The notes beneath the pieces were generated by a model. It made no database searches and had not been told where the DNA came from. It saw only the letters and a program-made list of their open reading frames with translations. The translations under genes were made by a program, and so were the position numbers. Positions 1-64,000 of a stretch of DNA of 64,000 nucleotides are shown here, piece by piece. Source of the DNA: Sphaerisporangium rufum (GTDB lineage: Bacteria; Actinomycetota; Actinomycetes; Streptosporangiales; Streptosporangiaceae); the NCBI RefSeq assembly GCF_016863395.1, contig NZ_BOOU01000024.1:1-64000 (forward strand). The letters are read 5' to 3'. The number at the start of each line of letters is the position of its first letter. Within the stretch, counting starts at the first letter, position 1.

Positions 1-75
1 TAAGCCTGAGGGACGAAGGCTTGCGAGCGACGCTCGAAGAACGCCGGCTGAAGGCGCCAGAACGCAGCGCGAGCG
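1..75 (+). repeat. Dispersed repeat, copy A
   Basis: About 73 bp that recurs in inverted orientation at 3421-3493. I count two mismatches in the first 70 bases. Both copies stay open in the same reading frame (LR[D/N][16 protein letters not shown]). The unit contains a self-complementary core (CGAGCGACGCTCG). The copy sits exactly where the N-terminus of the following sigma factor begins. Confidence 0.85.
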
Positions 76-1298
76 GAGCGAGTGCCAGGGAACTCGCCGA
101 GGTCTTCCGCCGGGAGTACGGCCGGGCGGTCGCCGCGCTGGTGCGCCGGTTCGGTGATATCGACCTGGCCGAAGAGTGCATCCAGGAGGCGTTCTTGGAG
201 GCGGTGCGGCTGTGGCCGGTCACCGGCCCGCCGCCCAGCCCGGCGGGCTGGATCATCACGACCGCTCGTAACCGGGCGATCGACCGGCTGCGCCGCGAGG
301 CGTCCCGCGCGGACCGGCAGGCCGAGGCGGTCCGGCTGCACGGCGGCGACGACCCGATCGAGGAGGGGGCCGTGCCCGACGACCGACTGCGATTGATCTT
401 CACCTGCTGCCACCCGGCGCTGGCCGTGCCGGCCCAGGTCGCGCTGACGTTGCGGCTGATCGGCGGGCTCACCACGACGGAGATCGCGCGCGCGTTCCTG
501 GTGCCCGAGACGACGATGGCCCAGCGGCTGGTCCGCGCCAAGGCCAAGATCCGCGCGGCCGGCATCCCGTACCGGGTGCCCCGGGAGGCCGACCTGCCCG
601 GCCGCCTCCGGCCGGTGCTGGCGGTGCTGCTGCTGATCTTCAACGAGGGTTACGCGGCCGGCTCGGGTGACCGGCTGGTCCGCGACGAGTTGTGCGCCGA
701 GGCCGTCCGGCTGGCCCGGCTGCTGGCCGAGCTGATGCCGGACGAGCCGGAGGTGCTCGGCCTGCTGGCGCTGATGCTGCTGCTGCGCTCCCGCCAGGAC
801 GCCCGGACCGGTCCGGGCGGCAGCCTGGTGCCGCTGGCCGACCAGGACCGGCGCCGCTGGGACCGGGAGCTGATCGCCGAGGGGCAGGACCTGGTCCGCC
901 GCTGCCTGCGGCGGGATCGCCCCGGCCCGTACCAGATCCAGGCGGCGATCAACGCGGTGCACGCGGACGCGGCCGACGCCGGGGCCACCGACTGGGCCCA
1001 GATCGTGGCACTGTACGACCGGCAGATGGCCGTGGCCCCCGGCCCGGTGGTGGCGCTGAACCGGGCGGTGGCGGTGGCGGAGGTGGCCGGGCCGGCCGCC
1101 GCGCTCGACCTGGTGGACGGCCTGGACCTGCCCGGCTACCACATCATGCACGCGGTGCGGGCCGACCTGCTGCGCCGGCTGGGCCGGACCGCCGAGGCCG
1201 CGGCGGCCTTCACCGCGGCGATCGAGCGCACCGGGAACGAGGTCGAACGGGAATTCCTGCGCGCGCGCCGGGCGGGGCTGGCGCGGGGCGAGGTGTGA
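21..1298 (+). CDS. ECF RNA polymerase sigma factor, DUF6596 type (possibly 5'-partial)
   Basis: Extracytoplasmic-function sigma factor of the long class with a C-terminal DUF6596/TPR-like extension (ECF42-like), which directs RNA polymerase to a stress regulon. Region sigma2 is at about residues 25-95 ([15 protein letters not shown], then [10 protein letters not shown]) and sigma4 at about 125-185 ([20 protein letters not shown]). The extension follows, with the typical NEGY and FTCCHP motifs. No anti-sigma gene lies beside it; this class usually replaces one with the C-terminal domain. The only in-window start is TTG at 21, and the frame is still open at base 3, so the gene may begin upstream. 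Residues 1-22 are encoded by the dispersed repeat and do not look like family sequence; recognisable sigma2 begins near residue 24. The repeat may have replaced the original start. Confidence 0.9.
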
Positions 1299-1354
1299 CG
1301 CAACTCGCCGCTCGCCGGTGAATATCCGCTGGTCGCCAGGAAACTAAGCAAACC

Positions 1355-2359
1355 ATGACACGTGGCATCAAACTACGCTCCCGCCCGGTGGGCTGGCCGG
1401 ACGCCGGCGTTTTCGAGCTCGCCGAGCTGCCGGTCACCCCGCTCGACGCAGGCCAGGTCCGGGTACGGAACCTGTTCATGTCCGTCGATCCGTACATGCG
1501 CGGCCGGATGAACGAGGGTAAGTCGTACGTGCCGCCGTTCCAGGTGGGCGAGCTGCTGGACGGCGGCGCCGTCGGCGAGGTGGTGGAGAGCCGCGCGGAC
1601 GGCCTGCCGGTCGGCGAGCTGGTGCTGCACGACCGGGGCTGGCGGGAGGAGGCCGTGGTGGACGCCGCGCGGGCACGCGCCGTCCGGCCGCCCGAGGGGA
1701 TCTCGCCGTCCGCCTATCTCGGCGTGCTCGGCATGCCCGGGCTGACGGCCTATGTCGGGCTGCTCGACGTGGCCGGCTTCCAGGAGGGCGACGCGGTGTT
1801 CGTGTCCGGCGCCGCGGGGGCGGTCGGGAGCCTGGTGGGCCAGATCGCCCGGCTGCGCGGCGCCTCCCGGGTCGTGGGCAGCGCGGGCTCTGAAGAGAAG
1901 GTCCGCTACCTCACCGAGCAGCTCGGGTTCGACGCGGCGTTCAACTACAAGACGGACCGTCCGCTGACCGAGCAGCTGCGGTCTGCCGCGCCCGATGGCA
2001 TCGACGTCTACTTCGACAACGTGGGCGGAGATCACCTGGCCGCCGCGATCGACTGCCTCCACGACCACGGCCGGGCCGCGCTGTGCGGGGCCATCTCCGG
2101 TTACAACGAGACCGAGCAGCCGCCCGGCCCGGGCAACCTCTTCAAGATCGTCACCAAGCGGCTGACGTTGCGGGGTTTCATCGTGGGCGACCACGCCGCA
2201 CGGATGCCCGACATGATCAACGAGATGGGCGACTGGCTGCGGACCGGCGCCATCCGGTTCGACGAGACCGTGGTCGAGGGCATCGAGAACGCGCCGGAGG
2301 CGTTCCTCGGCATGCTCCGCGGCGAGAACCGCGGGAAGATGATCGTCAAGCTGGCGTAG
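1355..2359 (+). CDS. NADP-dependent MDR-family oxidoreductase (prostaglandin/curcumin reductase-like)
   Basis: Zinc-independent medium-chain dehydrogenase/reductase of the leukotriene B4 12-hydroxydehydrogenase / CurA group. These enzymes reduce the double bond of alpha,beta-unsaturated ketones with NADPH in the cytoplasm. Visible features are the N-terminal GroES-like part with SVDPYMRGRM, the nucleotide-binding motif SGAAGAVGSLVGQIAR near residue 150, and DVYFDNVGG near 220. At 334 residues it has the usual full length. It starts with ATG 57 bases after the sigma factor gene, so co-transcription is possible. The natural substrate cannot be read from the sequence. Confidence 0.9.
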   Translation: MTRGIKLRSRPVGWPDAGVFELAELPVTPLDAGQVRVRNLFMSVDPYMRGRMNEGKSYVPPFQVGELLDGGAVGEVVESRADGLPVGELVLHDRGWREEAVVDAARARAVRPPEGISPSAYLGVLGMPGLTAYVGLLDVAGFQEGDAVFVSGAAGAVGSLVGQIARLRGASRVVGSAGSEEKVRYLTEQLGFDAAFNYKTDRPLTEQLRSAAPDGIDVYFDNVGGDHLAAAIDCLHDHGRAALCGAISGYNETEQPPGPGNLFKIVTKRLTLRGFIVGDHAARMPDMINEMGDWLRTGAIRFDETVVEGIENAPEAFLGMLRGENRGKMIVKLA

Positions 2360-2411
2360 TGGCATATCCGGCTGATCCTCGGGAAAGGTGCATACCAGGA
2401 GGTGTGAGGCA

Positions 2412-2687
2412 ATGAACCAGGATCAGCTGGAGTTGCTGCCGGCCGATGAGCTGCACGACCGCGCGGTACGCTACGCGGTCACGCACGGTGACTTCGGCTT
2501 CCTGTGGAGGCTGCTCAAGGCCATCCCCGCCGCCGAGGCGGCCGGCGGCCACGGGCAGGAGGCCGCCAACGACCTCACCCGGGTCTCGGCGCTGCTCAGT
2601 GACGCGATCGCCTCGGGCGAAGGCGAACTCGGCGAGGCGCTGCGCCCCATGTACATCGCCTACCTTGCCGAGCACCCGGACGCCTGA
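2412..2687 (+). CDS. Small conserved-looking hypothetical protein
   Basis: A 91-residue soluble protein of unknown function. The ATG at 2412 is chosen because a near-perfect Shine-Dalgarno (AGGAGGTG, 2397-2404) sits 7 bases upstream; an earlier in-frame start would place this signal inside the gene. The protein is acidic and mostly helical, with no cysteine or signal peptide. It lies between the oxidoreductase and the OsmC gene on the same strand. I do not recognise a family. Confidence 0.75.
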   Translation: MNQDQLELLPADELHDRAVRYAVTHGDFGFLWRLLKAIPAAEAAGGHGQEAANDLTRVSALLSDAIASGEGELGEALRPMYIAYLAEHPDA

Positions 2688-2717
2688 CCGGGCCGCGGGC
2701 CGTTCTACGCTCGATGA

Positions 2718-3116
2718 ATGGCATCGGTGAACGTGGAACGTACGGACGACGGCTTCGTGGCGCGCAACGCCCGCGGAGCCGAGGTGAAGATGGGCAGCGG
2801 TGACGAGCAGGGCGCATTCACCCCGGTGGAGCTGCTGCTCGCCGCGGTCGGCGGCTGCAACATCGTCACCGTGGAGCCGCTGACCGCCCAGCGCGGTCAC
2901 CGGCTGGTGCGGCTGGCGATGACCGTGGCCGCCGAGAAGGTCGAGCCCACCCTGCTCGGCCCGGTCACGGTGACCTACGAGGTGGAGCTCCCGGAAGGCG
3001 ACCCCAAGGCGGACGAGGTCTTCCGGGCCGTGGCCCACCGGGTCCACGAGCGGCACTGCACCGTCAGCCGCTCGCTGGAGAAGGGCACACAGGTGATCGT
3101 CGAACTACCGGATTAG
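2718..3116 (+). CDS. OsmC/Ohr-family peroxidase-like protein
   Basis: OsmC-fold protein of 132 residues. Family members reduce organic hydroperoxides using a pair of reactive cysteines. The two conserved cysteines are visible at positions 47 (AAVGGCNIVT) and 114 (ERHCTVSR), with the central helix containing FTPVELLLAAVGGC as in the family. It starts 30 bases after the preceding small gene and probably shares its transcript. The general OsmC subgroup fits better than Ohr because the Ohr-type sequence around the first cysteine is absent. Confidence 0.9.
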   Translation: MASVNVERTDDGFVARNARGAEVKMGSGDEQGAFTPVELLLAAVGGCNIVTVEPLTAQRGHRLVRLAMTVAAEKVEPTLLGPVTVTYEVELPEGDPKADEVFRAVAHRVHERHCTVSRSLEKGTQVIVELPD

Positions 3117-3361
3117 CGGCGGCCCCGGAGCGCCGTCGCGGTATCTGGTCATCCCGCAGGCTTAGACCGAATCTATACCGTGCGATGACGAGTACCTCAG
3201 GACCCGGTATGTAGTGTTAAGGCAGGTCAAGAGGGATGCGACCGCGCCCGCGAGGGCGACGCACAAGCTTTTCACCAGAAGGACGCGGTGGGGGAACGCG
3301 TCCGATCAACGGGACCCGCACCGGTGTTTTTGGGGGAAGACATCGGCGCAGGACCGTTATC
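3117..3361 (+). other. Intergenic region with a possible small transcript
   Basis: About 245 bases without a credible protein gene. A promoter-like patch (TATGTAGTGTTAAG, near 3208-3221) is followed about 150 bases later by a strong hairpin at 3362-3397, so a short non-coding transcript is possible. I cannot match it to a known RNA family. Confidence 0.3.
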
Positions 3362-3397
3362 GCGGGGCCGGGCAGGCGGGGGACTGCCCGGCCCCGC
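3362..3397 (+). terminator. Strong hairpin terminator
   Basis: A perfect 14-bp GC-rich stem (3362-3375 with 3384-3397) and an 8-base loop, followed by TGTGTTTG. It could end the osmC transcript or a small RNA starting near 3220. Confidence 0.75.
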
Positions 3398-3420
3398 TGT
3401 GTTTGCCGGCGCGCGCTTCG

Positions 3421-3493
3421 CGCGCGCTGCGTTCGGGCGCCTTCAGCCGGCGTTCTTCGAGCGTCGCTCGCAAGCCTTCGTTCCTCAGGCTTA
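3421..3493 (-). repeat. Dispersed repeat, copy B (inverted relative to copy A)
   Basis: Reverse complement of bases 1-75 with only a few changes. Together the two copies bracket the sigma factor, oxidoreductase, small gene and osmC. Here the unit lies in non-coding DNA directly after the terminator hairpin. Confidence 0.85.
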
Positions 3494-4019
3494 CTCCCTC
3501 CTCCTCACAACACCGGCGCGCCCGAACGCCGGGGTGGGGCAGCGGCGGGGTCAGTGCGAGCTCCACGGGGGTGGGAAGCGGCGGGGTCGTCGCCGGCTCT
3601 GTGGGGTGGGTGTTGGGGTGATCTTTTGGACTCGCGAGGGGTGGGGTCCCGATTGGGGTGATCTTGGGCTCTGGGGCGCGGGCGAGCGGGGTGGTGGTCT
3701 CTCGGGGGGTGGGGTGGTGGCCGGATGGGGCAGGTTGTGGGAGATCGGCGATACGTTGGGTAACTTTGTTAACGCGCAGAGTATTGCCGGGGGAGGGGTC
3801 GGGGTGCGTTTTACTGATCGTTCGAAGGGGCGGGTAAAGGGACGGCAAACCTCTTGAGTCACCAGAGGCTCGCCTTGTCACACTGGCGCGCTGATCGCTG
3901 GCCCATTTTCAGCGAGAATGGCGCTATTTAAGGGGTTTTGGGGTGAAAGGTAGATTTTCTAGCTGGTTGTAGACGTTCGGTTGGCTTTGTCATCACTTGG
4001 TGGGTATGTTGCTGGGACC
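3494..4019. other. Long non-coding stretch, strand-biased (G/T-rich) then AT-richer
   Basis: No convincing gene. Bases 3520-3740 are strongly G/T-rich on the plus strand and contain two copies of GGGGTGATCTT (near 3616 and 3656), 40 bp apart. Bases 3860-4010 are unusually AT-rich for this genome and probably hold the promoter of the riboswitch transcript. Confidence 0.5.
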
Positions 4020-4185
4020 GGGTGGTGACCTGGTCTTCAGCCGGAAGGCCGCCAGCCGGTCGTCGAGTCCCAGGGCCGTATCGGTCCAGGAGCCGGGGAC
4101 CCAATCTCATTGGGGTGAATCCGCGCCAGCGGTAGGGCGAACTCCACGCCCGAACCCGTCAGCTAACCCGGTAGACGTCCATGGA
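4020..4185 (+). promoter_or_regulatory. ydaO/yuaA c-di-AMP riboswitch
   Basis: The conserved blocks of the actinobacterial ydaO-type riboswitch appear in order: CCGGGGACCCA at 4093, TGGGGTGAATC at 4111, TAGGGCGAAC at 4133, and CCCGAACCCGTCAGCTAACC from 4149, ending with CGGTAGACG near 4177. This RNA binds cyclic di-AMP and in actinobacteria usually controls cell-wall hydrolases and resuscitation factors. Here it precedes a secreted RlpA-like protein by about 320 bases. The 5' boundary is approximate. Confidence 0.92.
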
Positions 4186-4503
4186 GAGGAGACCACGAGT
4201 GGAGCACCCCACCCCGCCCTGTGCGTCCCCCGGGCGACCATAAGTCCCGGCTCTCGCCGCAGGTAGCGGCGGACGGCGCGGCCTTGATCGCCGCGTGACC
4301 CGCGGCCCGCGCCCGACCCACCACGTGGCGGCATGCCACGACCGTAGCGACATCCCCTGACAGCGCCGTGCCCTTGACGCCTTCCCTGTTTTCGCGTCCG
4401 GCGGCCCCTGACGAGCGCACCGTCCCGTACCGAGGTTTCTTCGACATTCCGTCGATCCCCCGGAGCGCGGACCGCCCTGTCTCCTGATGAAGGACCTACC
4501 CCC

Positions 4504-5274
4504 ATGCCGTTCTTCTCCAACACCCCCAAGTGCTGGCTGGCCTCGGGTGTGGCCTGTACCGCCATCATCGGCACCACCGCCTTCGCCGCCACCGACCTGA
4601 CCTCGCAGGACGATGAGACCGCCGCGGTCGCCGTGGACGAGACGTCCGCCGCCGCGGACGAGACGCGCGACGACGCCGCCCCCCCGGCGGCCGCCGCCGA
4701 GAGCACCGAGGACGACCGGAGCGCCGAGCGCGACGAGCGCGCGGACGCCGAGGAGGACGAGGCCGACAAGGCTGATAAGGCTGATAAGGCTGATAAGGCC
4801 CCGGCCACCAAGCGGGTCATGCTCAAGGGGTCGACCACGGCCTCCTACTTCTGGGACGACTCCTCCGGCCGGATGGGCGACACCGGCCTGCCCGCCAGCG
4901 GCAAGCCCATGCAGAAGGGCATGTTCGCCAGCCCCAGCTGGCCGCTCGGCACCGAGGGCTACGTCGTCTACAACGGTAAGAAGGCCCCGTTCTTCATTGG
5001 CGACCGCGGGCCGGGCATCCCGTCCGAGCGCGGCATCATGCTGGACATCGACGGCAAGACCTTCGCCGAGCTGACCGGGGGAAGGTTCAACGACAGCAAC
5101 CTCACGGTCACCGGGTTCGGCTCCGGCCACATCAAGGTGGACTACGTGATCACCAAGTGGGGTAAGGGCCCGGGCCGCAAGAACCGCCCGGTGCCGTTCT
5201 CCAACGGTGCCTGGCGGGTCTTCGACTCGAGCCCGGCCAAACCGACGACGGTGCTCGCCGAGGCGCACGACTGA
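4504..5274 (+). CDS. Secreted RlpA-like double-psi beta-barrel protein
   Basis: Exported protein of 256 residues. It has an N-terminal hydrophobic signal region (about 10-30), a long acidic Ala/Asp/Glu-rich linker (about 35-100) with an imperfect ADK repeat, and a C-terminal domain (about 102-225) resembling the RlpA/expansin-like double-psi barrel. Visible barrel motifs are ASYFWDDSSGR, PLGTEGYVVYNGKK, FFIGDRGPG (with the Asp typical of RlpA-type glycan-cleaving enzymes) and IMLDIDGKTFAELTGG. The family acts on, or binds, peptidoglycan outside the cell. The upstream c-di-AMP riboswitch supports a cell-wall role. The start is ATG at 4504 with a weak AAGGA upstream. Enzymatic activity is inferred, not shown. 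Confidence 0.75.
   Translation: MPFFSNTPKCWLASGVACTAIIGTTAFAATDLTSQDDETAAVAVDETSAAADETRDDAAPPAAAAESTEDDRSAERDERADAEEDEADKADKADKADKAPATKRVMLKGSTTASYFWDDSSGRMGDTGLPASGKPMQKGMFASPSWPLGTEGYVVYNGKKAPFFIGDRGPGIPSERGIMLDIDGKTFAELTGGRFNDSNLTVTGFGSGHIKVDYVITKWGKGPGRKNRPVPFSNGAWRVFDSSPAKPTTVLAEAHD
4762..4797 (+). repeat. 9-bp tandem repeat inside the linker of the RlpA-like gene
   Basis: Four head-to-tail copies of GC[C/T]GA[C/T]AAG encoding repeated Ala-Asp-Lys. It changes only linker length. Confidence 0.9.
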
Positions 5275-5420
5275 CCGCGTCCGCCCTCCCCGGGGAGAGC
5301 GCGTCTCCCCGTCCCCGCCCGGATCGCCCATGCTCCCGCCGATCCGGGTCTCGTCGTTCATGCGGTTCCACCGGCGCCGCCGGCCCTCCCGGCCGATGTG
5401 CGTGCCGCGTCCGGGGCTGC

Positions 5421-5426
5421 TAGAGT
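5421..5426 (+). promoter_or_regulatory. -10 element of the tRNA-Lys promoter (candidate)
   Basis: TAGAGT, 12 bases before the mature tRNA, matches the actinobacterial housekeeping -10 pattern. I see no clear -35. Confidence 0.5.
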
Positions 5427-5438
5427 CGCCATAGCCAA

Positions 5439-5512
5439 GCGCCGCTAGCTCAGTTGGTTAGAGCAGCTGACTCTTAATCAGCGGGTCCGGGGTTCGAGTC
5501 CCTGGCGGCGCA
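5439..5512 (+). tRNA. tRNA-Lys (anticodon CUU)
   Basis: Complete cloverleaf. The acceptor stem GCGCCGC pairs with GCGGCGC (5505-5511), followed by discriminator A. The D arm is TAGCTCAGTTGGTTAGAGC, the anticodon loop is CTCTTAA giving CUU, and the T loop is TTCGAGT. CCA is not encoded. It reads AAG codons. Confidence 0.98.
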
Positions 5513-5517
5513 CAGCG

Positions 5518-5559
5518 AGAAACCCCAGCTCAAGCGTTTGAGCTGGGGTTTCTTTGTTT
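5518..5559 (+). terminator. Rho-independent terminator of tRNA-Lys
   Basis: A perfect 16-bp stem (5518-5533 with 5538-5553), a 4-base GCGT loop and a T-rich tail. A textbook intrinsic terminator 5 bases after the tRNA. Confidence 0.95.
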
Positions 5560-5630
5560 GACGTCTAGCCATGTACGTCCATCTGAGGGCTTGCCGAGCT
5601 CCGTCGGTCACGTCCAGCGGAGTGGTGTAT

Positions 5631-6961
5631 GAGTTGATCTCCGCGTGATCCTGTTTCTGCAGGTTAAGCGGTGAGTGTCTGGGGGGTCGGGTTTGGTTGT
5701 GGTGTGTCGCTGGAAATGACGCGGAGTCGGGTCTTGGCCAGGATGTCGGGGCCCATGTAGCGGCGGGCTTCGGTCCATTCGTCGGTCTGTTCGGCCAGGA
5801 CCGCGCCGATGAGGCGGATGATCGCCGGGCGGTCGGGGAAGATGCCGACCACGTCGGTGCGGCGGCGGATCTCCTTGTTCAGTCGTTCCTGGGGGTTGTT
5901 GGACCAGATCTGTTTCCAGATCTCGCGGGGGAAGGCGGCGAAGGCGAGCAGGTCGTCGGCGGCGGCGTCCAGATGGTCGCAGGCGGCGGGGTATTTCGCC
6001 GACAGCGCGTCGATGACCCAGGCGTGCTGGGTGCGCACCTGCTCGGCGGTGGGCTGGTCGAAGATGGTGCGCACCAGGGTGGCCACCCAGGGCTGGGCGG
6101 ATTTGGGGACGACGGTGAGCAGATTGCGCAGGTAGTGGGTGCGACACCGCTGCCAGCACGCCCCGGGCAGGGCGGCGGCCACCGCGCCGACCAGCCCGGT
6201 GTGGGCGTCGGAGATGACCAACTGGACGCCCGACAGGCCGCGGGCGACCAGGCCGCGCAGGAAGGTCAGCCATCCGGCACCGTCCTCGGCCGAGCTGACT
6301 TCAAGGCCGAGGATCTCCCGGCGGCCGTCGGCGTTGACCGCGGTGGCCACCAGCACGTGCACGTTGATGGTCCGCCCGCCCTCGCGGACCTTCTGGGTGA
6401 GGGCGTCCAGCCACAGGAAGGTGTAGGGGCCGGCGTCCAAGGCGCGGGTGCGGAAGGCCTCCACCTGCTCGTCCAGCACGCCGGCCATCTGCGAGACCTG
6501 GCTTTTGGAGATGTGCTTGATGCCCAGCTGCTCCACCAGTTTGTCCACCCGCCGGGTCGACACTCCCAGCAGGTAGCTGGTGGCCACCACGCTGATCAGC
6601 GCCTGCTCGGCCCGGCGGCGCCGCTCCAGCAGCCAGTCGGGGAAGTAGGACCCCTGCCGCAGCTTGGGGATCGCCAGCTCCACCGTCCCTGCGCGGGTGT
6701 CCCACTCACGGGTCCGGTACCCGTTGCGCCGGTTGGTCCGCTCGCTGCTGCGGGTGCCGTACCCGGCGCCGCACAGCCCGTCGGCGTCGGCCGACATCAA
6801 CGTCTCGGCCATGGTCTTCACCATGGATCGCAACAGATCCGGGTCGCCCTGCTCGATCTGCTTCGCCAGCCAGTCCGCAGCGTCCACACTGTCGTTGACG
6901 GCCATCCTGTCCTCCTTCGCTCTTGATCATGCACTCGAAGGATCACGCGATGGCCGTTCTC
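5631..6961 (-). mobile_element. IS256-family insertion sequence
   Basis: An apparently complete element of about 1.3 kb around one transposase gene. Imperfect terminal inverted repeats share the 10-mer GCGTGATCCT (5643-5652) with its complement (6939-6948), each lying about 10-13 bases inside a GAG-starting end. I could not identify a clear 8-bp target duplication, so the exact ends are approximate. It lies just downstream of tRNA-Lys. Confidence 0.8.
5664..6905 (-). CDS. IS256-family (MULE-type) transposase
   Basis: DDE transposase of 413 residues, the normal full length for the family, with no frameshift. The N-terminal DNA-binding region contains NRRNGYRTREWDTRAG and VELAIPKLRQGSYFP. The catalytic residues fit the family motifs FLWLDALTQKVREGG (first Asp), VISDAHTGL (second Asp) and SNNPQERLNKEIRRR (Glu). 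The enzyme cuts and joins the element ends. The start is ATG at 6905. Its intact state suggests the element may still be mobile. Confidence 0.95.
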   Translation of the reverse strand: MAVNDSVDAADWLAKQIEQGDPDLLRSMVKTMAETLMSADADGLCGAGYGTRSSERTNRRNGYRTREWDTRAGTVELAIPKLRQGSYFPDWLLERRRRAEQALISVVATSYLLGVSTRRVDKLVEQLGIKHISKSQVSQMAGVLDEQVEAFRTRALDAGPYTFLWLDALTQKVREGGRTINVHVLVATAVNADGRREILGLEVSSAEDGAGWLTFLRGLVARGLSGVQLVISDAHTGLVGAVAAALPGACWQRCRTHYLRNLLTVVPKSAQPWVATLVRTIFDQPTAEQVRTQHAWVIDALSAKYPAACDHLDAAADDLLAFAAFPREIWKQIWSNNPQERLNKEIRRRTDVVGIFPDRPAIIRLIGAVLAEQTDEWTEARRYMGPDILAKTRLRVISSDTPQPNPTPQTLTA

Positions 6962-7161
6962 ATTTCACGACGCCACGCTGACTACCAGCGGAAACTCGTA
7001 CACCACCTCCGTGGACGCAACCGCTCCGTCGCGCTCGTGGGTGTGCTCGCACGTAGCCGCGCCCATCGGTGATGACGCATCGTGAGTGTATGGCAACGAT
7101 TCGGAGTCACCTGTTGTGGAACGGGGTGACGGGTACATCTTCTCGTGAAAGGGTGCAGGGC

Positions 7162-7614
7162 ATGTTGACGATCAATCAGCCAGCCGTGACCGGCGTCGGC
7201 TATGAGGGATACGACCTCGACGGCTTCGTGTGTCATCTACGCCGTGAGGGCATCACCTTGCTGATTGACGTGCGCTTGAACCCGATCTCGCGTAAGCGGG
7301 GATTCAGCAAGACGGCCTTGGCGACGGCGCTGGCCGAGGCGGGTATCGGCTACGAGCACATGCGTGAACTGGGTAACCCGAAGTGGAACCGCGCCGGATT
7401 CGGTGGCAGCCCGGCCGAACTGGGCGCTGCACGCGGGATCTACGCCGGGTTTCTCGACGGCGATGAGGCCCGGGACTGTGTGGAGCGGATCATCGCTGCT
7501 GGTCGGGAGGGGAAGGTGGCGGTGATGTGCTTCGAGGCTGACGAACACCGCTGCCACCGCGACCTGGTGTTGGAGGCTGTCCGCGAGCGGTTCAGCTTCG
7601 CGATCTCGGCGTAG
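7162..7614 (+). CDS. DUF488 family protein
   Basis: A 150-residue soluble DUF488 protein of unknown biochemical role. Family features include the N-terminal VGYEGYDLDGFV, the LIDVRLNPISRK segment with conserved Asp and Arg, the L-x-x-LGNPKWN region, and the C-terminal VAVMCFEADEHRCHRDLV with the family Cys/His residues. ATG 7162 is chosen because it begins just before recognisable domain sequence and follows a purine-rich patch; an earlier in-frame start at 7069 adds unrelated residues. Its 3' end overlaps the convergent gene at 7592-8452 by 23 bases. Base composition is less GC-rich than the surrounding operons. Confidence 0.8.
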   Translation: MLTINQPAVTGVGYEGYDLDGFVCHLRREGITLLIDVRLNPISRKRGFSKTALATALAEAGIGYEHMRELGNPKWNRAGFGGSPAELGAARGIYAGFLDGDEARDCVERIIAAGREGKVAVMCFEADEHRCHRDLVLEAVRERFSFAISA

Positions 7615-8452
7615 GCCGCCGGGGGTAGACGACGCCTAGCACGAGGAAGCTTCTGGGGTGGGCCTGCTGGTTGCCCACGTAGAAGATGGTGTCGCGGTCT
7701 GGGGCGCACATCAGGTCCCAGAACTTGTCGCGAATCGCTTCGACGACGCCGGCGTCCTCGCGATCGTGGACGCTGCGCTGGAGGCCGACGAGTTCCCAGT
7801 CGATGATGCCCTGGCGGTGTCCTTTGCAGGCTGGGCTGTGGCAGCGGTAGCGGTACCAGGCCTTGAAGCGTGGAGCCTGCAGGGTTGATCGCGGGCCGGA
7901 GTCCCATAGGGCGCATTGGTTCACATAGAGATTGATCTTCGCCTGTTCGTCCGGAGTCCAGCCTGGGTGGGGTTCGATGTCCAGGCCAAGGACTTCCTGC
8001 GGGCGGACGGCCGCCAGGGATCGGGCTCCGGCGTATTCGCGTACGTCGTTGAGCAGGTCGCACATCGATTCTTCGACGTAGTCGTCGAGGTACGGCATGC
8101 GTTTGTCCCAGGTCTTGAGGTGTCTGACGACCTCGAAGCGGTCCGCGCCTGGCCGCCAGCTCTCGACTCGTGGGTCGCGCTCGTTGGGTTGGGCTTCCAG
8201 GGTGACGATGTCGTACTTCTTGAACTTGCTGTCGCCTTCGAGCTCGCGGTGGTTGATGGGGTAGAGGCGGATCCAACCGGGATTGTTGATGTCCAGGCTG
8301 AGTCCGGCGACGCAGACGGTTTCGCCGTAGGTGGCGGACGGGTTGGGCGCTGCCTTGACGGTGATCAATACCCTCATCTGCTGTGGACGAGACCCGCGAG
8401 GCTTGGATTGGAGCGTTCCGAGATCAGGGCCGAACAACGAGTGCTGTGTCAT
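7592..8452 (-). CDS. Uncharacterised protein with a Cys/His cluster, convergent with DUF488
   Basis: A 286-residue soluble protein that I cannot assign to a named family. The first half contains MRVLITVKAAPNPS and an INNPGWIRLYPINHREL segment that looks like a nucleic-acid or nucleotide-binding beta-barrel. The second half has YRYRCHSPACKGHRQGIIDWE-like sequence in which C-x4-C-x2-H could bind a metal, and ends with TIFYVGNQQAHPRSFLVLGVV. ATG at 8452 is preceded by GAAGGA at good spacing. It faces the DUF488 gene tail to tail with a 23-base overlap. The pair beside an insertion sequence and a tRNA suggests horizontal acquisition. A function linked to DNA or RNA is only a guess. Confidence 0.6.
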   Translation of the reverse strand: MTQHSLFGPDLGTLQSKPRGSRPQQMRVLITVKAAPNPSATYGETVCVAGLSLDINNPGWIRLYPINHRELEGDSKFKKYDIVTLEAQPNERDPRVESWRPGADRFEVVRHLKTWDKRMPYLDDYVEESMCDLLNDVREYAGARSLAAVRPQEVLGLDIEPHPGWTPDEQAKINLYVNQCALWDSGPRSTLQAPRFKAWYRYRCHSPACKGHRQGIIDWELVGLQRSVHDREDAGVVEAIRDKFWDLMCAPDRDTIFYVGNQQAHPRSFLVLGVVYPRRPTPRSRS

Positions 8453-8695
8453 CCAGGGTCCTTCGTCCTGACTAGCGAGTGTGCCCCCTCTTGCACGGTA
8501 GCTTGACGAGATTCTGACGTCTTCTCGTTGATCGAAGTTGTCCGCTCATGGTCACCCCGGCACGCTGGGGTGGTGCCGCACCTGCGTGCGGCGGAAACGC
8601 CGAGCAGCCGATCGGCTGGCCCGATCATGGGCATTACCCCGCTGTTGAGCGCCGCGCTCAGCGCGGTGTCGGCGACGTCCGGATGGTAGGGCCGG
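8453..8695. other. Intergenic region, no gene seen
   Basis: About 240 bases between the unrecognised gene and the importer operon. It contains several short GC-rich self-complementary stretches. No credible coding sequence or repeat array. Confidence 0.5.
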
Positions 8696-8739
8696 CGGAT
8701 GTGTGGGCCCCGCCCACTCCTACGGGGCCCACACATCCG
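8696..8739 (-). terminator. Hairpin terminator of the sugar importer operon
   Basis: A perfect 17-bp stem (8696-8712 with 8723-8739) and a 10-base loop, ending 7 bases after the stop codon of the binding-protein gene. It has no T-run, as is usual for actinobacterial terminators. Confidence 0.8.
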
Positions 8740-8745
8740 TGAGGG

Positions 8746-10122
8746 TCAGCCGTTGGTGACGGTGAAGCCCTGCTCGTTGCCGAAGGCGGTGATGCGGTCC
8801 TGCCAGGTCTTCAGGCCGGCGGCCAGGTCGCCGCCGTCGATGGCCTGCCCGACGGTGTCCTTGAAGATGCTGTTGGCGTAGACCTGGAAGGGCAGGTACT
8901 GCCAGTCGGTCCGGACGGCGCTGGACGCGGCGCTCAGCACCTCGTTGGCCTGCTGCCCGTCGAAGTAGTCGAACGCGGTGCCCCGCCAGGCCTGGTCGTC
9001 GAGCAGCGTCCTGGTGGCCGGGAACAGCCCGACCTCGGTGTTCAGCGACCGGACGGCCTCGGGGTCGGAGTTCAGCCACTCGGCGAAGGCCACCGCGGCC
9101 GGGATGTTCTTGCTCTGGGTGGTGACCGCGACCGAGGAGCCGCCGTTCTCGGAGTTGGCCGGGGCGGCCGCGTCGTACTGCGGCATGGGGGCCACCGCCC
9201 ACTTGCCCTTGGACTTGGGGATGGAGGACGTCAGCGGGGACGGGGCCCAGGCCCCGGCCAGCCAGGTGGCGTACTTGCCGGACTCCATGCTCTTCCACCA
9301 CTCGTCGGTCCAGCCGGGCTGCACGTCGACGAGCTTCTCGGTGAGCAGGGGGGTCCAGGTGTCCACCCAGCGCTTGACGCCCGGGTCGGTGGCGAGGGTG
9401 ACGCTGACGTCGGTGGCGCCGGTCGACTTGAACGGTACGCCGCCCGCCTGCCAGATCATGCTGTCGACGCCGCCGGCGTCCCCGGGGTCGATCGAGGCCA
9501 TGAACGTGTCCGGCTCGGCCTTCTTGACCTTCCGGGCGGTCTCCACGAACTCGGCCCAGGTCGCCGGCGGCTTCAGGTCGAGCTTGTCGAAGATGTCCTT
9601 GCGGTAGAACATCGCCATGGGGCCGGTGTCCTGCGGGATGCCGAAGACGCCGCCGTTGATGGAGACCTGGCCCCACGCCGACGGGCTGAACCGGTCCTTC
9701 ACCTTGTCGGCGCCGTGCTCGGCGAGGTTCACCACCTGCTTGGACAGCGCGAACTGCGGGAGGGCGAAGTACTCGATCTGCGCGACGTCCGGCGCGCCGG
9801 TGCCGGCCTTCATAACGGTCTGCAGCTTGGTGTACTGGTCGGCGGACTGGCCGGCGTTGACCACCTTGACCTTGATGTTGGGGTACTTCTGCTGGAACTT
9901 GTCGACGGTCTTCTCGATGCCGGCCACCCAGGTCCAGAAGGTCAGCTCGGCGGGCTTGCTCAGCGCGTCCTGCGCGGCGGCCGAGGCGCCGGGGGCGGCG
10001 GCGCCCGACCCGGTGCCGTCCGTGGCGCCGTCGCCGCCGCCACCGCACGCGGCGAGTGCGAGCGACAGGGCTGCGGCGACGCCGGCGGTCAGCGCGCCGC
10101 GCCGGGTGGCGATCGTCTTCAT
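8746..10122 (-). CDS. Sugar ABC transporter substrate-binding lipoprotein
   Basis: Extracellular solute-binding protein of family 1 (458 residues) that captures an oligosaccharide and delivers it to the two permeases encoded upstream. The N-terminus has Arg residues, a hydrophobic run and the lipobox LAAC, so it is anchored in the membrane outer face after lipid modification. A Gly/Ala/Ser linker follows, then the mature two-lobed domain with ELTFWTWVAG at its start and typical TGPMAMFYRKDIFDKL. It is the third gene of an importer operon; order permease, permease, binding protein. The operon lacks an ATPase, which in actinomycetes is often supplied by a shared MsiK protein. Regulation by the divergent LacI protein is likely. 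Confidence 0.92.
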   Translation of the reverse strand: MKTIATRRGALTAGVAAALSLALAACGGGGDGATDGTGSGAAAPGASAAAQDALSKPAELTFWTWVAGIEKTVDKFQQKYPNIKVKVVNAGQSADQYTKLQTVMKAGTGAPDVAQIEYFALPQFALSKQVVNLAEHGADKVKDRFSPSAWGQVSINGGVFGIPQDTGPMAMFYRKDIFDKLDLKPPATWAEFVETARKVKKAEPDTFMASIDPGDAGGVDSMIWQAGGVPFKSTGATDVSVTLATDPGVKRWVDTWTPLLTEKLVDVQPGWTDEWWKSMESGKYATWLAGAWAPSPLTSSIPKSKGKWAVAPMPQYDAAAPANSENGGSSVAVTTQSKNIPAAVAFAEWLNSDPEAVRSLNTEVGLFPATRTLLDDQAWRGTAFDYFDGQQANEVLSAASSAVRTDWQYLPFQVYANSIFKDTVGQAIDGGDLAAGLKTWQDRITAFGNEQGFTVTNG

Positions 10123-10146
10123 GGCGTTTCCTTCTTCATTGGAGGA

Positions 10147-11070
10147 CTACTGCTTGACGCTTCCGGTGGCGAGCCCCGACTGCCAGAACCGCTGGAGCAG
10201 CAGGAACGCGATGATCAGCGGCACGATGGAGAGCAGGCTGCCGGTCAGGATGATCGAGTAGGTGGCCTCGCCGAGACCGGCGGAGCCGCTGTTGGCCTGG
10301 GCGTTCCACTGGGCGAGCCCGACGGTCAGCGGGAACCACTCGGGGGTGTTCAGCACGATCAGCGGCAGGAAGTAGTTGTTCCACGTCGCGACCAGCGAGA
10401 ACAGCAGGACGGTGACGAAGCCGGGGGCCAGCAGGCGCAGCGCGATGGTGCGCAGGATGCGCAGCTCGCCGGCCCCGTCGATGCGGGCCGATTCGAGGAT
10501 CGAGTCGGGCACCGCGTCGGCCGCGTACACCCGCATCAGGTAGAGCCCGAACGGGCTGACCAGCGACGGGATGAGCACCGCCCAGGGCGAGTCGACGATG
10601 CCGATCCGGCTGAACAGCAGGTAGGTCGGTACGGCGAGGGCGGTGCCGGGGATGGAGATGGCCCCGATCACCAGCGCGAACAGCAGCCTGCGGCCCGGGA
10701 ACCGGTACTTCGCCAGAGCGTAGCCGCCCAGGGTCGCCAGGACGGCCGCGCCGCCCGCGCCGACCACCGAGTAGAGCACGGTGTTGCCGAACCAGCGCAG
10801 GAAGATGCCGTCGCCGTAGCGGAACGTGGCACCGATGTTGGTGAACAGCTGCCAGTCGTCGCCGAACCACAGCCCGAACGTCGAGAACAGGTCCCCGTCG
10901 CTCTTGCCGGCGTTCATCAGCAGCCACAGCAGCGGCAGCACGGTGTAACCGAACATCAGCAGCATGGCCACGGTGAGCGCGGGGCTCCTGGCGCCCCGCC
11001 GGCGGCTCCGCGCCGGCCTGGTCGCGGTGTGGCGCCCGGTCGCGGCCGGGGTCTCGGTGGCGGCGGTCAC
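10147..11070 (-). CDS. Carbohydrate ABC transporter permease (MalG-type)
   Basis: Inner-membrane permease of 307 residues with about six transmembrane helices. The EAA-loop motif near the C-terminal half is visible (ESARIDGAGELRILRTIALRLL). The start is GTG at 11070, which overlaps the stop codon of the upstream permease (GTGA, 4 bases), indicating translational coupling. An alternative longer reading frame upstream overlaps the other permease and is rejected. It pairs with the MalF-type permease to form the channel for the sugar bound by the downstream lipoprotein. Confidence 0.92.
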   Translation of the reverse strand: MTAATETPAATGRHTATRPARSRRRGARSPALTVAMLLMFGYTVLPLLWLLMNAGKSDGDLFSTFGLWFGDDWQLFTNIGATFRYGDGIFLRWFGNTVLYSVVGAGGAAVLATLGGYALAKYRFPGRRLLFALVIGAISIPGTALAVPTYLLFSRIGIVDSPWAVLIPSLVSPFGLYLMRVYAADAVPDSILESARIDGAGELRILRTIALRLLAPGFVTVLLFSLVATWNNYFLPLIVLNTPEWFPLTVGLAQWNAQANSGSAGLGEATYSIILTGSLLSIVPLIIAFLLLQRFWQSGLATGSVKQ

Positions 11071-12110
11071 AGCGCGCGCTCCCTTCTCGCGGTGGCGAGC
11101 TGGACCGTGTACGCCACCACGACGGTGACCAGGCCGAGGACCACGGCGATCGCGGCCGAGTAGTTGATCTGCTGGCCGTTGAACGCCAGGTTGTAGGCGT
11201 ACATGTTGGGCGTGTAACCGGTGGTGACGACGGCGGGGGCGAGCTTCTGCAGGATGTTCGGCTCGTTGAACAGCTGGAAGCTGCCGATGATCGAGAAGAT
11301 CGTCGCCACCAGCAGGGCCGGGCGCAGGGCGGGGAGCTTGATGCTCCAGGCGATCCGGACGGCGCCGGCGCCGTCCACCTCGGCGGCCTCGTAGAGCTCT
11401 CCGGGGACGGCCCGCAGCGCCGCGTACAGCAGGATCATGTTGTAGCCGACGAACTCCCAGGTGACCATGTTGCCGATCGCGGCGAGCATCCACGAGCGGG
11501 ACATCAGGTCGGGAAGATCGAGGCCGAGGGCTCGGCCGATCTGCCCGGTCAGGCCGAACTGGTCGCCGTACATGTATCCCCACATCAGCGCGGCCACGAC
11601 CGCGGGGACCGCGTACGGCATGAAGATCGTGATGCGGAACAGCCGGGGCCAGCGGAGCCGGCCGCTGTCGATCGCCAGGGCGCAGAACAGCGCGAGTCCC
11701 AGCATGATCGGCACCTGGACGGCGAGGAAGAGCGCGACGCGCAGCAGGCCGGTGCCGAACACCGCGTCACCGATGGCCCGCGCGTAGTTGGCCAGGCCGA
11801 CGAAGACCGTGCCGCCGATCATGCGGTCCTGGAAGAGGCTGAGGTAGACGGCGTACGCCAGCGGCGCGACGATCGCGACCAGGAAGACCACCAGGAACGG
11901 CAGGAAGAAGGCGTACCCGGCCAGGTGCTGGCGGAGCAGCACGTGACCGGTGCCGGGCCGCGCGCTCGGCGCCGTCACCCCGCGCTCCGGGCCGGTGATG
12001 TTCGCGTTGCCATGAGGAGTGGCACAGAACTCTCCTTGTCGGGCGTCGCGGCCGGCCGCCGACGCCGCCACCTCGGCCGTCGCCTGCCGGGTGGGGAGGA
12101 TGGTCGCCAT
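11067..12110 (-). CDS. Carbohydrate ABC transporter permease (MalF-type)
   Basis: First gene of the importer operon, 347 residues if it starts at ATG 12110. Six hydrophobic helices begin at about residue 65 (YAFFLPFLVVFLVAIVAPL). The EAA loop reads YEAAEVDGAGAVRIAWSIKLP. A longer version starting at 12206 is possible, but it would run through the operator at 12125-12138 and has no better ribosome site. The promoter should lie between 12140 and 12270, where two LacI-type operators allow repression. Confidence 0.9.
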   Translation of the reverse strand: MATILPTRQATAEVAASAAGRDARQGEFCATPHGNANITGPERGVTAPSARPGTGHVLLRQHLAGYAFFLPFLVVFLVAIVAPLAYAVYLSLFQDRMIGGTVFVGLANYARAIGDAVFGTGLLRVALFLAVQVPIMLGLALFCALAIDSGRLRWPRLFRITIFMPYAVPAVVAALMWGYMYGDQFGLTGQIGRALGLDLPDLMSRSWMLAAIGNMVTWEFVGYNMILLYAALRAVPGELYEAAEVDGAGAVRIAWSIKLPALRPALLVATIFSIIGSFQLFNEPNILQKLAPAVVTTGYTPNMYAYNLAFNGQQINYSAAIAVVLGLVTVVVAYTVQLATARRERAL

Positions 12111-12124
12111 GACGCTCGGGGCCG

Positions 12125-12138
12125 TGTTCACGTGAACA
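12125..12138. promoter_or_regulatory. LacI-family operator O1
   Basis: Perfect 14-bp palindrome TGTTCACGTGAACA, 15 bases before the chosen permease start. It matches O2 at ten of twelve outer positions (consensus TGTTYACGTRAACA), so one repressor likely binds both. Confidence 0.8.
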
Positions 12139-12272
12139 TGAGGGAAGGTGTCCAGTAGTTTGTCCCGGCCACCAGAGCGTGTCAATGGTTCCCTCGAACG
12201 TAACAACCGTGCCGTTTCAGGCCATGACTGCCAGCCGGAGCGGATCCGGCTCGTCCTGTTGACGGATCCTTG

Positions 12273-12286
12273 TGTTTACGTAAACA
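12273..12286. promoter_or_regulatory. LacI-family operator O2
   Basis: Perfect 14-bp palindrome TGTTTACGTAAACA, 148 bp centre to centre from O1 and about 75 bases upstream of the repressor start. The position suggests autorepression and possible looping between the divergent promoters. Confidence 0.8.
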
Positions 12287-12360
12287 TCAGGGCAGCAGCC
12301 CGCCCGGACAGCGGGCCCGCCCACGACGGGCGGGCCTTCTGGGCGGCCATCGGACGACGG

Positions 12361-13428
12361 GTGGTGGCGGTGGACGGGGCGACCCAGCAGACGCGGAGCA
12401 CGGCCGGGCGGCGGCCGCCGCGCAGGCCTTCCATGGCGGACGTCGCGGCGATGGCCGGGGTGTCCAGCCAGACCGTCTCCCGGGTGGCCAACAACCGCAG
12501 CAACGTCGAGGCGGAGACCCGCCGGCGCGTGCTGTCGGCCATGCGCGTCCTCGGCTACCGGCCCAACACCGCCGCCCGCGCGCTGGTCACCGGCCAGTTC
12601 CGCACCCTCGGCCTGATCAGTTTCGGGTTCAGCCGCTTCGGCAACGCCCGTACGGTCGACGCGGTCATCAAGGTCGCGCAGCGCGCCGGTTACACCGTCA
12701 ACATGATCTCCATCGAGTCGCAGACCGAGCGGGCGGTCCACGACGCGTTCGACCAGCTCAGGCTGCAGGCCGTGGACGGGATCGTGCTGGTCGAGGCGCA
12801 GACCCTGGACACCCCGGCGCTCCGCCTGCCGCCCGGCGTCCCGGTGGTGATGGCCGACGGCGACGTCAGCCACCGCCATCCCACGGTCGACACCGACCAG
12901 GCGCTCGGTGCCCGGCTGGTCACCCGCCACCTGCTCGAACTCGGCCACCGGACGGTCTGGCACGTGGCCGGCCCCGAGGACTCCTACGCGGCGCGGCGGC
13001 GCACCGCGTCCTGGCACGACACGCTCAAAGAGGCCGGCGCGCCGGTGCCCCCGGTGCTGTTCGGTGACTGGAGCGCCGCCAGCGGGTACGAGGCCGGCCG
13101 GCACCTGCTCAACCGGCCCGAGGTGACCGCGGTGTTCGCCGGGAACGACCAGATGGCCCTTGGGGTGATGCGCGCCCTGACCGAGGCCGGCCGGCACATA
13201 CCGGGCGAGATCAGCATCGCCGGCTTCGACGACATCGACGAGTCCGGCTTCTTCTCCCCGCCGCTCACCACGGTCCGCCAGGACTTCGACGTGCTGGCCG
13301 AGCAGATCGTCTCGCTGATGCTCGGCCAGATCGAGACGGGCGAGGCCCCGTCCGCGACCGCCTTCGTCGCCCCCCGGCTGATCGTCCGGGCCAGCACCGG
13401 GGCGCCGCCGCCCGCCGGCCGCCGCTGA
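12361..13428 (+). CDS. LacI-family transcriptional repressor
   Basis: Sugar-responsive repressor of about 355 residues. The N-terminal helix-turn-helix reads MADVAAMAGVSSQTVSRVAN with the hinge helix ending in GYRPNTAARAL. The rest is a periplasmic-binding-protein-like sensor with the family ending FDDIDESGFFSPPLTTVRQD. Start assignment is uncertain: GTG at 12361, 12364 or 12370 all fit, while a longer frame from 12148 would include both operators and is unlikely. It is divergent from the importer and 10 bases or so upstream of the GH42 region, so it probably controls both. The inducer is probably a galactoside, judged from the neighbouring enzyme. Confidence 0.9.
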   Translation: MVAVDGATQQTRSTAGRRPPRRPSMADVAAMAGVSSQTVSRVANNRSNVEAETRRRVLSAMRVLGYRPNTAARALVTGQFRTLGLISFGFSRFGNARTVDAVIKVAQRAGYTVNMISIESQTERAVHDAFDQLRLQAVDGIVLVEAQTLDTPALRLPPGVPVVMADGDVSHRHPTVDTDQALGARLVTRHLLELGHRTVWHVAGPEDSYAARRRTASWHDTLKEAGAPVPPVLFGDWSAASGYEAGRHLLNRPEVTAVFAGNDQMALGVMRALTEAGRHIPGEISIAGFDDIDESGFFSPPLTTVRQDFDVLAEQIVSLMLGQIETGEAPSATAFVAPRLIVRASTGAPPPAGRR

Positions 13429-13543
13429 GCCGGCCGGTGTGAACGCCCGGCACGCCGTGCCACCCGGCCGGCCCCAACGCACCGCGATCCACCCGAAGGG
13501 AGGAGCGGCCCGCTCCGGCACGCCGGGGCGGACCGCGCCGACG

Positions 13544-15706
13544 ATGAACGCCGACCCCCGTGACCGCATTCGCCGTTCCCGCCCCCCGCGGCCGGCCGAG
13601 TCCCCGCGGGACCGGCTGTGGCGCCGGCTCGGCGGCATCGCCTTCGGCGGCGACTACAACCCCGAGCAGTGGCCGGCCGAGACCCGGGCCGAGGACATGC
13701 GCCTGATGACCGAGGCCGGGGTCAACCTGGTCACCGTCGGCGTCTTCGCCTGGGCCCGGGTGGAACCGGCGCGCGGGGCGTACGACTTCTCGTTCTTCGA
13801 CCAGGTCATGGACGACCTGCACGCCCACAGGATCACCGCCGACCTCGCCACCATGACCGCCTCGCCGCCGCCGTGGCTGGTGCACGAGCACCCGGAGATC
13901 CTGCCGGTCACCGCGGAGGGCACCGTGCTCGGCCCCGGCGCGCGCCAGCACTTCTGCCCCTCCGGCCCGGTCTACCGCGAGCGGGCCGCGATGCTGGTCG
14001 AGCGGCTGGCCGAGCACTACCGCGACCATCCCGCCCTCGGCATGTGGCATGTCGGCAACGAGTACGGCTGCCACGTCGCGGCCTGTTACTGCGAGGTGTC
14101 GGCGGCGGACTTCCGGCGCTGGCTGCGGGCGCGGTACGACGATGACATCGAGCTGCTCAACGACGCCTGGTCGACCGACTTCTGGTCGCAGCGCTACGCG
14201 ACGTTCGACCACGTCCTGCCGCCCCGGGCGGCTCCGGCGTTCCCCAACCCGGCCCAGCGACTGGACCACCTGCGCTTCAGCGACGACGCGCTGCGCGAGT
14301 GCTTCACCGTCGAAGCGGACATCCTGCGGCGGATCACTCCCGGCGTGCCGGTCACTACGAACTTCCTGAGCGGGCTGAAGTCGGTGGACGTCTTCGGCTG
14401 GGCGCCGGAGATGGACGTCGTCGCCGTCGACTCCTACCCCGACCCCCAGCAGGCGCGCCCGCACCTGTGGCCCGGGCTGACGTACGACACGATGCGCGGC
14501 GCCGGCGGCGGGGCGCCGTGGATCCTGATGGAGCAGGCGCCGAGCGCGGTGAACTGGCGGGCCAAGAACGCCGTGAAGCGGCCCGGGCAGATGCGGCTGT
14601 GGAGCTGGCAGGCCGTCGCGCACGGCGCCGACGCGGTCATGTTCTTCCAGTGGCGGCAGTCCCGCGGCGGCGCCGAGAAGTACCACTCGGGGATGGTGCC
14701 GCACGCCGGCCCGGACAGCAGGGTCTTCCGCGAGATCGTCGAGCTCGGCCGCGAGCTGGCCGCGGTGCCGGATCTGGCCGGCACCCGGGTCCGCAACCAG
14801 GTCGCGATGCTGCTCGACTGGCACAGCTGGTGGGCGCTGGAGCTGGACTCCCACCCCTCCGACGGCGTGCGACAGCTGGACCGCATGATCGACCACTACG
14901 CGCCGCTGGCCGACCTCGGGGCCGGCGTCGATGTGCTGCCGCCGTGGGCCGACCTGTCGGAGTACGCGCTGGTCGTGGTGCCCAGCCTGTACCTGCTCTC
15001 CGCCGCCGACGCCCGGCGGCTGGACGGCTACGTCGCCGGGGGCGGGGCGCTGGTGGTCTCGTTCTTCAGCGGCATCGTGGACGAGTACGACCGTGTCCAC
15101 CTGGGCGGGTATCCCGCGCCGCTGCGGGACGTCCTCGGGGTGCGGGTCGAGGAGTTCTGGCCGGCGGCCGAGCGCGAGACCTTCCCGGTGCGCGGGTGCG
15201 GCCCGTTCGCGGCGGCCAGGGGCGTCGCCGACCTGTGGCGGGAGGATCTGCGGCTCTGCGGCGCTGAGGCGGAGTTCGTCTTCGACGCGCCCGGCGAGCC
15301 GGCCTGGCCGGCCGCGACCCGGCACGCCCACGGCCGGGGGGTCGCCCGCTACCTGTCCACCCGGCTGGACGAGGCCACCATGCGGGCCGTCCTCGGCCGG
15401 GCCCTGCGGGAGGCCGGGGTGGCCCCGGCCGTCGCCGGCCTGCCGCCCGGCGTCCAGGCGAGCGTCCGCACCGGTGACGGCCTGGCCTTTCTCATCCTGC
15501 TCAACCACTCCGCCGACCGGCACGAGGTCACCCTGCCGGGGATGTGGTACGACGCGCTCGGCCCGTCCGGCGAGCCGGTCGGCACCCTCCACCTGCCGCC
15601 GTCCGGCGTCGCGGTGCTGCGGGACCGTCCCCGAGGGGCGGATCCGGCCGAGCGATCGCGATTTCGGACGCGACGAATTATTTCTCCGGTTTGCCCAAAT
15701 GCGTAA
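13544..15706 (+). CDS. GH42 beta-galactosidase
   Basis: Glycoside hydrolase family 42 enzyme that removes terminal beta-galactose from oligosaccharides, acting in the cytoplasm (no signal peptide). The (beta/alpha)8 domain starts with FGGDYNPEQWP. The acid/base Glu lies in WHVGNEYGCH (residue 173) and the nucleophile Glu in ILMEQAPSAVNW (residue 330). A trimerisation domain and a small beta domain follow, giving 720 residues, the usual size. ATG 13544 is preferred; an in-frame GTG at 13439 would add a Pro/Arg-rich stretch not seen in the family. It follows the LacI gene directly and is likely co-transcribed and induced with the importer, so imported galactosides are split inside the cell. Confidence 0.92.
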   Translation: MNADPRDRIRRSRPPRPAESPRDRLWRRLGGIAFGGDYNPEQWPAETRAEDMRLMTEAGVNLVTVGVFAWARVEPARGAYDFSFFDQVMDDLHAHRITADLATMTASPPPWLVHEHPEILPVTAEGTVLGPGARQHFCPSGPVYRERAAMLVERLAEHYRDHPALGMWHVGNEYGCHVAACYCEVSAADFRRWLRARYDDDIELLNDAWSTDFWSQRYATFDHVLPPRAAPAFPNPAQRLDHLRFSDDALRECFTVEADILRRITPGVPVTTNFLSGLKSVDVFGWAPEMDVVAVDSYPDPQQARPHLWPGLTYDTMRGAGGGAPWILMEQAPSAVNWRAKNAVKRPGQMRLWSWQAVAHGADAVMFFQWRQSRGGAEKYHSGMVPHAGPDSRVFREIVELGRELAAVPDLAGTRVRNQVAMLLDWHSWWALELDSHPSDGVRQLDRMIDHYAPLADLGAGVDVLPPWADLSEYALVVVPSLYLLSAADARRLDGYVAGGGALVVSFFSGIVDEYDRVHLGGYPAPLRDVLGVRVEEFWPAAERETFPVRGCGPFAAARGVADLWREDLRLCGAEAEFVFDAPGEPAWPAATRHAHGRGVARYLSTRLDEATMRAVLGRALREAGVAPAVAGLPPGVQASVRTGDGLAFLILLNHSADRHEVTLPGMWYDALGPSGEPVGTLHLPPSGVAVLRDRPRGADPAERSRFRTRRIISPVCPNA

Positions 15707-15776
15707 GCCGTGCTGGCATACTCGATGATCAAGGTGAGATGCTCCGCGGAGCGATCGCGACGGCCGGGGGTGCGGG

Positions 15777-16100
15777 GTGAGCGGCCATATCGATGTGACG
15801 CCGCGGCGGCTGCGGGCCGCCGCGGCGGCCTGCACGGCGGCCGGCGAGGCGCTGGTCTGCACGGACGACCTCTTCCGGTGGAACGCGGCGCCGACCGCCC
15901 GCTGTTTCGGGCTGGTGGAGGGCGCCTCCGACGAGCTCGCCGGGCACTACCGCGACTTCCACACCGAGGTGGGCGACTTCCTTGGCGCCCTGTCCTCCGG
16001 CCTGGAGACGGCGGCGACCGTACTGGCCGCCGCCGCGGACCGGATCGAGCGGACCGAGGAGCTGACCGCGGACGCCGTCCGGCGGAGCGGCGGCCGGTGA
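15777..16100 (+). CDS. EspC/WXG100-like small secreted-type protein
   Basis: A 107-residue, all-helical protein with an N-terminus (IDVTPRRLRAAAAACTAAGE) resembling the EspC/DUF2580 group of ESX-associated proteins. It has no signal peptide, as expected of type VII substrates. It lies 4 bases before the next gene, whose N-terminal part is also WXG-like, so the two probably form a partner pair. No ESX secretion core genes are in the window. GTG 15777 is the only sensible start. Confidence 0.6.
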   Translation: MSGHIDVTPRRLRAAAAACTAAGEALVCTDDLFRWNAAPTARCFGLVEGASDELAGHYRDFHTEVGDFLGALSSGLETAATVLAAAADRIERTEELTADAVRRSGGR

Positions 16101-16104
16101 TCAT

Positions 16105-17277
16105 GTGTCCGAGTGGTACGACGCTCCCCTGCAACTGGTCACCGTCCTGGCCAACGCGATCCGCCGGATCGGCGACGACCAGGATGTCGTCCGGCTGAGG
16201 AGCATGGAGGCCTGCTGCCGGCAGGTCGGGGCGGACCTGCGGCAGGCCCGGCACGAACTCGACGCGGTGGACCTGCGCATCCCGGACTGGGTGGGCAGGG
16301 ACGCCGACGCCTACCGGGAGAGCTGGGCGCGGTGGTTCGACGACCGCCACCTGGCGGACGCCGTGGCCCGGCTCGACCAGGCGGCCCAGGTGCTCCACAC
16401 GGCGGCCGAGGTGTCCGCCGAGACCAAAAGGGCGCTCGCCGAACTGCTGAAGAGCCTGCTCGCCGCGGTCGCCGTGGCCATGCTCACCTCGGCGGCGACC
16501 GCGGGGCTGGGCAGCCTGGCGGCCTGGGCCCGCACCGCGCAGCTGACCGGCGAGACCGCCGCCGCGACGGCGCAGATCATGGGCCGGCTGCGGCTGGTGT
16601 ACCGGACGCTCGCCGCCCTGCTCCGCAACGGCACGATCCTTGCCGGGCGGTCGCGGCTCGTCACCGCCCTGGGCACCAAGACCGAGGGCGGGACGGCGGC
16701 CTTCTGGCAGGCCGCCCACAAGTCCTGGCACACCTACTGGCGGCTCTACCGCTGGGGGATGGGCGGCAACCTGCTGATCAACGCGGTGGCCGGCCTGCCG
16801 CACGGGCGCGGCCCGCTGGACCGGTCGCTGCTGTCCTTCGCCGAGGCGAGCAACTCCGCCATCATCTCCGGGGTGGTCGGCGGCACCGCCGGCATGGCGG
16901 TCTTCGAGGGCATGAAGCCCTGGAAGCGGAACCTGGTACAGGGCGCGAGCGCGGGCGCCGCCGCCACGTTCGTCAACGACCGGGTCGAGGGCAAGCCGGG
17001 GCCGCAGACGGCCCGGGAGATGGCGACCACGGCCGCGATGGGCGGCGGGCTCAACATGCTCTATGTGGGCGTCGGAGAGAGCAGGGCCGCGGGGGCCCTG
17101 GTCCCCCGCGGCCTGCGTACCTGGTGGGCCGTGCTTCCGTACCAGCTCAAGGGCTACGTGGTCGGGTTTCCCGGGAACACCGCGGTCCGGGTGGCGGTGC
17201 CCTGGGCCGGGCGGCCGGCTCCGCTCGACCTGCCGCCGTCCGGCCCGCTGCCCGGGGACGGGACGGGCTCCTTCTGA
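16105..17277 (+). CDS. WXG-motif protein with hydrophobic core, type VII-like substrate
   Basis: A 390-residue protein. Residues about 1-110 form a helical WXG100-type domain (IPDWVGRDADAYRESWARWF carries the W-x-G motif). Residues about 112-145 are strongly hydrophobic (LLAAVAVAMLTSAATAGLGS), and the remaining 240 residues are rich in Gly/Ala with further hydrophobic patches. This layout occurs in proteins exported by ESX-like systems and in some polymorphic toxins, but I recognise no toxin motif at the C-terminus. The GTG start at 16105 sits 4 bases after the EspC-like gene. Function unknown. Confidence 0.6.
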   Translation: MSEWYDAPLQLVTVLANAIRRIGDDQDVVRLRSMEACCRQVGADLRQARHELDAVDLRIPDWVGRDADAYRESWARWFDDRHLADAVARLDQAAQVLHTAAEVSAETKRALAELLKSLLAAVAVAMLTSAATAGLGSLAAWARTAQLTGETAAATAQIMGRLRLVYRTLAALLRNGTILAGRSRLVTALGTKTEGGTAAFWQAAHKSWHTYWRLYRWGMGGNLLINAVAGLPHGRGPLDRSLLSFAEASNSAIISGVVGGTAGMAVFEGMKPWKRNLVQGASAGAAATFVNDRVEGKPGPQTAREMATTAAMGGGLNMLYVGVGESRAAGALVPRGLRTWWAVLPYQLKGYVVGFPGNTAVRVAVPWAGRPAPLDLPPSGPLPGDGTGSF

Positions 17278-17430
17278 CCGGTGGCAGGGATCAACAGAGT
17301 GGCGCGGGAGATAGTAGGGTTCGTCCGCTTTCTGGATCGGGCGCCGATTCTGATCGATTACTGTTCATCGTCGGGACCGCGGGGGGTGCGGGCCCGGGAC
17401 GCGGCCACGGGGCCGGAGCGGACCATCCAG

Positions 17431-17460
17431 TGCCATGCCGTGCCACGCCATGCCCGGCCG
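17431..17460. repeat. 10-bp phased TGCC array (3 units)
   Basis: Units TGCCATGCCG, TGCCACGCCA and TGCCCGGCCG follow without gaps, about 70 bases upstream of the CHAP gene. A similar four-unit array occurs at 32281-32320. One unit per helical turn suggests protein binding. Confidence 0.6.
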
Positions 17461-17531
17461 CGGCGTGCCTGGTGGTGGACCGTTCCCGCCGGCGCGCCGT
17501 CTCCCCGATGGAGTAGAGGAGTTGTCAAGGC

Positions 17532-18221
17532 GTGGTGGACCAGGTGGCCGAAGACCTGCTCGGCGCGATCCGCGCGGAGCTGGGCTACAAGGAGAAAGCC
17601 GACCAGCTCACCAAGTTCGGTGAGTGGTACGCGCGCAGCGTCGGCGACCCCAAGTACAAGAAGGCGCCCTGGTGCGACATGTTCATCTCCTGGGCGGCCG
17701 ACCGGGCCGGGGTGACCGACTACGTCGGCTCGTTCGCCTGGACGCCGTCGCACGCCCGGTGGTTCGAGCGGCAGGGCGCCTGGTCCGACACCCCGGAGCC
17801 GGGTGCCCTGGTGTTCTACGACTGGTCGGGCAGCAAGGACATCCGCAAGATCGACCACGTCGGGGTGGTCGAGCGGGTCGAGGGGGCCCGGCTGCACACC
17901 ATCGAGGCCAACGTGGACGGCAAATGGCTCAAACGCAAGGTCCGTGACGAGGACAAGGTGGTCGGGTACGGCCTGCCGCGCAAGGTCCAGGAGAACCAGG
18001 CCGCGGCCACCTCGCTCGCCGCCGCGGGCGGTGACGGGGCCCGCGGCGCCGCCGCCGGGGCGATGGCCGCCGCCGCGCCGGTCGGCGGCGCGCTGGGTCC
18101 CGAGCAGATCCTGGTCGGGGCGGCGTCGGCCACCGGCGTCACCGCCGCGGTGCTGCTGTCGCTGCTCGCGCTCGCCCGGCGCCGGCCGGCGGCCGGCCGG
18201 CACCGCCGCGCCGGCGGCTGA
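17532..18221 (+). CDS. CHAP-domain amidohydrolase with C-terminal membrane helix
   Basis: Putative peptidoglycan amidase or endopeptidase of 229 residues. The CHAP catalytic Cys is C48 (KKAPWCDMFISWAA), the His is H109 (RKIDHVGVVE), and the polar third residue is in HTIEAN (E125/N127). After the domain comes an Ala/Gly-rich linker and a single hydrophobic helix (VTAAVLLSLLALA) followed by Arg residues, which resembles a C-terminal anchor. There is no N-terminal signal peptide, so export may be unconventional or linked to the type VII-like pair upstream. GTG 17532 is used; no clear ribosome site, though GGAGTAGAGGAG lies about 10 bases before. Confidence 0.8.
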   Translation: MVDQVAEDLLGAIRAELGYKEKADQLTKFGEWYARSVGDPKYKKAPWCDMFISWAADRAGVTDYVGSFAWTPSHARWFERQGAWSDTPEPGALVFYDWSGSKDIRKIDHVGVVERVEGARLHTIEANVDGKWLKRKVRDEDKVVGYGLPRKVQENQAAATSLAAAGGDGARGAAAGAMAAAAPVGGALGPEQILVGAASATGVTAAVLLSLLALARRRPAAGRHRRAGG

Positions 18222-18370
18222 CCCCGCTGGAAGTTTCACCGGCCGCCGGGCCCGCCGCCGGGTTGACCTGGCGCGGTGGAAATCCGTCAGGGTCCGCGTT
18301 GCGTCCCTGGCGCGCTGAACCTACCGTGACCGGACTCCGCGCGGGAACCACCGCCGATCATGTCGAAACA

Positions 18371-18401
18371 CCGTCGAAGCGCTTCGACGGCGCTTCGACG
18401 G
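18371..18401. promoter_or_regulatory. Operator of the GH12 gene (LacI/CebR-like palindrome plus extra half-site)
   Basis: Perfect 20-bp palindrome CCGTCGAAGCGCTTCGACGG at 18371-18390, followed by a second right half-site (CGCTTCGACGG) ending at 18401. It lies 38 bases before the GH12 start. Palindromes centred on AGCGCT are typical targets of LacI-type cellulose-utilisation repressors. Confidence 0.7.
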
Positions 18402-18438
18402 CCGGGGTACCCGCCACGACGGCGAGAAGGGAAGATCA

Positions 18439-19131
18439 ATGCTCCGGACACTCCGTCTCCTGCTCCCGGTCTCCATGCTCATGGTGTTCGTCGGGCTGTT
18501 CGCCGCGCCGGCGCACGCGGCCACCTGGTCCTCCTCCGCCCAGTGGGGCACCTGGACCAACGGCGGCTACACCCTCTACAACAACATCTGGGGCGGCGGC
18601 GCCGGACCGCAGACCATCTGGGCGAACTCCTACAGCAACTGGGGAGTGTGGGCGAACCACCCCAACACCGGCGGGGTGAAGTCCTACCCCAACGCCACCA
18701 GGAACGTGAACCGGCGGATCAGCCAGCTGGGCAGCGCCAGCAGCAGCTTCAACGTCTCGGTGCCGAACGGCGGCGCCTACACCACCGCCTACGACATCTG
18801 GTGCGACGGGCACACCTACGAGATCATGCTGTGGATGAACAAGTACGGCCCGGTGGGGCCGATCGGCTCCCGGCAGACCAGCGCGTCGGTCGGCGGCCAC
18901 AACTGGGACGTCTACCGCGGCTCCAACGGCTCCAACCAGGTGTTCTCGTTCGTGCGGCAGGGCAACGTCAACTCCGGCACGGTGGACATCAAGGCCGTGC
19001 TGAACTGGCTACGCGGCAAGAACTGGTTCGGTGACGTCACCCTGGGCGACGTGCAGTTCGGGTACGAGATCACCTCCTCCGCCGGCGGCATGAACTTCAC
19101 CACCAACGGCTTCTCGGTGTCGGCGAGCTGA
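18439..19131 (+). CDS. Secreted GH12 endo-beta-glucanase (cellulase/xyloglucanase)
   Basis: Secreted family GH12 enzyme of 230 residues, hydrolysing beta-1,4-glucan or xyloglucan outside the cell. A Sec signal peptide (about 1-27, ending AAPAHA) precedes a beta-jelly-roll domain with the family start TLYNNIWG and WSY/NWG-type aromatic cleft residues. The nucleophile Glu is E128 (YEIMLWMN) and the acid/base Glu E210 (FGYEITSS). There is no carbohydrate-binding module. ATG 18439 has AGAAGGGA upstream. The palindromic operator just upstream suggests induction by cello-oligosaccharides. Confidence 0.93.
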   Translation: MLRTLRLLLPVSMLMVFVGLFAAPAHAATWSSSAQWGTWTNGGYTLYNNIWGGGAGPQTIWANSYSNWGVWANHPNTGGVKSYPNATRNVNRRISQLGSASSSFNVSVPNGGAYTTAYDIWCDGHTYEIMLWMNKYGPVGPIGSRQTSASVGGHNWDVYRGSNGSNQVFSFVRQGNVNSGTVDIKAVLNWLRGKNWFGDVTLGDVQFGYEITSSAGGMNFTTNGFSVSAS

Positions 19132-19170
19132 ACCGGCGGGCCGGCGGCATGAGCCCCCTGGCCCGGTGCG

Positions 19171-20100
19171 TCACCGCCCGGCACCGGGTCGGGGCCGGCC
19201 TTCGCCGTCCGGCGTCCAGCCGAGCGGTACCAGCCGCACGTCGAACTCGATCTCCTCGTGCGGCCCGGGCATGCCCCACCGCTCGTCGCCCTTCGGCCGG
19301 GGGACCGGCGCGCGCACCAGCTCGTCCTTGACCGCGTACGCCGCGTCGGAGTCCAGGTAGGGATCCCCGGCCAGGAACACGTGCGTGGTCAGCGGGCGGT
19401 ATCCGGCCGCGGTGACCCGGTAGTGCAGGTGGGCCGGCCGCATCGGATGCCGCCCGATCGCCCGCAGCAGCTCCCCGGCGGTGCCGTCGGTGGGCACCGG
19501 GTAGCTGGCCGGCCGCACGGTGCGGAACCAGTACCGGCCGGCGGCGTCCGTGGTGAACAGGCCGCGCAGGTTCCCGGCCGGCTGCTCCCGGTCCTGGGTG
19601 TCGTACCGCCCGGCGTCGTCGGCCTGCCACAGGTCGACGGTCGCGCCGGGCAGCGGGGTGCCGTCGCAGTCCAGCACCCGGCCGTGCACGACCGTCGCGA
19701 CCCCGCGCTCTCGCTCCGGGCCCGCGCTGATCCAGTCGCCCGGCGCGCGGGGCGGGGCCGGCGAGTGGAACGGCCCCTCCACCGACGACGGCGTCATGCC
19801 GGCCGGCCCCGCGTGATTGACGTCGTCGACCGCGGTGGTCAGGCCGAGCATGTCGGACAGCAGGATGAACTCGTCGCGCTCGGCCGTGCACAGCCGCCCG
19901 GTGCGCACCAGGAAGTCCAGCCCGGCGGCCCATTCCCGCTCGGTGGGCCGGATCTCCGCGACGAAGGCGTGCAGGTGCCGCACCAGCGCGGCCACGATCT
20001 CGTTCGTCCGCGGATCCGGCCCGGCCACCTGGCCCAGCACCCGCCGCGACAGCGCTCCGTCGTCCGCGCCGGTGCCCGCCTGTTCCCCGGTTCCGGTCAT
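19171..20100 (-). CDS. Intradiol ring-cleavage dioxygenase (catechol/hydroxyquinol 1,2-dioxygenase type)
   Basis: Non-haem Fe(III) dioxygenase of 309 residues that splits an aromatic diol between the hydroxyls. The N-terminal helical dimerisation domain occupies about residues 20-110 and the beta-sandwich the rest. All four iron ligands are present: Y166 (AGRYDTQD), Y200 (ASYPVPTDG), H224 and H226 (RPAHLHYRV). The presence of the helical linker domain and overall sequence favour the hydroxyquinol/catechol group over protocatechuate dioxygenase. No other ring-degradation genes adjoin it; a remnant meta-pathway lies 25 kb away. Convergent with the GH12 gene. Confidence 0.9.
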   Translation of the reverse strand: MTGTGEQAGTGADDGALSRRVLGQVAGPDPRTNEIVAALVRHLHAFVAEIRPTEREWAAGLDFLVRTGRLCTAERDEFILLSDMLGLTTAVDDVNHAGPAGMTPSSVEGPFHSPAPPRAPGDWISAGPERERGVATVVHGRVLDCDGTPLPGATVDLWQADDAGRYDTQDREQPAGNLRGLFTTDAAGRYWFRTVRPASYPVPTDGTAGELLRAIGRHPMRPAHLHYRVTAAGYRPLTTHVFLAGDPYLDSDAAYAVKDELVRAPVPRPKGDERWGMPGPHEEIEFDVRLVPLGWTPDGEGRPRPGAGR

Positions 20101-20203
20101 CCGGCCTCCCTGGACGATCTCGTGCTCCCGCCGGAGCGTACCGCCCGCCGCCGGCCGCCCGGGGCGCCGGGCCGCCCGGGAGGGGTCGCGCGGGGAAGGA
20201 CGA

Positions 20204-20872
20204 TCAGGTGAAGCCGAGCTCGGCGAACCGCTCGACGCGGTCGGTCGGGCCGGCCACGACGATGATGTCGCCGTACATCAGCTCGGTCTCGGCGCTGGCG
20301 TAGGTGAACTCCTCGCCCTCGCTCTTGACCGCCACCACGGTGACGCCGTACTTGCGGCGCAGCCCGGTCCGGCCGAGCGGCATCCCGACGATCTCCTTCG
20401 GCGGGCGCGTCTTGATCAGGGCGAAGTTCTCGTCCACCTCCAGGTAGTCGAGCATCCGCCCGCTCACCAGGTGCGCCACCCGCTCGCCCATGTCGTGCTC
20501 GGGCAGCACCACATGGTGCACGCCGAGCCGGCTCAGGATGCGGCCGTGCTGCTGGCTGACCGCCTTGGCCCAGATGTCGTCGATCTCCAGCTCGACCAGC
20601 AGCGACGCGGTCAGGATGCTCGCCTCCAGGTCGCTGCCGATGGCGACGACCGCCCGGTAGAAGTCCTGGACGCCGAGCTGGCGCAGCGCCTCGATGTCGG
20701 TGGCGTCCGCGGTGGCGATGTGGGTGATCTGCCCGGACAGCGCCTGGACCGTCTTGGCGCGGCTGTCGATCGCCAGCACCTCGGTGCCCCGGCGGGCCAG
20801 TTCGAGCGCGATCGAGGTGCCGAACCGGCCCAGGCCGATCACCACCACCGGGTCGTTTCTCCTGTCAGCCAA
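20204..20872 (-). CDS. Potassium uptake regulatory subunit (KtrA/TrkA type)
   Basis: Cytoplasmic RCK-domain protein of 222 residues that gates the KtrB-type K+ channel. The Rossmann fold starts with VVVIGLGRFGTSIALELARRG and is followed by a TrkA-C domain (about 140-222). It binds NAD(H)/ATP and possibly c-di-AMP at the C-domain, as known for KtrA relatives. Its start overlaps the end of the ktrB-like gene by 8 bases, so the two are translated together. Confidence 0.93.
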   Translation of the reverse strand: MADRRNDPVVVIGLGRFGTSIALELARRGTEVLAIDSRAKTVQALSGQITHIATADATDIEALRQLGVQDFYRAVVAIGSDLEASILTASLLVELEIDDIWAKAVSQQHGRILSRLGVHHVVLPEHDMGERVAHLVSGRMLDYLEVDENFALIKTRPPKEIVGMPLGRTGLRRKYGVTVVAVKSEGEEFTYASAETELMYGDIIVVAGPTDRVERFAELGFT

Positions 20873-22223
20873 CGATCATCCGCTCCTCGGGGAGTTCGTA
20901 CCGGCGGGCCCGCTCGCGCAACGCGAGCGCCGAGCCGAGGGTGAGCGGGCCGATCCGGCCCACGAACATGAGCACCACCAGCAGCAGCCGCCCGGCCGGG
21001 GGCACCTCGGGAGTGATGCCGGCGGACACGCCGACGGTCGCGGTCGCGGACAGCACTTCGAACAGTACCTGGTCCAGGCTGTGCGGGGTCAGCACCAGCA
21101 GCACGTAGGTGGACAGCGCGACGAGCGTGCCGCTGATGAAGACGATGGCCACCGCCTGCCGCTGGGTGGAGGAGGCCAGCCGGCGGTGCCCGGCGTTCAC
21201 GCTGGGTTCGCCGCGCAACTCGGCCCAGATGACGAAGGCCAGCAACCCGACGGTCGTGACCTTGATGCCGCCGGCCGTGCTGGCGCTGCCGCCGCCGATG
21301 AACATCAGCAGGTCGGTGACCAGCCAGCTGGACGGGTACATCGCGCCGATGTCGATGGAGTTGAAGCCGCCGCTGCGCGGCATGACGGCGGTGAAGAAGC
21401 CGGCCAGCAGCTTGCCCGGGTCGTCCAGCGCGCCGAGCGTGCGCGGATTGCGCCACTCGGTCGCCAGGAACACCAGGGTGCCCCCGGCGAGCAGCACGAC
21501 GGTCATCACCAGGGTGATCCGGGTGAGCACCGTCCAGGTGCGCGGGCGCCGCCAGGAGCGCAGCAGCTCGAACACCACCGGGAAGCCCAGCCCGCCCACG
21601 ATGACCGCCAGGGCGATCGGCAGGCAGATCCACGGGTCGGTGGCGAACCGGGTCAGGCTGTCCGGCCAGAGCGCGAACCCGGCGTTGTTGAACGCCGACA
21701 CCGAGTGGAAGACGCCGATGTAGAGCGCCCGGCCGAGCGACTCGTCGTAGCCCACCATCATGCGGCCGGTGAGCACCGCGGCGGTCACCGCCTCGCACAG
21801 CAGGCTGAACAGCACGACGTTGCGCACCACCCGCCGCAGGCCGGCCATGCCGAGCACCTTGGTCTCCGCCTGCGCGAGCAGCCGGGCGCGCAGCCCGAGG
21901 CGGCCGGACAGCAGCACGGTGAACAGCGTGGCCAAGGTCATGATGCCGAGGCCGCCGATCTGGAACAGCGCCGCGATGACGACCTCGCCGAACACCGACC
22001 AGTGGGCGCCGGTGTCCACGACCGCCAGGCCGGTCAGGCTCACCGCGGAGGTCGCGGTGAACAGCGCGGTCGTCCAGTCGGACGGGACTCCGGAGGCGGC
22101 GGCCATCGGGGTGGACAGCAACCCGGTGCCCACCAGCCCGGCGGTGCCGAAGCCGATCGCGACGACCTGCGCCGGATGGCGGAACTTCTCCGCGGGCGCG
22201 CCTCTGCGCATTCCTCGCACCAT
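20865..22223 (-). CDS. Potassium uptake membrane subunit (KtrB/TrkH type)
   Basis: Membrane channel subunit of about 452 residues with four M1-P-M2 repeats. Selectivity-filter Gly residues are visible in segments such as TATSAVSLTGLAV, SVSAFNNAGFALW, FIGGGSASTAGGIKVT and LSATATVGVSAGIT. ATG 22223 is chosen; ATG 22211 is an alternative. A far longer reading frame upstream has no homology and is rejected. With the RCK protein it forms a Na+- or H+-linked potassium uptake system. Confidence 0.92.
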   Translation of the reverse strand: MVRGMRRGAPAEKFRHPAQVVAIGFGTAGLVGTGLLSTPMAAASGVPSDWTTALFTATSAVSLTGLAVVDTGAHWSVFGEVVIAALFQIGGLGIMTLATLFTVLLSGRLGLRARLLAQAETKVLGMAGLRRVVRNVVLFSLLCEAVTAAVLTGRMMVGYDESLGRALYIGVFHSVSAFNNAGFALWPDSLTRFATDPWICLPIALAVIVGGLGFPVVFELLRSWRRPRTWTVLTRITLVMTVVLLAGGTLVFLATEWRNPRTLGALDDPGKLLAGFFTAVMPRSGGFNSIDIGAMYPSSWLVTDLLMFIGGGSASTAGGIKVTTVGLLAFVIWAELRGEPSVNAGHRRLASSTQRQAVAIVFISGTLVALSTYVLLVLTPHSLDQVLFEVLSATATVGVSAGITPEVPPAGRLLLVVLMFVGRIGPLTLGSALALRERARRYELPEERMIVG

Positions 22224-22643
22224 TAACGGCACCGTCCACCACCGCCCGGCCGTGGCCCGCCGCCCGTCCGGCGCCGTGCGTTCCGGCCGGTGCGGCCGGC
22301 CGCCGATCGCCCTTCCCTGCTCACCGCGCCTACCGTAACAGCCGCCCCGGCGGGTCCGGCCGCCGGTGCCGTCCCGCCCTCGGCCGGCGGCCGGGGTGCC
22401 TGATCGGGTGCCCGATCGGGCGCGCCTAAGGGGCGCCATAGGTGCATTGGCCGGCGGCCCGGCGCCCTCGACCATGGTGTGAATCGAACGTGCGGGCCGT
22501 GCCCGCATCATGACGCGGCGGCCGCCGCGGCCCGGGGGGAGATCGGGCCGGCGGCTCCGTACGGGGACCGTCACCGGCCGGCCGGCACCGCTCCCGCACG
22601 GGTCGCCGCCGCGCGCCGCCACCGACGGACAAGGGACTCGGAC
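22224..22643. promoter_or_regulatory. Divergent intergenic region before the NRPS operon
   Basis: 420 bases between the K+ uptake operon and the NRPS gene. It holds a direct repeat GATCGGG[T/C]GC at 22402 and 22414 (12-bp spacing) that also forms an inverted repeat around CCGATCGG, followed by GGCGCGCC. These are candidate regulator sites. No gene is evident. Confidence 0.45.
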
Positions 22644-25600
22644 GTGAACGACCTTCGACTGGTGGCCGCCGACTGGATCACAGTGGCGGCCGAGATTCTG
22701 GAACGTGACATCGGCGACCTCCGGCACCTGGCCGCCGGCACCTCGTTCACCCGGCTGGGCGGCACGTCGCTGCGGGCCGTCGAGCTCGCCGCCGTGCTGG
22801 CCCGGCGCTGCGACCGGGCGGTGGACGTGGCGGCGCTGCTCGGCCCGCGCCCGCTGGCCGCCGTGGTCGCCGCCGCCCCGCCGGCGGCCGCCGCGCCGGG
22901 CACCCCCGGCGCCGCCGGAACCCGTGGAGCTCTCGACACCGGCGAAGCGCCTGACGCCCGCGAAGCCCGTGACGCGGGGGAAGCTCGTGACGCGGGCGAA
23001 ACCGGGACGGGATCCGGCGAACTGACCCAGGTCCAGCAGGCGATGCTGTTCAGCGACGACCTCTACGGCGGCACCGCCTTCCACCTGCTGTTCAGCGCCG
23101 ACATCCGCGGACCGCTGGACGCGGCGGCGCTGCGGGCCGCGCTCGACCGGCTGACCCGCCGGCACCCGGGGCTGCGCACCGTCTTCGTCCGGGACGCGGG
23201 CGGCGGGTCACCGGGGCGGCGGGTGCTGTCCCGATGGGAACCGGTCCTCGTCGAGCAGGCGCTGCCGGCCGGGATCGGCGACCCGGTGGCCGCGGTGCAC
23301 GCGCAGCTCGGCGCGGCCGGCGCCGGCCTGCTGCGGCCGTACGAGCGGCCGCCGGTCGTCTTCGTGCTGAGCCGGGCCGGGGAGCGGCGCGCGGTGCTGT
23401 CCATGGTCGCGCACCACGCGGTCGTGGACGGCTGGAGCGTCGGCCTGCTCTGGCGCGAGCTGGCCGCCGAGCTCGGCCCGGAACCGGCCGATCGCGGCCC
23501 GGCGGCCGATCTGGATCCGGTGGTCGCCCGGGAGCGGTCGGCCGAGGTGCGCCGGGCCGCCGCGCGGCGGGCGGGGGAGCTGGCCGGCTGGCCGGCCACG
23601 GTGAGCCTGCCCGGCGACCTGGACCGCCCCGCGCGGCAGGCCCGGACCGGCACCCGGCTGGTGTTCGGCCTCACCGCCGAGGCCCGGGCCGGTTGCGAGA
23701 GCCTGGCCCGCACCGCCGGGGTGACCCGCAACATGGTGCTGATCGCCGCCTGGTCGCTGGTGGTGGCCCGGCGGGCGGCCACCTCGCGGCTGGTGATGGG
23801 CATGGTCTCCGCCGCCCGCACCTCGGCGGAGACCATGGAGATCGTCGGCCCCTGCATGAAACTGCTGCCGGTCGCCTGCGAGATCGACGGCTCCGGCCCG
23901 GTCACCGGCCACCTGGCCCGGACCGCCGCCGCGGTGCGCGACGCGCTGTCGGCCACCGAGGTGCCGTTCGAGGACGTTGTCGCCGCGCTGGGACTCGGCG
24001 GCGACGACGCCCGCAACCCGCTGGTCCAGGTCGCGTTCGCCGCCCACGACGAGCTGGTCCCCGGCGCGCTGCGCGCCGGGGGGCTGAGCATGGAGATCCA
24101 CGAGGGGCACTGCGGCGGCACCGGGTACGACGCGGTGCTCTACGTGCAGCGCTGGGGGACGCGGCCGCGGCTGGCACTGGAGTACGCCACCACCGTGCTG
24201 CGCCCGGACGAGGCCGCCGAGCTGGCCGGCGCGGTGGACCGGGCCCTGGTGGAGATGGCCGCCGCGCCGGACCGGCCGCTCGCCGAGGTCCGGACGATCA
24301 CCTCCGGGCGGGCCGCCGGGCCGCGGAGCGGTCCGGACGTGGACGCCGGCGCCGGGCTGTGGCAGCTCTTCGCGGCGGCCGCGCACCGGAGCCCGGCGGC
24401 CGTCGCGGTGGCGGACGCCGGCGGCACGCTGAGCTACCGGGGACTGCTGCGCGCCGCCGAGGCGGAGTCGGCGCGGCTGGCCGCCGCCGGGGTGCGATGC
24501 GGTGACCGGGTGGCGCTCGCCGTCCGCCGGTCGGCCCGCGAGATCGTCGCGGTGCTCGCGGTGCTGCGGCTCGGCGCCGCCTACGTCGGCATCGAGCGGG
24601 ACGTGCCGCCGGCCGCGGCCGCGTCCATGCTGGACGCGGCCGGGGTGGCCGTGGTGCTCGGAGACGCCGACCGGCTGGCCGCGCTGGGCGAGGCCGGCCA
24701 CGGCCGGCGGCTGCTGCCCGCATCGCCCCCGGCGGCGCCGGACGGCACACCGGTGCCCGGAACGGACCCGGCGGACCCGGCGGCGCTGGTGGATCCGGTG
24801 GACCCTGCGGTGCCGGTGGATCCGGTGGACCCGGCGAGCTCGGCGGCGCCGGGCGGCGTGGCGGTGCCCGCGGCGGCCGGGCCCGACCCGGCCCGGGTCG
24901 CGTACGTGGCCTTCACCTCAGGCTCCACCGGCACGGCCAAGGCCACGCTGATCCCGCACCGCGGGGTGGTGCGGCTGGCGGCCGGCCCGGACTTCCTGCG
25001 GCCGGGCGCGGCCGGCCGGTTCGTCCGGCTGGCGCCGCTGGCCTTCGACGCCTCCACCCTGGAGATCTTCGCGCCGCTGCTGGCCGGCGGCACCGTGGAC
25101 GTCTTCCCCGACGATCACGTCACGCCGGACGGGCTGGCCGGCTTCCTGCGCGAGCGGGGCAGCACCGGGCTGTGGCTGACCGCCGGGCTGTTCCGCCTGG
25201 TCGCCGACTACCGGCCGGACGCCTTCCAGGGGTTGCGCCAGCTCCTCACCGGCGGGGACGTCGTGCCGCCGGCCCAGGTGTCCAGGGTGCTGCGGGCCTG
25301 CCCGGGGTTGCGCGTCACCAACGGTTACGGCCCGACGGAGAACACCACGTTCACCACGGTGCACCACGTGGACGACCCTGCCGAGGTGACCGACCCGCTG
25401 CCCATCGGCCGCCCGATCCAGGGCACCGGAGTGGTGGTGCTGGACGCGGACGGCGGCCTGGTTCCGCCCGGCGGCATCGGCGAGCTGTACACCTTCGGTG
25501 ACGGGCTGGCCCTCGGGTACGCCGGGGCGCCCGCCGCGACCGCCCGCGCGTTCGGGCGCTTCCAGGCCGGGTCGGATCGCCTGCTGTACCGCACCGGCGA

Positions 25601-26429
25601 CCTGGTGCGTTGGGACGGTGCCGGACGGCTGCGCTTCCTGGGCCGCGCCGACGGCCAGGTGAAGATCCGCGGCTTCCGGATCGAGCCGGACGCGGTGGCG
25701 CGCGTGCTGCGCGAGTGCCCGGGCATCCGGGACGCCGCGGTCGTCGTCACCGGCACCGGCGCCGACCGCCGCCTGCTGGCCGCCCTCGTCCTGGCCGCCC
25801 CCGCCGTAGCCGCCCCGTCCCTGCCCGCGCCGCCCGTACCCACTCCGTCCGTACCCGCCCCATCCGTACCCGCCCTGGCCGGACACGTCGCGACGGATGG
25901 ACCGGGTGCCATGGGCGGGCCCGCGATCACTGGCGGCGCCGCCCCGGTGGACGGTGGCGGTGCGGTCGCACTGGAGCGGGTCAGGGAGGCCGCCGCGCGG
26001 CGGCTGCCCGGCCACGAGGTGCCCTCGCTGTGGGCGGTGGTCGCCGAGCTGCCGGTCACCCGCAACGGCAAGGTGGACGCCGCCCGGCTCCGCGAGCTCG
26101 CCCTCACCCGCCCGCCCGCCCAGGCCGGCGCCCCGGAGCGGGCCGGCGACCTGATCCCGAGCGGTGGCCCGGTCCCGGCCGGGGGTGTGGCGGCGGGGGA
26201 GGAGATCGCGGGGGTCATCGCGCGGGCCTGGCAGGAGGCGCTGGGCGCCGCCGGGTTCGGCGCCGACGAGCGCTTCTTCGACGTCGGCGGCGACTCGCTG
26301 CGGCTGCTGCGGGTGGCGGCCAGCCTGCGCCGCGACCTGCCCCGGCACGAGGTCACCATCCAGGACCTGTACGCCTGCCAGACCATCGGCGCGCTCTCCG
26401 GGCGCCTGCTCGCCCGGAGCCCCCGATGA
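22644..26429 (+). CDS. Nonribosomal peptide synthetase, T-C-A-T
   Basis: Single-module NRPS of 1261 residues that carries amino acids on phosphopantetheine arms and joins them. Domains in order: carrier T1 (about 5-80, LGGTSLRAVEL with the modified Ser near 42); condensation domain (about 125-555, active site HHAVVDGWS near 257); adenylation domain (about 575-1145, with FTSGSTGTAKAT, NGYGPTENTTF, YRTGDLVRWD and NGKVDA); and carrier T2 (about 1180-1255, FFDVGGDSLRLL, Ser near 1217). By-eye pocket residues read D-A-L-L-L-G-G-T-F, closest to valine-type codes. There is no starter adenylation domain for T1 and no thioesterase or reductase, so loading and release must be done in trans. Pro/Asp-rich linkers (near nt 24760-24850 and 25800-25880) are repetitive. 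GTG 22644 is chosen for its ribosome site (GGACAAGGGA) and homology; upstream sequence does not match. Confidence 0.92.
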   Translation: MNDLRLVAADWITVAAEILERDIGDLRHLAAGTSFTRLGGTSLRAVELAAVLARRCDRAVDVAALLGPRPLAAVVAAAPPAAAAPGTPGAAGTRGALDTGEAPDAREARDAGEARDAGETGTGSGELTQVQQAMLFSDDLYGGTAFHLLFSADIRGPLDAAALRAALDRLTRRHPGLRTVFVRDAGGGSPGRRVLSRWEPVLVEQALPAGIGDPVAAVHAQLGAAGAGLLRPYERPPVVFVLSRAGERRAVLSMVAHHAVVDGWSVGLLWRELAAELGPEPADRGPAADLDPVVARERSAEVRRAAARRAGELAGWPATVSLPGDLDRPARQARTGTRLVFGLTAEARAGCESLARTAGVTRNMVLIAAWSLVVARRAATSRLVMGMVSAARTSAETMEIVGPCMKLLPVACEIDGSGPVTGHLARTAAAVRDALSATEVPFEDVVAALGLGGDDARNPLVQVAFAAHDELVPGALRAGGLSMEIHEGHCGGTGYDAVLYVQRWGTRPRLALEYATTVLRPDEAAELAGAVDRALVEMAAAPDRPLAEVRTITSGRAAGPRSGPDVDAGAGLWQLFAAAAHRSPAAVAVADAGGTLSYRGLLRAAEAESARLAAAGVRCGDRVALAVRRSAREIVAVLAVLRLGAAYVGIERDVPPAAAASMLDAAGVAVVLGDADRLAALGEAGHGRRLLPASPPAAPDGTPVPGTDPADPAALVDPVDPAVPVDPVDPASSAAPGGVAVPAAAGPDPARVAYVAFTSGSTGTAKATLIPHRGVVRLAAGPDFLRPGAAGRFVRLAPLAFDASTLEIFAPLLAGGTVDVFPDDHVTPDGLAGFLRERGSTGLWLTAGLFRLVADYRPDAFQGLRQLLTGGDVVPPAQVSRVLRACPGLRVTNGYGPTENTTFTTVHHVDDPAEVTDPLPIGRPIQGTGVVVLDADGGLVPPGGIGELYTFGDGLALGYAGAPAATARAFGRFQAGSDRLLYRTGDLVRWDGAGRLRFLGRADGQVKIRGFRIEPDAVARVLRECPGIRDAAVVVTGTGADRRLLAALVLAAPAVAAPSLPAPPVPTPSVPAPSVPALAGHVATDGPGAMGGPAITGGAAPVDGGGAVALERVREAAARRLPGHEVPSLWAVVAELPVTRNGKVDAARLRELALTRPPAQAGAPERAGDLIPSGGPVPAGGVAAGEEIAGVIARAWQEALGAAGFGADERFFDVGGDSLRLLRVAASLRRDLPRHEVTIQDLYACQTIGALSGRLLARSPR

Positions 26430-27586
26430 CCCCGTCGATCACGGTCCCCGGCTCGCCGTCGGTCGCCGTGCCGGACGGCGTGCCGGGAACCCGGAACGGC
26501 ATCTCGCCGGGTACGGCGCCGGGCGTTTCGCCGGCCACCGTGGGACCGGACGGCGCCGGCCTTCATCTCAGGATCGTCAGTCCCGCCATGCCGACCCTGT
26601 CCTACCTGCCGGACCGGGTACGCCGGGCCGAGCGGGCGCTCACCGCGGCGGGATACACCTTCAGCTACGGGGCAAACGCCTTCCAGGTGGCGGCGGACGG
26701 CATCACCGCGGGCACCCCGGCGCAGCGCGCCGCCGACGTGATGGCGGCGTTCGCCGACCCCTCGGTCGACGCGATCCTGGCCGCGGACGCCGGCCTCGGC
26801 ACCCGCGACATCCTCGACCGGCTGGACGCGGCGACGATCGCCGCCAACCCCAAACCGTTCATCGGGTACTGCGACAACGTCTTCCTGAACCAGTACCTGG
26901 CCTCGGTCGCCGGAATCGGCTCCCTGTACGGGTGCACGCTGATGGTGCACCTGGGCGAGGCCGGCGGGGCGTACCCGGAGACGCTGGACCACCTCGGCCG
27001 GGCGCTGTCAGGGGCCGGGCCGCTGGCCTGCCCGCCGATGCCGTCCCGTACCGGCGAGGTGATCGACTGGTACGTCCCGGAGCGCGAGTCCCGGCCGCGC
27101 CGCCGGCTGCCCGGCGGCTGGACCTGGCTGCGCCCCGGCGCCGGCCGGGGCCCGTTCCTCGGCGGCGAGATCACCCTGATCCCCGAGCTGGTCCGCTCCT
27201 TCGGGATGTCGCTGGACGGCGCGGTGCTGTTCTGGGACGTCTCCTACCACCGGCTCCCGGTGCCGCCGCTGTTCGAGAAGCTCTGCGAGAGCGCCGACCT
27301 GGGCCGGCTGGCCGGCATGGTCGTCGGCGCCCACCCGCTGGTGCCGGACGGGGAGTGGGCGGCCACGGTGGCCGGCCTGCTCGACCGCCACCTGCCGTGG
27401 GCCGACTTCCCGGTGCTGGCGAACGCCGATCTCAGCCACCTGTGCCCGTCCTGGACGGTGCCGTTCGGCGCGGAGGCCGTGCTGGCGTCGCCCGGCGGCC
27501 TGGTCTTCCCCCGCGGCCACGACGCGGCCGGCCCGGTGGCGGCCCCGGCCGTCCCGGCGGCGCGGACCGCCGCGTCCGGGCGGTAG
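26426..27586 (+). CDS. S66-family (LD-carboxypeptidase/MccF-like) hydrolase with Cys at the nucleophile position
   Basis: A 386-residue member of peptidase family S66, which includes peptidoglycan LD-carboxypeptidase and MccF, the immunity enzyme that cuts the microcin C peptide-nucleotide bond. After a poorly conserved 45-residue lead, the fold begins LRIVSPAMPTLS. The nucleophile elbow normally reads G-[YF]-S-D; here it is FIGYCDNVF, so Ser is replaced by Cys (C149). The region corresponding to the second catalytic residue reads LFWDVS where Glu-Glu is usual, while the catalytic His region is kept (LSHLCPSWTVPFG). Its ATG overlaps the NRPS stop (ATGA), so the two are translationally coupled. 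Possible roles are chain release, acyl transfer or self-protection. Confidence 0.8.
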   Translation: MTPSITVPGSPSVAVPDGVPGTRNGISPGTAPGVSPATVGPDGAGLHLRIVSPAMPTLSYLPDRVRRAERALTAAGYTFSYGANAFQVAADGITAGTPAQRAADVMAAFADPSVDAILAADAGLGTRDILDRLDAATIAANPKPFIGYCDNVFLNQYLASVAGIGSLYGCTLMVHLGEAGGAYPETLDHLGRALSGAGPLACPPMPSRTGEVIDWYVPERESRPRRRLPGGWTWLRPGAGRGPFLGGEITLIPELVRSFGMSLDGAVLFWDVSYHRLPVPPLFEKLCESADLGRLAGMVVGAHPLVPDGEWAATVAGLLDRHLPWADFPVLANADLSHLCPSWTVPFGAEAVLASPGGLVFPRGHDAAGPVAAPAVPAARTAASGR

Positions 27587-27716
27587 CCGCGCGCTGTTCC
27601 CCGCCGGGTCCCGTCCCGGGTTCCCTGGCGGGTTCCCGCCCGGCCGGCGATGGCCGCCGGCCGGCCCCGGCACGCGCCCGCGTGCCGCTATCCGCACACC
27701 TTCGAGGAGTTCTGTC

Positions 27717-29048
27717 ATGCCGTTCATCACCGCATCACCCACCGCCGCGGACATCGTCGCCGGCGCCGCCCCGGGCGGCCCGGCGGGCGCCGCCGTGGAC
27801 GTGGCCATCGTCGGCGCCGGCCCGGCCGGGCTGGCCGCCGCCGCCCGCCTCACCGGCGGCGGGTACCGCGTCGCGCTCATCGACGCCGGCCCGCGGGTCG
27901 GGGACCGCGACCGCCACGACCCGCACCAGGCGACCCGCGGGCACGGCGGCGCCGGCCTGTTCTCCGACGGGAAGTTCTCCTTCTACCCGTCGGCGACCGC
28001 GCTGTGGAGCCTGCCGCGCGCGGCCGAGCTGCGCGCCGCCTACGACTGGACGACCGGCGTGCTGACCGCCGCCGGGCTGGCCTGCCCGCCGTTCCCGGAC
28101 CGGCCGGAGGCCTACGCCTTCGGCGACGGCGCCTGGGTGCTTAAGGACTACCCCAGCGACTACCTGTCGCTGCCCGCCCGGCTGGCGCTGACCGAGGGAA
28201 TGGTGGCAGGGGTGGACGCCACCGTGCTCACCGGCCACCAGGTCACCGCGACGGCCTACGACCCGCTGTCGGACGCGTTCACCGTCACGATGGAGCACGA
28301 CCGGCGGCGGGTGACCCTGCACGCGCGCCGCCTGCTGGTCGCCACCGGCCGGTTCGGCCCGCTCGCGCTGGACGGGCTCACCGGCGCCTGGGACTTCCAC
28401 CGGATGGAGGCCGGCGTCCGCGTCGAGCAGCCGGAGCGGCAGGCGTTCTTCGCCGGCATGCCGCAGCTCGACCCCAAGCTGCGGTTCCGCGACGCCGGCC
28501 GGCAGGCCGAATGGCGGACGTTCTGCGTCTGCCGGTCGGGTGAGACGGTCGCCACCGAGACCGGCGGGCTGTGGACGGTGTCCGGGCGGTCGGACTGCCC
28601 GCCCACCGGCCGGTCCAACACCGGCTTCAACGTGCGGGTCCTGGACGAGGCGCTCGCCGAGAAGCTGCTGGCCCCGTTCCTCGCCTCGCTGGCCGACCCC
28701 GGCTGCCACTTCGCGATCCCGCTGGCGGCGGTGCGCGGCGGTGACCGGGCGGCCCGGGCGCGGCTGGAGGCGGTGTACGGCGCCGACCTGTGGCACCTGC
28801 TGCACGACGGGCTGCAGCGGCTGATCGCGAAGTTCCCGGCCATCGCCGGGGAGGGGACCACGCTGATCGGCCCGACCCTGGAGGGCGTCGGCCGCTATCC
28901 GCGGGTCGACGGCGACCTGCGGCTGTCCGACGTGCCGGCCTGGGTGGCCGGGGACGCGTGCGGGCTGTTCCGTGGCATCATCGCCGCCATGATCAGCGGG
29001 CACTACGCCGCGGGCACCCTGGCCGCGGCCCTGAAGGAGGCGCGGTGA
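27717..29048 (+). CDS. FAD-dependent oxidoreductase (COG2509-like)
   Basis: Flavoprotein of 443 residues. The N-terminal dinucleotide-binding motif is [17 protein letters not shown] (about 25-45). The following [16 protein letters not shown] is typical of the uncharacterised COG2509 FAD dehydrogenases. A C-terminal FAD segment reads [20 protein letters not shown]. It probably oxidises or reduces the peptide product or a building block. ATG 27717 has GAGGAG nine bases upstream. It lies 130 bases after the S66 gene, and its stop overlaps the Nudix start. Confidence 0.85.
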
Positions 29049-29572
29049 CCGGCACGCCCGAGGTACCGGACCGGGTGATCGGCGTCGGCGTGCTGGTCAC
29101 CGACCCGGCGGGACGGATCCTGCTCGGTCACCGGGTGAAGGCCGGCGAGGAGCCCTGCTGGTGCCTGCCCGGCGGGGCGGTGGAGCCGGGGGAGACCTTC
29201 GAGCAGGCGGCGCTGCGCGAGCTGGCCGAGGAGACCGGCATCACCGACGTGACCGGCGCCCGGACGGTGGCGGTGGTGCTGGACCGCCCGGGACCGGCCA
29301 CGGTCCGGGTCACCGCCGGCGTCGCGGTGGCCGCGGGCGCCGCCGCGCCGGCCGTCACCGAGCCGCACGTGTTCGCGGCCTGGCGGTGGTTCCCGCCCGA
29401 GGAGCCGCCCGGCCCGCTGTTCCCGGCCACCGCGCACCTGCTGTCGGCGGCGCCGCCGGCCGGCGCGACCCGCTACCCGGTCGCCCCGGCCGGGCGGCCG
29501 GATGACGGTCCGGTGTCCGGCTCCGGAACGGCGGCCCGCCACCCGCTCACCCAGGACGGCAGGCCGGGATGA
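29045..29572 (+). CDS. Nudix hydrolase
   Basis: Nudix-fold pyrophosphohydrolase of 175 residues. The Nudix box is intact: [21 protein letters not shown] followed by TGI, beginning near residue 40. Family members split nucleoside diphosphates linked to another group. GTG 29045 overlaps the FAD gene stop (GTGA). A C-terminal tail of about 35 residues is low in complexity. In this operon it may act on an activated nucleotide intermediate or perform housecleaning; the substrate is unknown. Confidence 0.88.
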
Positions 29573-30354
29573 GTGCGCTGCACGTGTTCGACATGGACGG
29601 CACGCTGCTCGCGTCCACCGCCGGCCTGGAGATCTCCGCGGCGCTCGGCTGCCGGGCCGGCGTGGCCGAGCTGGAACGCGAGTTCGCGGCGGGACGGCTG
29701 ACCACCCGCCGGTTCGCGGCCGGCGTGCACGACCTGTGGCGCGCGCTCACCCCCGAGGTGGTGGCCCGCGCGTTCCGCGCGGGCCCGTGGCTGGACGGCA
29801 TCGCCGAGGTGTGCGCCGACATCCGGGCGCGGGGCGAGCACGCGGCGGTGATCACGCTGTCGCCGGACTTCTTCGCCGGGCTGCTGCGCGGGTTCGGGTT
29901 CGGCCACGTCGCGGCGTCGGCCTTCCCGCCGCCGCCGATGGCCGGCCCGGTGGACCCGGCCGGCATCCTCACCCCCGAGTGCAAGGTGCGGATCACCCGC
30001 GCCCTGCTGGCCGGGCACGGCCTACCGGCCGGCCGGTGCGTCGCCTACGGCGACTCCCGGTCCGACCTGCCGCTGTTCGAGGCGCTCGGCGGCGGGGTGG
30101 CGGTCAACGCCGACGCCGCGCTGGCCGCCCGCGCCTTCGCCCGCTACACCGGCCGGGACCTGCGCGGCGCCTACGCCCTCGCCCGCGCCCGCCTGGACGC
30201 CGCCCCTGTGGACGCCGCCCCTGTGGACGCCGCCCCTGTGGACGCCGCCCCTGTGGACGCCGCCCCCGTGGACGGCGGCGCCCTTGTGGATGGTGCCCCC
30301 GTGGGCGGCGTTTCTCTGGAGGGCGTCCCCTTGGGCGGGCCCTGGCCGGGCTAG
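29569..30354 (+). CDS. HAD-family phosphatase (SerB-like subfamily IB)
   Basis: HAD hydrolase of 261 residues. Motif I is VFDMDGTLL (nucleophile Asp near residue 8), motif II lies in VITLS, the Lys is in CKVRITRAL, and motif IV is [11 protein letters not shown]. The helical cap between motifs I and II matches phosphoserine phosphatase-like enzymes. The ATG overlaps the Nudix stop (ATGA). The last 55 residues are an Asp-Ala-Ala-Pro-Val repeat tail produced by a 15-bp tandem repeat and are probably not part of the fold. It is the last gene of the NRPS operon and may dephosphorylate an intermediate made by the kinase encoded opposite. Confidence 0.88.
30196..30270 (+). repeat. 15-bp tandem repeat (5 copies) at the 3' end of the HAD gene
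   Basis: Five units of GACGCCGCCCCTGTG (the fifth with one change). They encode DAAPV repeats. Length variation would keep the frame. Confidence 0.95.
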
Positions 30355-30365
30355 CGCGCCCGGCC

Positions 30366-30395
30366 CGTCCGCCGCCGGCCCGCGGGCGGCGGACG
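30366..30395. terminator. Bidirectional hairpin between convergent operons
   Basis: A perfect 11-bp stem (30366-30376 with 30385-30395) and an 8-base loop, lying between the HAD gene and the convergent kinase gene. No T-run on either side. Confidence 0.7.
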
Positions 30396-30433
30396 TCGCT
30401 GAAAGCCCGCCGCCGGCGGACCGGCCGGCCGGG

Positions 30434-31369
30434 TCATCGCCAGCCGGTGCGGCGGGCCAGCCAGGCCTCGGTGTGGGCGGCGTTACGTGCCTGGAAGGGC
30501 CGCAGCGCCGGGGCGGCCGGCAGCGGCGGCTGCCGGGACTCGTACGCCCAGCAGCCGGCCAGCGCGCACAGGAAGGCGTCGATCGCGCCGGCCGGCACGT
30601 CGTGGGTGAGCGGGTGCGAGCGGGTGATCGCCTCCGCGTCGATGCCCGGGACGGAGGCCAGCAGGATGACCAGGTCCGCCCAGGCGGCGCCCACGCAGGC
30701 GCAGGCCCAGTCCACCACCACGACCTCGCCGGCCGCGGTGAGCAGGGTGTTGTCCGGGCGCAGGTCCGCGTGCAGCAGCGTGTCGCCGGCGACCGCCGCC
30801 GCCCAGCCCTCTTCCAGCGCGGCCAGCCGGTCGAGGTGGCGCCGGCACCAGGGGGAGAGGTCGGCCGGCGGGCCGGCGGCGGCGAACCGGCGCCAGCCCG
30901 ACATCAGCGGGGCCAGTTCCCGCCCGGCCGGGGCGGCCCCGGCCAGCGGGTTCGGCGTCAGCGCCCGGCCGAGCCGGGTCACCGCGCCGAGCAGCGCGTC
31001 CAGCTCGGCGGGCACGGTGACGTCCGGATGCCGGCCCGCGACGTCGTCGAACACCAGCACCAGCCAGCCGGCGAGCTCCGCGTCCAGCCGCAGCCGCGGC
31101 GCGGGGGTGGCGGGCGGCAGCGCGGCCGCGCACGCCGCCTCGGCGCGGTAGGCGCCGGCCAGCCCGTCGTCGCTCCGGATGGCCTTGGCGAACACCCGCC
31201 TGCCGTCCGCCAGCGCCAGCCGGGCGGCCGTCCCGTGGGTGAAGCCGCCGCTCTGGTCGGCGGCCGCGGCCACCGGGGCGCCGAGCAGCTCCTCGACGCC
31301 GTGCCGGACCGCCGCGGGCAGGTCGTCGAAGCGCCGGCGGATGGCCGTACCTGCCGCCGCCGGCGTCAT
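30434..31369 (-). CDS. APH-like phosphotransferase
   Basis: Kinase-fold protein of 311 residues in the aminoglycoside phosphotransferase/choline kinase superfamily. The conserved active-site segment is LLHADLRPDNTLLT (catalytic Asp in HADLRPDN), followed by VVVDWACACVG with the metal-binding Asp. Family members transfer phosphate to small hydroxylated compounds, often antibiotics or building blocks. The ATG overlaps the stop of the LuxR gene (4 bases). Beside an NRPS operon it could give self-protection by phosphorylation, with the HAD phosphatase reversing it. This link is inference. Confidence 0.82.
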   Translation of the reverse strand: MTPAAAGTAIRRRFDDLPAAVRHGVEELLGAPVAAAADQSGGFTHGTAARLALADGRRVFAKAIRSDDGLAGAYRAEAACAAALPPATPAPRLRLDAELAGWLVLVFDDVAGRHPDVTVPAELDALLGAVTRLGRALTPNPLAGAAPAGRELAPLMSGWRRFAAAGPPADLSPWCRRHLDRLAALEEGWAAAVAGDTLLHADLRPDNTLLTAAGEVVVVDWACACVGAAWADLVILLASVPGIDAEAITRSHPLTHDVPAGAIDAFLCALAGCWAYESRQPPLPAAPALRPFQARNAAHTEAWLARRTGWR

Positions 31370-32112
31370 GCCCGCCCCCCGGCCGTGACCGGGCCGCCCG
31401 GCGCGGCGGTCATCGTGCCCCCGGCCGTGACCGGATCGGGTGGCACGGCGGTCATGCCCCTACCGGCCGCGACCGGATCGGTCGGTGCGGCGGGTGGCTC
31501 GTGCCACCTTCGCCGGACGGCCAGCAGGGCGACCTCGGTGCGGTTGGCGCAGCCGAACTTCAGCATCAGGTTGGACACGTGCCGCTTCACCGCGTGGTCG
31601 GAGATCCCGAGCTCGCGGGCGATCTGGTGGTTGCTCCGGCCGCGGGCGAGCAGCGACAGCACCGTGCGCTCGCGGGCGGTGGGCCGCACCGGGCCGTCGC
31701 CGGCGACACCGGCCCGGTGCGGTTCGGCGGCCGCGTTCCCGGCCAGGCCCGAGGCCGCGTTCCCGGCGTGGCCCAAGGCCGCGTTCCCGGTCTGGCCCAG
31801 GGCCGCGTTCCCGGCGTGGCCCAGGGCCGCGTGCTGCCGGGCCAGCGCGTCGCGGATGGCGGCCGGCAGCGACCCGGCCACCGCCTGGCGCAGCGTCTCC
31901 CGGGCGAACCGCAGCTCGCCGCCCGCGGACACCAGCAGCCCGCCGCCCAGCGCCTCCTCCCAGACCGGGAGCAGGGCGGCGGTGGTCCGGCCGAGCATCT
32001 GGGCGAGCAGATCGGGGACGATCTCGGGGCCGAGTACGGCGGCGGTGTACAGCATCTGCCGGCACTCGGGGGAGACGCCCGCCAGCCGGTGGTCGTGCAC
32101 GTCGGTCAGCAT
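31366..32112 (-). CDS. LuxR-type transcriptional regulator (short LAL-like)
   Basis: A 248-residue regulator whose C-terminal third holds a LuxR helix-turn-helix (ARERTVLSLLARGRSNHQIA, GISDHAVKRHVSNLMLKF). The N-terminal 100 residues resemble the part that follows the ATPase in large LAL regulators (VSPECRQMLYTAAVLG), but the ATPase itself is absent, so this looks like a shortened form. A 24-bp tandem repeat makes an Asn/Gly-rich spacer in the middle. After the HTH is a 50-residue disordered tail. It probably controls the adjacent NRPS operon. Confidence 0.8.
   Translation of the reverse strand: MLTDVHDHRLAGVSPECRQMLYTAAVLGPEIVPDLLAQMLGRTTAALLPVWEEALGGGLLVSAGGELRFARETLRQAVAGSLPAAIRDALARQHAALGHAGNAALGQTGNAALGHAGNAASGLAGNAAAEPHRAGVAGDGPVRPTARERTVLSLLARGRSNHQIARELGISDHAVKRHVSNLMLKFGCANRTEVALLAVRRRWHEPPAAPTDPVAAGRGMTAVPPDPVTAGGTMTAAPGGPVTAGGRA
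31733..31828 (-). repeat. 24-bp tandem repeat (4 copies) in the LuxR gene
   Basis: Four consecutive 24-bp units encoding an 8-residue motif close to ALGHAGNA, between the N-terminal part and the HTH. Copy-number change would alter spacer length in frame. Confidence 0.9.
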
Positions 32113-32280
32113 TTCTTCTCTTCCTCTTCCGGGCTTTTCCTCATCCGGAGCGGCCGTCCCGGCGGCACCGGCCCGGGACGGCCGCCGGGCCGCCCGGACG
32201 CGGCACGGACGGTGCCACGCTGCGCCGGGGCGGTCAGCGGCCCCGCCGGTCGACCTTCGACCGGCTCATCAGTAGGGGCG

Positions 32281-32320
32281 TGCCAAGCCGTGCCATCTCG
32301 TGCCGTCTCGTGCCATCGCC
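32281..32320. repeat. 10-bp phased TGCC array (4 units)
   Basis: Units TGCCAAGCCG, TGCCATCTCG, TGCCGTCTCG and TGCCATCGCC run head to tail, about 170 bases upstream of the LuxR gene and just after the TPR gene. It is related to the array at 17431-17460. Confidence 0.65.
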
Positions 32321-32343
32321 GTTCCACCGGCGCGGGACGGGGG

Positions 32344-34308
32344 TCAGCCGGGGCGGTAGCAGCAGTAGAGGCCGGTGTGCACGGTGGCGCGCAGGTGCTC
32401 GCCGATGTCCGGGTCGGCCTCGGTGACGCGGGCCAGCGCCCGCCGGATCGCCTTGCCCACCGAGACGCGCGCCCGCTCGTCCTCGCCGCCGAACCGGCGC
32501 GGGCGCCCGCCCATGCCGGTGGCCGCGGCCAGCTCGGAGATCAGCCAGTCGCGTTCCGCCTGGACGGCCGCGGCCTGCTGGAGCCGTCCGGCGTCCGCCA
32601 GCCGGTCGATCTCCGCGCGCAGCCGGGCGAGCCGCTCCCGGTACTCGCGCCGGGCCACCTCGTCCAGCACCGGCTGGACCGAGCCGCCGCCGGCGTGCGG
32701 GAGCGCCGGGTCCGCGAGCGCCGCACCGGGATGCGCCGGACCGGCCGCCAGGTCCGCGGCGGGGATCTCATGCCCGGGGTTGGCCAGCAACACCGCCAGA
32801 TACCGCATGCCCACGCTGTGGTCGACCAGCACGGCCCGCCCGCCCGACTCCAGCCGCCACTGTCGGCCGCTGCGCCGGCAGGTCACCGCGCGCGGTTCGG
32901 GGCGGGCCGGGTGCCCTGGACCGGGCTCCGGCTCGGGTGGCGGCGCCATGCCGAGTTCGGCCATCTCCTGGTCGGCCAGGGCGAGTTCGCGCCGCGCGGT
33001 GGCGTCGTGCGGCCCGTCGCGCAGCGCCAGCGCCCGGGCGAGCCGCCGGCGGGCCAGCGCGGCGGCCGGCCAGTGCCCGAGCGCCAGGTCCTCCTCGACC
33101 GCGGCCCGCAGGTGCTCGACCGCGCGGTCCAGGTCGCCGCAGGTCAGCATGGCCGTGCCCAGGACGTGCTGGACCGATCCGAGGCAGGTGACCCCGAGGC
33201 TGGCGACGACCGGCAGTCGCGCGCAGGGAACGAGCAGTTCGTACGCCTGTGCCGCTCGATCGGTGTCCCCGAGCAGGTGGGCCGTCTCCACCACGCCGTA
33301 CATCGAGACCAGCCAGGTGCGCGAGCGGGGCAGCGCGGCGAGATCGCGGCCGCCCAGCCGGGCCAGCGCGCCGGCCGCGCGGCGGCGGTCGCCGGCCGCG
33401 GCGGCGGCCACCGCCAGCCCGGCGAAGTACGAGTTGTCGATCGTGCCGAGCATCGGCGACGTCACCAGCTCCGACAGCGCGGGGACCATCTCCGCCACCC
33501 GGCCCTGGTACCAGCGGATCGTCAGCATCTGTACCCCGTACCAGGCGGGGACGTCCCGGTCGCCGGCCCGCTCGCCGCGCTCGGCGCAGCCGGTGGCGAG
33601 TGCCTCGGCGTGGCCGAAGCGGCCGGTCCGGATGGCGAGCATCACCTCCATCGCGCTGACCACGTAGCCGATCGCCAGGTGGTCCCGGCGGGCGAGCAGC
33701 TCGCGCAGTTCCGACAGGCAGCGCTCGGCGTGCGGGTCGCCGGCCAGGAAGAGGTCGACCGTCCGCCACAGCAGGCCCATGAGCAGATCGCCCCGGCGGC
33801 CGGTCCGGGCGGCCTCGCGGGTGAGGTCCTCGGCCAGCCGCAGCCGCAACCGCTCGTGGCCGGGGCCGAGGACGCAGTGGTGGGCCAGGCTCAGCGCCTC
33901 GGCCAGCGCGACCGGGTCGCCGGCCTGCCGCACGTCGGCCAGGACGGCCAGCACCGAGTCGTGCCGGCCCGCCCGGTAGTCGGCCTCGGCGGCGATCCGG
34001 GCGCGCAGCCGCAGCGCCAGGGGGGAGCGGGGGTCGAGGGCGTGCAGCGCCCCGCGCTGGCGGGCCTGGACCGGCAGCGCGTCCGCGGCCGTGCGGTGCT
34101 CGTTCACCCACAGCCCGCCGAGGCCGAGCGCGGCCCGGGCCAGCGCCTCGTGGTCGCCCGCGTCCTCGGCGGCCCGGTAGGCCGCGTCGAACGATCGCCG
34201 GGCGGCGCGCAGGTCCCCCTCCTCCGACAGCGCCCGCTCTCCGGCCCGCAGCAGCGATTCGCGGTCCTGGCGGATCCCGTCCGCCTCCAGGTCCTGTGCC
34301 GGTAACAA
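32344..34308 (-). CDS. TPR-rich regulatory protein
   Basis: A 654-residue, mainly helical protein. Residues about 15-470 form tetratricopeptide-like repeats (for example RAARRSFDAAYRAAEDAGD). The C-terminal 120 residues (REYRERLARLRAEIDRLADA, then RVSVGKAIRRALARV and GEHLRATVHTG) match a module often found at the end of actinobacterial LuxR/AAA regulators and cyclase-like regulators. It has no ATPase and no recognised DNA-binding domain, so it may be a split-off sensory half of a large regulator whose other half is the LuxR protein downstream. TTG 34308 is chosen for its GGAGGGA ribosome site. Confidence 0.75.
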   Translation of the reverse strand: MLPAQDLEADGIRQDRESLLRAGERALSEEGDLRAARRSFDAAYRAAEDAGDHEALARAALGLGGLWVNEHRTAADALPVQARQRGALHALDPRSPLALRLRARIAAEADYRAGRHDSVLAVLADVRQAGDPVALAEALSLAHHCVLGPGHERLRLRLAEDLTREAARTGRRGDLLMGLLWRTVDLFLAGDPHAERCLSELRELLARRDHLAIGYVVSAMEVMLAIRTGRFGHAEALATGCAERGERAGDRDVPAWYGVQMLTIRWYQGRVAEMVPALSELVTSPMLGTIDNSYFAGLAVAAAAAGDRRRAAGALARLGGRDLAALPRSRTWLVSMYGVVETAHLLGDTDRAAQAYELLVPCARLPVVASLGVTCLGSVQHVLGTAMLTCGDLDRAVEHLRAAVEEDLALGHWPAAALARRRLARALALRDGPHDATARRELALADQEMAELGMAPPPEPEPGPGHPARPEPRAVTCRRSGRQWRLESGGRAVLVDHSVGMRYLAVLLANPGHEIPAADLAAGPAHPGAALADPALPHAGGGSVQPVLDEVARREYRERLARLRAEIDRLADAGRLQQAAAVQAERDWLISELAAATGMGGRPRRFGGEDERARVSVGKAIRRALARVTEADPDIGEHLRATVHTGLYCCYRPG

Positions 34309-34361
34309 AGCGGTCCCTCCTGTCGCGGCCCAGCGCCGCCCCGTGCGCTCACCGCGAAGAT

Positions 34362-34378
34362 AACCCGGTACCCGGGTT
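34362..34378. promoter_or_regulatory. Inverted repeat between divergent genes
   Basis: AACCCGG-TAC-CCGGGTT, a 7-bp inverted repeat with a 3-bp spacer. It lies 54 bases upstream of the TPR gene and about 80 upstream of the dehydrogenase. Candidate regulator site; the regulator is unknown. Confidence 0.5.
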
Positions 34379-34458
34379 CCTGACCCGACCGGCGCGTAAT
34401 TAGTGAGGTATCAGGTATTTCTACCTATTCACCGGTCGCGGCGGTCCTTGGAGGAAGA

Positions 34459-35484
34459 GTGGCGATCCCAGTGCTGGTGGCCTCACCGCTGGAGGCCGAG
34501 CATGTGCGGGCCATCGAGGCGGTCGATCCGCGGCTGGAGGTGCTGTACGAGCCGGACCTGCTGCCGGTCCCGCGCTTCCCGGCCGACCACGCCGGCACGC
34601 CCCGGGACCTGCCGGCGGCCGGCCTGCGGCGGTGGCGCGAGATGCTGCGGCGGGCCCAGGTGAGCCTCGACTTCGACTGGTGGGACCCGGCCGCGATGCC
34701 GGCCAACTGCCCGGAGCTGCGCTGGGTGCAGAGCACCAGCGCCGGGGTCGGCCAGTTCCTGCGCCGCACCGGGCTGATCGACGCCGACCTGGTGGTCACC
34801 ACCGCGGCCGGCGCGCACGGGGTGCCGCTCGCCGAGTTCGCCGTCATGGGCGTGCTGCACTTCGTCAAGGACGTCCCCGGGCTGCGCCGGTCGCAGGCCG
34901 CGCGGCGCTGGGAACGGCACGCCGGCCGCCGGCTGGCCGGCTCGCGGCTGGTCGTGGTCGGGCTGGGCGGCATCGGACGCCGGGTGGCCGAGGCGTTCGC
35001 CGCCCTCGGCGTCCGGGTCACCGGCGTCGGCCGGCCGGGCCGCTCCTACGCCATCCCCGCGCTGGCCGAGACCTATCCCTATCCGGAGATCGACGCGGCG
35101 CTGGCCGGCGCGGACGCGCTGGTGCTCGCCTGCCCGCTCACCGCGGAGACCGAAGGGCTGATCGACGCCGCCCGGCTGCACGCGCTGGCCCCGGGCGCGG
35201 TCGTGGTCAACGTGGCCCGCGGGCCGGTGGTGGACGAGCCGGCCCTGGTCGAGGCGCTGGCGAGCGGGCACCTGGCCGGCGCGTGCCTGGACGTGTTCGC
35301 CGAGGAGCCGCTGCCCGCCGGATCACCGCTGTGGGCGATGGACAACGTGATCGTGTCACCGCACTCCGCCGCGACGGTGCCGGCGGAGAACGGGCTGGTC
35401 ACCGAGATCTTCACCGACAACCTGCGCCGCTGGCTGGCCGGCCGCCCGCTGCACAACCGGTTCGACCGCGAGCGCGGCTACTGA
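34459..35484 (+). CDS. D-2-hydroxyacid dehydrogenase family protein
   Basis: NAD(P)-dependent dehydrogenase of 341 residues that interconverts a 2-keto acid and a D-2-hydroxy acid. The nucleotide-binding motif VVGLGGIGRRVAEAF is near residue 170. The catalytic Arg is in VNVARGPVVDE, the Glu in FAEEPLPAG, and the His in VSPHSAATV. GTG 34459 follows GGAGGAAG. It is divergent from the TPR regulator, so it could supply a hydroxy or keto acid building block for the NRPS product, but a housekeeping role is equally possible. Confidence 0.9.
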   Translation: MAIPVLVASPLEAEHVRAIEAVDPRLEVLYEPDLLPVPRFPADHAGTPRDLPAAGLRRWREMLRRAQVSLDFDWWDPAAMPANCPELRWVQSTSAGVGQFLRRTGLIDADLVVTTAAGAHGVPLAEFAVMGVLHFVKDVPGLRRSQAARRWERHAGRRLAGSRLVVVGLGGIGRRVAEAFAALGVRVTGVGRPGRSYAIPALAETYPYPEIDAALAGADALVLACPLTAETEGLIDAARLHALAPGAVVVNVARGPVVDEPALVEALASGHLAGACLDVFAEEPLPAGSPLWAMDNVIVSPHSAATVPAENGLVTEIFTDNLRRWLAGRPLHNRFDRERGY

Positions 35485-35657
35485 CCGGTTACCGGAGAGC
35501 GTGGGCGGCCCGCGGGGCCACCGGGGAGGGGCGGTGAAAATCCGCCGGCCGACTGACCAGGTGTTACGGATATGTCATCGATATATCTCCCGGAATCGGG
35601 AACGCCGCGGGCCGCCGTGGAGTTGCCGAGGATGGAACCGATCCAGGGAGGTAGATC

Positions 35658-36776
35658 ATGGCGGGGATCCGCACCGCGCGCCGGTTGCTGACCGGCGGGC
35701 TGATCGCGGCCGCCGCGGGGTGGGCGCTGCGCGACATCCCGGCGGAGCTGGGCGTCCGGCCGCTCTCCAGCGGCCCGTCGCGGGCCGACCGGGTGCGGCG
35801 GTCACCGCAGTTCCGGGACGGCGCGTTCTTCAACCCCATGCCGGAACACACCGAGGTGCTGGACGGCCCGCCGGCCGGCCTGCTGCGCGAGTTCGTCACC
35901 GACCGCGACCGCCGCCGCCCCGCCGGGCCGGTCCCGCTGCGCACCCCGCCGGCCGGGCAGGCCGCGGACGGGCTCGGCGTCGTCTGGTACGGGCACGCCT
36001 CGACGCTGGTCGAGATCGACGGGCGGCGGGTGCTGTTCGACCCGGTGTGGAGCGAGCGGGTCTCGCCGTCCCAGCTGGCCGGCCCGCGCCGGCTGCACCC
36101 GGTGCCGGTGCCGCTGGACGCGCTGCCCGCCGTGGACGCGGTGGCGATCTCCCACGACCACTACGACCACCTGGACCGGGCCACCGTCCGCGCGCTCACC
36201 GTGCGGCAGTCGGCGCCGTTCCTGGTGCCGCTCGGCATCGGCGCCCACCTGGAGCGGTGGGGCGTGCCGGCCGACCGGATCATCGAGCTGGACTGGGAGG
36301 AGGAGGCCGAGGTCGCCGGCCTGCGGTTCACCGCGACCGCGGCCCGGCACTTCTCCGGGCGCACGCTGCGCCGCAACGACACCCTCTGGGGCTCCTGGTC
36401 GGTGGCCGGCCCCCGGCACCGGGTCTTCTACGCGGGCGACTCCGGGTACTTCGCCGGGTACGCCGGCATCGGCGCCGCACACGGGCCGTTCGACCTGACG
36501 CTGATGCCCGTCGGCGCCTACAGCCCGTCCTGGCCGGACATCCACATGAACCCCGAGGAGGCGGTCAACGCCCATCTCGACCTGGGCGGGCGGCTGATGC
36601 TGCCGGTGCACTGGGCGACGTTCTCGCTGGCCCTGCACTCCTGGGGCGAGCCGGTGGACCGGCTGTGGCGCGAGGCCAAGGCGCGCGACGTCCGCATCGT
36701 GGTGCCCCGGCCGGGCGAGCGCGTCGACGCCGGCGCGGCGCCGGCGGTGGACGGCTGGTGGGAGACGCTCGGCTGA
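35658..36776 (+). CDS. Metallo-beta-lactamase-fold hydrolase (NAPE-PLD/UlaG-like)
   Basis: Zinc-dependent hydrolase of 372 residues. The metal motif H-x-H-x-D-H is intact at H166/H168/D170/H171 (ISHDHYDHLD), with later ligands in AARHFSGR, FYAGDSGYF and PVHWATFSL. This arrangement fits the NAPE-phospholipase D/UlaG group, which cut phosphodiester or lactone bonds. The N-terminus has Arg-Arg followed by a hydrophobic stretch (RRLLTGGLIAAAAGWAL), suggesting a membrane anchor or a weak Tat-like signal. ATG 35658 has GGGAGG upstream. Confidence 0.88.
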   Translation: MAGIRTARRLLTGGLIAAAAGWALRDIPAELGVRPLSSGPSRADRVRRSPQFRDGAFFNPMPEHTEVLDGPPAGLLREFVTDRDRRRPAGPVPLRTPPAGQAADGLGVVWYGHASTLVEIDGRRVLFDPVWSERVSPSQLAGPRRLHPVPVPLDALPAVDAVAISHDHYDHLDRATVRALTVRQSAPFLVPLGIGAHLERWGVPADRIIELDWEEEAEVAGLRFTATAARHFSGRTLRRNDTLWGSWSVAGPRHRVFYAGDSGYFAGYAGIGAAHGPFDLTLMPVGAYSPSWPDIHMNPEEAVNAHLDLGGRLMLPVHWATFSLALHSWGEPVDRLWREAKARDVRIVVPRPGERVDAGAAPAVDGWWETLG

Positions 36777-36854
36777 CGTCCCGGGGAGGCGTCCGGGGCG
36801 ATATCCGGGACCTCCCCGAGTCGCCGGATCCGCGAGAACGCTTTACTGGTCGCC

Positions 36855-38171
36855 ATGATCGTGCAGACCGAGCCGGCCCCCGTGATCGGCCGGCCCCGTT
36901 CGCGGGCGGTGACCGTCCTGGCCGTGGCCGGGGTGGTCCTGGCCGCGGCGCTGGGCGGCATCGCCGCGCTGCTCGCCGTGGCCGCGCTGACCGCGGTACC
37001 GGCGGTCTTCGTGGCGGCCGGGATCGTCACCTTCGTCCTGCTGGACGTCGCCGGGATGGCGCTGGTGGCCCGCCGGTCGCCGCCGGCCCGCCGGCGTGCC
37101 GCGCGGTGGCGGCTGTCCGCCTGGACCGCCGTCCCGCTGCTCGCGCTGTTCGCCTGGACCGCGCTGGTCCCGCCGCCGGTCCCGCCGCCCGCCGCCTTCC
37201 CCGGCGCGCGCCTGGTCAGGGTCGCCACCGGCAGCACGCTGGAGGTGGTGCGCGTCCCGGCCCGCGCGGCCGGCGGCGGCCCGCCGGTGGTCGTGGTGCA
37301 CGGCGGCCCCGGCGTGCCGGACCTCGCCCAGCTCGGCCGCACCTACGGCCGGCTGGCCGAGCGCGGCCGCGACGTCTATCTGTACGCGGAGGCCGGCACC
37401 GGGGCGTCCACCCGGTCGGCCGACCCGCGCGGGTACTCCCGGGAGCGGGACGTGGCCGACCTGGAGGCGCTGCGCGCCCGGCTGGGCCTCGACCGGATGG
37501 TGCTGCTCGGCCACTCCTACGGCGCCACGGTCGCCGCGCAGTACCTGACCGAGCACCCCGGCCGGGTGGCGCGGCTGGTGCTCACCTCGCCCGGCCCGCC
37601 CGACCCCGCCGACCGCAGCGGCGACCTGGCACAGAGCCGGCTGGACACCGCGCGCCGGCTGCGGGTGTACGCGGAGGTGGGCGCGCCGCGCCCGATGCTC
37701 GGGTACTTGCTGCTCCAGGTGAACCCGGCCGCGGCGCACGCCTTCCTGCCGGACGCCGAGGCCGACGCCCGCAACGACCGGGTGCTCACCCTGGCCGGGC
37801 CGGCGCTGCACTGCCATGGCGCGCCGGCTCCGCCGCCGGCCCGCGGCACCGGCTTCTACGCGGCGCAGTACCCCCAGTCGGCGTCCGCGCCGCGGCCCCG
37901 CGACCTGCGGCCGGGGCTGGCCGGGGTGCGCGTCCCGGCGCTGGTCTTCAAGGGATCCTGCGACTACCTGTCGTGGCGCTCGGCGGCCGAGTACCGCCGC
38001 CTGCTGCCCGCCTCCCGGCTGGTGTACCTGCCCGGCGCGGGCCACGACCTGCACATCGACCGTCCGGCGGAGGTGGTCGCGGCGATCGAGGAGTTCCTGG
38101 CCGGGCGGCCGCCGGGGCTGCCGGACCACCCGGAGCCCGGCCCGCCGCCCGGCTACGAAGGGCCGGCCTGA
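36855..38171 (+). CDS. Membrane-anchored alpha/beta hydrolase (prolyl iminopeptidase-like)
   Basis: A 438-residue protein with three N-terminal hydrophobic helices (about 17-40, 45-68 and 90-110), followed by an alpha/beta-hydrolase domain. The oxyanion segment is VVVHGGPGVPD, the nucleophile Ser221 is in LLGHSYGATVAA, and the catalytic His is in PGAGHDLHID. The HGGPG motif points to the proline iminopeptidase group. The domain would probably face outward after the helices. ATG 36855; 78 bases after the metallo-hydrolase gene. Convergent with the STAS gene, 16 bases apart. Confidence 0.85.
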   Translation: MIVQTEPAPVIGRPRSRAVTVLAVAGVVLAAALGGIAALLAVAALTAVPAVFVAAGIVTFVLLDVAGMALVARRSPPARRRAARWRLSAWTAVPLLALFAWTALVPPPVPPPAAFPGARLVRVATGSTLEVVRVPARAAGGGPPVVVVHGGPGVPDLAQLGRTYGRLAERGRDVYLYAEAGTGASTRSADPRGYSRERDVADLEALRARLGLDRMVLLGHSYGATVAAQYLTEHPGRVARLVLTSPGPPDPADRSGDLAQSRLDTARRLRVYAEVGAPRPMLGYLLLQVNPAAAHAFLPDAEADARNDRVLTLAGPALHCHGAPAPPPARGTGFYAAQYPQSASAPRPRDLRPGLAGVRVPALVFKGSCDYLSWRSAAEYRRLLPASRLVYLPGAGHDLHIDRPAEVVAAIEEFLAGRPPGLPDHPEPGPPPGYEGPA

Positions 38172-38187
38172 CCGGCCGGCTCAGGCG

Positions 38188-38526
38188 TCACAGGGTCGGC
38201 AGGTCGAACAGCCGGTCCAGCGCGGTGACCTGGAACAGGTGCCGCAGGTAGGAGGTCAGCGCGACGATCCGCAGCGCCATCTCATGCTGCTCGCACGCCT
38301 GGTACAGGTGGATCAGCGCGGCCACCCCGGAGGAGTCGATGAACTCCAGGCCGGACAGGTCCGCCTCCATCACGGTGCCCTGGCCCGCCTGCGCCCCGAA
38401 CAGCCCCGGCAGCAGCGCGCTGAGGTCACCGGCGGTGTGGTAATCCAGGTCCCCGGTCATGACCAGACGCGTCACGCCCGGCCCGGCGGGCACGACCTCG
38501 ACGTTCAACTGCGTCTTCTCCTGCAT
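38188..38526 (-). CDS. STAS-domain anti-anti-sigma factor
   Basis: A 112-residue single STAS domain of the SpoIIAA/RsbV type. In partner switching, the unphosphorylated form binds an anti-sigma kinase and frees a sigma factor. The phosphorylation site is IDSSGVAAL (S65 or S66). It lies directly after the cobalamin-binding protein gene (stop and start adjacent) and is the last gene of a three-gene operon with a SpoIIE phosphatase that could dephosphorylate it. No RsbW-type kinase gene is in the window. Confidence 0.92.
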   Translation of the reverse strand: MQEKTQLNVEVVPAGPGVTRLVMTGDLDYHTAGDLSALLPGLFGAQAGQGTVMEADLSGLEFIDSSGVAALIHLYQACEQHEMALRIVALTSYLRHLFQVTALDRLFDLPTL

Positions 38527-39672
38527 CTAGTGTCCGGTCTCCGAGTACGCGTCGGCGGGCGCGGACGCGCCGGCCCGATCACCCGCCCTGTCACCGGCCC
38601 TGTCACCGGCTCCTTCGACGGCCGTGTCACCGGCTCCGTCGTCGGCTCGATCATCGGCGGTCCGCGCCGCCTTCGCACCCGCCGCCAGCATGCGGCGGGC
38701 CCGGGGGAACTCCGCGAGCTCGTCGTGGAAGACGCGCAGCCCCAGGGCGACGGAGGCGGCGGGCACGCCGCGTGCCCGCAGGACCTGGCACGTCCAGCCG
38801 ACGAAGTCGGTGAACAGTCGCGTGTCGTCGACGTACAGCGCGGCGGCCAGGAAGTCGGCGATGTGCGCGAGATCCTCGGTGGTGGCCTCCAGCTGCTGCT
38901 GGGAGTAGGTCGCCATCGGCGGGAAGGCGCCCATCAGCGTGCCCATCACGGTGGTAAGCAGATCGGCCCGGCGCCGGGCCAGCTGGGTGTACTCCTCGTC
39001 GGCCAGATGGGCGAGCGCGTCGATCGGCGCGGGGAAATGCGGCAGCCGCCCGCTCGCCAGGTGGTCGGCGGCGGCGTCGGCGGTCGGCGCCCACCCGTCC
39101 GCGCCGAGCAGGCGGGCGAACCGGCCGTCCTCCCCGAATCCGCGCCCGCCGGCCAGCACCGGGATGCCGACCGCCTGGCAGGCGGTGATCGTGGCGTGCG
39201 CGCGCGGCAGGCGGGTGGGCAGCGCGCAGCTCAGCGCGACGGCGTCCGGCCCGCGCTGGTGCAGGTGGGTGATCAGGTGCGGGCCGGGGACGCTGGCGCC
39301 CAGGAAGTCGACCTGCCAGCCGCGCAGCCGCAGCACCTCGGCCAGCAGCCGGGTGGGCAGCGCGTGGTACTCGCCGTCGGTGCAGGCCACGGTGACCCGG
39401 CCCCGGCCGGGCGGCACCCGCACCTTGCCGGCCACCGCGGCGACCGCGCGCTCGCTGATCGCGGTGGCGGCGTGCTCGCGGGCCACCGACCAGTCGTTGG
39501 CCGCCCACAGCTCGCCGACCCGGCGCTGGGCCGGCGCGATCATGTCGAGCAGCACCCGCTCGGCCGGTACCCCGGCGTCGATCATGTCCAGCACCAGGTC
39601 GATGGCGCCGTACTCGTCGGCCTCGCCGATGAGTTCCACGTAGCGGGCGGTCGCGACGGTGAGGCCGGTCAT
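38527..39672 (-). CDS. Cobalamin-binding sensor protein with CarH-type motif
   Basis: A 381-residue cytoplasmic protein. Residues about 15-85 form the helical cap domain seen in B12 photoreceptors and methionine synthase, including the W-x9-EH motif (W56 and E66-H67) that in CarH places residues over the adenosyl group. Residues about 92-205 form the B12-binding Rossmann domain with EYHALP (E101, H103; the family usually has G after this loop, here Pro) and VDFLGASVP. Residues about 210-340 form a further helical domain, and the tail is low-complexity (Asp/Gly/Ala). There is no DNA-binding domain, unlike CarH/LitR. ATG 39672 overlaps the phosphatase stop. It likely feeds a light or cobalamin signal into the STAS switch. 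Confidence 0.85.
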   Translation of the reverse strand: MTGLTVATARYVELIGEADEYGAIDLVLDMIDAGVPAERVLLDMIAPAQRRVGELWAANDWSVAREHAATAISERAVAAVAGKVRVPPGRGRVTVACTDGEYHALPTRLLAEVLRLRGWQVDFLGASVPGPHLITHLHQRGPDAVALSCALPTRLPRAHATITACQAVGIPVLAGGRGFGEDGRFARLLGADGWAPTADAAADHLASGRLPHFPAPIDALAHLADEEYTQLARRRADLLTTVMGTLMGAFPPMATYSQQQLEATTEDLAHIADFLAAALYVDDTRLFTDFVGWTCQVLRARGVPAASVALGLRVFHDELAEFPRARRMLAAGAKAARTADDRADDGAGDTAVEGAGDRAGDRAGDRAGASAPADAYSETGH

Positions 39673-41360
39673 CGGGCGGCCCTCTCCCGGTCGCGGGCCC
39701 GCGGCGCGGGCCGGACCGCCTGGACGGCGAGCAGCGCGCGGTCGTCGTGCTCGCCGTGGGCCAGCCACTCGGTGCTGATCTGCTCCAGCCGCTCCACCAC
39801 GGCGGCCACCGGCATCCCGGCACAGGTGGCCAGCGCCGCCTTCAGCCGCTCGGCGCCGAACATCTCCCGCCCGGCGGGGCCGCCGAAGGCCTCGGTGATG
39901 CCGTCGCTGTACAGCAGCAGCACGTCGCCGGGGGCGAGGTCCACCGTGACGATGGTGACCACGATCTGCTTGAGCACGCCGAGCATGGACCCGTAGGAGG
40001 CGAGCTCCTCGACGGTGCCGTCCGCGCGCAGCACCAGCGGCGCGGGATGCCCGGCCACGGCCAGCTCCACCTGGGTGTGCCCACTGGGCTCGGGACGCAG
40101 CGCGCCGAGCACCAGCGTGACGTAGGCATTGCGGGCCGGCGAGGCGAGCAGCGACCGGTTGATCAGCGGGACCAGCCGCTCCGGCTCACCCTCCAGCAGC
40201 AGCAGGGCGCGCAGGCACTGGCGGACCTGGCCGGCCAGAACGGCGGCCCCGGTGCCCTTGCCGCAGACGTCGCCGAGCGTCAGCAGCGGCCGGCGGCCGG
40301 GGTCGGCGGCGGCGGTCACCGCGTCGGGCAGGTAAACGTCGTAGAAGTCGCCGCCGATCAGCCCGGTCTGCTGGGACGCGCGCAGCGAGCCGGCGATCTC
40401 CACGCCGGGCACCGGCGGCAGCGCGGGCGGCAGCAGGTCGCCGGTCAGGGTCGCGTTGGTGGCGCTCTGCTCCTGGTACAGCACCGCGGCCGAGATCGCC
40501 GCGCCGGCCCGGGCGGCGAAGACCCGCACCAGGATCTCGTCCGCCTCGTCGAACGCGGGGCCGTCCTCGCGGCGGGCGAGCACCAGCGCGCCGGCGGGCA
40601 CCCCGTTGCCGGGGAGCGGGGTGACCAGCAGGTGGCCGGCCTGCCCGAAGCCCTCGGGCATCAGCCAGGCGGGTGCCTGCGCCGGGTCCAGCCAGCGGCT
40701 CGGCACCGGCGGGAAACCCGCGAGCGCCTCGCTCAGGCCGGGCACCGCGGCGGTGTCGCCAAGGGCGATGGTGCCCTCTTGGAGGGTGCCGTCCGGCAGG
40801 GCGCGCAGCCAGGACGCGTGCCGGCCCGTCGGGGGGAGGACGACCATGGCGGCGTCGGTGAGGAAGGAGGCGGCCAGCTCGGCGGTGGCGCGGGCGCAGC
40901 GGCGGGTGTTGAGCGAGGCCGACAGCCGCCGGCTCGCCTCCACCAGGAACTCGTTGCGGCGGCGCTCCTCCAGCAGCGCGTCGGTGCGCGCGGAGTCACC
41001 GGTGACGTCGCGCAGGTACCACGCGTGGTGGACGAGGCTGAACCTCTCCCGGCGCACCTGCAGCAGGCGGTCGCCGTGCGCGGTGTGCCGCGTCTCGCCG
41101 ACCGGGCAGGTCCGGTCGAACAGGGAGCGGGCGGCGGCCGGCGGGTCGCCGGCCGCGAGCTCGGGCACCAGCCGGGCGGCGGCCGAGTTGACCATGACGA
41201 ACCGGCCGTCGGCGTCGCACAGCACCACGCCCTCAGTGCTGGCCTCGATGATGGCATGCAGCAGCGCAGGGTCTGGTACGGGCGGGGTCTTGCCCGCCTG
41301 CCCGGTCCGCGACACCCCGGCCGGGCGCACCGCGCCGGCCGTCGGCCGTGTCTCTGTCAT
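39669..41360 (-). CDS. PP2C-type SpoIIE phosphatase with PAS and GAF-like sensor regions
   Basis: A 563-residue protein phosphatase. An N-terminal PAS-like domain (about 30-130, EASTEGVVLCDADGRFVMVN) and a GAF-like domain (about 145-300) precede the SpoIIE/PP2C domain (about 325-555). Metal-binding motifs are GGDFYDV, LGDVCGKGTGAAV, LYSDGITEAFG and EHDDRALL. Its natural target should be the phosphorylated STAS protein of the same operon. ATG 41360 is preferred over 41387 because GGAAGG lies at the correct distance. Overlaps the next gene by 4 bases (ATGA). Confidence 0.92.
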   Translation of the reverse strand: MTETRPTAGAVRPAGVSRTGQAGKTPPVPDPALLHAIIEASTEGVVLCDADGRFVMVNSAAARLVPELAAGDPPAAARSLFDRTCPVGETRHTAHGDRLLQVRRERFSLVHHAWYLRDVTGDSARTDALLEERRRNEFLVEASRRLSASLNTRRCARATAELAASFLTDAAMVVLPPTGRHASWLRALPDGTLQEGTIALGDTAAVPGLSEALAGFPPVPSRWLDPAQAPAWLMPEGFGQAGHLLVTPLPGNGVPAGALVLARREDGPAFDEADEILVRVFAARAGAAISAAVLYQEQSATNATLTGDLLPPALPPVPGVEIAGSLRASQQTGLIGGDFYDVYLPDAVTAAADPGRRPLLTLGDVCGKGTGAAVLAGQVRQCLRALLLLEGEPERLVPLINRSLLASPARNAYVTLVLGALRPEPSGHTQVELAVAGHPAPLVLRADGTVEELASYGSMLGVLKQIVVTIVTVDLAPGDVLLLYSDGITEAFGGPAGREMFGAERLKAALATCAGMPVAAVVERLEQISTEWLAHGEHDDRALLAVQAVRPAPRARDRERAAR

Positions 41361-41506
41361 TACCGGACCTTCCGCAGGGGATCCCACCAGCCTACCTATT
41401 TCTCACCTGGCATCCGGCCTGTGGGGATACCGGCGGGCGAGGTGGCAGGCCATGCCCAGGGAAATCGGCGGGAAACCTGGCGGAGATCGGATGATCGTCG
41501 TCCCCG

Positions 41507-41542
41507 GGTCCACCGGCTCCCTGGGCAGGGAACCCGTGGATC
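41507..41542 (-). terminator. Hairpin after the FMN reductase gene
   Basis: An interrupted stem: 41507-41513 pairs with 41536-41542 (one G-T), and the inner TCCCT/AGGGA pairs around GGGC. It begins one base beyond the stop codon at 41543. Confidence 0.6.
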
Positions 41543-42079
41543 TCAGGCCAGGAACCTGGCCAGCGACGGCGACCGCAGGTGCGCCACCACGGACTGGAGC
41601 CGTTCCCGGGCCATCGGGTCGCCGATCCGGCCGTCGGCGTCCAGCGGCACGGTCCCCGGCGGGGTGGCGAGGTCGGCCCCCTGGACGGCGGCGCCGGCCG
41701 CGCCGAGCGCCCGCCGCAACTGGATCTGCGCCCACATCGACTCGTGCGGGCTGGCACAGGCGGTGACCACGGCCACCGGCTTGCCGAGCAGCGCGGTCCC
41801 GCCGTGCTGGGAGGCCAGCCAGTCGAGGGCGTGGCCGAGCTGGGCGGGCATCACGCTGTGCGCGGGCGCCGCGACCAGCAGCCCGTCCGCCCCGGCCAGC
41901 GTCTGGCACAGGTCCGCCACGCATGCGGGCATCGCCCGGTCCTCCAGCGGCGGCACCTCGGCCAGCCGCTCCCAGATCTCGAACTCCGCCGGCGGCGGGA
42001 GTTCCCGTCCCACCGCCTCCAGCAGCCTCCGGATGTGCGCTCCCGGAAGCAGGCTGCCCGCGATACCTACGACCCTCAA
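41543..42079 (-). CDS. NADPH-dependent FMN reductase family protein
   Basis: Flavodoxin-fold reductase of 178 residues that binds FMN and uses NAD(P)H. The phosphate-binding loop follows the first strand (LRVVGIAGSLLPG), and the middle motif is LLVAAPAHSVMPAQL (GADGLLVA on the preceding strand). TTG 42079 is selected because it places the start immediately before this strand and follows AGGCGAGG; no ATG or GTG fits. Single-gene unit. Possible supply of reduced FMN to a monooxygenase. Confidence 0.8.
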   Translation of the reverse strand: MRVVGIAGSLLPGAHIRRLLEAVGRELPPPAEFEIWERLAEVPPLEDRAMPACVADLCQTLAGADGLLVAAPAHSVMPAQLGHALDWLASQHGGTALLGKPVAVVTACASPHESMWAQIQLRRALGAAGAAVQGADLATPPGTVPLDADGRIGDPMARERLQSVVAHLRSPSLARFLA

Positions 42080-42267
42080 CTCGACCTCGCCTCTGTCGCG
42101 ACGCGGCGACGACCGGAGCGGGCCGCGGAGACGCCCGGAGATATGGCGCCCCCCGCACGGGACCGTCGGCCGCACTGCCCGCCCCAACGACATGTGATCC
42201 GCAACGCTCGATGCCCCACAGCGCGCGCGATGAACATCCGTCCGGTGACTGATTTCCTTTCCGCAGG

Positions 42268-42585
42268 TCAGAACCGGTCGATCCGCGCCGGCAGCTTGGC
42301 GGCCAGCACGTCCACCTTCTCGACCGTCGGCGGGCGGACGAACAGCTCGTCGGACCGGGCGAGCAGCCGGCCCACCATCGCGCCGGACAGGTTCGCCCGC
42401 CGCGCGGCGGGATCGTCGAAGGCGTCGAACATCCCGAAGGTCACGCAGTCGATCCGCAGGCCGAACCAGGTCTCGGTCCAGGTCTCCTCGTTGACCATGC
42501 GCACCGCGTCGCGCAGGAGGCGTTCGACCTCGTGTTCCTTGCCGGGGCGGGCGTGCACCCGGACCAGCGCACCACAGCTGAGCAT
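42268..42585 (-). CDS. Antibiotic biosynthesis monooxygenase (ABM) domain protein
   Basis: A 105-residue dimeric ferredoxin-like protein of the ABM/YgiN type. The fold is visible as GALVRVHARPGKEHEVERLL followed by ETWFGLRID and the DAFDDPAARRANL segment. Family members either oxidise quinol-like compounds without cofactors or act as small stress proteins. ATG 42585 is strongly supported by GGAGGGGG six bases upstream; earlier in-frame starts are rejected. It lies upstream of the FMN reductase on the same strand with a 188-base gap. Confidence 0.85.
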   Translation of the reverse strand: MLSCGALVRVHARPGKEHEVERLLRDAVRMVNEETWTETWFGLRIDCVTFGMFDAFDDPAARRANLSGAMVGRLLARSDELFVRPPTVEKVDVLAAKLPARIDRF

Positions 42586-42703
42586 TCGAACCCCCTCCAT
42601 TCCGGCCGGCCGGGGGTCCGGCGCCGTCCAACAGAGGTCGATACCCGCTGACAAAAGCGGCGAACGGCGACTTAACGGGAAATTAGCGGATTTTTCCTGA
42701 TTA

Positions 42704-43375
42704 TTAGCCGGCGGGGTGGCCGGCCGGGATCACGATGGCGGTCAGGATGAGGCCGTCCCCGGCCGTCCAGCGGCCGGTGAACCCGGTGACCTCCCGGCCG
42801 GCCACCCGCGGGCCGGGCACCAGCAACCGGGCGGAGAAGGCGCCCGCGTCCGGATCGATCGACAGCGAGGCCTCCTCGAAACCGAGCCACCGCCCGGCCA
42901 GCGGGAACCACGCCTTGTACACCGCCTCCTTGGCGCAGAACAGCAGGCGCTCCCACGACACCCCGGCCGGGTGGCCGCGCAGCTCGCGCAGCAGCCCGTG
43001 CTCCTCCGGCCGGGCGATCACGTCCAGCACCCCCTCCGGCAGCTCCTGGTCCGGCTCGGCGTCGATGCCGATCGCCGTCACCTCCGCCGCCCGGGCCAGC
43101 ACGGCGCCGCGGTACCCGGCGCAGTGCGTCATGCTGCCGACGATCCCGGCCGGCCACCGCGGCTCGCCGCGCGGCCCGGGCACCACCGGCGCGGCCGGGA
43201 CACCGAGCGCGGCCATCGCCCGCCGCGCGCACACCCGCGCCGTCGTGAACTCCCGGCGCCGCTTGTCCACCGCGAGCTCGACCGCCTGCTCCTCCTCGGG
43301 GAACAGGACCGCGTCCACCGGGTCGTCGAACAGCTCGGCCGACACCACGCCCGCGGGCAGGATGGCCTCGATCAA
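42704..43375 (-). CDS. 4'-phosphopantetheinyl transferase (EntD/Sfp-type)
   Basis: A 223-residue transferase that moves phosphopantetheine from CoA to the Ser of carrier domains. Motifs: VGSMTHCAGYRGAV near 80, metal-binding GIDAEPDQ (D105, E107), and FCAKEAVYKAWF (K149, E150, K154). The length and motifs fit the EntD subgroup. TTG 43375 overlaps the stop of the upstream phosphoesterase (TTGA, 4 bases), so the genes are coupled. It could activate the two carrier domains of the NRPS at 22.6 kb. Confidence 0.92.
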   Translation of the reverse strand: MIEAILPAGVVSAELFDDPVDAVLFPEEEQAVELAVDKRRREFTTARVCARRAMAALGVPAAPVVPGPRGEPRWPAGIVGSMTHCAGYRGAVLARAAEVTAIGIDAEPDQELPEGVLDVIARPEEHGLLRELRGHPAGVSWERLLFCAKEAVYKAWFPLAGRWLGFEEASLSIDPDAGAFSARLLVPGPRVAGREVTGFTGRWTAGDGLILTAIVIPAGHPAG

Positions 43376-44223
43376 GGAGCGGGCTCCTCGGGGAAGACCG
43401 GCCGCATCGCCTTCGCGCCGTCCATCCCGTACATCTGCCGCTCGCGCGGGTAGCCGAGCGACACCTCCTCGAAGCGCACCCCGTCGTACCGGGTGGTGCG
43501 CGGGATGTGCAGGTGCCCGTAGACCACGGCCGCCGCGTTGTAGCGCAGGTGCCAGTCGGCGGTCTCCACCGTGCCGCACCACTGGGCGAACTGCGGATGG
43601 CGCAGCACGTCGGTCGGCTCGCGCACCAGCGGGAAGTGGTTGACCAGCACGGTCGGGATGGCCGGGTCGCGCTCGGCCAGCCGCCGCTCGGTCTCGCGCA
43701 GCCGGGCCCGGCACCAGGCGTCCCGGCTGGGATAGGGATCGGGGTGCAGCATGAACTCGTCGGTGCACACCACGCCGCTGCGGTGCGCCCAGGCCAGCGA
43801 CTCCTCCTTGGTGGTGTTCGGCGGCCGGAAGGTGTAGTCGTACAGCACGAACAGCGGCGCGATCGTCACCGGGCCGCCGTGCCCGGTCCACACCGCGTAC
43901 GGATCCTCCGGGGTGAGCACGCCCAGGCGGCGGCAGATCTCCACCAGGTGGCGGTAGCGCTCCTCGCCGCGCAGCCGCACCGGGTCGTCCTTCGGCGTCC
44001 ACAGCTCGTGGTTGCCCGGCGTCCACACCACGGTGGCGAACCGCCCGGCCAGCAGGCCGAGCGCCCACTCGATGTCCGCGACGAACTCGCCGACGTCCCC
44101 GGCCACCAGCAACCAGTCGTCCGGCGACTCCGGCCGCAGCTCCTCGACGATCGCCCGGTTGGCGGGATAGGCGACATGGAGGTCGCTGACGGCCATCAAC
44201 CTGCCCGGAGCCGTACCGCCCAT
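43372..44223 (-). CDS. Calcineurin-like metallophosphoesterase
   Basis: A 283-residue phosphoesterase with two-metal site motifs MAVSDLHVA, LVAGDVGEF, TPGNHELW, LVNHFPL and VYGHLHIPR, all intact. ATG 44223 is chosen; the longer upstream frame has no homology. Actinobacterial genes of this type are commonly found directly before a PPTase gene, as here (4-base overlap), though the reason is not known. Substrate unknown. Confidence 0.9.
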   Translation of the reverse strand: MGGTAPGRLMAVSDLHVAYPANRAIVEELRPESPDDWLLVAGDVGEFVADIEWALGLLAGRFATVVWTPGNHELWTPKDDPVRLRGEERYRHLVEICRRLGVLTPEDPYAVWTGHGGPVTIAPLFVLYDYTFRPPNTTKEESLAWAHRSGVVCTDEFMLHPDPYPSRDAWCRARLRETERRLAERDPAIPTVLVNHFPLVREPTDVLRHPQFAQWCGTVETADWHLRYNAAAVVYGHLHIPRTTRYDGVRFEEVSLGYPRERQMYGMDGAKAMRPVFPEEPAP

Positions 44224-44426
44224 AATCACCCGACGATCGTAACCGCGCCGCCCCCGCCCACAAAAGATCGCCGCCCTGGTCCCCCGCCCGGCTCGGATTG
44301 TCATCTAGCCGGATGACAACGGTTATCGAGCGACCTGCTGGGCCGGGAGCGACTGGGCGCCGTCTGTCGATTGCCGGAATAACGCTCGGCAGATGGATCT
44401 TGTGGGGCTGACCAATGAGCCGCCTC

Positions 44427-44628
44427 CTAGAAATGGTCGGGCAGCCATGGTTCGAGGTCTGTCGTGCTACGGATCAGTATCGCGAGTGCCTTGTCGGAGG
44501 TCGCGCGGAGGCCTGCTATGCGGGCCGAGGCGAGAGTTCGGTAGCCGCCCGCGTACCAGGCGGCGAGTTGCCTGCGGGTGAGGGCGGCCTCGCCCTCGGC
44601 GTTTGTCGGCTTGATTTCGGCTGCGCGG
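44427..44628 (-). pseudogene. 3' fragment of an Eis-like N-acetyltransferase
   Basis: Without a start codon, this frame reads RRQLAAWYAGGYRTLASA and ends in DLEPWLPDHF before TAG at 44427-44429. This closely resembles the last 55 residues of Eis-family acetyltransferases (LALYLGG... then PW-x-x-x-F at the C-terminus). A stop lies just upstream in this frame at the junction with the next fragment. It is a gene remnant joined to a different remnant. Confidence 0.5.
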
Positions 44629-44872
44629 CGTGATCATCGGCATTGGAGGCGTCGAAGACGACGTCGAAGGGCCCGGACTCCAGTAGGGCGGCCAGTCCGC
44701 GGTCGGACGTCGGGCACCCCATCTCAGCCGCACGCCTCAGTCCCAGGCTCTCCTGATTCCGGCCCGCCACCAGACGGCAGTCCAGGGTCAGCGAGCGCTG
44801 GAGCTTGCCGGCGAGGTCGGCGCCGATCAGGCCGGATCCGAGTACTGCCACGCTTGACCTTCTATAGGTCAT
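44629..44872 (-). pseudogene. 5' fragment of an acetaldehyde dehydrogenase (acylating), MhpF-like
   Basis: The first 81 residues match the NAD-binding start of acylating acetaldehyde dehydrogenase: VAVLGSGLIGADLAGKL, LVAGRNQESLGLRRAAEMG and FDVVFDASNADDH. After residue 81 similarity stops and the catalytic Cys domain is missing, so the gene is truncated. It lies 88 bases downstream of a hydratase gene of the same meta-cleavage pathway, indicating a former catabolic operon. Confidence 0.75.
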
Positions 44873-44960
44873 GAGCCCTCCTTTTCGTGTAAAGAATGTG
44901 CGCCGTCGGCGGTTGATCGCCCACGACGGACGATTGATAGATCGCGGACATGAACCCAGG

Positions 44961-45755
44961 TCAGGTGACTCGCAGGTGGACCGGCGGCAGATGGGGGCTC
45001 AGGACCCGCACCGTGACCCCCGCGTTCAAGGGGATGCTGGCGTGCACGGCGCCGGCCAGGACGAGATCACCGGCCCGCAGTGTCCGCGAGGACTCGACGC
45101 GGCTCAACCGATCTGCCAGCCACACCAAGGGCCGGAACGGGTCGCCGAGGACGGCTCGTCCCTTCCCCGAGGCGACAGTTCTGCCGTCGATGCTGAGGAT
45201 CAACTGCTCGGCCGCCAGATCCCATGCGGGATCGTGCGGGACCATGGGCCCGATGACGGCCCGCGCGCACGAGGCGTTGTCCGCGATGCTGTCCGCCAGG
45301 GCGATCCGCCAGCTGGTGAACCGGGTGTCGATCACCTCGATGGCGAGGCACACCTGCGACACCGCGGCCTTGACCGCCTCCAGGGTGAGGCCGGGACCTC
45401 GCAGGTCATTGCCCAGCTGAAACGCGATCTCCGCCTCCACCCTCGGCGCCATCAAGTCGCTCCTGACCAGCTCACTCCCGCTGTGCAGCACCATGTCGCC
45501 CATGAGCACGCCCGAGTCCGGTTCGTCGACACCCATCTGCTCCTGCATGGCCCGGGAGGTCGCCCCGACCTTGTGGCCGACGACGCGGGCGCCGCCAGCG
45601 GTGCGGCGCGCGATGGCCGCAGCCTGAATGCGGTAGGCGTTCTCGATGGTCAGTCCAACGGGCCGCGTGGTCAGCGGTGTCATCGGAACCCGAGTTCGTT
45701 CTGCCGCGAGCAGCGCGGTCGCGACGGAATTCCACCGCCGTTTCTGCTCATACAC
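44961..45755 (-). CDS. 2-oxopent-4-enoate hydratase family protein (MhpD-like)
   Basis: A 264-residue enzyme of the fumarylacetoacetate-hydrolase fold group that hydrates 2-hydroxypenta-2,4-dienoate in meta-cleavage of aromatics. Visible motifs: GHKVGATSRAMQEQMGVDEP, PRVEAEIAFQLG (metal-binding E-x-E), CLAIEVIDTRF and GDLVLAGAV. The gene looks intact. GTG 45755 is used; its ribosome site is weak. The aldolase is missing and the dehydrogenase is broken, so the enzyme may now be orphaned. Confidence 0.88.
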   Translation of the reverse strand: MYEQKRRWNSVATALLAAERTRVPMTPLTTRPVGLTIENAYRIQAAAIARRTAGGARVVGHKVGATSRAMQEQMGVDEPDSGVLMGDMVLHSGSELVRSDLMAPRVEAEIAFQLGNDLRGPGLTLEAVKAAVSQVCLAIEVIDTRFTSWRIALADSIADNASCARAVIGPMVPHDPAWDLAAEQLILSIDGRTVASGKGRAVLGDPFRPLVWLADRLSRVESSRTLRAGDLVLAGAVHASIPLNAGVTVRVLSPHLPPVHLRVT

Positions 45756-45978
45756 CGTTTCCCCCCAGATCGTGCAGTGGGTGGAGATCCCAGTAAGAGC
45801 GCGCAGATCGAGCGGCGAGGTCGCCGCGCCTGCTGATGCAACCCGGCAGAGCGAACATCTGCGAGCCGACCGCGCCGGTTTCTCCTTGTCTGACGAATAG
45901 TCAAACCCAGGCGGCGCCGCGGCGGTACGGTGACGAGCAGGTCAAGCGGTATATCGCGTATACAGGGGGCAGGTGCCC

Positions 45979-47350
45979 ATGACCACGCGCAGGCCGAACC
46001 ACAAGCTCCGCAACCTGGTCGCCGAAACCGGACTGACCTATGAGGCGCTTGCCGCCGCAGTCCGCGCTGTCGCCGGCGAATGCGGCGTCGTGTTACGGAC
46101 CAACAGATCCACGGTCGAACACTGGATCGCCGGAACGGCACCCCGAGGAGACACCGGCCGCTACCTTGCCGTCGCCCTAACCCGACGTCTCGGCCGGCTC
46201 CTCAGCTTGGTCGACCTCGGCCTGCCGGACACGGACGATCCGGCCAATGACACCATCGGGCTATCGCTCGGAGCCGACCCGCTGGATGTCCTACTGCCGA
46301 TGTGGAGGTACGACTAGGACCGCCGCGACTTCCTGACGACTTCCGCCTACTCCGTGGCCGCCGCCGCTCTGCCGCTCTCCCACGTTCAAGAGATCGTTGC
46401 CCGCTCCACCGCCGCCCGGACCGGGCACATCGTCGGCATGGCCGACGTCACCGCTGTACGCGACATGATCACCGCGTTCTCTGAGATCGACGAACGTCAC
46501 GGTGGCCAGCACGGCCGCAGCGCCCTGGTCACATATTTGCGCGACGATGTCGCCCCGATGTGCCGAGCCCGATTCCGAACCGACGAGGTTCGCCGGCAGA
46601 TGCTCTCGGCCGCCAGCCGTGGCGTGCACCTGCTCGGCTGGAAGAGCTACGACGCCGGACAGCAGGGGTTCGCTCAGCGTCACTACCTTCAGTCCTACGC
46701 TCTGGCCGCCGAGTCCGGGATCATCGGGCACGACGGGTTCGTCATGCGCACCATGGCCATGCAGGGCCTCAAACTCCACCACCCCGAACACTGCCGGGCC
46801 CTCGCCGAAACCGGCCTGAATCGGGCAAAAGGCCGTGTTGATGCCCAGACCGAGGCCCTCTTCCGCGTTGTTCACGCCCATACCCTTGCCAAGACCGGCA
46901 AGCGCCGAGCGGCCCCTCACCGAGGTCGAGCAAGCCCGTAACCTGCTCACGACGGCCCCCGGCGATGAGCTACCGTACTGGGCCTTGGCCTGGGGACCCC
47001 CGGCCTCCTCGGTGTACTCTCGCACCGCCAAGGTTCACGAAACCCTCGGCGAGCACCGCGCAGCCGCCGAGCACTACGCACTCGCCGCCGCGTCCCGCCC
47101 CAGCACTTACGCCCGCGTCGTCGCTCTCGACCTGGTGGCGGGCGCCGAGATGCACCTCACAAACGGCGGCATCGAGCAGGCGTGCGCCACCTGGCACCAG
47201 GCCATCGATCACATGGACGGCGTACGGTCCATGCGCACCCTCAGAGCCATCCGCCGTATGCGTGCAGCCCTCGCCCGCTTCCGCGCCCGCGGCCTGCGGT
47301 GCGCAGCCGAACTCGATGAAAGGGCCCGCGACTTCATCACCGGGACCTGA
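45979..47350 (+). pseudogene. XRE/TPR-type regulator, broken by a stop codon and a frameshift
   Basis: The parts together encode one actinobacterial HTH-TPR regulator. The first 112 residues (NHKLRNLVAETGLTYEALA..., HTH-like) end at TAG 46315-46317. The same frame continues with DRRDFLTTSAYSVAAAALPL, where homologous proteins have a continuous chain, probably a TGG-to-TAG change. A second lesion at about 46900-46910 shifts the frame (KTGKRRA to ERPLTEVEQARNLL), and the final part runs to TGA at 47350. ATG 45979 is the start. Confidence 0.8.
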
Positions 47351-47402
47351 CGACCGATCCCACGCTCGGCCGGCACCGCACGATTCAGGCAGCCGACCCG
47401 GC

Positions 47403-48161
47403 TCAGGTGTCCCGCCGAAGCGATTCCCTCGCGTGACGACGCACGATCGGATCCAAGTAGTCCACGCGCGGACCATCCAGAGCTGCAAGCTCGGCCGGTG
47501 AACCCACGAACGCGAACCTGTCCAGCTCCGGCTTACGCCCCTGAGCGTGCTCGCTGCGCGTAACCGCCTCGAACCGCTCACCCAGCAACGACGCCGGCCG
47601 CGGCGAGGCGAGAAAAGTGAAACCGATGCTCCGATGCTCGCCGCGAGTTACGGCCCACAGGACCAGCTCGCTCGAGGACAGGTCCACACCCGTCTCCTCA
47701 GCCAACTCCCGCGCAGCGTGGCGCCGCAACGCATCCTCATCGAGTGCCGCACCCTCCTCGGGCGGCTCGACGGAACCACCTGGAAGCTGCCAACGCCCCG
47801 GAGCGGCAGTCGAAGGCGACATTCGCCCCACCAGCACACGTGCGTCTGCCGTCGGCTGAACAACGTTCACGAACAACGACGGCAACCAGGAACTGTTGCC
47901 GGCGACCCGACGCAGCGCGTAGTGCCGGTAAGTCACCCGCGCCCACAGCAAGACGAGACTCCGCGGACCCTCCCACTCCAGCCCCGCGCAAGCCACCACT
48001 GGACCATCGAAGAGACTCGGATTCGCCCTGACGGCCTCATCCCACACACGGTCCCTGGCCGCCGCGTCATCGGACGACAGACGTGGCGCTTCGACCTCCG
48101 TCAAGCGGAGCCGATCAACCTCAAACAGGTCAACACTCAGGGCAGGCACTGTCTTGGCCAC
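47403..48161 (-). CDS. Nudix hydrolase-domain protein
   Basis: A 252-residue protein with an N-terminal region of about 100 residues of unknown type and a C-terminal Nudix domain. The box is present in extended form: QLPGGSVEPPEEG, about ten extra residues, then [13 protein letters not shown]; the insertion between the Gly-rich part and R-E-x-x-E-E is longer than usual. GTG 48161 is chosen because upstream sequence is Arg/Pro-rich without homology. It lies opposite the broken regulator. Substrate unknown. Confidence 0.75.
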   Translation of the reverse strand: MAKTVPALSVDLFEVDRLRLTEVEAPRLSSDDAAARDRVWDEAVRANPSLFDGPVVACAGLEWEGPRSLVLLWARVTYRHYALRRVAGNSSWLPSLFVNVVQPTADARVLVGRMSPSTAAPGRWQLPGGSVEPPEEGAALDEDALRRHAARELAEETGVDLSSSELVLWAVTRGEHRSIGFTFLASPRPASLLGERFEAVTRSEHAQGRKPELDRFAFVGSPAELAALDGPRVDYLDPIVRRHARESLRRDT

Positions 48162-48474
48162 CGGCCCATCGTAGGGCTGGGGGTCGCCGTTGCCGGGATG
48201 ACGTGGCCTCACCAGGTCGGCTGGTCTCGGCCTCGGGCCGGGTCGTGCCCGGCGACCTATCACGCAGGAGCCCGCGTAGCGCGCACTCCTACGTGCCCTT
48301 CCCGGCAAATAGGAGTATTCGCGACGACCTTGCCCGGGATGCCGCCGGTTCGCGTTCCAGCCTCGAACGGCTGGCCGGGCGCCGCGTCGTCAGGATGGGA
48401 CGTGGCGCCATGGATCATCAGAGTTCTCGTTACGGTCGGCCTGCCATTGCCGCTGGCAACGCCGGCCGGCTCGA

Positions 48475-49845
48475 TCAGTTCGGGATCGGGGCGTTGAGGG
48501 CCAGCCGGTAGTCACCGAGGGCAGGCAGGGTGGTGCGCTTGTCGAGGGGGACGGTGTCCAGGACGCGGCGGGCGGTATGGGTCATCATGTGGGTGCGGTA
48601 TGCCGGATCGAGGTCGGCCATGACCGCCGTGGCCAGCAGGAGCGCCTCGTTGTAGCCGCCACTCCGGCCGACGCTGATCGCTTCGTGCAGGCGGACGTTC
48701 ACCGCGTTCTGGTAGTTGGGGTTGGCGGCCAGCGCCTGGTCCCGGGCCTCTCGCGCGGCCTCCGTCGCACCGCCGAAGGCATGGACCCAGGCGCTGGTGA
48801 AGGCCGTCGAGGAGGTGCCCCAGCCGTAGCTCTCACCGGACATCGTGAACCGGTCCGCCAGCCCGCGGAGGTGGCGGACGCGATCGAAGGCCTCCGGTTG
48901 CCGGCCGAGTACGGCCAGTGCCTGGGCCTCGGCAGCCACCGCTATCAACACCCCGGCAGACAGGCGGTCGCCTGCCAAGTCCTGGGCGTTCCGGGCGAGG
49001 ATCAACAGCGCCTCGGGGGAGCGAGGGGTATAGAGGCCGAACACCGCCTCATAGCCGCGGACCCATACGCGCATGTCGCGGTCACCGGAGGCGTCGGCGG
49101 CGTGGCGGGCGGTGGTCCACCAGCGGCGGGCGGCGCCGTGCTCGCCGAGTCGCGTGAGGACGTTCGCGTGCATGACGGACAGCCAGGCGCTGATCCGCTG
49201 CAGGCCGGGGAGCTTCTCTGCGGTCGCCCGGGTGATCGAATGCTGGACGGTGGCGAAGTCCAGGACGAGGTCGTCACGGATGGTGGCAGGCGGTTGGGTC
49301 TGCACCGCGTGCATGTGGTCGGCGCAGGTGACCCCCCAGTCCTCCACCGAATTGCCCGCGGCGGTGCCGAGCATCCGCTCGGCCAGGTTGCGGATCGGCT
49401 CGCCGTGATTGATCAGCGGCGTCTGGGCCAGCAGGCCCGCCGCGGCCAGCTGGAATAGCTCTCGGCGTTCCACGTCGTCTCCCGGGAAAAGGGCGTTACT
49501 GCCGCTTTCACGGTAACCCGGCTTTGCGGCGTTTGTCGCGGCGGCCAGGTCGTCCAATGGACAATGTCCGAGCCTTTGTACCACCGGCCACAGGATTTTC
49601 AGCTGGCCCCCTGCGCGGAGGGCGTCGTCGAGGGACTGGACGCGGGTGCCGGACTCCGGGAGGCATTCGCCGCGCTCGATGGAGCCCAGCATGGAGGCGG
49701 AATAGCCGGTGCGGGCGCCGAGCAGGTCGACGGTGAGCCGGTGGCCGACCCGTAGTTCATAGCTGTCCCGGAGATCGCGGACCAGTGCCCCGAAATAGTG
49801 GGCCATCGACCTATATCGGTCATGGTTCTTCCGTGGTGCGGGCAT
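48475..49845 (-). CDS. XRE-family helix-turn-helix regulator with TPR-like C-terminus
   Basis: A 456-residue DNA-binding protein typical of actinomycetes. The HTH is at about residues 30-75 (RLTVDLLGARTGYSASMLGSIERGE). Residues 170-440 are helical repeats similar to TPR, probably sensing a peptide or small ligand. The gene is intact, in contrast to the related broken gene nearby. ATG 49845. Its lower GC content matches the neighbouring decayed region. Confidence 0.85.
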   Translation of the reverse strand: MPAPRKNHDRYRSMAHYFGALVRDLRDSYELRVGHRLTVDLLGARTGYSASMLGSIERGECLPESGTRVQSLDDALRAGGQLKILWPVVQRLGHCPLDDLAAATNAAKPGYRESGSNALFPGDDVERRELFQLAAAGLLAQTPLINHGEPIRNLAERMLGTAAGNSVEDWGVTCADHMHAVQTQPPATIRDDLVLDFATVQHSITRATAEKLPGLQRISAWLSVMHANVLTRLGEHGAARRWWTTARHAADASGDRDMRVWVRGYEAVFGLYTPRSPEALLILARNAQDLAGDRLSAGVLIAVAAEAQALAVLGRQPEAFDRVRHLRGLADRFTMSGESYGWGTSSTAFTSAWVHAFGGATEAAREARDQALAANPNYQNAVNVRLHEAISVGRSGGYNEALLLATAVMADLDPAYRTHMMTHTARRVLDTVPLDKRTTLPALGDYRLALNAPIPN

Positions 49846-50162
49846 GCCTTTTCCACCTCCTGATGTGGTCCGGAATCAGCGGCAGATCGCCGGAGGGGAT
49901 CGGCTCTTGTCCCGGGGTCGGCTGCGGAACAACCTGCTGGTAACTGTAAATGACGATCTGGTTACCGTACGCCAGTTCTGGAAATCGGTCCCAACTCGAT
50001 CAGGAGTGCGATACGCATGTCGGCATATGCCTTCGCGAACCCGGCGAAACGGGCGGCCGGCGGCCGGTGCCGCCCCGGTCGTACCTCCGCCGGATCCGAC
50101 CCCACCGGGCCAGGCGGTGCCGGCCGAACGAAACCGGGGTGCGGGGGCGCGGGGCGGGTGGG
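49846..50162. promoter_or_regulatory. Divergent intergenic region
   Basis: About 317 bases between the XRE gene and the exporter leader. It contains an inverted repeat GGTAAC (49939-49944)/GTTACC (49961-49966) spaced by 16 bases, in an AT-richer stretch likely to include the XRE promoter. No gene seen. Confidence 0.4.
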
Positions 50163-50168
50163 TAGGGT
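50163..50168 (+). promoter_or_regulatory. -10 element before the exporter leader ORF
   Basis: TAGGGT, a common actinobacterial -10 sequence. The spacing of seven bases to ATG 50176 predicts that transcription begins at or next to this ATG. Confidence 0.5.
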
Positions 50169-50175
50169 GCGGGGC

Positions 50176-50241
50176 ATGTCGAGCCCTGAGGCGGACACGG
50201 TGGGGGCCCGCGGTCACGCCGCCGGCCCCCGGAACACCTGA
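50176..50241 (+). CDS. Candidate leader peptide of the Cmx-like exporter gene
   Basis: A 21-codon open frame (starting MSSPEADTVG) that would be translated from a leaderless transcript. Within it GGGGGCC (50202-50208) pairs with GGCCCCC (50224-50230), so a ribosome stalled on the ORF could change downstream folding. It ends 105 bases before the exporter. Leader peptides are known for related chloramphenicol exporters, but this one is a prediction. Confidence 0.4.
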   Translation: MSSPEADTVGARGHAAGPRNT

Positions 50242-50346
50242 GTTCGCCGTCCCGCCGCGCGTGCGGCCTGGACGGGCGTGGCCATGGGTGCCGGCCGCGA
50301 TGACGAGACGCCTTCCTCGTCCGTTTCATCGCCTCGGAGTCACTCG

Positions 50347-51561
50347 ATGCCGTTTCCCCTGTACCTGCTGGCCGTGGCGGTCTTCGCCATGGGCACCTCG
50401 GAGTTCATGCTCGCCGGCCTGCTGCCGGCCATCGCCGCCGACCTCGGCGTCCCGGTCGGCACGGCCGGCCTGCTCACCTCGGCCTTCGCGGCCGGGATGG
50501 TCGCCGGCGCCCCGCTGGCGGCCGCGCTGACCCGCCGCTGGCCCCGGCGGTCCAGCCTGCTCGGGTTCGTGCTGGCGTTCGCGGCGGCGCACCTCGTGGG
50601 CGCCGTCACCGGGAGTTTCCCGGTCCTGCTGGTGACCCGGGTGGTCGCGGCCGTCGCGAACGCCGGGTTCCTCGCGGTGGCGCTGACGACCGCCGCCGCC
50701 CTGGTCGCCGCCGACCGCAAGGGCCGCGCGCTCGCCGTGCTGCTGTCGGGCACCACGGTCGCGACCATCGCCGGGGTCCCCGGCGGGGCGGCGCTCGGCA
50801 CGCTGCTCGGTTGGCGGGCCGCCTTCTGGGCGGTGGCCGCGCTCTGCCTGCCCGCCGCGGCCGGCATCCTCGCCGGGATCCCGGCGCGCCGGGCCGCAGC
50901 GGACGGCGCGGACGGCGCCGGGCGCCCGGCCCTGCGTGCGGAGCTCGCGCAGCTCGCGAGGCCGCGGCTGGTCCTGGTGATGCTGCTCGGGGCCCTGGTG
51001 AACGCCGCGACCTTCGGCGGCTTCACCTTCCTGGCCCCCGTGGTGACGGGGACCGCGGGGCTGGCCGAGTGGTGGGTGCCGGTGGTGCTGATGCTCTTCG
51101 GCGGCGGCTCGCTGGCCGGGGTCACCGTCGCCGGCCGGCTGTCCGACCGGCGTCCCGGATCGGTGATCATGGTCGGCGGCCCGCTGCTGCTCGCCGGCTG
51201 GCCGGCGCTGGCCCTGCTGGCCGGCTTGCCGGCCGCGCTGCTCGTCCTGGTGTTCGTCCAAGGCACGCTGTCGTTCGCGCTGGGCGGCACGCTGATCGCC
51301 CGGGTCCTTTACGAGGCCGCGGACGCGCCGACCATGGCCGGCTCGTACGCGACGGCCGCGCTCAACGTCGGCGCCGCCGCCGGGCCGGTCGTCGCCGCGG
51401 CCACCTTGGACAGCGCGGCCGGTCCCGCCGGGCCGCTGTGGGCGAGCGGCGTCCTGGTCGCGATCGTCCTGCTCCTCGCGGTGCTCTTTCGCCGGGTGAT
51501 CTCGGCGACGCCGGCCCCCGCCCGGGTTATCCGTTCGGCGCCGGGAGCGCACCCGGGATAG
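50347..51561 (+). CDS. MFS drug exporter, Cmx/CmrA chloramphenicol-efflux type
   Basis: A 404-residue, 12-helix proton antiporter of the DHA1 family. The N-terminus MPFPLYLLAVAVFAMGTSEF and the segment LLTSAFAAGMVAGAPLAAAL closely follow the Cmx/CmrA/CmlR chloramphenicol exporters, with the motif GRALAVLLSGTTVATIAGVP (motif C-like) in helix 5. ATG 50347 is chosen from this match; in-frame starts at 50278 or 50284 would add a Ser-rich stretch. It is 10 bases before the ABC-F gene, forming a resistance pair. The true drug range is not shown. Confidence 0.88.
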   Translation: MPFPLYLLAVAVFAMGTSEFMLAGLLPAIAADLGVPVGTAGLLTSAFAAGMVAGAPLAAALTRRWPRRSSLLGFVLAFAAAHLVGAVTGSFPVLLVTRVVAAVANAGFLAVALTTAAALVAADRKGRALAVLLSGTTVATIAGVPGGAALGTLLGWRAAFWAVAALCLPAAAGILAGIPARRAAADGADGAGRPALRAELAQLARPRLVLVMLLGALVNAATFGGFTFLAPVVTGTAGLAEWWVPVVLMLFGGGSLAGVTVAGRLSDRRPGSVIMVGGPLLLAGWPALALLAGLPAALLVLVFVQGTLSFALGGTLIARVLYEAADAPTMAGSYATAALNVGAAAGPVVAAATLDSAAGPAGPLWASGVLVAIVLLLAVLFRRVISATPAPARVIRSAPGAHPG

Positions 51562-51571
51562 CGTTTGCGGC

Positions 51572-53218
51572 ATGAGTGCCACCATCGTCGCCAAGGACCT
51601 GGCCGCCGGGCACGGGGAGAAGGTGTTGTTCTCCGGGCTCGACCTGGTCGTCGGCCCGCAGGATGTGATCGGCCTGGTCGGGGTGAACGGCGCGGGCAAG
51701 TCCACCCTGCTGCGCCTGCTGGCCGGCCTGGCCGTGCCGGACGACGGCACGGTGCGGCTGACCCCGCCGGCGGCGACGGTCGGCTACCTGCCGCAGGAGC
51801 CGGAGCGCCGGCCCGGCGAGACGGTGGCCGATTACCTGGCCCGGCGCACCGGGGTGACCGCCGCGCAGCGCGAGCTGGACGCCGCGACCGAGGGGCTGGT
51901 GGCCGGCCGGCCCGGCGCCGACGACGACTACTCCACCGCGCTGGAGCGCTGGCTCGGCCTGGGCGGTGCCGACCTGGCCGAGCGGGCCGGCGAGGTGGCC
52001 GCCGACCTGGGCCTGGCGGTGGACCTGGCCCAGCCGATGACGTCGCTGTCCGGCGGCCAGGCGGCCCGGGCCGGGCTGGCCGCGCTGCTGCTCAGCCGGT
52101 ACGACGTCTTCCTGCTGGACGAGCCCACCAACGACCTCGACCTGGACGGGCTGGACCGCCTGGAGCGGTTCGTCACCGGGCTGCGCGCCGGCACCGTGCT
52201 GGTGAGCCACGACCGCGAGTTCCTGGCCCGCACGATCACCAGCGTGGTCGAGCTCGACCTGGCCCAGCGGCAGGTGCGGGTGCACGGCGGCGGCTACGAC
52301 TCCTACCTGGCCGAGCGGGAGGTCGCCCGCCGGCACGCCCGCGAGGAGTACGAGGAGTACGCCGACCGGCTGGGCGACCTGCGGGCCCGGGCGCGCACCC
52401 AGCGGGCGTGGATGGAGAAGGGCGTGAAGAACGCCCGGCGCAAGGCCCCGGACAACGACAAGATCGGCCGGAAGTTCCGCACCGAGGCGACCGAGAAGCA
52501 GGCGGCCAAGGCCCGGCAGACCGAGCGCATGATCGAGCGGCTGGATGTGGTCGAGGAGCCCCGCAAGGAGTGGGAGCTGCGGATGGAGATCGCCGCCGCG
52601 CCGCGGGCCGGGGCGGTCGTGGCCACCGCGCGCGGCGCGGTGGTGCGGCGCGGCCCGTTCGTGCTGGGCCCGGTCGACCTGCAGATCGGCTGGGCCGAGC
52701 GGGTGGCGATCACCGGCGACAACGGTTCGGGCAAGTCGACGCTGCTGGCCACGCTGCTCGGCCGGCTGGCCCCGGACGAGGGGCACGCCGCGCTCGGCCC
52801 GGGCGTGGTGGTCGGCGAGATCGACCAGGCGCGCGGCCGGTTCCTCGGCGAGGAGCCGCTGCTGGACGCGTTCGGCGCCGCGGCGCCCGGCCTGATGCCC
52901 GCCGACGTGCGCACGCTGCTCGCCAAGTTCGGGCTGCGGGCCGATCATGTGCTGCGCGCGGCGGTCACCCTCTCGCCGGGGGAGCGCACCCGGGCCGCGC
53001 TGGCGCTGCTGCAGGCGAGCGGGGTCAACCTGCTGGTCCTCGACGAGCCCACCAACCACCTCGACCTGCCCGCGATCGAGCAGCTGGAGTCGGCCCTCGA
53101 CACCTACCCGGGGACGCTGCTGCTCGTCACGCACGACCGGCGGATGCTGGCCGCGGTGCGCACTACCCGCCACCTGCGGGTCGCCGCCGGCCAGGTGACG
53201 GAGGACGTGCCGGCCTGA
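51572..53218 (+). CDS. ABC-F family ATP-binding protein
   Basis: A 548-residue protein with two ABC ATPase domains and no membrane segments, which acts on ribosomes. Walker A motifs are GVNGAGKSTLL and GDNGSGKSTLL; signatures are LSGGQAARAGL and LSPGERTRAAL; Walker B motifs are FLLDEPTNDLDL and LVLDEPTNHLDL. The linker between domains (about 240-330) is charged and coiled. Members either protect ribosomes from antibiotics (TlrC/OleB-like) or regulate translation. Its pairing with the exporter favours resistance. Confidence 0.9.
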   Translation: MSATIVAKDLAAGHGEKVLFSGLDLVVGPQDVIGLVGVNGAGKSTLLRLLAGLAVPDDGTVRLTPPAATVGYLPQEPERRPGETVADYLARRTGVTAAQRELDAATEGLVAGRPGADDDYSTALERWLGLGGADLAERAGEVAADLGLAVDLAQPMTSLSGGQAARAGLAALLLSRYDVFLLDEPTNDLDLDGLDRLERFVTGLRAGTVLVSHDREFLARTITSVVELDLAQRQVRVHGGGYDSYLAEREVARRHAREEYEEYADRLGDLRARARTQRAWMEKGVKNARRKAPDNDKIGRKFRTEATEKQAAKARQTERMIERLDVVEEPRKEWELRMEIAAAPRAGAVVATARGAVVRRGPFVLGPVDLQIGWAERVAITGDNGSGKSTLLATLLGRLAPDEGHAALGPGVVVGEIDQARGRFLGEEPLLDAFGAAAPGLMPADVRTLLAKFGLRADHVLRAAVTLSPGERTRAALALLQASGVNLLVLDEPTNHLDLPAIEQLESALDTYPGTLLLVTHDRRMLAAVRTTRHLRVAAGQVTEDVPA

Positions 53219-53587
53219 CCCCGGGGCCGGCCGCCTGCCGGCCCCGCTTGCCCTGCCACCTGCCCGGCCTCACTTGCCCGGCCCCGCCTGCCCTGCCACC
53301 TGCCCCGCCCCGGCTGCCCCGCCCCGGCAGTCGGTACTCTCGGCGATCTTGACGTCACCGACAGTGATTTTTCGGGTTTTTGGTGGCCGATTCAGCATTT
53401 TCTGCGGCGGCGATCCCGGCTTTCCCCGGTTCTTGCCGACTTTCTGTGATGTCCGAATCCCCGGGAACGGATCTCATATTGGGCTGCGTTGTGAAGGCAG
53501 GAAATGTAGTGGACTAAAGAGAAGCGAACCCGCAGGATCGTTCCACACCATGTACGGCCCTTTTGGTGCGAGAGGGTGGTGCCCCCC
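53219..53587. other. Intergenic region with a CCTGCC-rich direct repeat, then AT-richer promoter-like DNA
   Basis: Bases 53245-53330 contain two related copies of a segment with CTTGCC/CCTGCC and CCACCTGCCC. Bases 53350-53520 are AT-richer than average and probably carry the promoter of the next four-gene unit. No gene seen. Confidence 0.45.
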
Positions 53588-54355
53588 ATGAAGATCACTC
53601 GCAATCCCGGTTTACCCCCGCCGATCGTCCGCGGCCTGGCCGGCCTCGCCGCCGCCCGAGCCGGCCGCCGGGACGGCCGGCTCGGCGTCCCCTACGACCG
53701 GCTGCCGGCCGGGGCGTCCCCGGGCGGGCCGGCCGACGACCGGCGGACCGACTACATCACGTCCGTGGCCGAGCAGGCCCGCGAGCGCCGGCTGCGCGTC
53801 CGCAAACGGTTCATCGGCGAGGCCGGCCGGCAGGAGAGCGCGCTGCTGCAGGCGGCCGGCCTGGTCAACGACCTCGCCCGCCGGGCGGCGGCCACCGACC
53901 CGGCGCCGGCCGGCCCCGGGAACCCGCCGGGCACCCCGGAGCCGCGATCGCTGGCCGAGGTGACCGCCGCCCGGGCCCGCCGGACCGCCGCCGACCGGCG
54001 ACGGTCCGCCGAGACCGAGCTGGCCACCGCCCGGCAGGCGCTGGCCGGCCGGCTGGCCGACTACGCGGGCGCGGTCCGCCGGATGCGCGCCGAGGCCGAG
54101 GAGGTGAACAGCTGGGCCGGGCAGCTGGTGGCCCGCTACCGCCGGTCGCTGGACCACGCCTACCTGACCCGCCAGAGCACGCCGGGCACGTCCTTACCTC
54201 GCTGGGAACCGGCCCCCATCCGGGCCGACTCCGAGGAGGAGCGGCTGGCCCTGTCCGGTGACCTGCTCACCCTGCTGCCGCCGAAGGTGCGCGAAGTGAT
54301 CGACGAGGCGCTCGGTCACCTCGGCCGCCCGATCCCCGAAGGAGGTGCCGGGTGA
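53588..54355 (+). CDS. Hypothetical coiled-coil protein
   Basis: A 255-residue soluble protein I do not recognise. Residues about 60-110 and 125-205 are Arg/Ala/Glu-rich heptad-like helices likely to form a coiled coil. The N-terminus (NPGLPPPIVRGLAGLAAARA) could be a membrane-associated helix. The end reads LLPPKVREVIDEALGHLG. ATG 53588 is used; GTG codons at 53576/53579 are alternatives. It overlaps the lipoprotein gene by 4 bases, so they form an operon. Confidence 0.65.
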   Translation: MKITRNPGLPPPIVRGLAGLAAARAGRRDGRLGVPYDRLPAGASPGGPADDRRTDYITSVAEQARERRLRVRKRFIGEAGRQESALLQAAGLVNDLARRAAATDPAPAGPGNPPGTPEPRSLAEVTAARARRTAADRRRSAETELATARQALAGRLADYAGAVRRMRAEAEEVNSWAGQLVARYRRSLDHAYLTRQSTPGTSLPRWEPAPIRADSEEERLALSGDLLTLLPPKVREVIDEALGHLGRPIPEGGAG

Positions 54356-55092
54356 GAGCCTTCCGCACGGTCGTCCTGCTGCTCCCGGTGGTACTGGTGC
54401 TGCTGGCGGCGGTCACCCTGCTCGCCGGCTGCCAGGCGTCCCCGCCGCCGCCGGCCGCGGCCCGCCCGTGCGGCATGGCCGTCGACGCCACCTCCTTCAG
54501 CCGCAACACCGACGTGCAGCGGAAGATCGACGAGGCGGTGCCGCGGTTCCTGGCCGAATGCGACCAGGTGGCATTCGGCGTGGTCAACGGCTCGCCCGGC
54601 GCCACCGACTGCCGGCAGGCCCCGCTGGACCTGGTCGCCGGTCCGAAGGACAACCCCAACGACAATCCCAAGCGCGCCGCGCAGGTCGAGGCGGGCCGCC
54701 GGGGCACCGCGATCGCGGCCATGAAGCGACTGCTGGCCTGTTCCCGGGCCGAAAAGCAGCTCCGCCCCGGCTCCGACGTCATCGGCGCCGTCCGCTACCT
54801 GACCGACCAGCTCGGCGCGCTGGAACGTTCCGGCCGGCTGCTCGTCCTCAGCGACCTGGGGCAGCGCACCCCCGAACTCGACGTCTACCACGACGACCTC
54901 AGCACCCCCGACCGGCGCGCCCGGTACGTCGACCGGGTGGCCGACCGGCTGCCGAAACTGGCCGGCGCCCGGATCCAGGTCGTCGGGTTCGGCATCCACC
55001 TCACCGGCGACCCGGCCCGCCGGCAGCACATCCAGGAGTTCTGGACCCTGCTCTTCGACCGCTGCGGCGCGCTCGCCGTCACCTACACCTAG
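54352..55092 (+). CDS. Putative lipoprotein with vWA-like features
   Basis: A 246-residue exported protein. A hydrophobic signal (about 5-25) ends in lipobox LLAGC. The mature part starts with CGMAVDATSFS, resembling the first strand and degenerate metal-site of von Willebrand A domains, followed by GSDVIGAVRYLTDQL and RLLVLSDLGQRTPEL in the order expected for that fold. The canonical D-x-S-x-S is not exactly present. GTG 54352 overlaps the preceding stop (GTGA). Confidence 0.65.
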   Translation: MRAFRTVVLLLPVVLVLLAAVTLLAGCQASPPPPAAARPCGMAVDATSFSRNTDVQRKIDEAVPRFLAECDQVAFGVVNGSPGATDCRQAPLDLVAGPKDNPNDNPKRAAQVEAGRRGTAIAAMKRLLACSRAEKQLRPGSDVIGAVRYLTDQLGALERSGRLLVLSDLGQRTPELDVYHDDLSTPDRRARYVDRVADRLPKLAGARIQVVGFGIHLTGDPARRQHIQEFWTLLFDRCGALAVTYT

Positions 55093-55122
55093 CCTCGCCG
55101 ACCTTTCCGGAAGGAGAACCCG

Positions 55123-56409
55123 ATGGGCAGGAACCAGCGGCGCGCCCTGTGGTGGCGCCTCAAGCCCTACCTCGGCGACCGGGGCGACGCCGCGCTCGAC
55201 CTGGAACTGGACATGGAGGAGGACCCCTACGGCGGCCCGATCCCCGGTGGGCCGCCGCCGGCCAAGGAGCTGAAACGGCTGCGCGCCGAGGCCCGGCGCA
55301 ACGGGGAGCGGGACGGCGGATCCGGCATGTACGACGAGTGGAGCCTGGCCGCCGGCAGCCGCCCGCCGTTCCTGGTGACCCTGGAGGCCATGCGGAACGA
55401 GGCCGTCGCGGAGGAGAAGGTGCGCGAGCTGCGCGACCTGCAGCGCCTGGAGGACCGGATCGCGGTCACCCGGCAGGACCTGCAGACCTGCGAGGAACGG
55501 GCCGCCCGTACCCGGGCGGAGCTGGACCAGGTCGCCGCCGACGAGCGGCGGCTGCAGGAGGCGCTCGGCGGGGTGCGCGCCGCGGCGGCATCGGACGGCG
55601 CGCCGCGCCCAGAGGAGCCGCCGCACCCGGCGGCGCGGTGGGCCGAGCCCACCCGGAGCCTGCGCCGGCAGGCGCTGGTCCGGGCGGCGCGCTGGGCGGT
55701 GCTCGCGCTGTTCGCCGCGGTGGAACTGCCGATCCAGTACGCGACGTTCATCTACTTCAACGAGGGCCCCACGATGACCTGGGCGTTCGTGCTGGGCACC
55801 GCGGCCGCCATGCTGATCGCGCCGCACCTGGCCGGCGGCTGGACCAAGCACATGAGCGTGATGGGATGGCGGTCCCCGCGGCTGCCCGCCGCGGCGACCG
55901 TGCTAGTGGCCTGGCTCGCCGGGGTGGGCCTGCTCGCCCACCTGCGCACCTCGGTGCTCTTCGCGCCGGGCACCGATTCGGAGACCGGCGCCGCGATCAG
56001 GTCGACGGCGGACGCGCTCGGCGTCGGCCGGGTGCCGGTGACGATCCTGTTCACCGCGCTGCTGCTGCTCGGCGGCACGGTCACCTTCACCTTCGGCTTC
56101 CTCGGCGAGAACCCTTACGCCGCGCGGCTGGGCGACATCCAGCGGCAGCGCCGCCGGCTGGAGAAGGCGCTCGCCGCGCTGGAGGGCCGCAGGAAGCGGG
56201 ACGCGGACCTGGTCAGCCTGGCCGAGCAGCGGACCAGGCGGCACGGCGAGCGCTGGGCGGCCCGCATCGCGGCCCGGGGCGAGCCGTACGAGGTCTGCGT
56301 GGCCGACTACCTGGAGGCGGTCGCGCAGCGGATGCGCAACCCCGCGTTCACCGAGTCGGTGGGCCAGTGGCTGCAGGAACGCGCCAGGGCCCGGCAACCG
56401 GCCGGGTGA
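55123..56409 (+). CDS. Hypothetical membrane protein with coiled coil and four helices
   Basis: A 428-residue protein. Residues 95-155 form a coiled coil (EERAARTRAELDQVAADERR). Four predicted membrane helices follow at about 183-207, 212-234, 250-272 and 302-327, then a charged C-terminal helix. ATG 55123 has GGAAGGAGAA upstream, 30 bases after the lipoprotein gene. Unknown family; probably the membrane platform of this cassette. Confidence 0.65.
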   Translation: MGRNQRRALWWRLKPYLGDRGDAALDLELDMEEDPYGGPIPGGPPPAKELKRLRAEARRNGERDGGSGMYDEWSLAAGSRPPFLVTLEAMRNEAVAEEKVRELRDLQRLEDRIAVTRQDLQTCEERAARTRAELDQVAADERRLQEALGGVRAAAASDGAPRPEEPPHPAARWAEPTRSLRRQALVRAARWAVLALFAAVELPIQYATFIYFNEGPTMTWAFVLGTAAAMLIAPHLAGGWTKHMSVMGWRSPRLPAAATVLVAWLAGVGLLAHLRTSVLFAPGTDSETGAAIRSTADALGVGRVPVTILFTALLLLGGTVTFTFGFLGENPYAARLGDIQRQRRRLEKALAALEGRRKRDADLVSLAEQRTRRHGERWAARIAARGEPYEVCVADYLEAVAQRMRNPAFTESVGQWLQERARARQPAG

Positions 56410-56448
56410 CGGCGGATCGACCGGCCGGCCCGAGCCGGCGCGCACATC

Positions 56449-57165
56449 ATGGGAGGGCTGATGGACGGCGTCCGGCCGTGCCTGGCCATGCTGGGACTGG
56501 GACTGATCATCGCCGGTGTCTTCGCCCGCACCGCGACGATCATGAAAGTGGTGGAGGTGCGGCCGGTCGACTGGCCGACCCGGGCCGGGCTGGCCGCCGC
56601 CGGTGTGGTGATCGTCCTGGTGATGCTGGCGCTGGACGGCTCCGGCCGCCGGGCGCCGCTGCGCCGCCTGACCGGCATGCTGGTCGGCAGCCTGCTCACG
56701 CTGGGGGTGGCCACCCTGGCGGGAGTGATCGCCTTCCCGGCCCTGCCGGCGCGGGCCCAGCGGCCGCTGCCCGCCGGCAGCTGGCACGGCCGGCTCGCCC
56801 ACTCGGCGGGCGGCCGGGCGGACGTCAGGCTGACCGTCTCGGCCGGCGGGCCGCACACCACCGCCACCGGCCGGTTGACGCTGTCCTACAACGGCGCGGG
56901 CTGCGAGTACTGGCTCGACGGCGAATCGGTGCGCCAGGTGATGAAGGCGGCGGAGAACAACACGCCCCAGGAGGAGCGGATCTGCGGCGGCGTGACCGAC
57001 CTGCGGCTGGACCCCTACCCGGACGGAAAGGACGTGTGGATCACCCTCACCGGGCGGGCCTGCGCGGTGGTGGCCCAGGGGGCGCTGGCCCGCCAAGGCC
57101 TGCCGGCGGTCGAGGGCGCCCGCCCGCCGGACTCCACGCTGGACGGCCGCACCTGCCCGGCCTGA
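56449..57165 (+). CDS. Hypothetical membrane protein with exported domain
   Basis: A 238-residue protein with three hydrophobic helices (about 8-28, 45-65 and 75-100) and an outside domain of about 130 residues. The domain contains three Cys (CEYWL, RICGGVTDL, GRACAVV) that could form a disulfide, with beta-rich sequence. ATG 56449 after TGGGAGGG-like spacing is approximate. Fourth gene of the cassette; function unknown. Confidence 0.6.
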   Translation: MGGLMDGVRPCLAMLGLGLIIAGVFARTATIMKVVEVRPVDWPTRAGLAAAGVVIVLVMLALDGSGRRAPLRRLTGMLVGSLLTLGVATLAGVIAFPALPARAQRPLPAGSWHGRLAHSAGGRADVRLTVSAGGPHTTATGRLTLSYNGAGCEYWLDGESVRQVMKAAENNTPQEERICGGVTDLRLDPYPDGKDVWITLTGRACAVVAQGALARQGLPAVEGARPPDSTLDGRTCPA

Positions 57166-57394
57166 GCGCGAGTGCGGCCACCCGATCCCCGCCGGCCCGC
57201 TCGCGCGCCGCACCCGGCCGGCCTGAGCGCGAATCCCGGCCGCCCGGTGCCGCCGTGGCTCCGGGATTTCGCGACCGGCCGCAAAGTCGGGTGAACCGGT
57301 CGCCCGCCCCGCGCGTACCTGCTGGCACGAACCGCCGGCGGGCGGGCCGGCCGTCCGGCCCGCCGCCCGCCGGCCCGGCCTCGCCAGGGGAGGG

Positions 57395-58393
57395 GTGCGC
57401 GTGCCCGTGCGCAGCGTCCGGAAGAGAGTCGTTCCGGCGGTCGCCGGGCTGGCCGCCGCCATGGTGCTGGTCGCGCAGCAGGGCGCGGCCGCCGAGCCGC
57501 GCCCCACCGCCGCGCAGGCCCGCGCCCGGCTGGCCAAGCTGGAGGACCAGGCCGACAAGACGGTCGAGCGGTACAACACCGTGGCCGAACGCTACAAGGG
57601 GGCGAAAAAACGGTACGACGCGCTGGACCGGGAGCTGTCCCGCGAGCGCGGCAAGGTCGACACGCTGCGCGCCGACATCGGCTCGACCGCCGCGCACCTC
57701 TACCAGTCCAACGGGGTGACCACCGGCCTGCCCGGCATGCTCAGCTGGCAGGACCCATCCGGCGTGCTCGCCGGCCTGGCCGTCGCCGACCAGATGTCGG
57801 CGGGCCAGGCGAACGCCATGGCCGCGTTCGAGGCGGCCACCCGCGGCCTGCGCGCCCGGCACGCCAAGGCCAAGGCGGCCTACGACGACGTGGCCGAGCT
57901 GCTCGGCGACGTCGGCGACGAACGCAAGCGGGTGGAGAAGCTCGTCGGCGAGCAGGAGCGCCTGCTGCGCCGGCTCAACCAGTTCAACGCCGGCGACCCC
58001 AACAGCCGCGGCATCAGGTACGACGGCCCGGCGTCCGGCAACGCCCGCACCGCGCTCACCTTCGCCTTCGCGCAGGCCGGCAAGCCCTACCGCTACGGCG
58101 CCACCGGCCCGGGCGCCTACGACTGCTCGGGTTTCGCCCAGGCGGCGTGGGCGAAGGCCGGGGTGAAGCTGCCGCGCACCACCTACCAGCAGTGGGCGTG
58201 GGGCGCCAAACGCCGGGTACCGATGGACAAGCTCCAGCCGGGTGACCTGATCTTCAGCAACGGCCTCGGCCACATGGGCATCTACGCCGGAAACGGCAAG
58301 ATGATCCACGCCCCGCGCACCGGGGACGTCGTCAAGGTGGTGACCCTGGCCTCCTACGGGCGGGGCCGCTTCGTCGGCGCCGTCCGTCCCTGA
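57395..58393 (+). CDS. Secreted NlpC/P60 peptidoglycan endopeptidase
   Basis: A 332-residue cell-wall hydrolase. A signal peptide (about 1-33) leads to a coiled-coil N-domain (about 35-200) as in RipA-type hydrolases, then an NlpC/P60 domain (about 213-332). The catalytic triad residues are C244 (YDCSGFAQAAW), H293 (GLGHMGIYAG) and H305 (MIHAPRTGD). It cuts D-Glu/meso-Dap bonds in stem peptides. The coiled coil usually blocks the active site until activation. GTG 57395 is used, with GGGGAGGGG just upstream. Confidence 0.93.
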   Translation: MRVPVRSVRKRVVPAVAGLAAAMVLVAQQGAAAEPRPTAAQARARLAKLEDQADKTVERYNTVAERYKGAKKRYDALDRELSRERGKVDTLRADIGSTAAHLYQSNGVTTGLPGMLSWQDPSGVLAGLAVADQMSAGQANAMAAFEAATRGLRARHAKAKAAYDDVAELLGDVGDERKRVEKLVGEQERLLRRLNQFNAGDPNSRGIRYDGPASGNARTALTFAFAQAGKPYRYGATGPGAYDCSGFAQAAWAKAGVKLPRTTYQQWAWGAKRRVPMDKLQPGDLIFSNGLGHMGIYAGNGKMIHAPRTGDVVKVVTLASYGRGRFVGAVRP

Positions 58394-58481
58394 TCTCGGG
58401 CGTCGCCCCCCCGGCGCCCGATGGCGCCCGGCCGTCGTCCGGCCCTCTGGCGCGGAGGGCCGGCCGGCGGCCCGGGCCGCC

Positions 58482-58578
58482 GGCCACCGTTCCGCGCGGC
58501 CACCGTTCCGCGCGGCCACCGTTCCGCGCGGCCACCGTTCCGCGCGGCCGCCGTTCGGCGCCGGCCATCGTTCCGCAG
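58482..58578. repeat. 16-bp tandem repeat
   Basis: Four perfect head-to-tail units of GGCCACCGTTCCGCGC (58482-58545), followed by two degenerate units to 58578. It lies between the convergent NlpC/P60 and kinase genes. Confidence 0.95.
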
Positions 58579-58685
58579 CGCGCCGGCCCGGTCGTCGCGC
58601 GGTCTGTCGCTCGCGCTCAGCGGGCGGTCTCCGTCCAGCGAGCGGCCTCCCGCCGTCGCGGGGCCGCCGGGGGGCGTGATTCCGG

Positions 58686-60872
58686 TCAGCGCGGGCCGCC
58701 GGCCAGCGGCGGCACCGCGTTGCGCGCCATCTCCAGCGCCCGGTCCGGCCACCACTGGCCGGCCTGCGGGGTGACGAACCCGTACACCGGATCGGCCGGG
58801 CCGGCGGTGCCGCGGGTGCACTGCCCGTTGGAGAACCCGGGGCTGTTCAGCCACAGGAACGCGTCGGCCGCCGGGTCGCCGGTGCCGGTGGTCGGCCGCG
58901 GCCCGGCGCCGCGCCCGGGCGGGTTGCACCACTCGTCGGGTGACGGGAACCGCCCCTTGGGCGGCGTCCACTCCCCGGCGCCGTTGCGGCTGGTGTCCAC
59001 CACGAAATGCGGCAGGCCGGGCGCGTCCCCGTGCACGGCGGCGATCTCCTCGGGGGCGCAGCCCGTCTCGGGCACCCCCGCCTTCAGGTACAGGCAGCGG
59101 GCCAGCGCCCGGCCGTGCGCCAGCGATCTCTGGGTGTCGCGGTGGGCGGTCATGTTGAGATGGAACCCGTCGGCCCGGCGCAACCCCGCGGCCAGCAGCC
59201 GGTCGGCGATCTCGTCGAGCTCCGGCCAGCCCGCCAGGCCGCCGTCGAGGTAGACGGCCGTGCGGCGCAGGCCGGCCAGCGCCGACACGGCGGTGGACAG
59301 GTCGGCGTACCGGCGCCTGGCCGCCTCCTCGCCGCCCTTGGGGCACTCGGCGGTGCCGGGCGGCCGGGACAGGCTGTTCGGTTCCAGCACGACGACGGCC
59401 GGGCGGTCGCCGATGCCGCGGGCCACCCCCTCGATCCAGGCGCGGTAGGCGCCGCTGTCCGGCGCGCCGCCGTTCCAGCAGTCCCGGCCGGGGATGTGGT
59501 TGGTGACGAAGACCGGCACCTGGTGCCGCGCGGCGGCCTCGGTGGTCGCCTCCCTGGCCCGGCGGGCCATGTCGTCCGGCGAGCCGCCGTCCAGCCACAT
59601 GGCCTGCGGCACCGCGGCCAGCGACCGCATCAGCGCCGCGTCGGCCGGCCGGCCCTGCGCCGTCCAGGTGTCGGCCTGGCGGGCGGCGTCGGTGCCGGGC
59701 TGCACGTAGAAGCGCACGTTGCGGGCCCGCAACGGGTTGGCCCGCCCGTCGCGGATCGGGAAGGGCCGCCCCGTCGGGGCGGGGGTGCCGGTCGTGCCGG
59801 TGTCCGGTGCCAGCGGGGCTCGCCCGGCCGCCTCGGCGGGCACGCCGGGCAGGATGGGCAGCTCGGCCAGGCCGGCGCGGGTGGCGGCGACGGTCCCCGC
59901 GGTGATCAGCACGGCCAGCGCGGTGCCCGCCCCGGCCCAGCGCAGCCGGTGTGCCCGGCGGCGCGGGGCCGGCGGGGCGGCGGGCGGCGCCGGGTCGGCC
60001 GGCGCGGTGGGGGCGTTGGGCTCGGGCACCCCGGCCCGGGTGGCCAGCGCGTCCACCAGTTCGGCCGGGGTCGGCCGGCTCGCCGGGTCCTTGTCCAGCG
60101 CCCGGACGACCAGCTCGCCGAGCACGCCGTCCAGCGGCGGCAGCTCCGGCGGGTCGTGCACCACCCGGTACAGCACCTCGTGGCCGGCGCCGGTGCCGAA
60201 CGGCGGCCGGCCGCAGGCGGCGAAGACCACCACGCCCGCCCAGGAGAAGACGTCGGAGGCCGGGGTGATCGTCAGGCCGCGCACCCGCTCGGGCGACATG
60301 TAGGCGGGCGTCCCCATGATGGTGACCGAGTGGGTCGCGCCGTCCGGCAGCGAGGCGAGACCGAAGTCGATCACCTTGGGCCCGACCGGGGAGAGCAGCA
60401 CGTTCGACGGTTTGAGGTCGCGGTGGATCACCTCGGCGGCGTGCACGGCCCGCAGCGCGGTCGCCATGCTCATCGCGAGCCCGTCCAGCGCGGACCCCGA
60501 CAGCGGGCCCTCCCGGTGCACCTTCTCCAGCAGCGTGGGCCCGGGGACGTACTCGGTGACCAGGTAGGCCAGCTCGCCGTCCACGTCGGCGTCCAGCACC
60601 GGCGCGGTGGAGAACCGGGCGACCCGGCGGGTCGCCGCGACCTCCCGGCGGAACCGCCGCCGGAAATCGGGGTCGCTCGCCAGGTGCCGGTGGATGACCT
60701 TGATCGCCACCTGCCGGCGGGACCGTCCCTCGGCCAGGTAGACGACGCCCATGCCGCCCTCGCCCAGCCGGCGCAGGATCCGGTACCCGCCGACCTCCCA
60801 GGGGCCGCCGTCACCAGGTGCGTGACCCGGTGACCCGGCCTGTCCGCTGCCGCGCTTCAATAGCCCGCCCAC
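58686..60872 (-). CDS. Receptor-type Ser/Thr kinase with extracellular GH6 (cellulase-like) pseudo-enzyme domain
   Basis: A 728-residue single-pass kinase. Residues 30-280 are a Pkn-type kinase with GEGGMGVVYLA, K58 (VAIKVIH), HRDLKPSN (D152), DFG (D169) and SPE, so it should be active. Residues 311-333 are one membrane helix. Residues 378-725 match a glycoside hydrolase 6 domain (RFYVQPGTDAARQA, HIPGRDCWNGG, VVDTSRNG, GQWWPDRALEMARNA). However, the catalytic acid in the family motif L-E-P-D is Asn (N499, VLEPNSLS), the family P-G-E-S-D-G is PGFSNG (678-683), and D-A-G-H is DGGL. D464 in the first motif is kept. The outside domain is therefore predicted to bind, not cut, a beta-glucan. GTG 60872 is the start; the ribosome site is weak. 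Confidence 0.88.
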   Translation of the reverse strand: MGGLLKRGSGQAGSPGHAPGDGGPWEVGGYRILRRLGEGGMGVVYLAEGRSRRQVAIKVIHRHLASDPDFRRRFRREVAATRRVARFSTAPVLDADVDGELAYLVTEYVPGPTLLEKVHREGPLSGSALDGLAMSMATALRAVHAAEVIHRDLKPSNVLLSPVGPKVIDFGLASLPDGATHSVTIMGTPAYMSPERVRGLTITPASDVFSWAGVVVFAACGRPPFGTGAGHEVLYRVVHDPPELPPLDGVLGELVVRALDKDPASRPTPAELVDALATRAGVPEPNAPTAPADPAPPAAPPAPRRRAHRLRWAGAGTALAVLITAGTVAATRAGLAELPILPGVPAEAAGRAPLAPDTGTTGTPAPTGRPFPIRDGRANPLRARNVRFYVQPGTDAARQADTWTAQGRPADAALMRSLAAVPQAMWLDGGSPDDMARRAREATTEAAARHQVPVFVTNHIPGRDCWNGGAPDSGAYRAWIEGVARGIGDRPAVVVLEPNSLSRPPGTAECPKGGEEAARRRYADLSTAVSALAGLRRTAVYLDGGLAGWPELDEIADRLLAAGLRRADGFHLNMTAHRDTQRSLAHGRALARCLYLKAGVPETGCAPEEIAAVHGDAPGLPHFVVDTSRNGAGEWTPPKGRFPSPDEWCNPPGRGAGPRPTTGTGDPAADAFLWLNSPGFSNGQCTRGTAGPADPVYGFVTPQAGQWWPDRALEMARNAVPPLAGGPR

Positions 60873-60971
60873 CTGTGCTAGATGCCGGACCCGCCCGCAA
60901 ACGATCGTATCCGGACGAACGCCGCGAGGGGCCTGAATCTCACCATCGCCGGCGGGGGGGTGTTGCCTGAT

Positions 60972-61007
60972 TTACTCGGACGAGGTAATTTTTACCCATG
61001 CGAGTAA
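60972..61007. promoter_or_regulatory. Tandem TetR operator palindromes over the start codon
   Basis: Two near-palindromes with the same half-sites: TTACTCGGACGAGGTAA (60972-60988) and TTACCCATGCGAGTAA (60992-61007). The ATG of the TetR gene lies inside the second. This indicates autorepression. Confidence 0.65.
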
Positions 61008-61618
61008 CTGACGGGGGTCGCCGGAGCACCCTCACCGGCGAGGCCCGGCGGGCGCAGATCGTCGCGGCCGCCATCGACACCATCGCCGAGCTCGGTTACC
61101 GGCAGGCGAGCTTCGCCCGCATCGCCGAGCGGGCCGGCCTCAGCAGCACCCGGCTCATCTCGTACCACTTCGCCGGCAAGGACGAACTGATGCGCCAGGT
61201 CGTCCTCGCGGTCGTCGGCGACATCGGCCGGCACGTCACCGAGCGCCTGCGCCGGGAGCCCACCGCCGCGGGGGCGCTGCGGGCCTACATCCGGGCGGTG
61301 ATCGGCTACAACGCGGACAACCGGCCGCGGATGGCCGCGCTGATGGAGATCTTCCTCAACCACCGCGACGAGAGCGGCGAGGGCTCCTACGACGCCGGTG
61401 ACGACGCCGACGTGCTCAACGGGGTCGAGGAGATCCTGCGCCGCGGGCAGCGCGCGGGGGAGTTCCGCGCGTTCGACACCAGGGTGATGGCCTTCGCGAT
61501 CCAGCGGTCGCTGGACGGCCTGCCGTTCCTGCTCCAGGCCGAGCCCGGCCGGGACATCGGCGCCTACGCCGAGGAACTGGTCACCACGTTCGACCTGGCC
61601 ACCAGGGCCGAGCCATGA
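60998..61618 (+). CDS. TetR-family transcriptional regulator
   Basis: A 206-residue repressor. The N-terminal HTH is at about 18-62 (AAIDTIAELGYRQASFARIA, then SSTRLISYHFAGKDEL). The C-terminal ligand domain is of the type found near drug- or lipid-related membrane proteins. It overlaps the next membrane protein gene by 4 bases (ATGA), so it probably controls that gene and itself through the palindromes at its start. Divergent from the kinase gene. Confidence 0.92.
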   Translation: MRVTDGGRRSTLTGEARRAQIVAAAIDTIAELGYRQASFARIAERAGLSSTRLISYHFAGKDELMRQVVLAVVGDIGRHVTERLRREPTAAGALRAYIRAVIGYNADNRPRMAALMEIFLNHRDESGEGSYDAGDDADVLNGVEEILRRGQRAGEFRAFDTRVMAFAIQRSLDGLPFLLQAEPGRDIGAYAEELVTTFDLATRAEP

Positions 61619-62274
61619 CTCGCCGGCGGCGGCACCGGTTGCTGCTGCTGGTCGACCTGGCCGGGCCGATCGCCCTGTACTACCTGCTGCGGCTGGCCGG
61701 CCAGGACGTGCACGCGGCGGCGCTGATCAGCTCGCTGGTGCCCGGGCTCGACCTGGTCACCGCGCTGGTCCGCCGCCGGCGGCCGGAAGCGGTGGCCGTC
61801 TTCATGACCGTGATGATGCTCGGCAGCGCCCTGGTGTCCCTGCTGAACGGCGACCCCCGCTTCGTGCTGGCCAAGGAGGGCTGGCTCACCGGCGTCACCG
61901 GCCTGTGGATGCTGGCCAGCGCCTGGAGCCGGCAACCGCTGACCGTGCCGTTCACCCGCCTGCTGCTGGAGGGCCGGATCGGCCCCGGGCGGCCGCGCTG
62001 GGAGGTCATGTGGGAGCTGCCGCGCTTCCGCCGGATCTGGCGGGTCTGCACGGTGCTGTGGGGCATCGGGCTGCTGGCCGACGCGGCGGTGCGGGTCGTC
62101 ATGGCCTACACCCTGCCGCTGGACACCGTGCCCGGCCTGACCGCCGCGCAGTACGTGGTGTTCGTGCTGCTCATGCAGGTCGTCATGAACGTCTACCTGG
62201 TGCCCTCCGGCGTCTACAACCAGTGGTCCCGCCTGTACGAGCCGCTCCGCGCCCGGCAGCGGGCCGGCGGCTGA
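61615..62274 (+). CDS. VC0807-like integral membrane protein
   Basis: A 219-residue membrane protein with about five hydrophobic helices (for example LLLLVDLAGPIALYYLL, AVAVFMTVMMLGSALVSLL). It resembles the VC0807/intracellular-septation-related family of unknown function. It is translationally coupled to the TetR gene and is its likely target. Confidence 0.75.
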   Translation: MTRRRRHRLLLLVDLAGPIALYYLLRLAGQDVHAAALISSLVPGLDLVTALVRRRRPEAVAVFMTVMMLGSALVSLLNGDPRFVLAKEGWLTGVTGLWMLASAWSRQPLTVPFTRLLLEGRIGPGRPRWEVMWELPRFRRIWRVCTVLWGIGLLADAAVRVVMAYTLPLDTVPGLTAAQYVVFVLLMQVVMNVYLVPSGVYNQWSRLYEPLRARQRAGG

Positions 62275-62299
62275 ACCCGCCCTGATCCTTGAGCCGCTC

Positions 62300-62450
62300 C
62301 GTTCCCCGAACCTGCCGTGCCTCCGAACCTGCCCTGAGCCCTGAACCTGCCGTGCCTCTGAACCCGTCCTGAACCCCGAACCTGTCGTGACCCGAACCCG
62401 CCCTGGACCCCGAACCTGCCGTGACCCCGAAGCCGCCTGAGCCTGGAGCG
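62300..62450. repeat. Degenerate repeat, CCGAACCTGCCGTG-type
   Basis: About five imperfect copies of a unit close to CCGAACCTGCCGTGNC between the two membrane protein genes. In the opposite direction it reads GGTTCGGGG repeats. No gene seen here. Confidence 0.7.
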
Positions 62451-62528
62451 GCCCGAAGCCGCCGGGCCACCCTGATCCGTTCGCCGGCCCCAGGGCCGAT
62501 CCGCAAGCCCACCCGTAAGGAGACACCC

Positions 62529-62978
62529 ATGTCCGCCACCACCTCCCCGCCGCGCACCCCGGCGGCCACCCGGCGCGGGGCCCGCGCCCTGGCCGTGGCC
62601 GGCGCGGCCGCCGCCGCGCTCGCCATCTGGGCCGTCGCGGTCGTCGCCGGCGTCCGGCTGGACGTCCACCAGAACGGCGCCGTCACGGAGGTCGGCCCGG
62701 CGGCCGTCGCCGGGGTGGCGCTGGCCGCCGGCCTGGCCGGCTGGGCGGCACTCGCCATCCTGGACCGGACGGCCCCCCGGCGGGCCCGCACCGTCTGGAC
62801 CGCGCTGGCCGGCATCGTGCTGGTGCTCTCGCTGGCCGGCCCGGTCACCGCCGCCGCGACCCCGGCCGCCATGGTCGTGCTGCTCGCCCTGCACCTGGCG
62901 GTCGGCGCGGTGCTGATCTTCCTGCTCCCCGCCCGCCGGCGCCCCGGCCGGGGTGAAGTACCCGCCCGGACCGAGTAG
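62529..62978 (+). CDS. DUF6069-like small membrane protein
   Basis: A 149-residue protein with four hydrophobic helices and charged ends. The spacing of helices and the VRLDVHQNGAVTEVGP loop between helices 1 and 2 resemble actinobacterial DUF6069 proteins, of unknown role. ATG 62529 has AAGGAGA at good spacing; a longer frame upstream runs through the repeat and is rejected. Confidence 0.75.
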   Translation: MSATTSPPRTPAATRRGARALAVAGAAAAALAIWAVAVVAGVRLDVHQNGAVTEVGPAAVAGVALAAGLAGWAALAILDRTAPRRARTVWTALAGIVLVLSLAGPVTAAATPAAMVVLLALHLAVGAVLIFLLPARRRPGRGEVPARTE

Positions 62979-63022
62979 CCGTACTCAGGCGCCGGAGGCG
63001 GCCGGCGCCGCACCATCGATCC

Positions 63023-63313
63023 ATGAGCCGTCCCATACACAACACCATGACCGGCGCCTACTACGCGCAGTGCGTCCTGTCCTTCGGGCTCTCGCTGGTG
63101 AGCGTGGTCCTCGGCATCGCCTACCTCCCGGTCGGCCCCTGGGTGCGCGCCTTTCTCGCCGTGGCGGTCCTCTACACGGTGACCTCGGCCTTCGTGCTGG
63201 CCAAGTGCGTGCGCGACCGGCAGGAGGTCACCACCATGTCCAGCCGCGTCGACCAGGCGCGGCTGGACCGCCTGCTCTCCGAGCACGACCCCTTCAAGGT
63301 CGACACCCCCTGA
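63023..63313 (+). CDS. YiaA/YiaB-type two-helix inner membrane protein
   Basis: A 96-residue protein with two hydrophobic helices (VLSFGLSLVSVVLGIAYL and FLAVAVLYTVTSAFVLA) and a charged cytoplasmic tail. It fits the YiaAB two-helix domain. Function unknown. 44 bases after the previous gene. Confidence 0.7.
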   Translation: MSRPIHNTMTGAYYAQCVLSFGLSLVSVVLGIAYLPVGPWVRAFLAVAVLYTVTSAFVLAKCVRDRQEVTTMSSRVDQARLDRLLSEHDPFKVDTP

Positions 63314-63482
63314 CGGCGGCCGCCGTCCCGGCGGCCCGGTCAGGACGCCGGGACGGGTCGCGCCCCGTCCAGAACCGCTCGTACGCGGTGCCGTCCGGGC
63401 CGGCCGCCACGACCGGGCCGAGCGGGACCCTCACCCCGGCCCCGCCGGGATCTCGGCCATGGCCGCCGCGCGGCGGAGGCCG

Positions 63483-64000
63483 TCAGGCGTCATCCAGGCC
63501 GCGCTCGATCGCGTACCTGGTCAGCTCCACCCGGTTGTGCAGGCGCAGCTTGGTGAGGGTGTTCTGCACGTGGTTCTGCACGGTGCGGTGCGACAGCACC
63601 AGCCGCTCGGCGATCTGCTTGTACGACAGGCCCTTGGCCACCAGCCGGAGCACCTCGGTCTCCCGCTCGGTCAGCCGGGGGCCGTCGTCCGGCGCGGCCC
63701 GGCCGGCCAGCCGGCGGTACTCGCCGAGCACCAGCCCGGCCAGGCCGGGGGTGAACACCGGGTCGCCGCCGGCCGTCCGCCGCACCGCGTCCAGGAACTC
63801 CGCCCGGCCCGCCGACTTCACCAGGTAACCGGAGGCGCCGGCCTTGACCGCCTCCAGCACATCGTCCTGCTCGGCGCTCGCCGACAGCACCAGCACCCGC
63901 GGCGGGTCCGGCAGGGCGGCCAGCCCGCGGGCCACCTCGGCGCCCGGCAGGTCGGGTAGCCGCAGGTCCAGCACCACGACGTCCGGACGGACGGCCGCCG
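63483..64000 (-). CDS. NarL/FixJ-type response regulator (5' end outside window)
   Basis: At least 172 residues of a two-component response regulator; the start lies beyond base 64000. The receiver domain shows the phospho-acceptor region VVVLDLRLPDLPG and the conserved Lys in YLVKSAGRAEF. The C-terminal LuxR-type HTH reads LTERETEVLRLVAKGLSYKQ, then RTVQNHVQNTLTKL. Its histidine kinase is probably encoded just upstream, outside the window. Confidence 0.92.
   Translation of the reverse strand, partial: AAVRPDVVVLDLRLPDLPGAEVARGLAALPDPPRVLVLSASAEQDDVLEAVKAGASGYLVKSAGRAEFLDAVRRTAGGDPVFTPGLAGLVLGEYRRLAGRAAPDDGPRLTERETEVLRLVAKGLSYKQIAERLVLSHRTVQNHVQNTLTKLRLHNRVELTRYAIERGLDDA

Follow-up and report, generated by a model that had tools for sequence, protein, structure and literature searches.

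The gene at positions 58686..60872 of the stretch analyzed here raises the question of what a cellulase-type domain does on a membrane kinase, i.e. whether it still cuts glucan or has become the outer, sensing part of a receptor. The stretch, referred to as the window, comprises 64,000 nucleotides of Sphaerisporangium rufum (contig NZ_BOOU01000024.1, positions 1 to 64,000). An earlier inspection of the letters and translations, made without database searches (the sequence-only reading), had proposed a Ser/Thr kinase with a catalytically dead GH6 domain as its outside sensor.

Gene and domain organization

The gene lies on the minus strand, starts with GTG, and encodes a protein of 728 amino acids with the order kinase, putative membrane helix, pseudo-GH6 domain (ORF and translation, Pfam); its coordinates had been given correctly before, with the strand left unstated. 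Pfam and a check of the residues agree with the earlier description of a single protein that joins an intact Pkn kinase (K58, D152, D169), one putative membrane helix and a GH6 domain. The Ser/Thr protein kinase domain comprises residues 30-273 (60054..60785, minus strand; Pfam PF00069, E 6.6e-39), and the features of a Hanks-type kinase are all present (Gly-rich loop, catalytic Lys, HRD, DFG and APE-type motifs). No PASTA repeat was matched in the window protein by Pfam at E up to 1, and the scores against the NCBIfam models for PknB-like/PASTA kinases (NF033483; 193 of 450 bits) and for AfsK (NF053615; 212 of 1300 bits) are far under the full-length cut-offs.

A single hydrophobic, putatively membrane-spanning stretch was found by sequence inspection at residues ~312-331 (59880..59939, minus strand), with an Arg cluster on its kinase side (304-311); a proline-rich linker also lies between the kinase and the GH6 domain. 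The latter comprises residues 402-689 by Pfam (58806..59669, minus strand; PF01341, Glyco_hydro_6, E 2.1e-49, 169 bits against a cut-off of 27), with the aligned domain extending over residues 379-728, and a search within the window's own genome places it at the same spot. The solved GH6 chain 6fao also matches this part (E 7.1e-40), and the protein is a member of GH6 in sequence and fold by both the profile and the solved GH6 chains.

Active site of the GH6 domain

The window protein reads LEPN (ending at residue 499), YLDGGL (ending at 546) and PGFSNG (ending at 683), and the three changes that had been noticed in the sequence, LEPD to LEPN, DAGH to DGGL and PGESDG to PGFSNG, are present as described. 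In the alignment to solved GH6 chains, supplemented by column counts, the general acid (T. fusca Cel6A Asp117, T. reesei D221) corresponds to N499 (codon 59376..59378, minus strand), and Asp265 (T. reesei D401) corresponds to N682 (codon 58827..58829, minus strand). Two further contacts of the -1/-2 sugars are replaced, Lys259 by N676 and Glu263 by F680, as are Tyr73 of the -1 site by N458 and His159 by Leu (T. fusca numbering); in addition, the loop of the active site is shortened by three residues and has lost its Ser. For T. fusca positions 156, 159, 162, 231, 259, 263 and 265, the pairing with T. reesei numbers and the labels are in part putative. The window protein hence lacks the acid Asp, the Lys, Glu and Asp of the -1/-2 site and the Tyr of the -1 site, by which an active GH6 enzyme is recognized, and the list of three altered sites in the sequence-only reading, right as far as it went, was incomplete by N458, N676, F680 and the shortened loop without its Ser.

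In T. reesei, D221 is the acid and D175 is the putative base, acting through a water wire; the attacking water is placed by S181 and the backbone of D401, and K395, E399 and D401 hold the -1/-2 sugars through their side chains, that of D401 as a -1 contact (PMC6091422). The residue at 682 had been taken for the candidate base, which is a mislabeling, since the equivalent of the favored base (T. reesei D175, T. fusca D79) is kept in the window protein as D464. D156 (T. fusca numbering) is kept as well.

Distribution of kinase-GH6 genes

The GH6 part of the window protein was used as query against 341 Streptosporangiaceae genomes (E 1e-40 or better), which yielded 104 matches, spread over 87 genomes and 14 genera; because the dead domain served as query, this comparison set leans to its kin. 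Of the matched loci, 102 of the 104 were read (window included): 85 are of the kinase type and 17 are standalone GH6 genes, the latter with one per genome, in two genera, and 47-51% identical. The 85 rows of the kinase type consist of the window, 83 others whose frame includes a kinase, and one that is cut by a contig end (L153); the search for the architecture that had been suggested returned 83 further in-frame cases. With the two unread matches counted, kinase-type GH6 genes are found in 70 of the 341 genomes and in 12 of 68 genera (85 of 87 genes read), and the in-frame kinase was observed in 68 of the 70 carrier genomes. Among the named orthologues (10 Nonomuraea and two Sphaerisporangium loci), 11 of 12 have both domains in one frame, and the twelfth is a partial match. 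Within the window's genus group (11 genomes, S. fuscum and S. melleum among them) the type is carried by 3/11 genomes, and its distribution there is therefore patchy.

In a small sample of the class (394 genomes), 10 genomes from outside the family passed the E 1e-40 threshold, and all 10 matches were standalone; an order-level search of four further genomes gave zero new matches. From the best matches listed in a separate search with the GH6 profile, 20 with long frames were read, together with four GH6 loci of the window's own genome, and all are without a kinase (24/24), although a kinase on an intact GH6 may occur beyond the matches listed; the acid pattern is unmatched in many of these 24 frames, and the acid residue is not readable from it there. 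Seven of the 70 carriers show no second GH6 among the matches listed in this search (G093, G179, G216, G219, G222, G328 and G329; G179 and G329 are incomplete assemblies), and this is the one point that the GH6 counts yield, because at most six candidates were scored per genome and the genomes of carriers tend to be larger.

Each of five loci (L074, L077, L080, L081 and L082) has a closely spaced pair of kinase-GH6 genes on the same strand, which indicates local duplications in the family, and in several Nonomuraea genomes there are two members that belong to different clades. At L077, the two full genes are accompanied by a frame of 206 amino acids (L077_54) that gives a partial pseudo-GH6 match without a kinase and is perhaps a remnant. 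The plasmid collection contained 12 matching records. One record in this collection, of 11.85 Mb, is from Nonomuraea gerenzanensis (NZ_LT559118.1) and contains a 44% identical GH6 match at 3226198-3227205 with no listed gene.

Conservation in fusions and standalone enzymes

The standalone set against which the 85 fusion rows were compared comprised 35 rows: 17 of the family, eight of the window's genus group with one gene represented twice, and 10 of other families in the class. The acid Asp (D117) is found in 2/85 fusions and in 35/35 standalone rows; the corresponding counts are 11/85 and 34/34 for D265, 0/85 and 34/34 for K259, 5/85 and 34/34 for E263, 2/85 and 32/35 for H159, and 5/85 and 34/35 for Y73. 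The loop is below standalone length in 80/85 fusions (by three residues in 74), and its Ser is found in 13/85 fusions versus 35/35 standalone rows. D79 is kept in 58/85 fusions versus 35/35, and D156, W231 and N573 are kept in 85/85 fusions, as is W648; W549 is Trp or Tyr in 84/85. The -2 platform, Trp41, persists in no more than 38/85 fusions and is otherwise mostly Arg (33) or Asn (12).

Out of 350 columns, nine are conserved in the standalone enzymes and lost in the fusions (Y73, D117, H159, K259, E263, D265, 575, 576 and 432); six of these are active-site positions, and 575 and 576 adjoin N573. Another 34 columns are invariant in both sets. The loss of residues is selective and is confined largely to the active site, and the earlier claim of a GH6 framework kept with selective catalytic loss is borne out across 12 genera. 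In the window's clade, position 682 is Asn in 14/14 rows (42/85 overall), whereas position 499 is Ser in the other 13 rows; of the two Asn residues whose conservation had been proposed as a check, N682 is thus conserved within the clade, and at 499 it is the loss of Asp that is conserved, with 2/85 rows keeping it. These two are L135_30, with the acid Asp and Asn at 682, and L083_68, in which the acid and the D265 position are both Asp. The latter is the single row of 85 with the literal pattern that the sequence-only reading had named as evidence against itself, and it is not a restored enzyme, since the equivalents of D79, Y73, H159, K259 and E263 are missing.

A GH6 part that still hydrolyzes a glycan, slowly or otherwise, in what would be a membrane-bound enzyme-kinase, is very improbable in view of the loss of the acid Asp in 83/85 rows, of Lys259 in 85/85, and of Glu263 and Tyr73 in 80/85 each, with the loop Ser absent from 72/85 and the full catalytic set kept in 0/85. 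The points in its favor are D464 (the base) and D543 in the window protein, the two Asp residues of L083_68, and the observation that GH6 mutants of D79 retain some activity (PMC6091422); with D79 and D156 kept in the window protein, residual trace hydrolysis is conceivable. Overall, the domain presumably lacks hydrolytic activity.

Kinase part, membrane topology and selection

The key residues of the kinase are intact in 83/83 aligned rows (L089 left out). By script, a hydrophobic stretch between the domains is found in 82/83 members (window not counted), with an excess of Lys/Arg on the kinase side in 80/82, and six Cys, presumably paired in disulfides, are invariant in 85/85 GH6 parts. The orientation that fits these data would be kinase inside and GH6 outside, with disulfides. 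In L089 the N-terminal half of the kinase is out of frame and L150 is without the membrane helix; these are assembly errors or real damage.

For 14 pairs of fusions, dN/dS (NG86, which is rough for GC-rich genes) was 0.12-0.57 in the GH6 part (median 0.28) and 0.10-0.49 in the kinase part (median 0.13), and for four pairs of standalone GH6 it was 0.13-0.30. The dead GH6 domain is under purifying selection. A decaying, functionless GH6 part on a protein of which only the kinase matters is accordingly a reading that was already disfavored and that we give hardly any weight: the lost catalytic residues, the frame of L089 and the missing helix of L150 would suit it, but its GH6 ratios are near those of standalone enzymes, 34 columns and all six Cys are held invariant, and the type persists across 12 genera, several genomes having additional copies.

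Origin of the fusion

The kinase type occupies one side of one branch in a 116-row tree (SH-aLRT 100), and it is still one group when the trait columns are masked (SH-aLRT 98), in trees that are quick searches with several long branches and a midpoint root for drawing. The nearest standalone rows are the 17 canonical enzymes from two genera of the same family; their joining branch has an SH-aLRT of only 88, and their status as 'sister' is therefore not firm. On the masked tree the acid state requires three changes, which fits one loss and two returns. From the one grouping and the three changes, a single origin of the kinase-GH6 fusions, though not proven, would be the simplest reading.

Neighboring genes

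The gene neighborhoods of 79 loci were compared (seven others dropped out because the GC filter of the comparison missed the gene), with positions 50000-64000 for the window and ~9.5 kb on each side for the others where the contig allowed. None of the neighbor families that occur in at least six of these loci includes the window, the kinase gene itself aside, and no glucan-related gene was found among the conserved neighbors of the 79 loci. In the second Nonomuraea clade, a GNAT-like enzyme is encoded nearby in 28 loci (including two of another genus), a putative MFS transporter in 23 and a putative response regulator in 20, labels that represent a reading of the sequences.

The kinase gene of the window is faced by a gene for an NlpC/P60 wall hydrolase (57395-58393, plus strand; E 1.5e-24). 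S. fuscum (L067) has an NlpC/P60 gene in the same place (72% identical), and a second window neighbor is matched there at 87%; among the 11 clade loci compared, this is the one in which either neighbor is matched. This neighbor bears on an alternative in which the pseudo-GH6 part binds a protein or anchors the receptor in the wall, with the fold as a scaffold and a protein or another envelope polymer as ligand. We regard this as unlikely. The adjoining wall hydrolase in the window and in S. fuscum would suit it, as would the loss of all main -1/-2 contacts and the change of Trp41 to Arg or Asn (33 and 12 of 85 rows); it is opposed by the occurrence of that neighbor in just one of 11 clade loci, and by W648, N573 and D543 in 85/85 rows and Trp or Tyr at W549 in 84/85.

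A secreted GH12 glucanase had also been noticed in the window. The gene exists (18439-19131, plus strand; a small GH12 with a signal-like N-terminus), and the genome holds a second GH12 gene. The one in the window lies ~40 kb from the kinase-GH6 gene with no link found, and was rejected as evidence for a partner.

Proposed function and ligand

The explanation that we prefer, and that we hold to be rather probable from the sequence comparisons, is a family of single-pass receptor kinases that was made once from a secreted GH6 and that probably binds a beta-glucan-like chain without cutting it. In a Streptosporangiaceae ancestor, and most likely a single time, a secreted GH6 beta-1,4-glucanase would have become fused to the outer end of a membrane-bound PknB-like kinase. 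The acid, the contacts to the -1/-2 sugars and the catalytic loop would then have disappeared from the joined domain, with its framework, its cysteines and the Trp of the plus side staying in place. With the minus-side contacts gone, W648 kept in every row and W549 as Trp or Tyr in 84/85 rows, a glucan chain end or an oligosaccharide could presumably still rest on the plus side and would be ungripped, undistorted and uncut on the minus side. At the cell surface, the pseudo-GH6 part would thus most likely bind such a chain end or oligosaccharide and leave it uncut. For receptor kinases of this class the usual model is induced pairing, and one may conjecture that binding alters the pairing of the kinase domains and thereby the phosphorylation of cytoplasmic targets, with carbon use or wall remodeling as the output.

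Beta-1,4-glucan as the ligand is a conjecture from the conserved aromatic positions. One common ligand is doubtful and subclades may differ, since Trp41 is kept in only 38/85 fusions. Similarly, a coupling to the cell's own GH6 cellulases would not be general, because 7/70 carriers show no other GH6 match, and for the same reason the sensing of glucan of the cell's own envelope is as plausible as that of plant cellulose. A bolder version, which we offer tentatively and consider possible rather than probable, would be a diversified set of glycan receptor kinases of single origin, derived from a dead cellulase, whose pockets have been re-cut in each subclade for different glucans, possibly the beta-glucan of the organism's own hyphae or envelope rather than plant cellulose, and which couple the outer state of the glycan to phosphorylation inside.

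To our knowledge, many bacterial receptor kinases have no known ligand; here the outer domain belongs to GH6, a family with a well-studied sugar cleft, so that the kind of ligand can be proposed and directly tested. With the fusions in one group, canonical standalone relatives on neighboring branches, and a loss that is largely confined to the active site, the family would represent a clear example of an enzyme that became a receptor.

Comparison with known systems

By sequence, the protein is a Hanks-type kinase and a member of GH6 without the GH6 catalytic residues. It has the same kind of kinase domain as the PknB-like/PASTA kinases and AfsK, but is without PASTA repeats and has another outer domain; similarly, it has the same GH6 domain by sequence as T. 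fusca Cel6A (1tml), M. tuberculosis Cel6 (1up0), 6fao and the 17 standalone relatives, but the secreted standalone enzymes, unlike the fusions, have canonical catalytic residues in a kinase-free frame. The earlier statement that no bacterial kinase with a GH6 pseudo-enzyme sensor had been described agrees with the open-licence PMC full text, in which no paper on a kinase-GH6 protein was found. In two surveys of prokaryotic kinase architecture (PMC2877116, PMC1262709) the terms glycosyl hydrolase, glycoside hydrolase, cellulase and glucanase are absent from the main text by word look-up.

Two systems of other lineages are comparable. The tobacco chitinase-related receptor-like kinase CHRK1 likewise has a glycoside-hydrolase outer domain that lacks a catalytic residue (PMC10573068); it differs as a plant protein with a class V chitinase instead of GH6 and a kinase of another lineage, and common descent is not claimed. 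The anti-sigma factor RsgI6 of Clostridium thermocellum is likewise a membrane protein, with an outer GH10 domain of very low activity that is a polysaccharide-binding sensor (PMC4711584), but signals through an anti-sigma domain instead of a kinase and carries GH10 instead of GH6. By analogy, the kinase-GH6 protein may work like CHRK1 and RsgI6-GH10, with a disabled hydrolase as outer sensor, but it belongs to neither.
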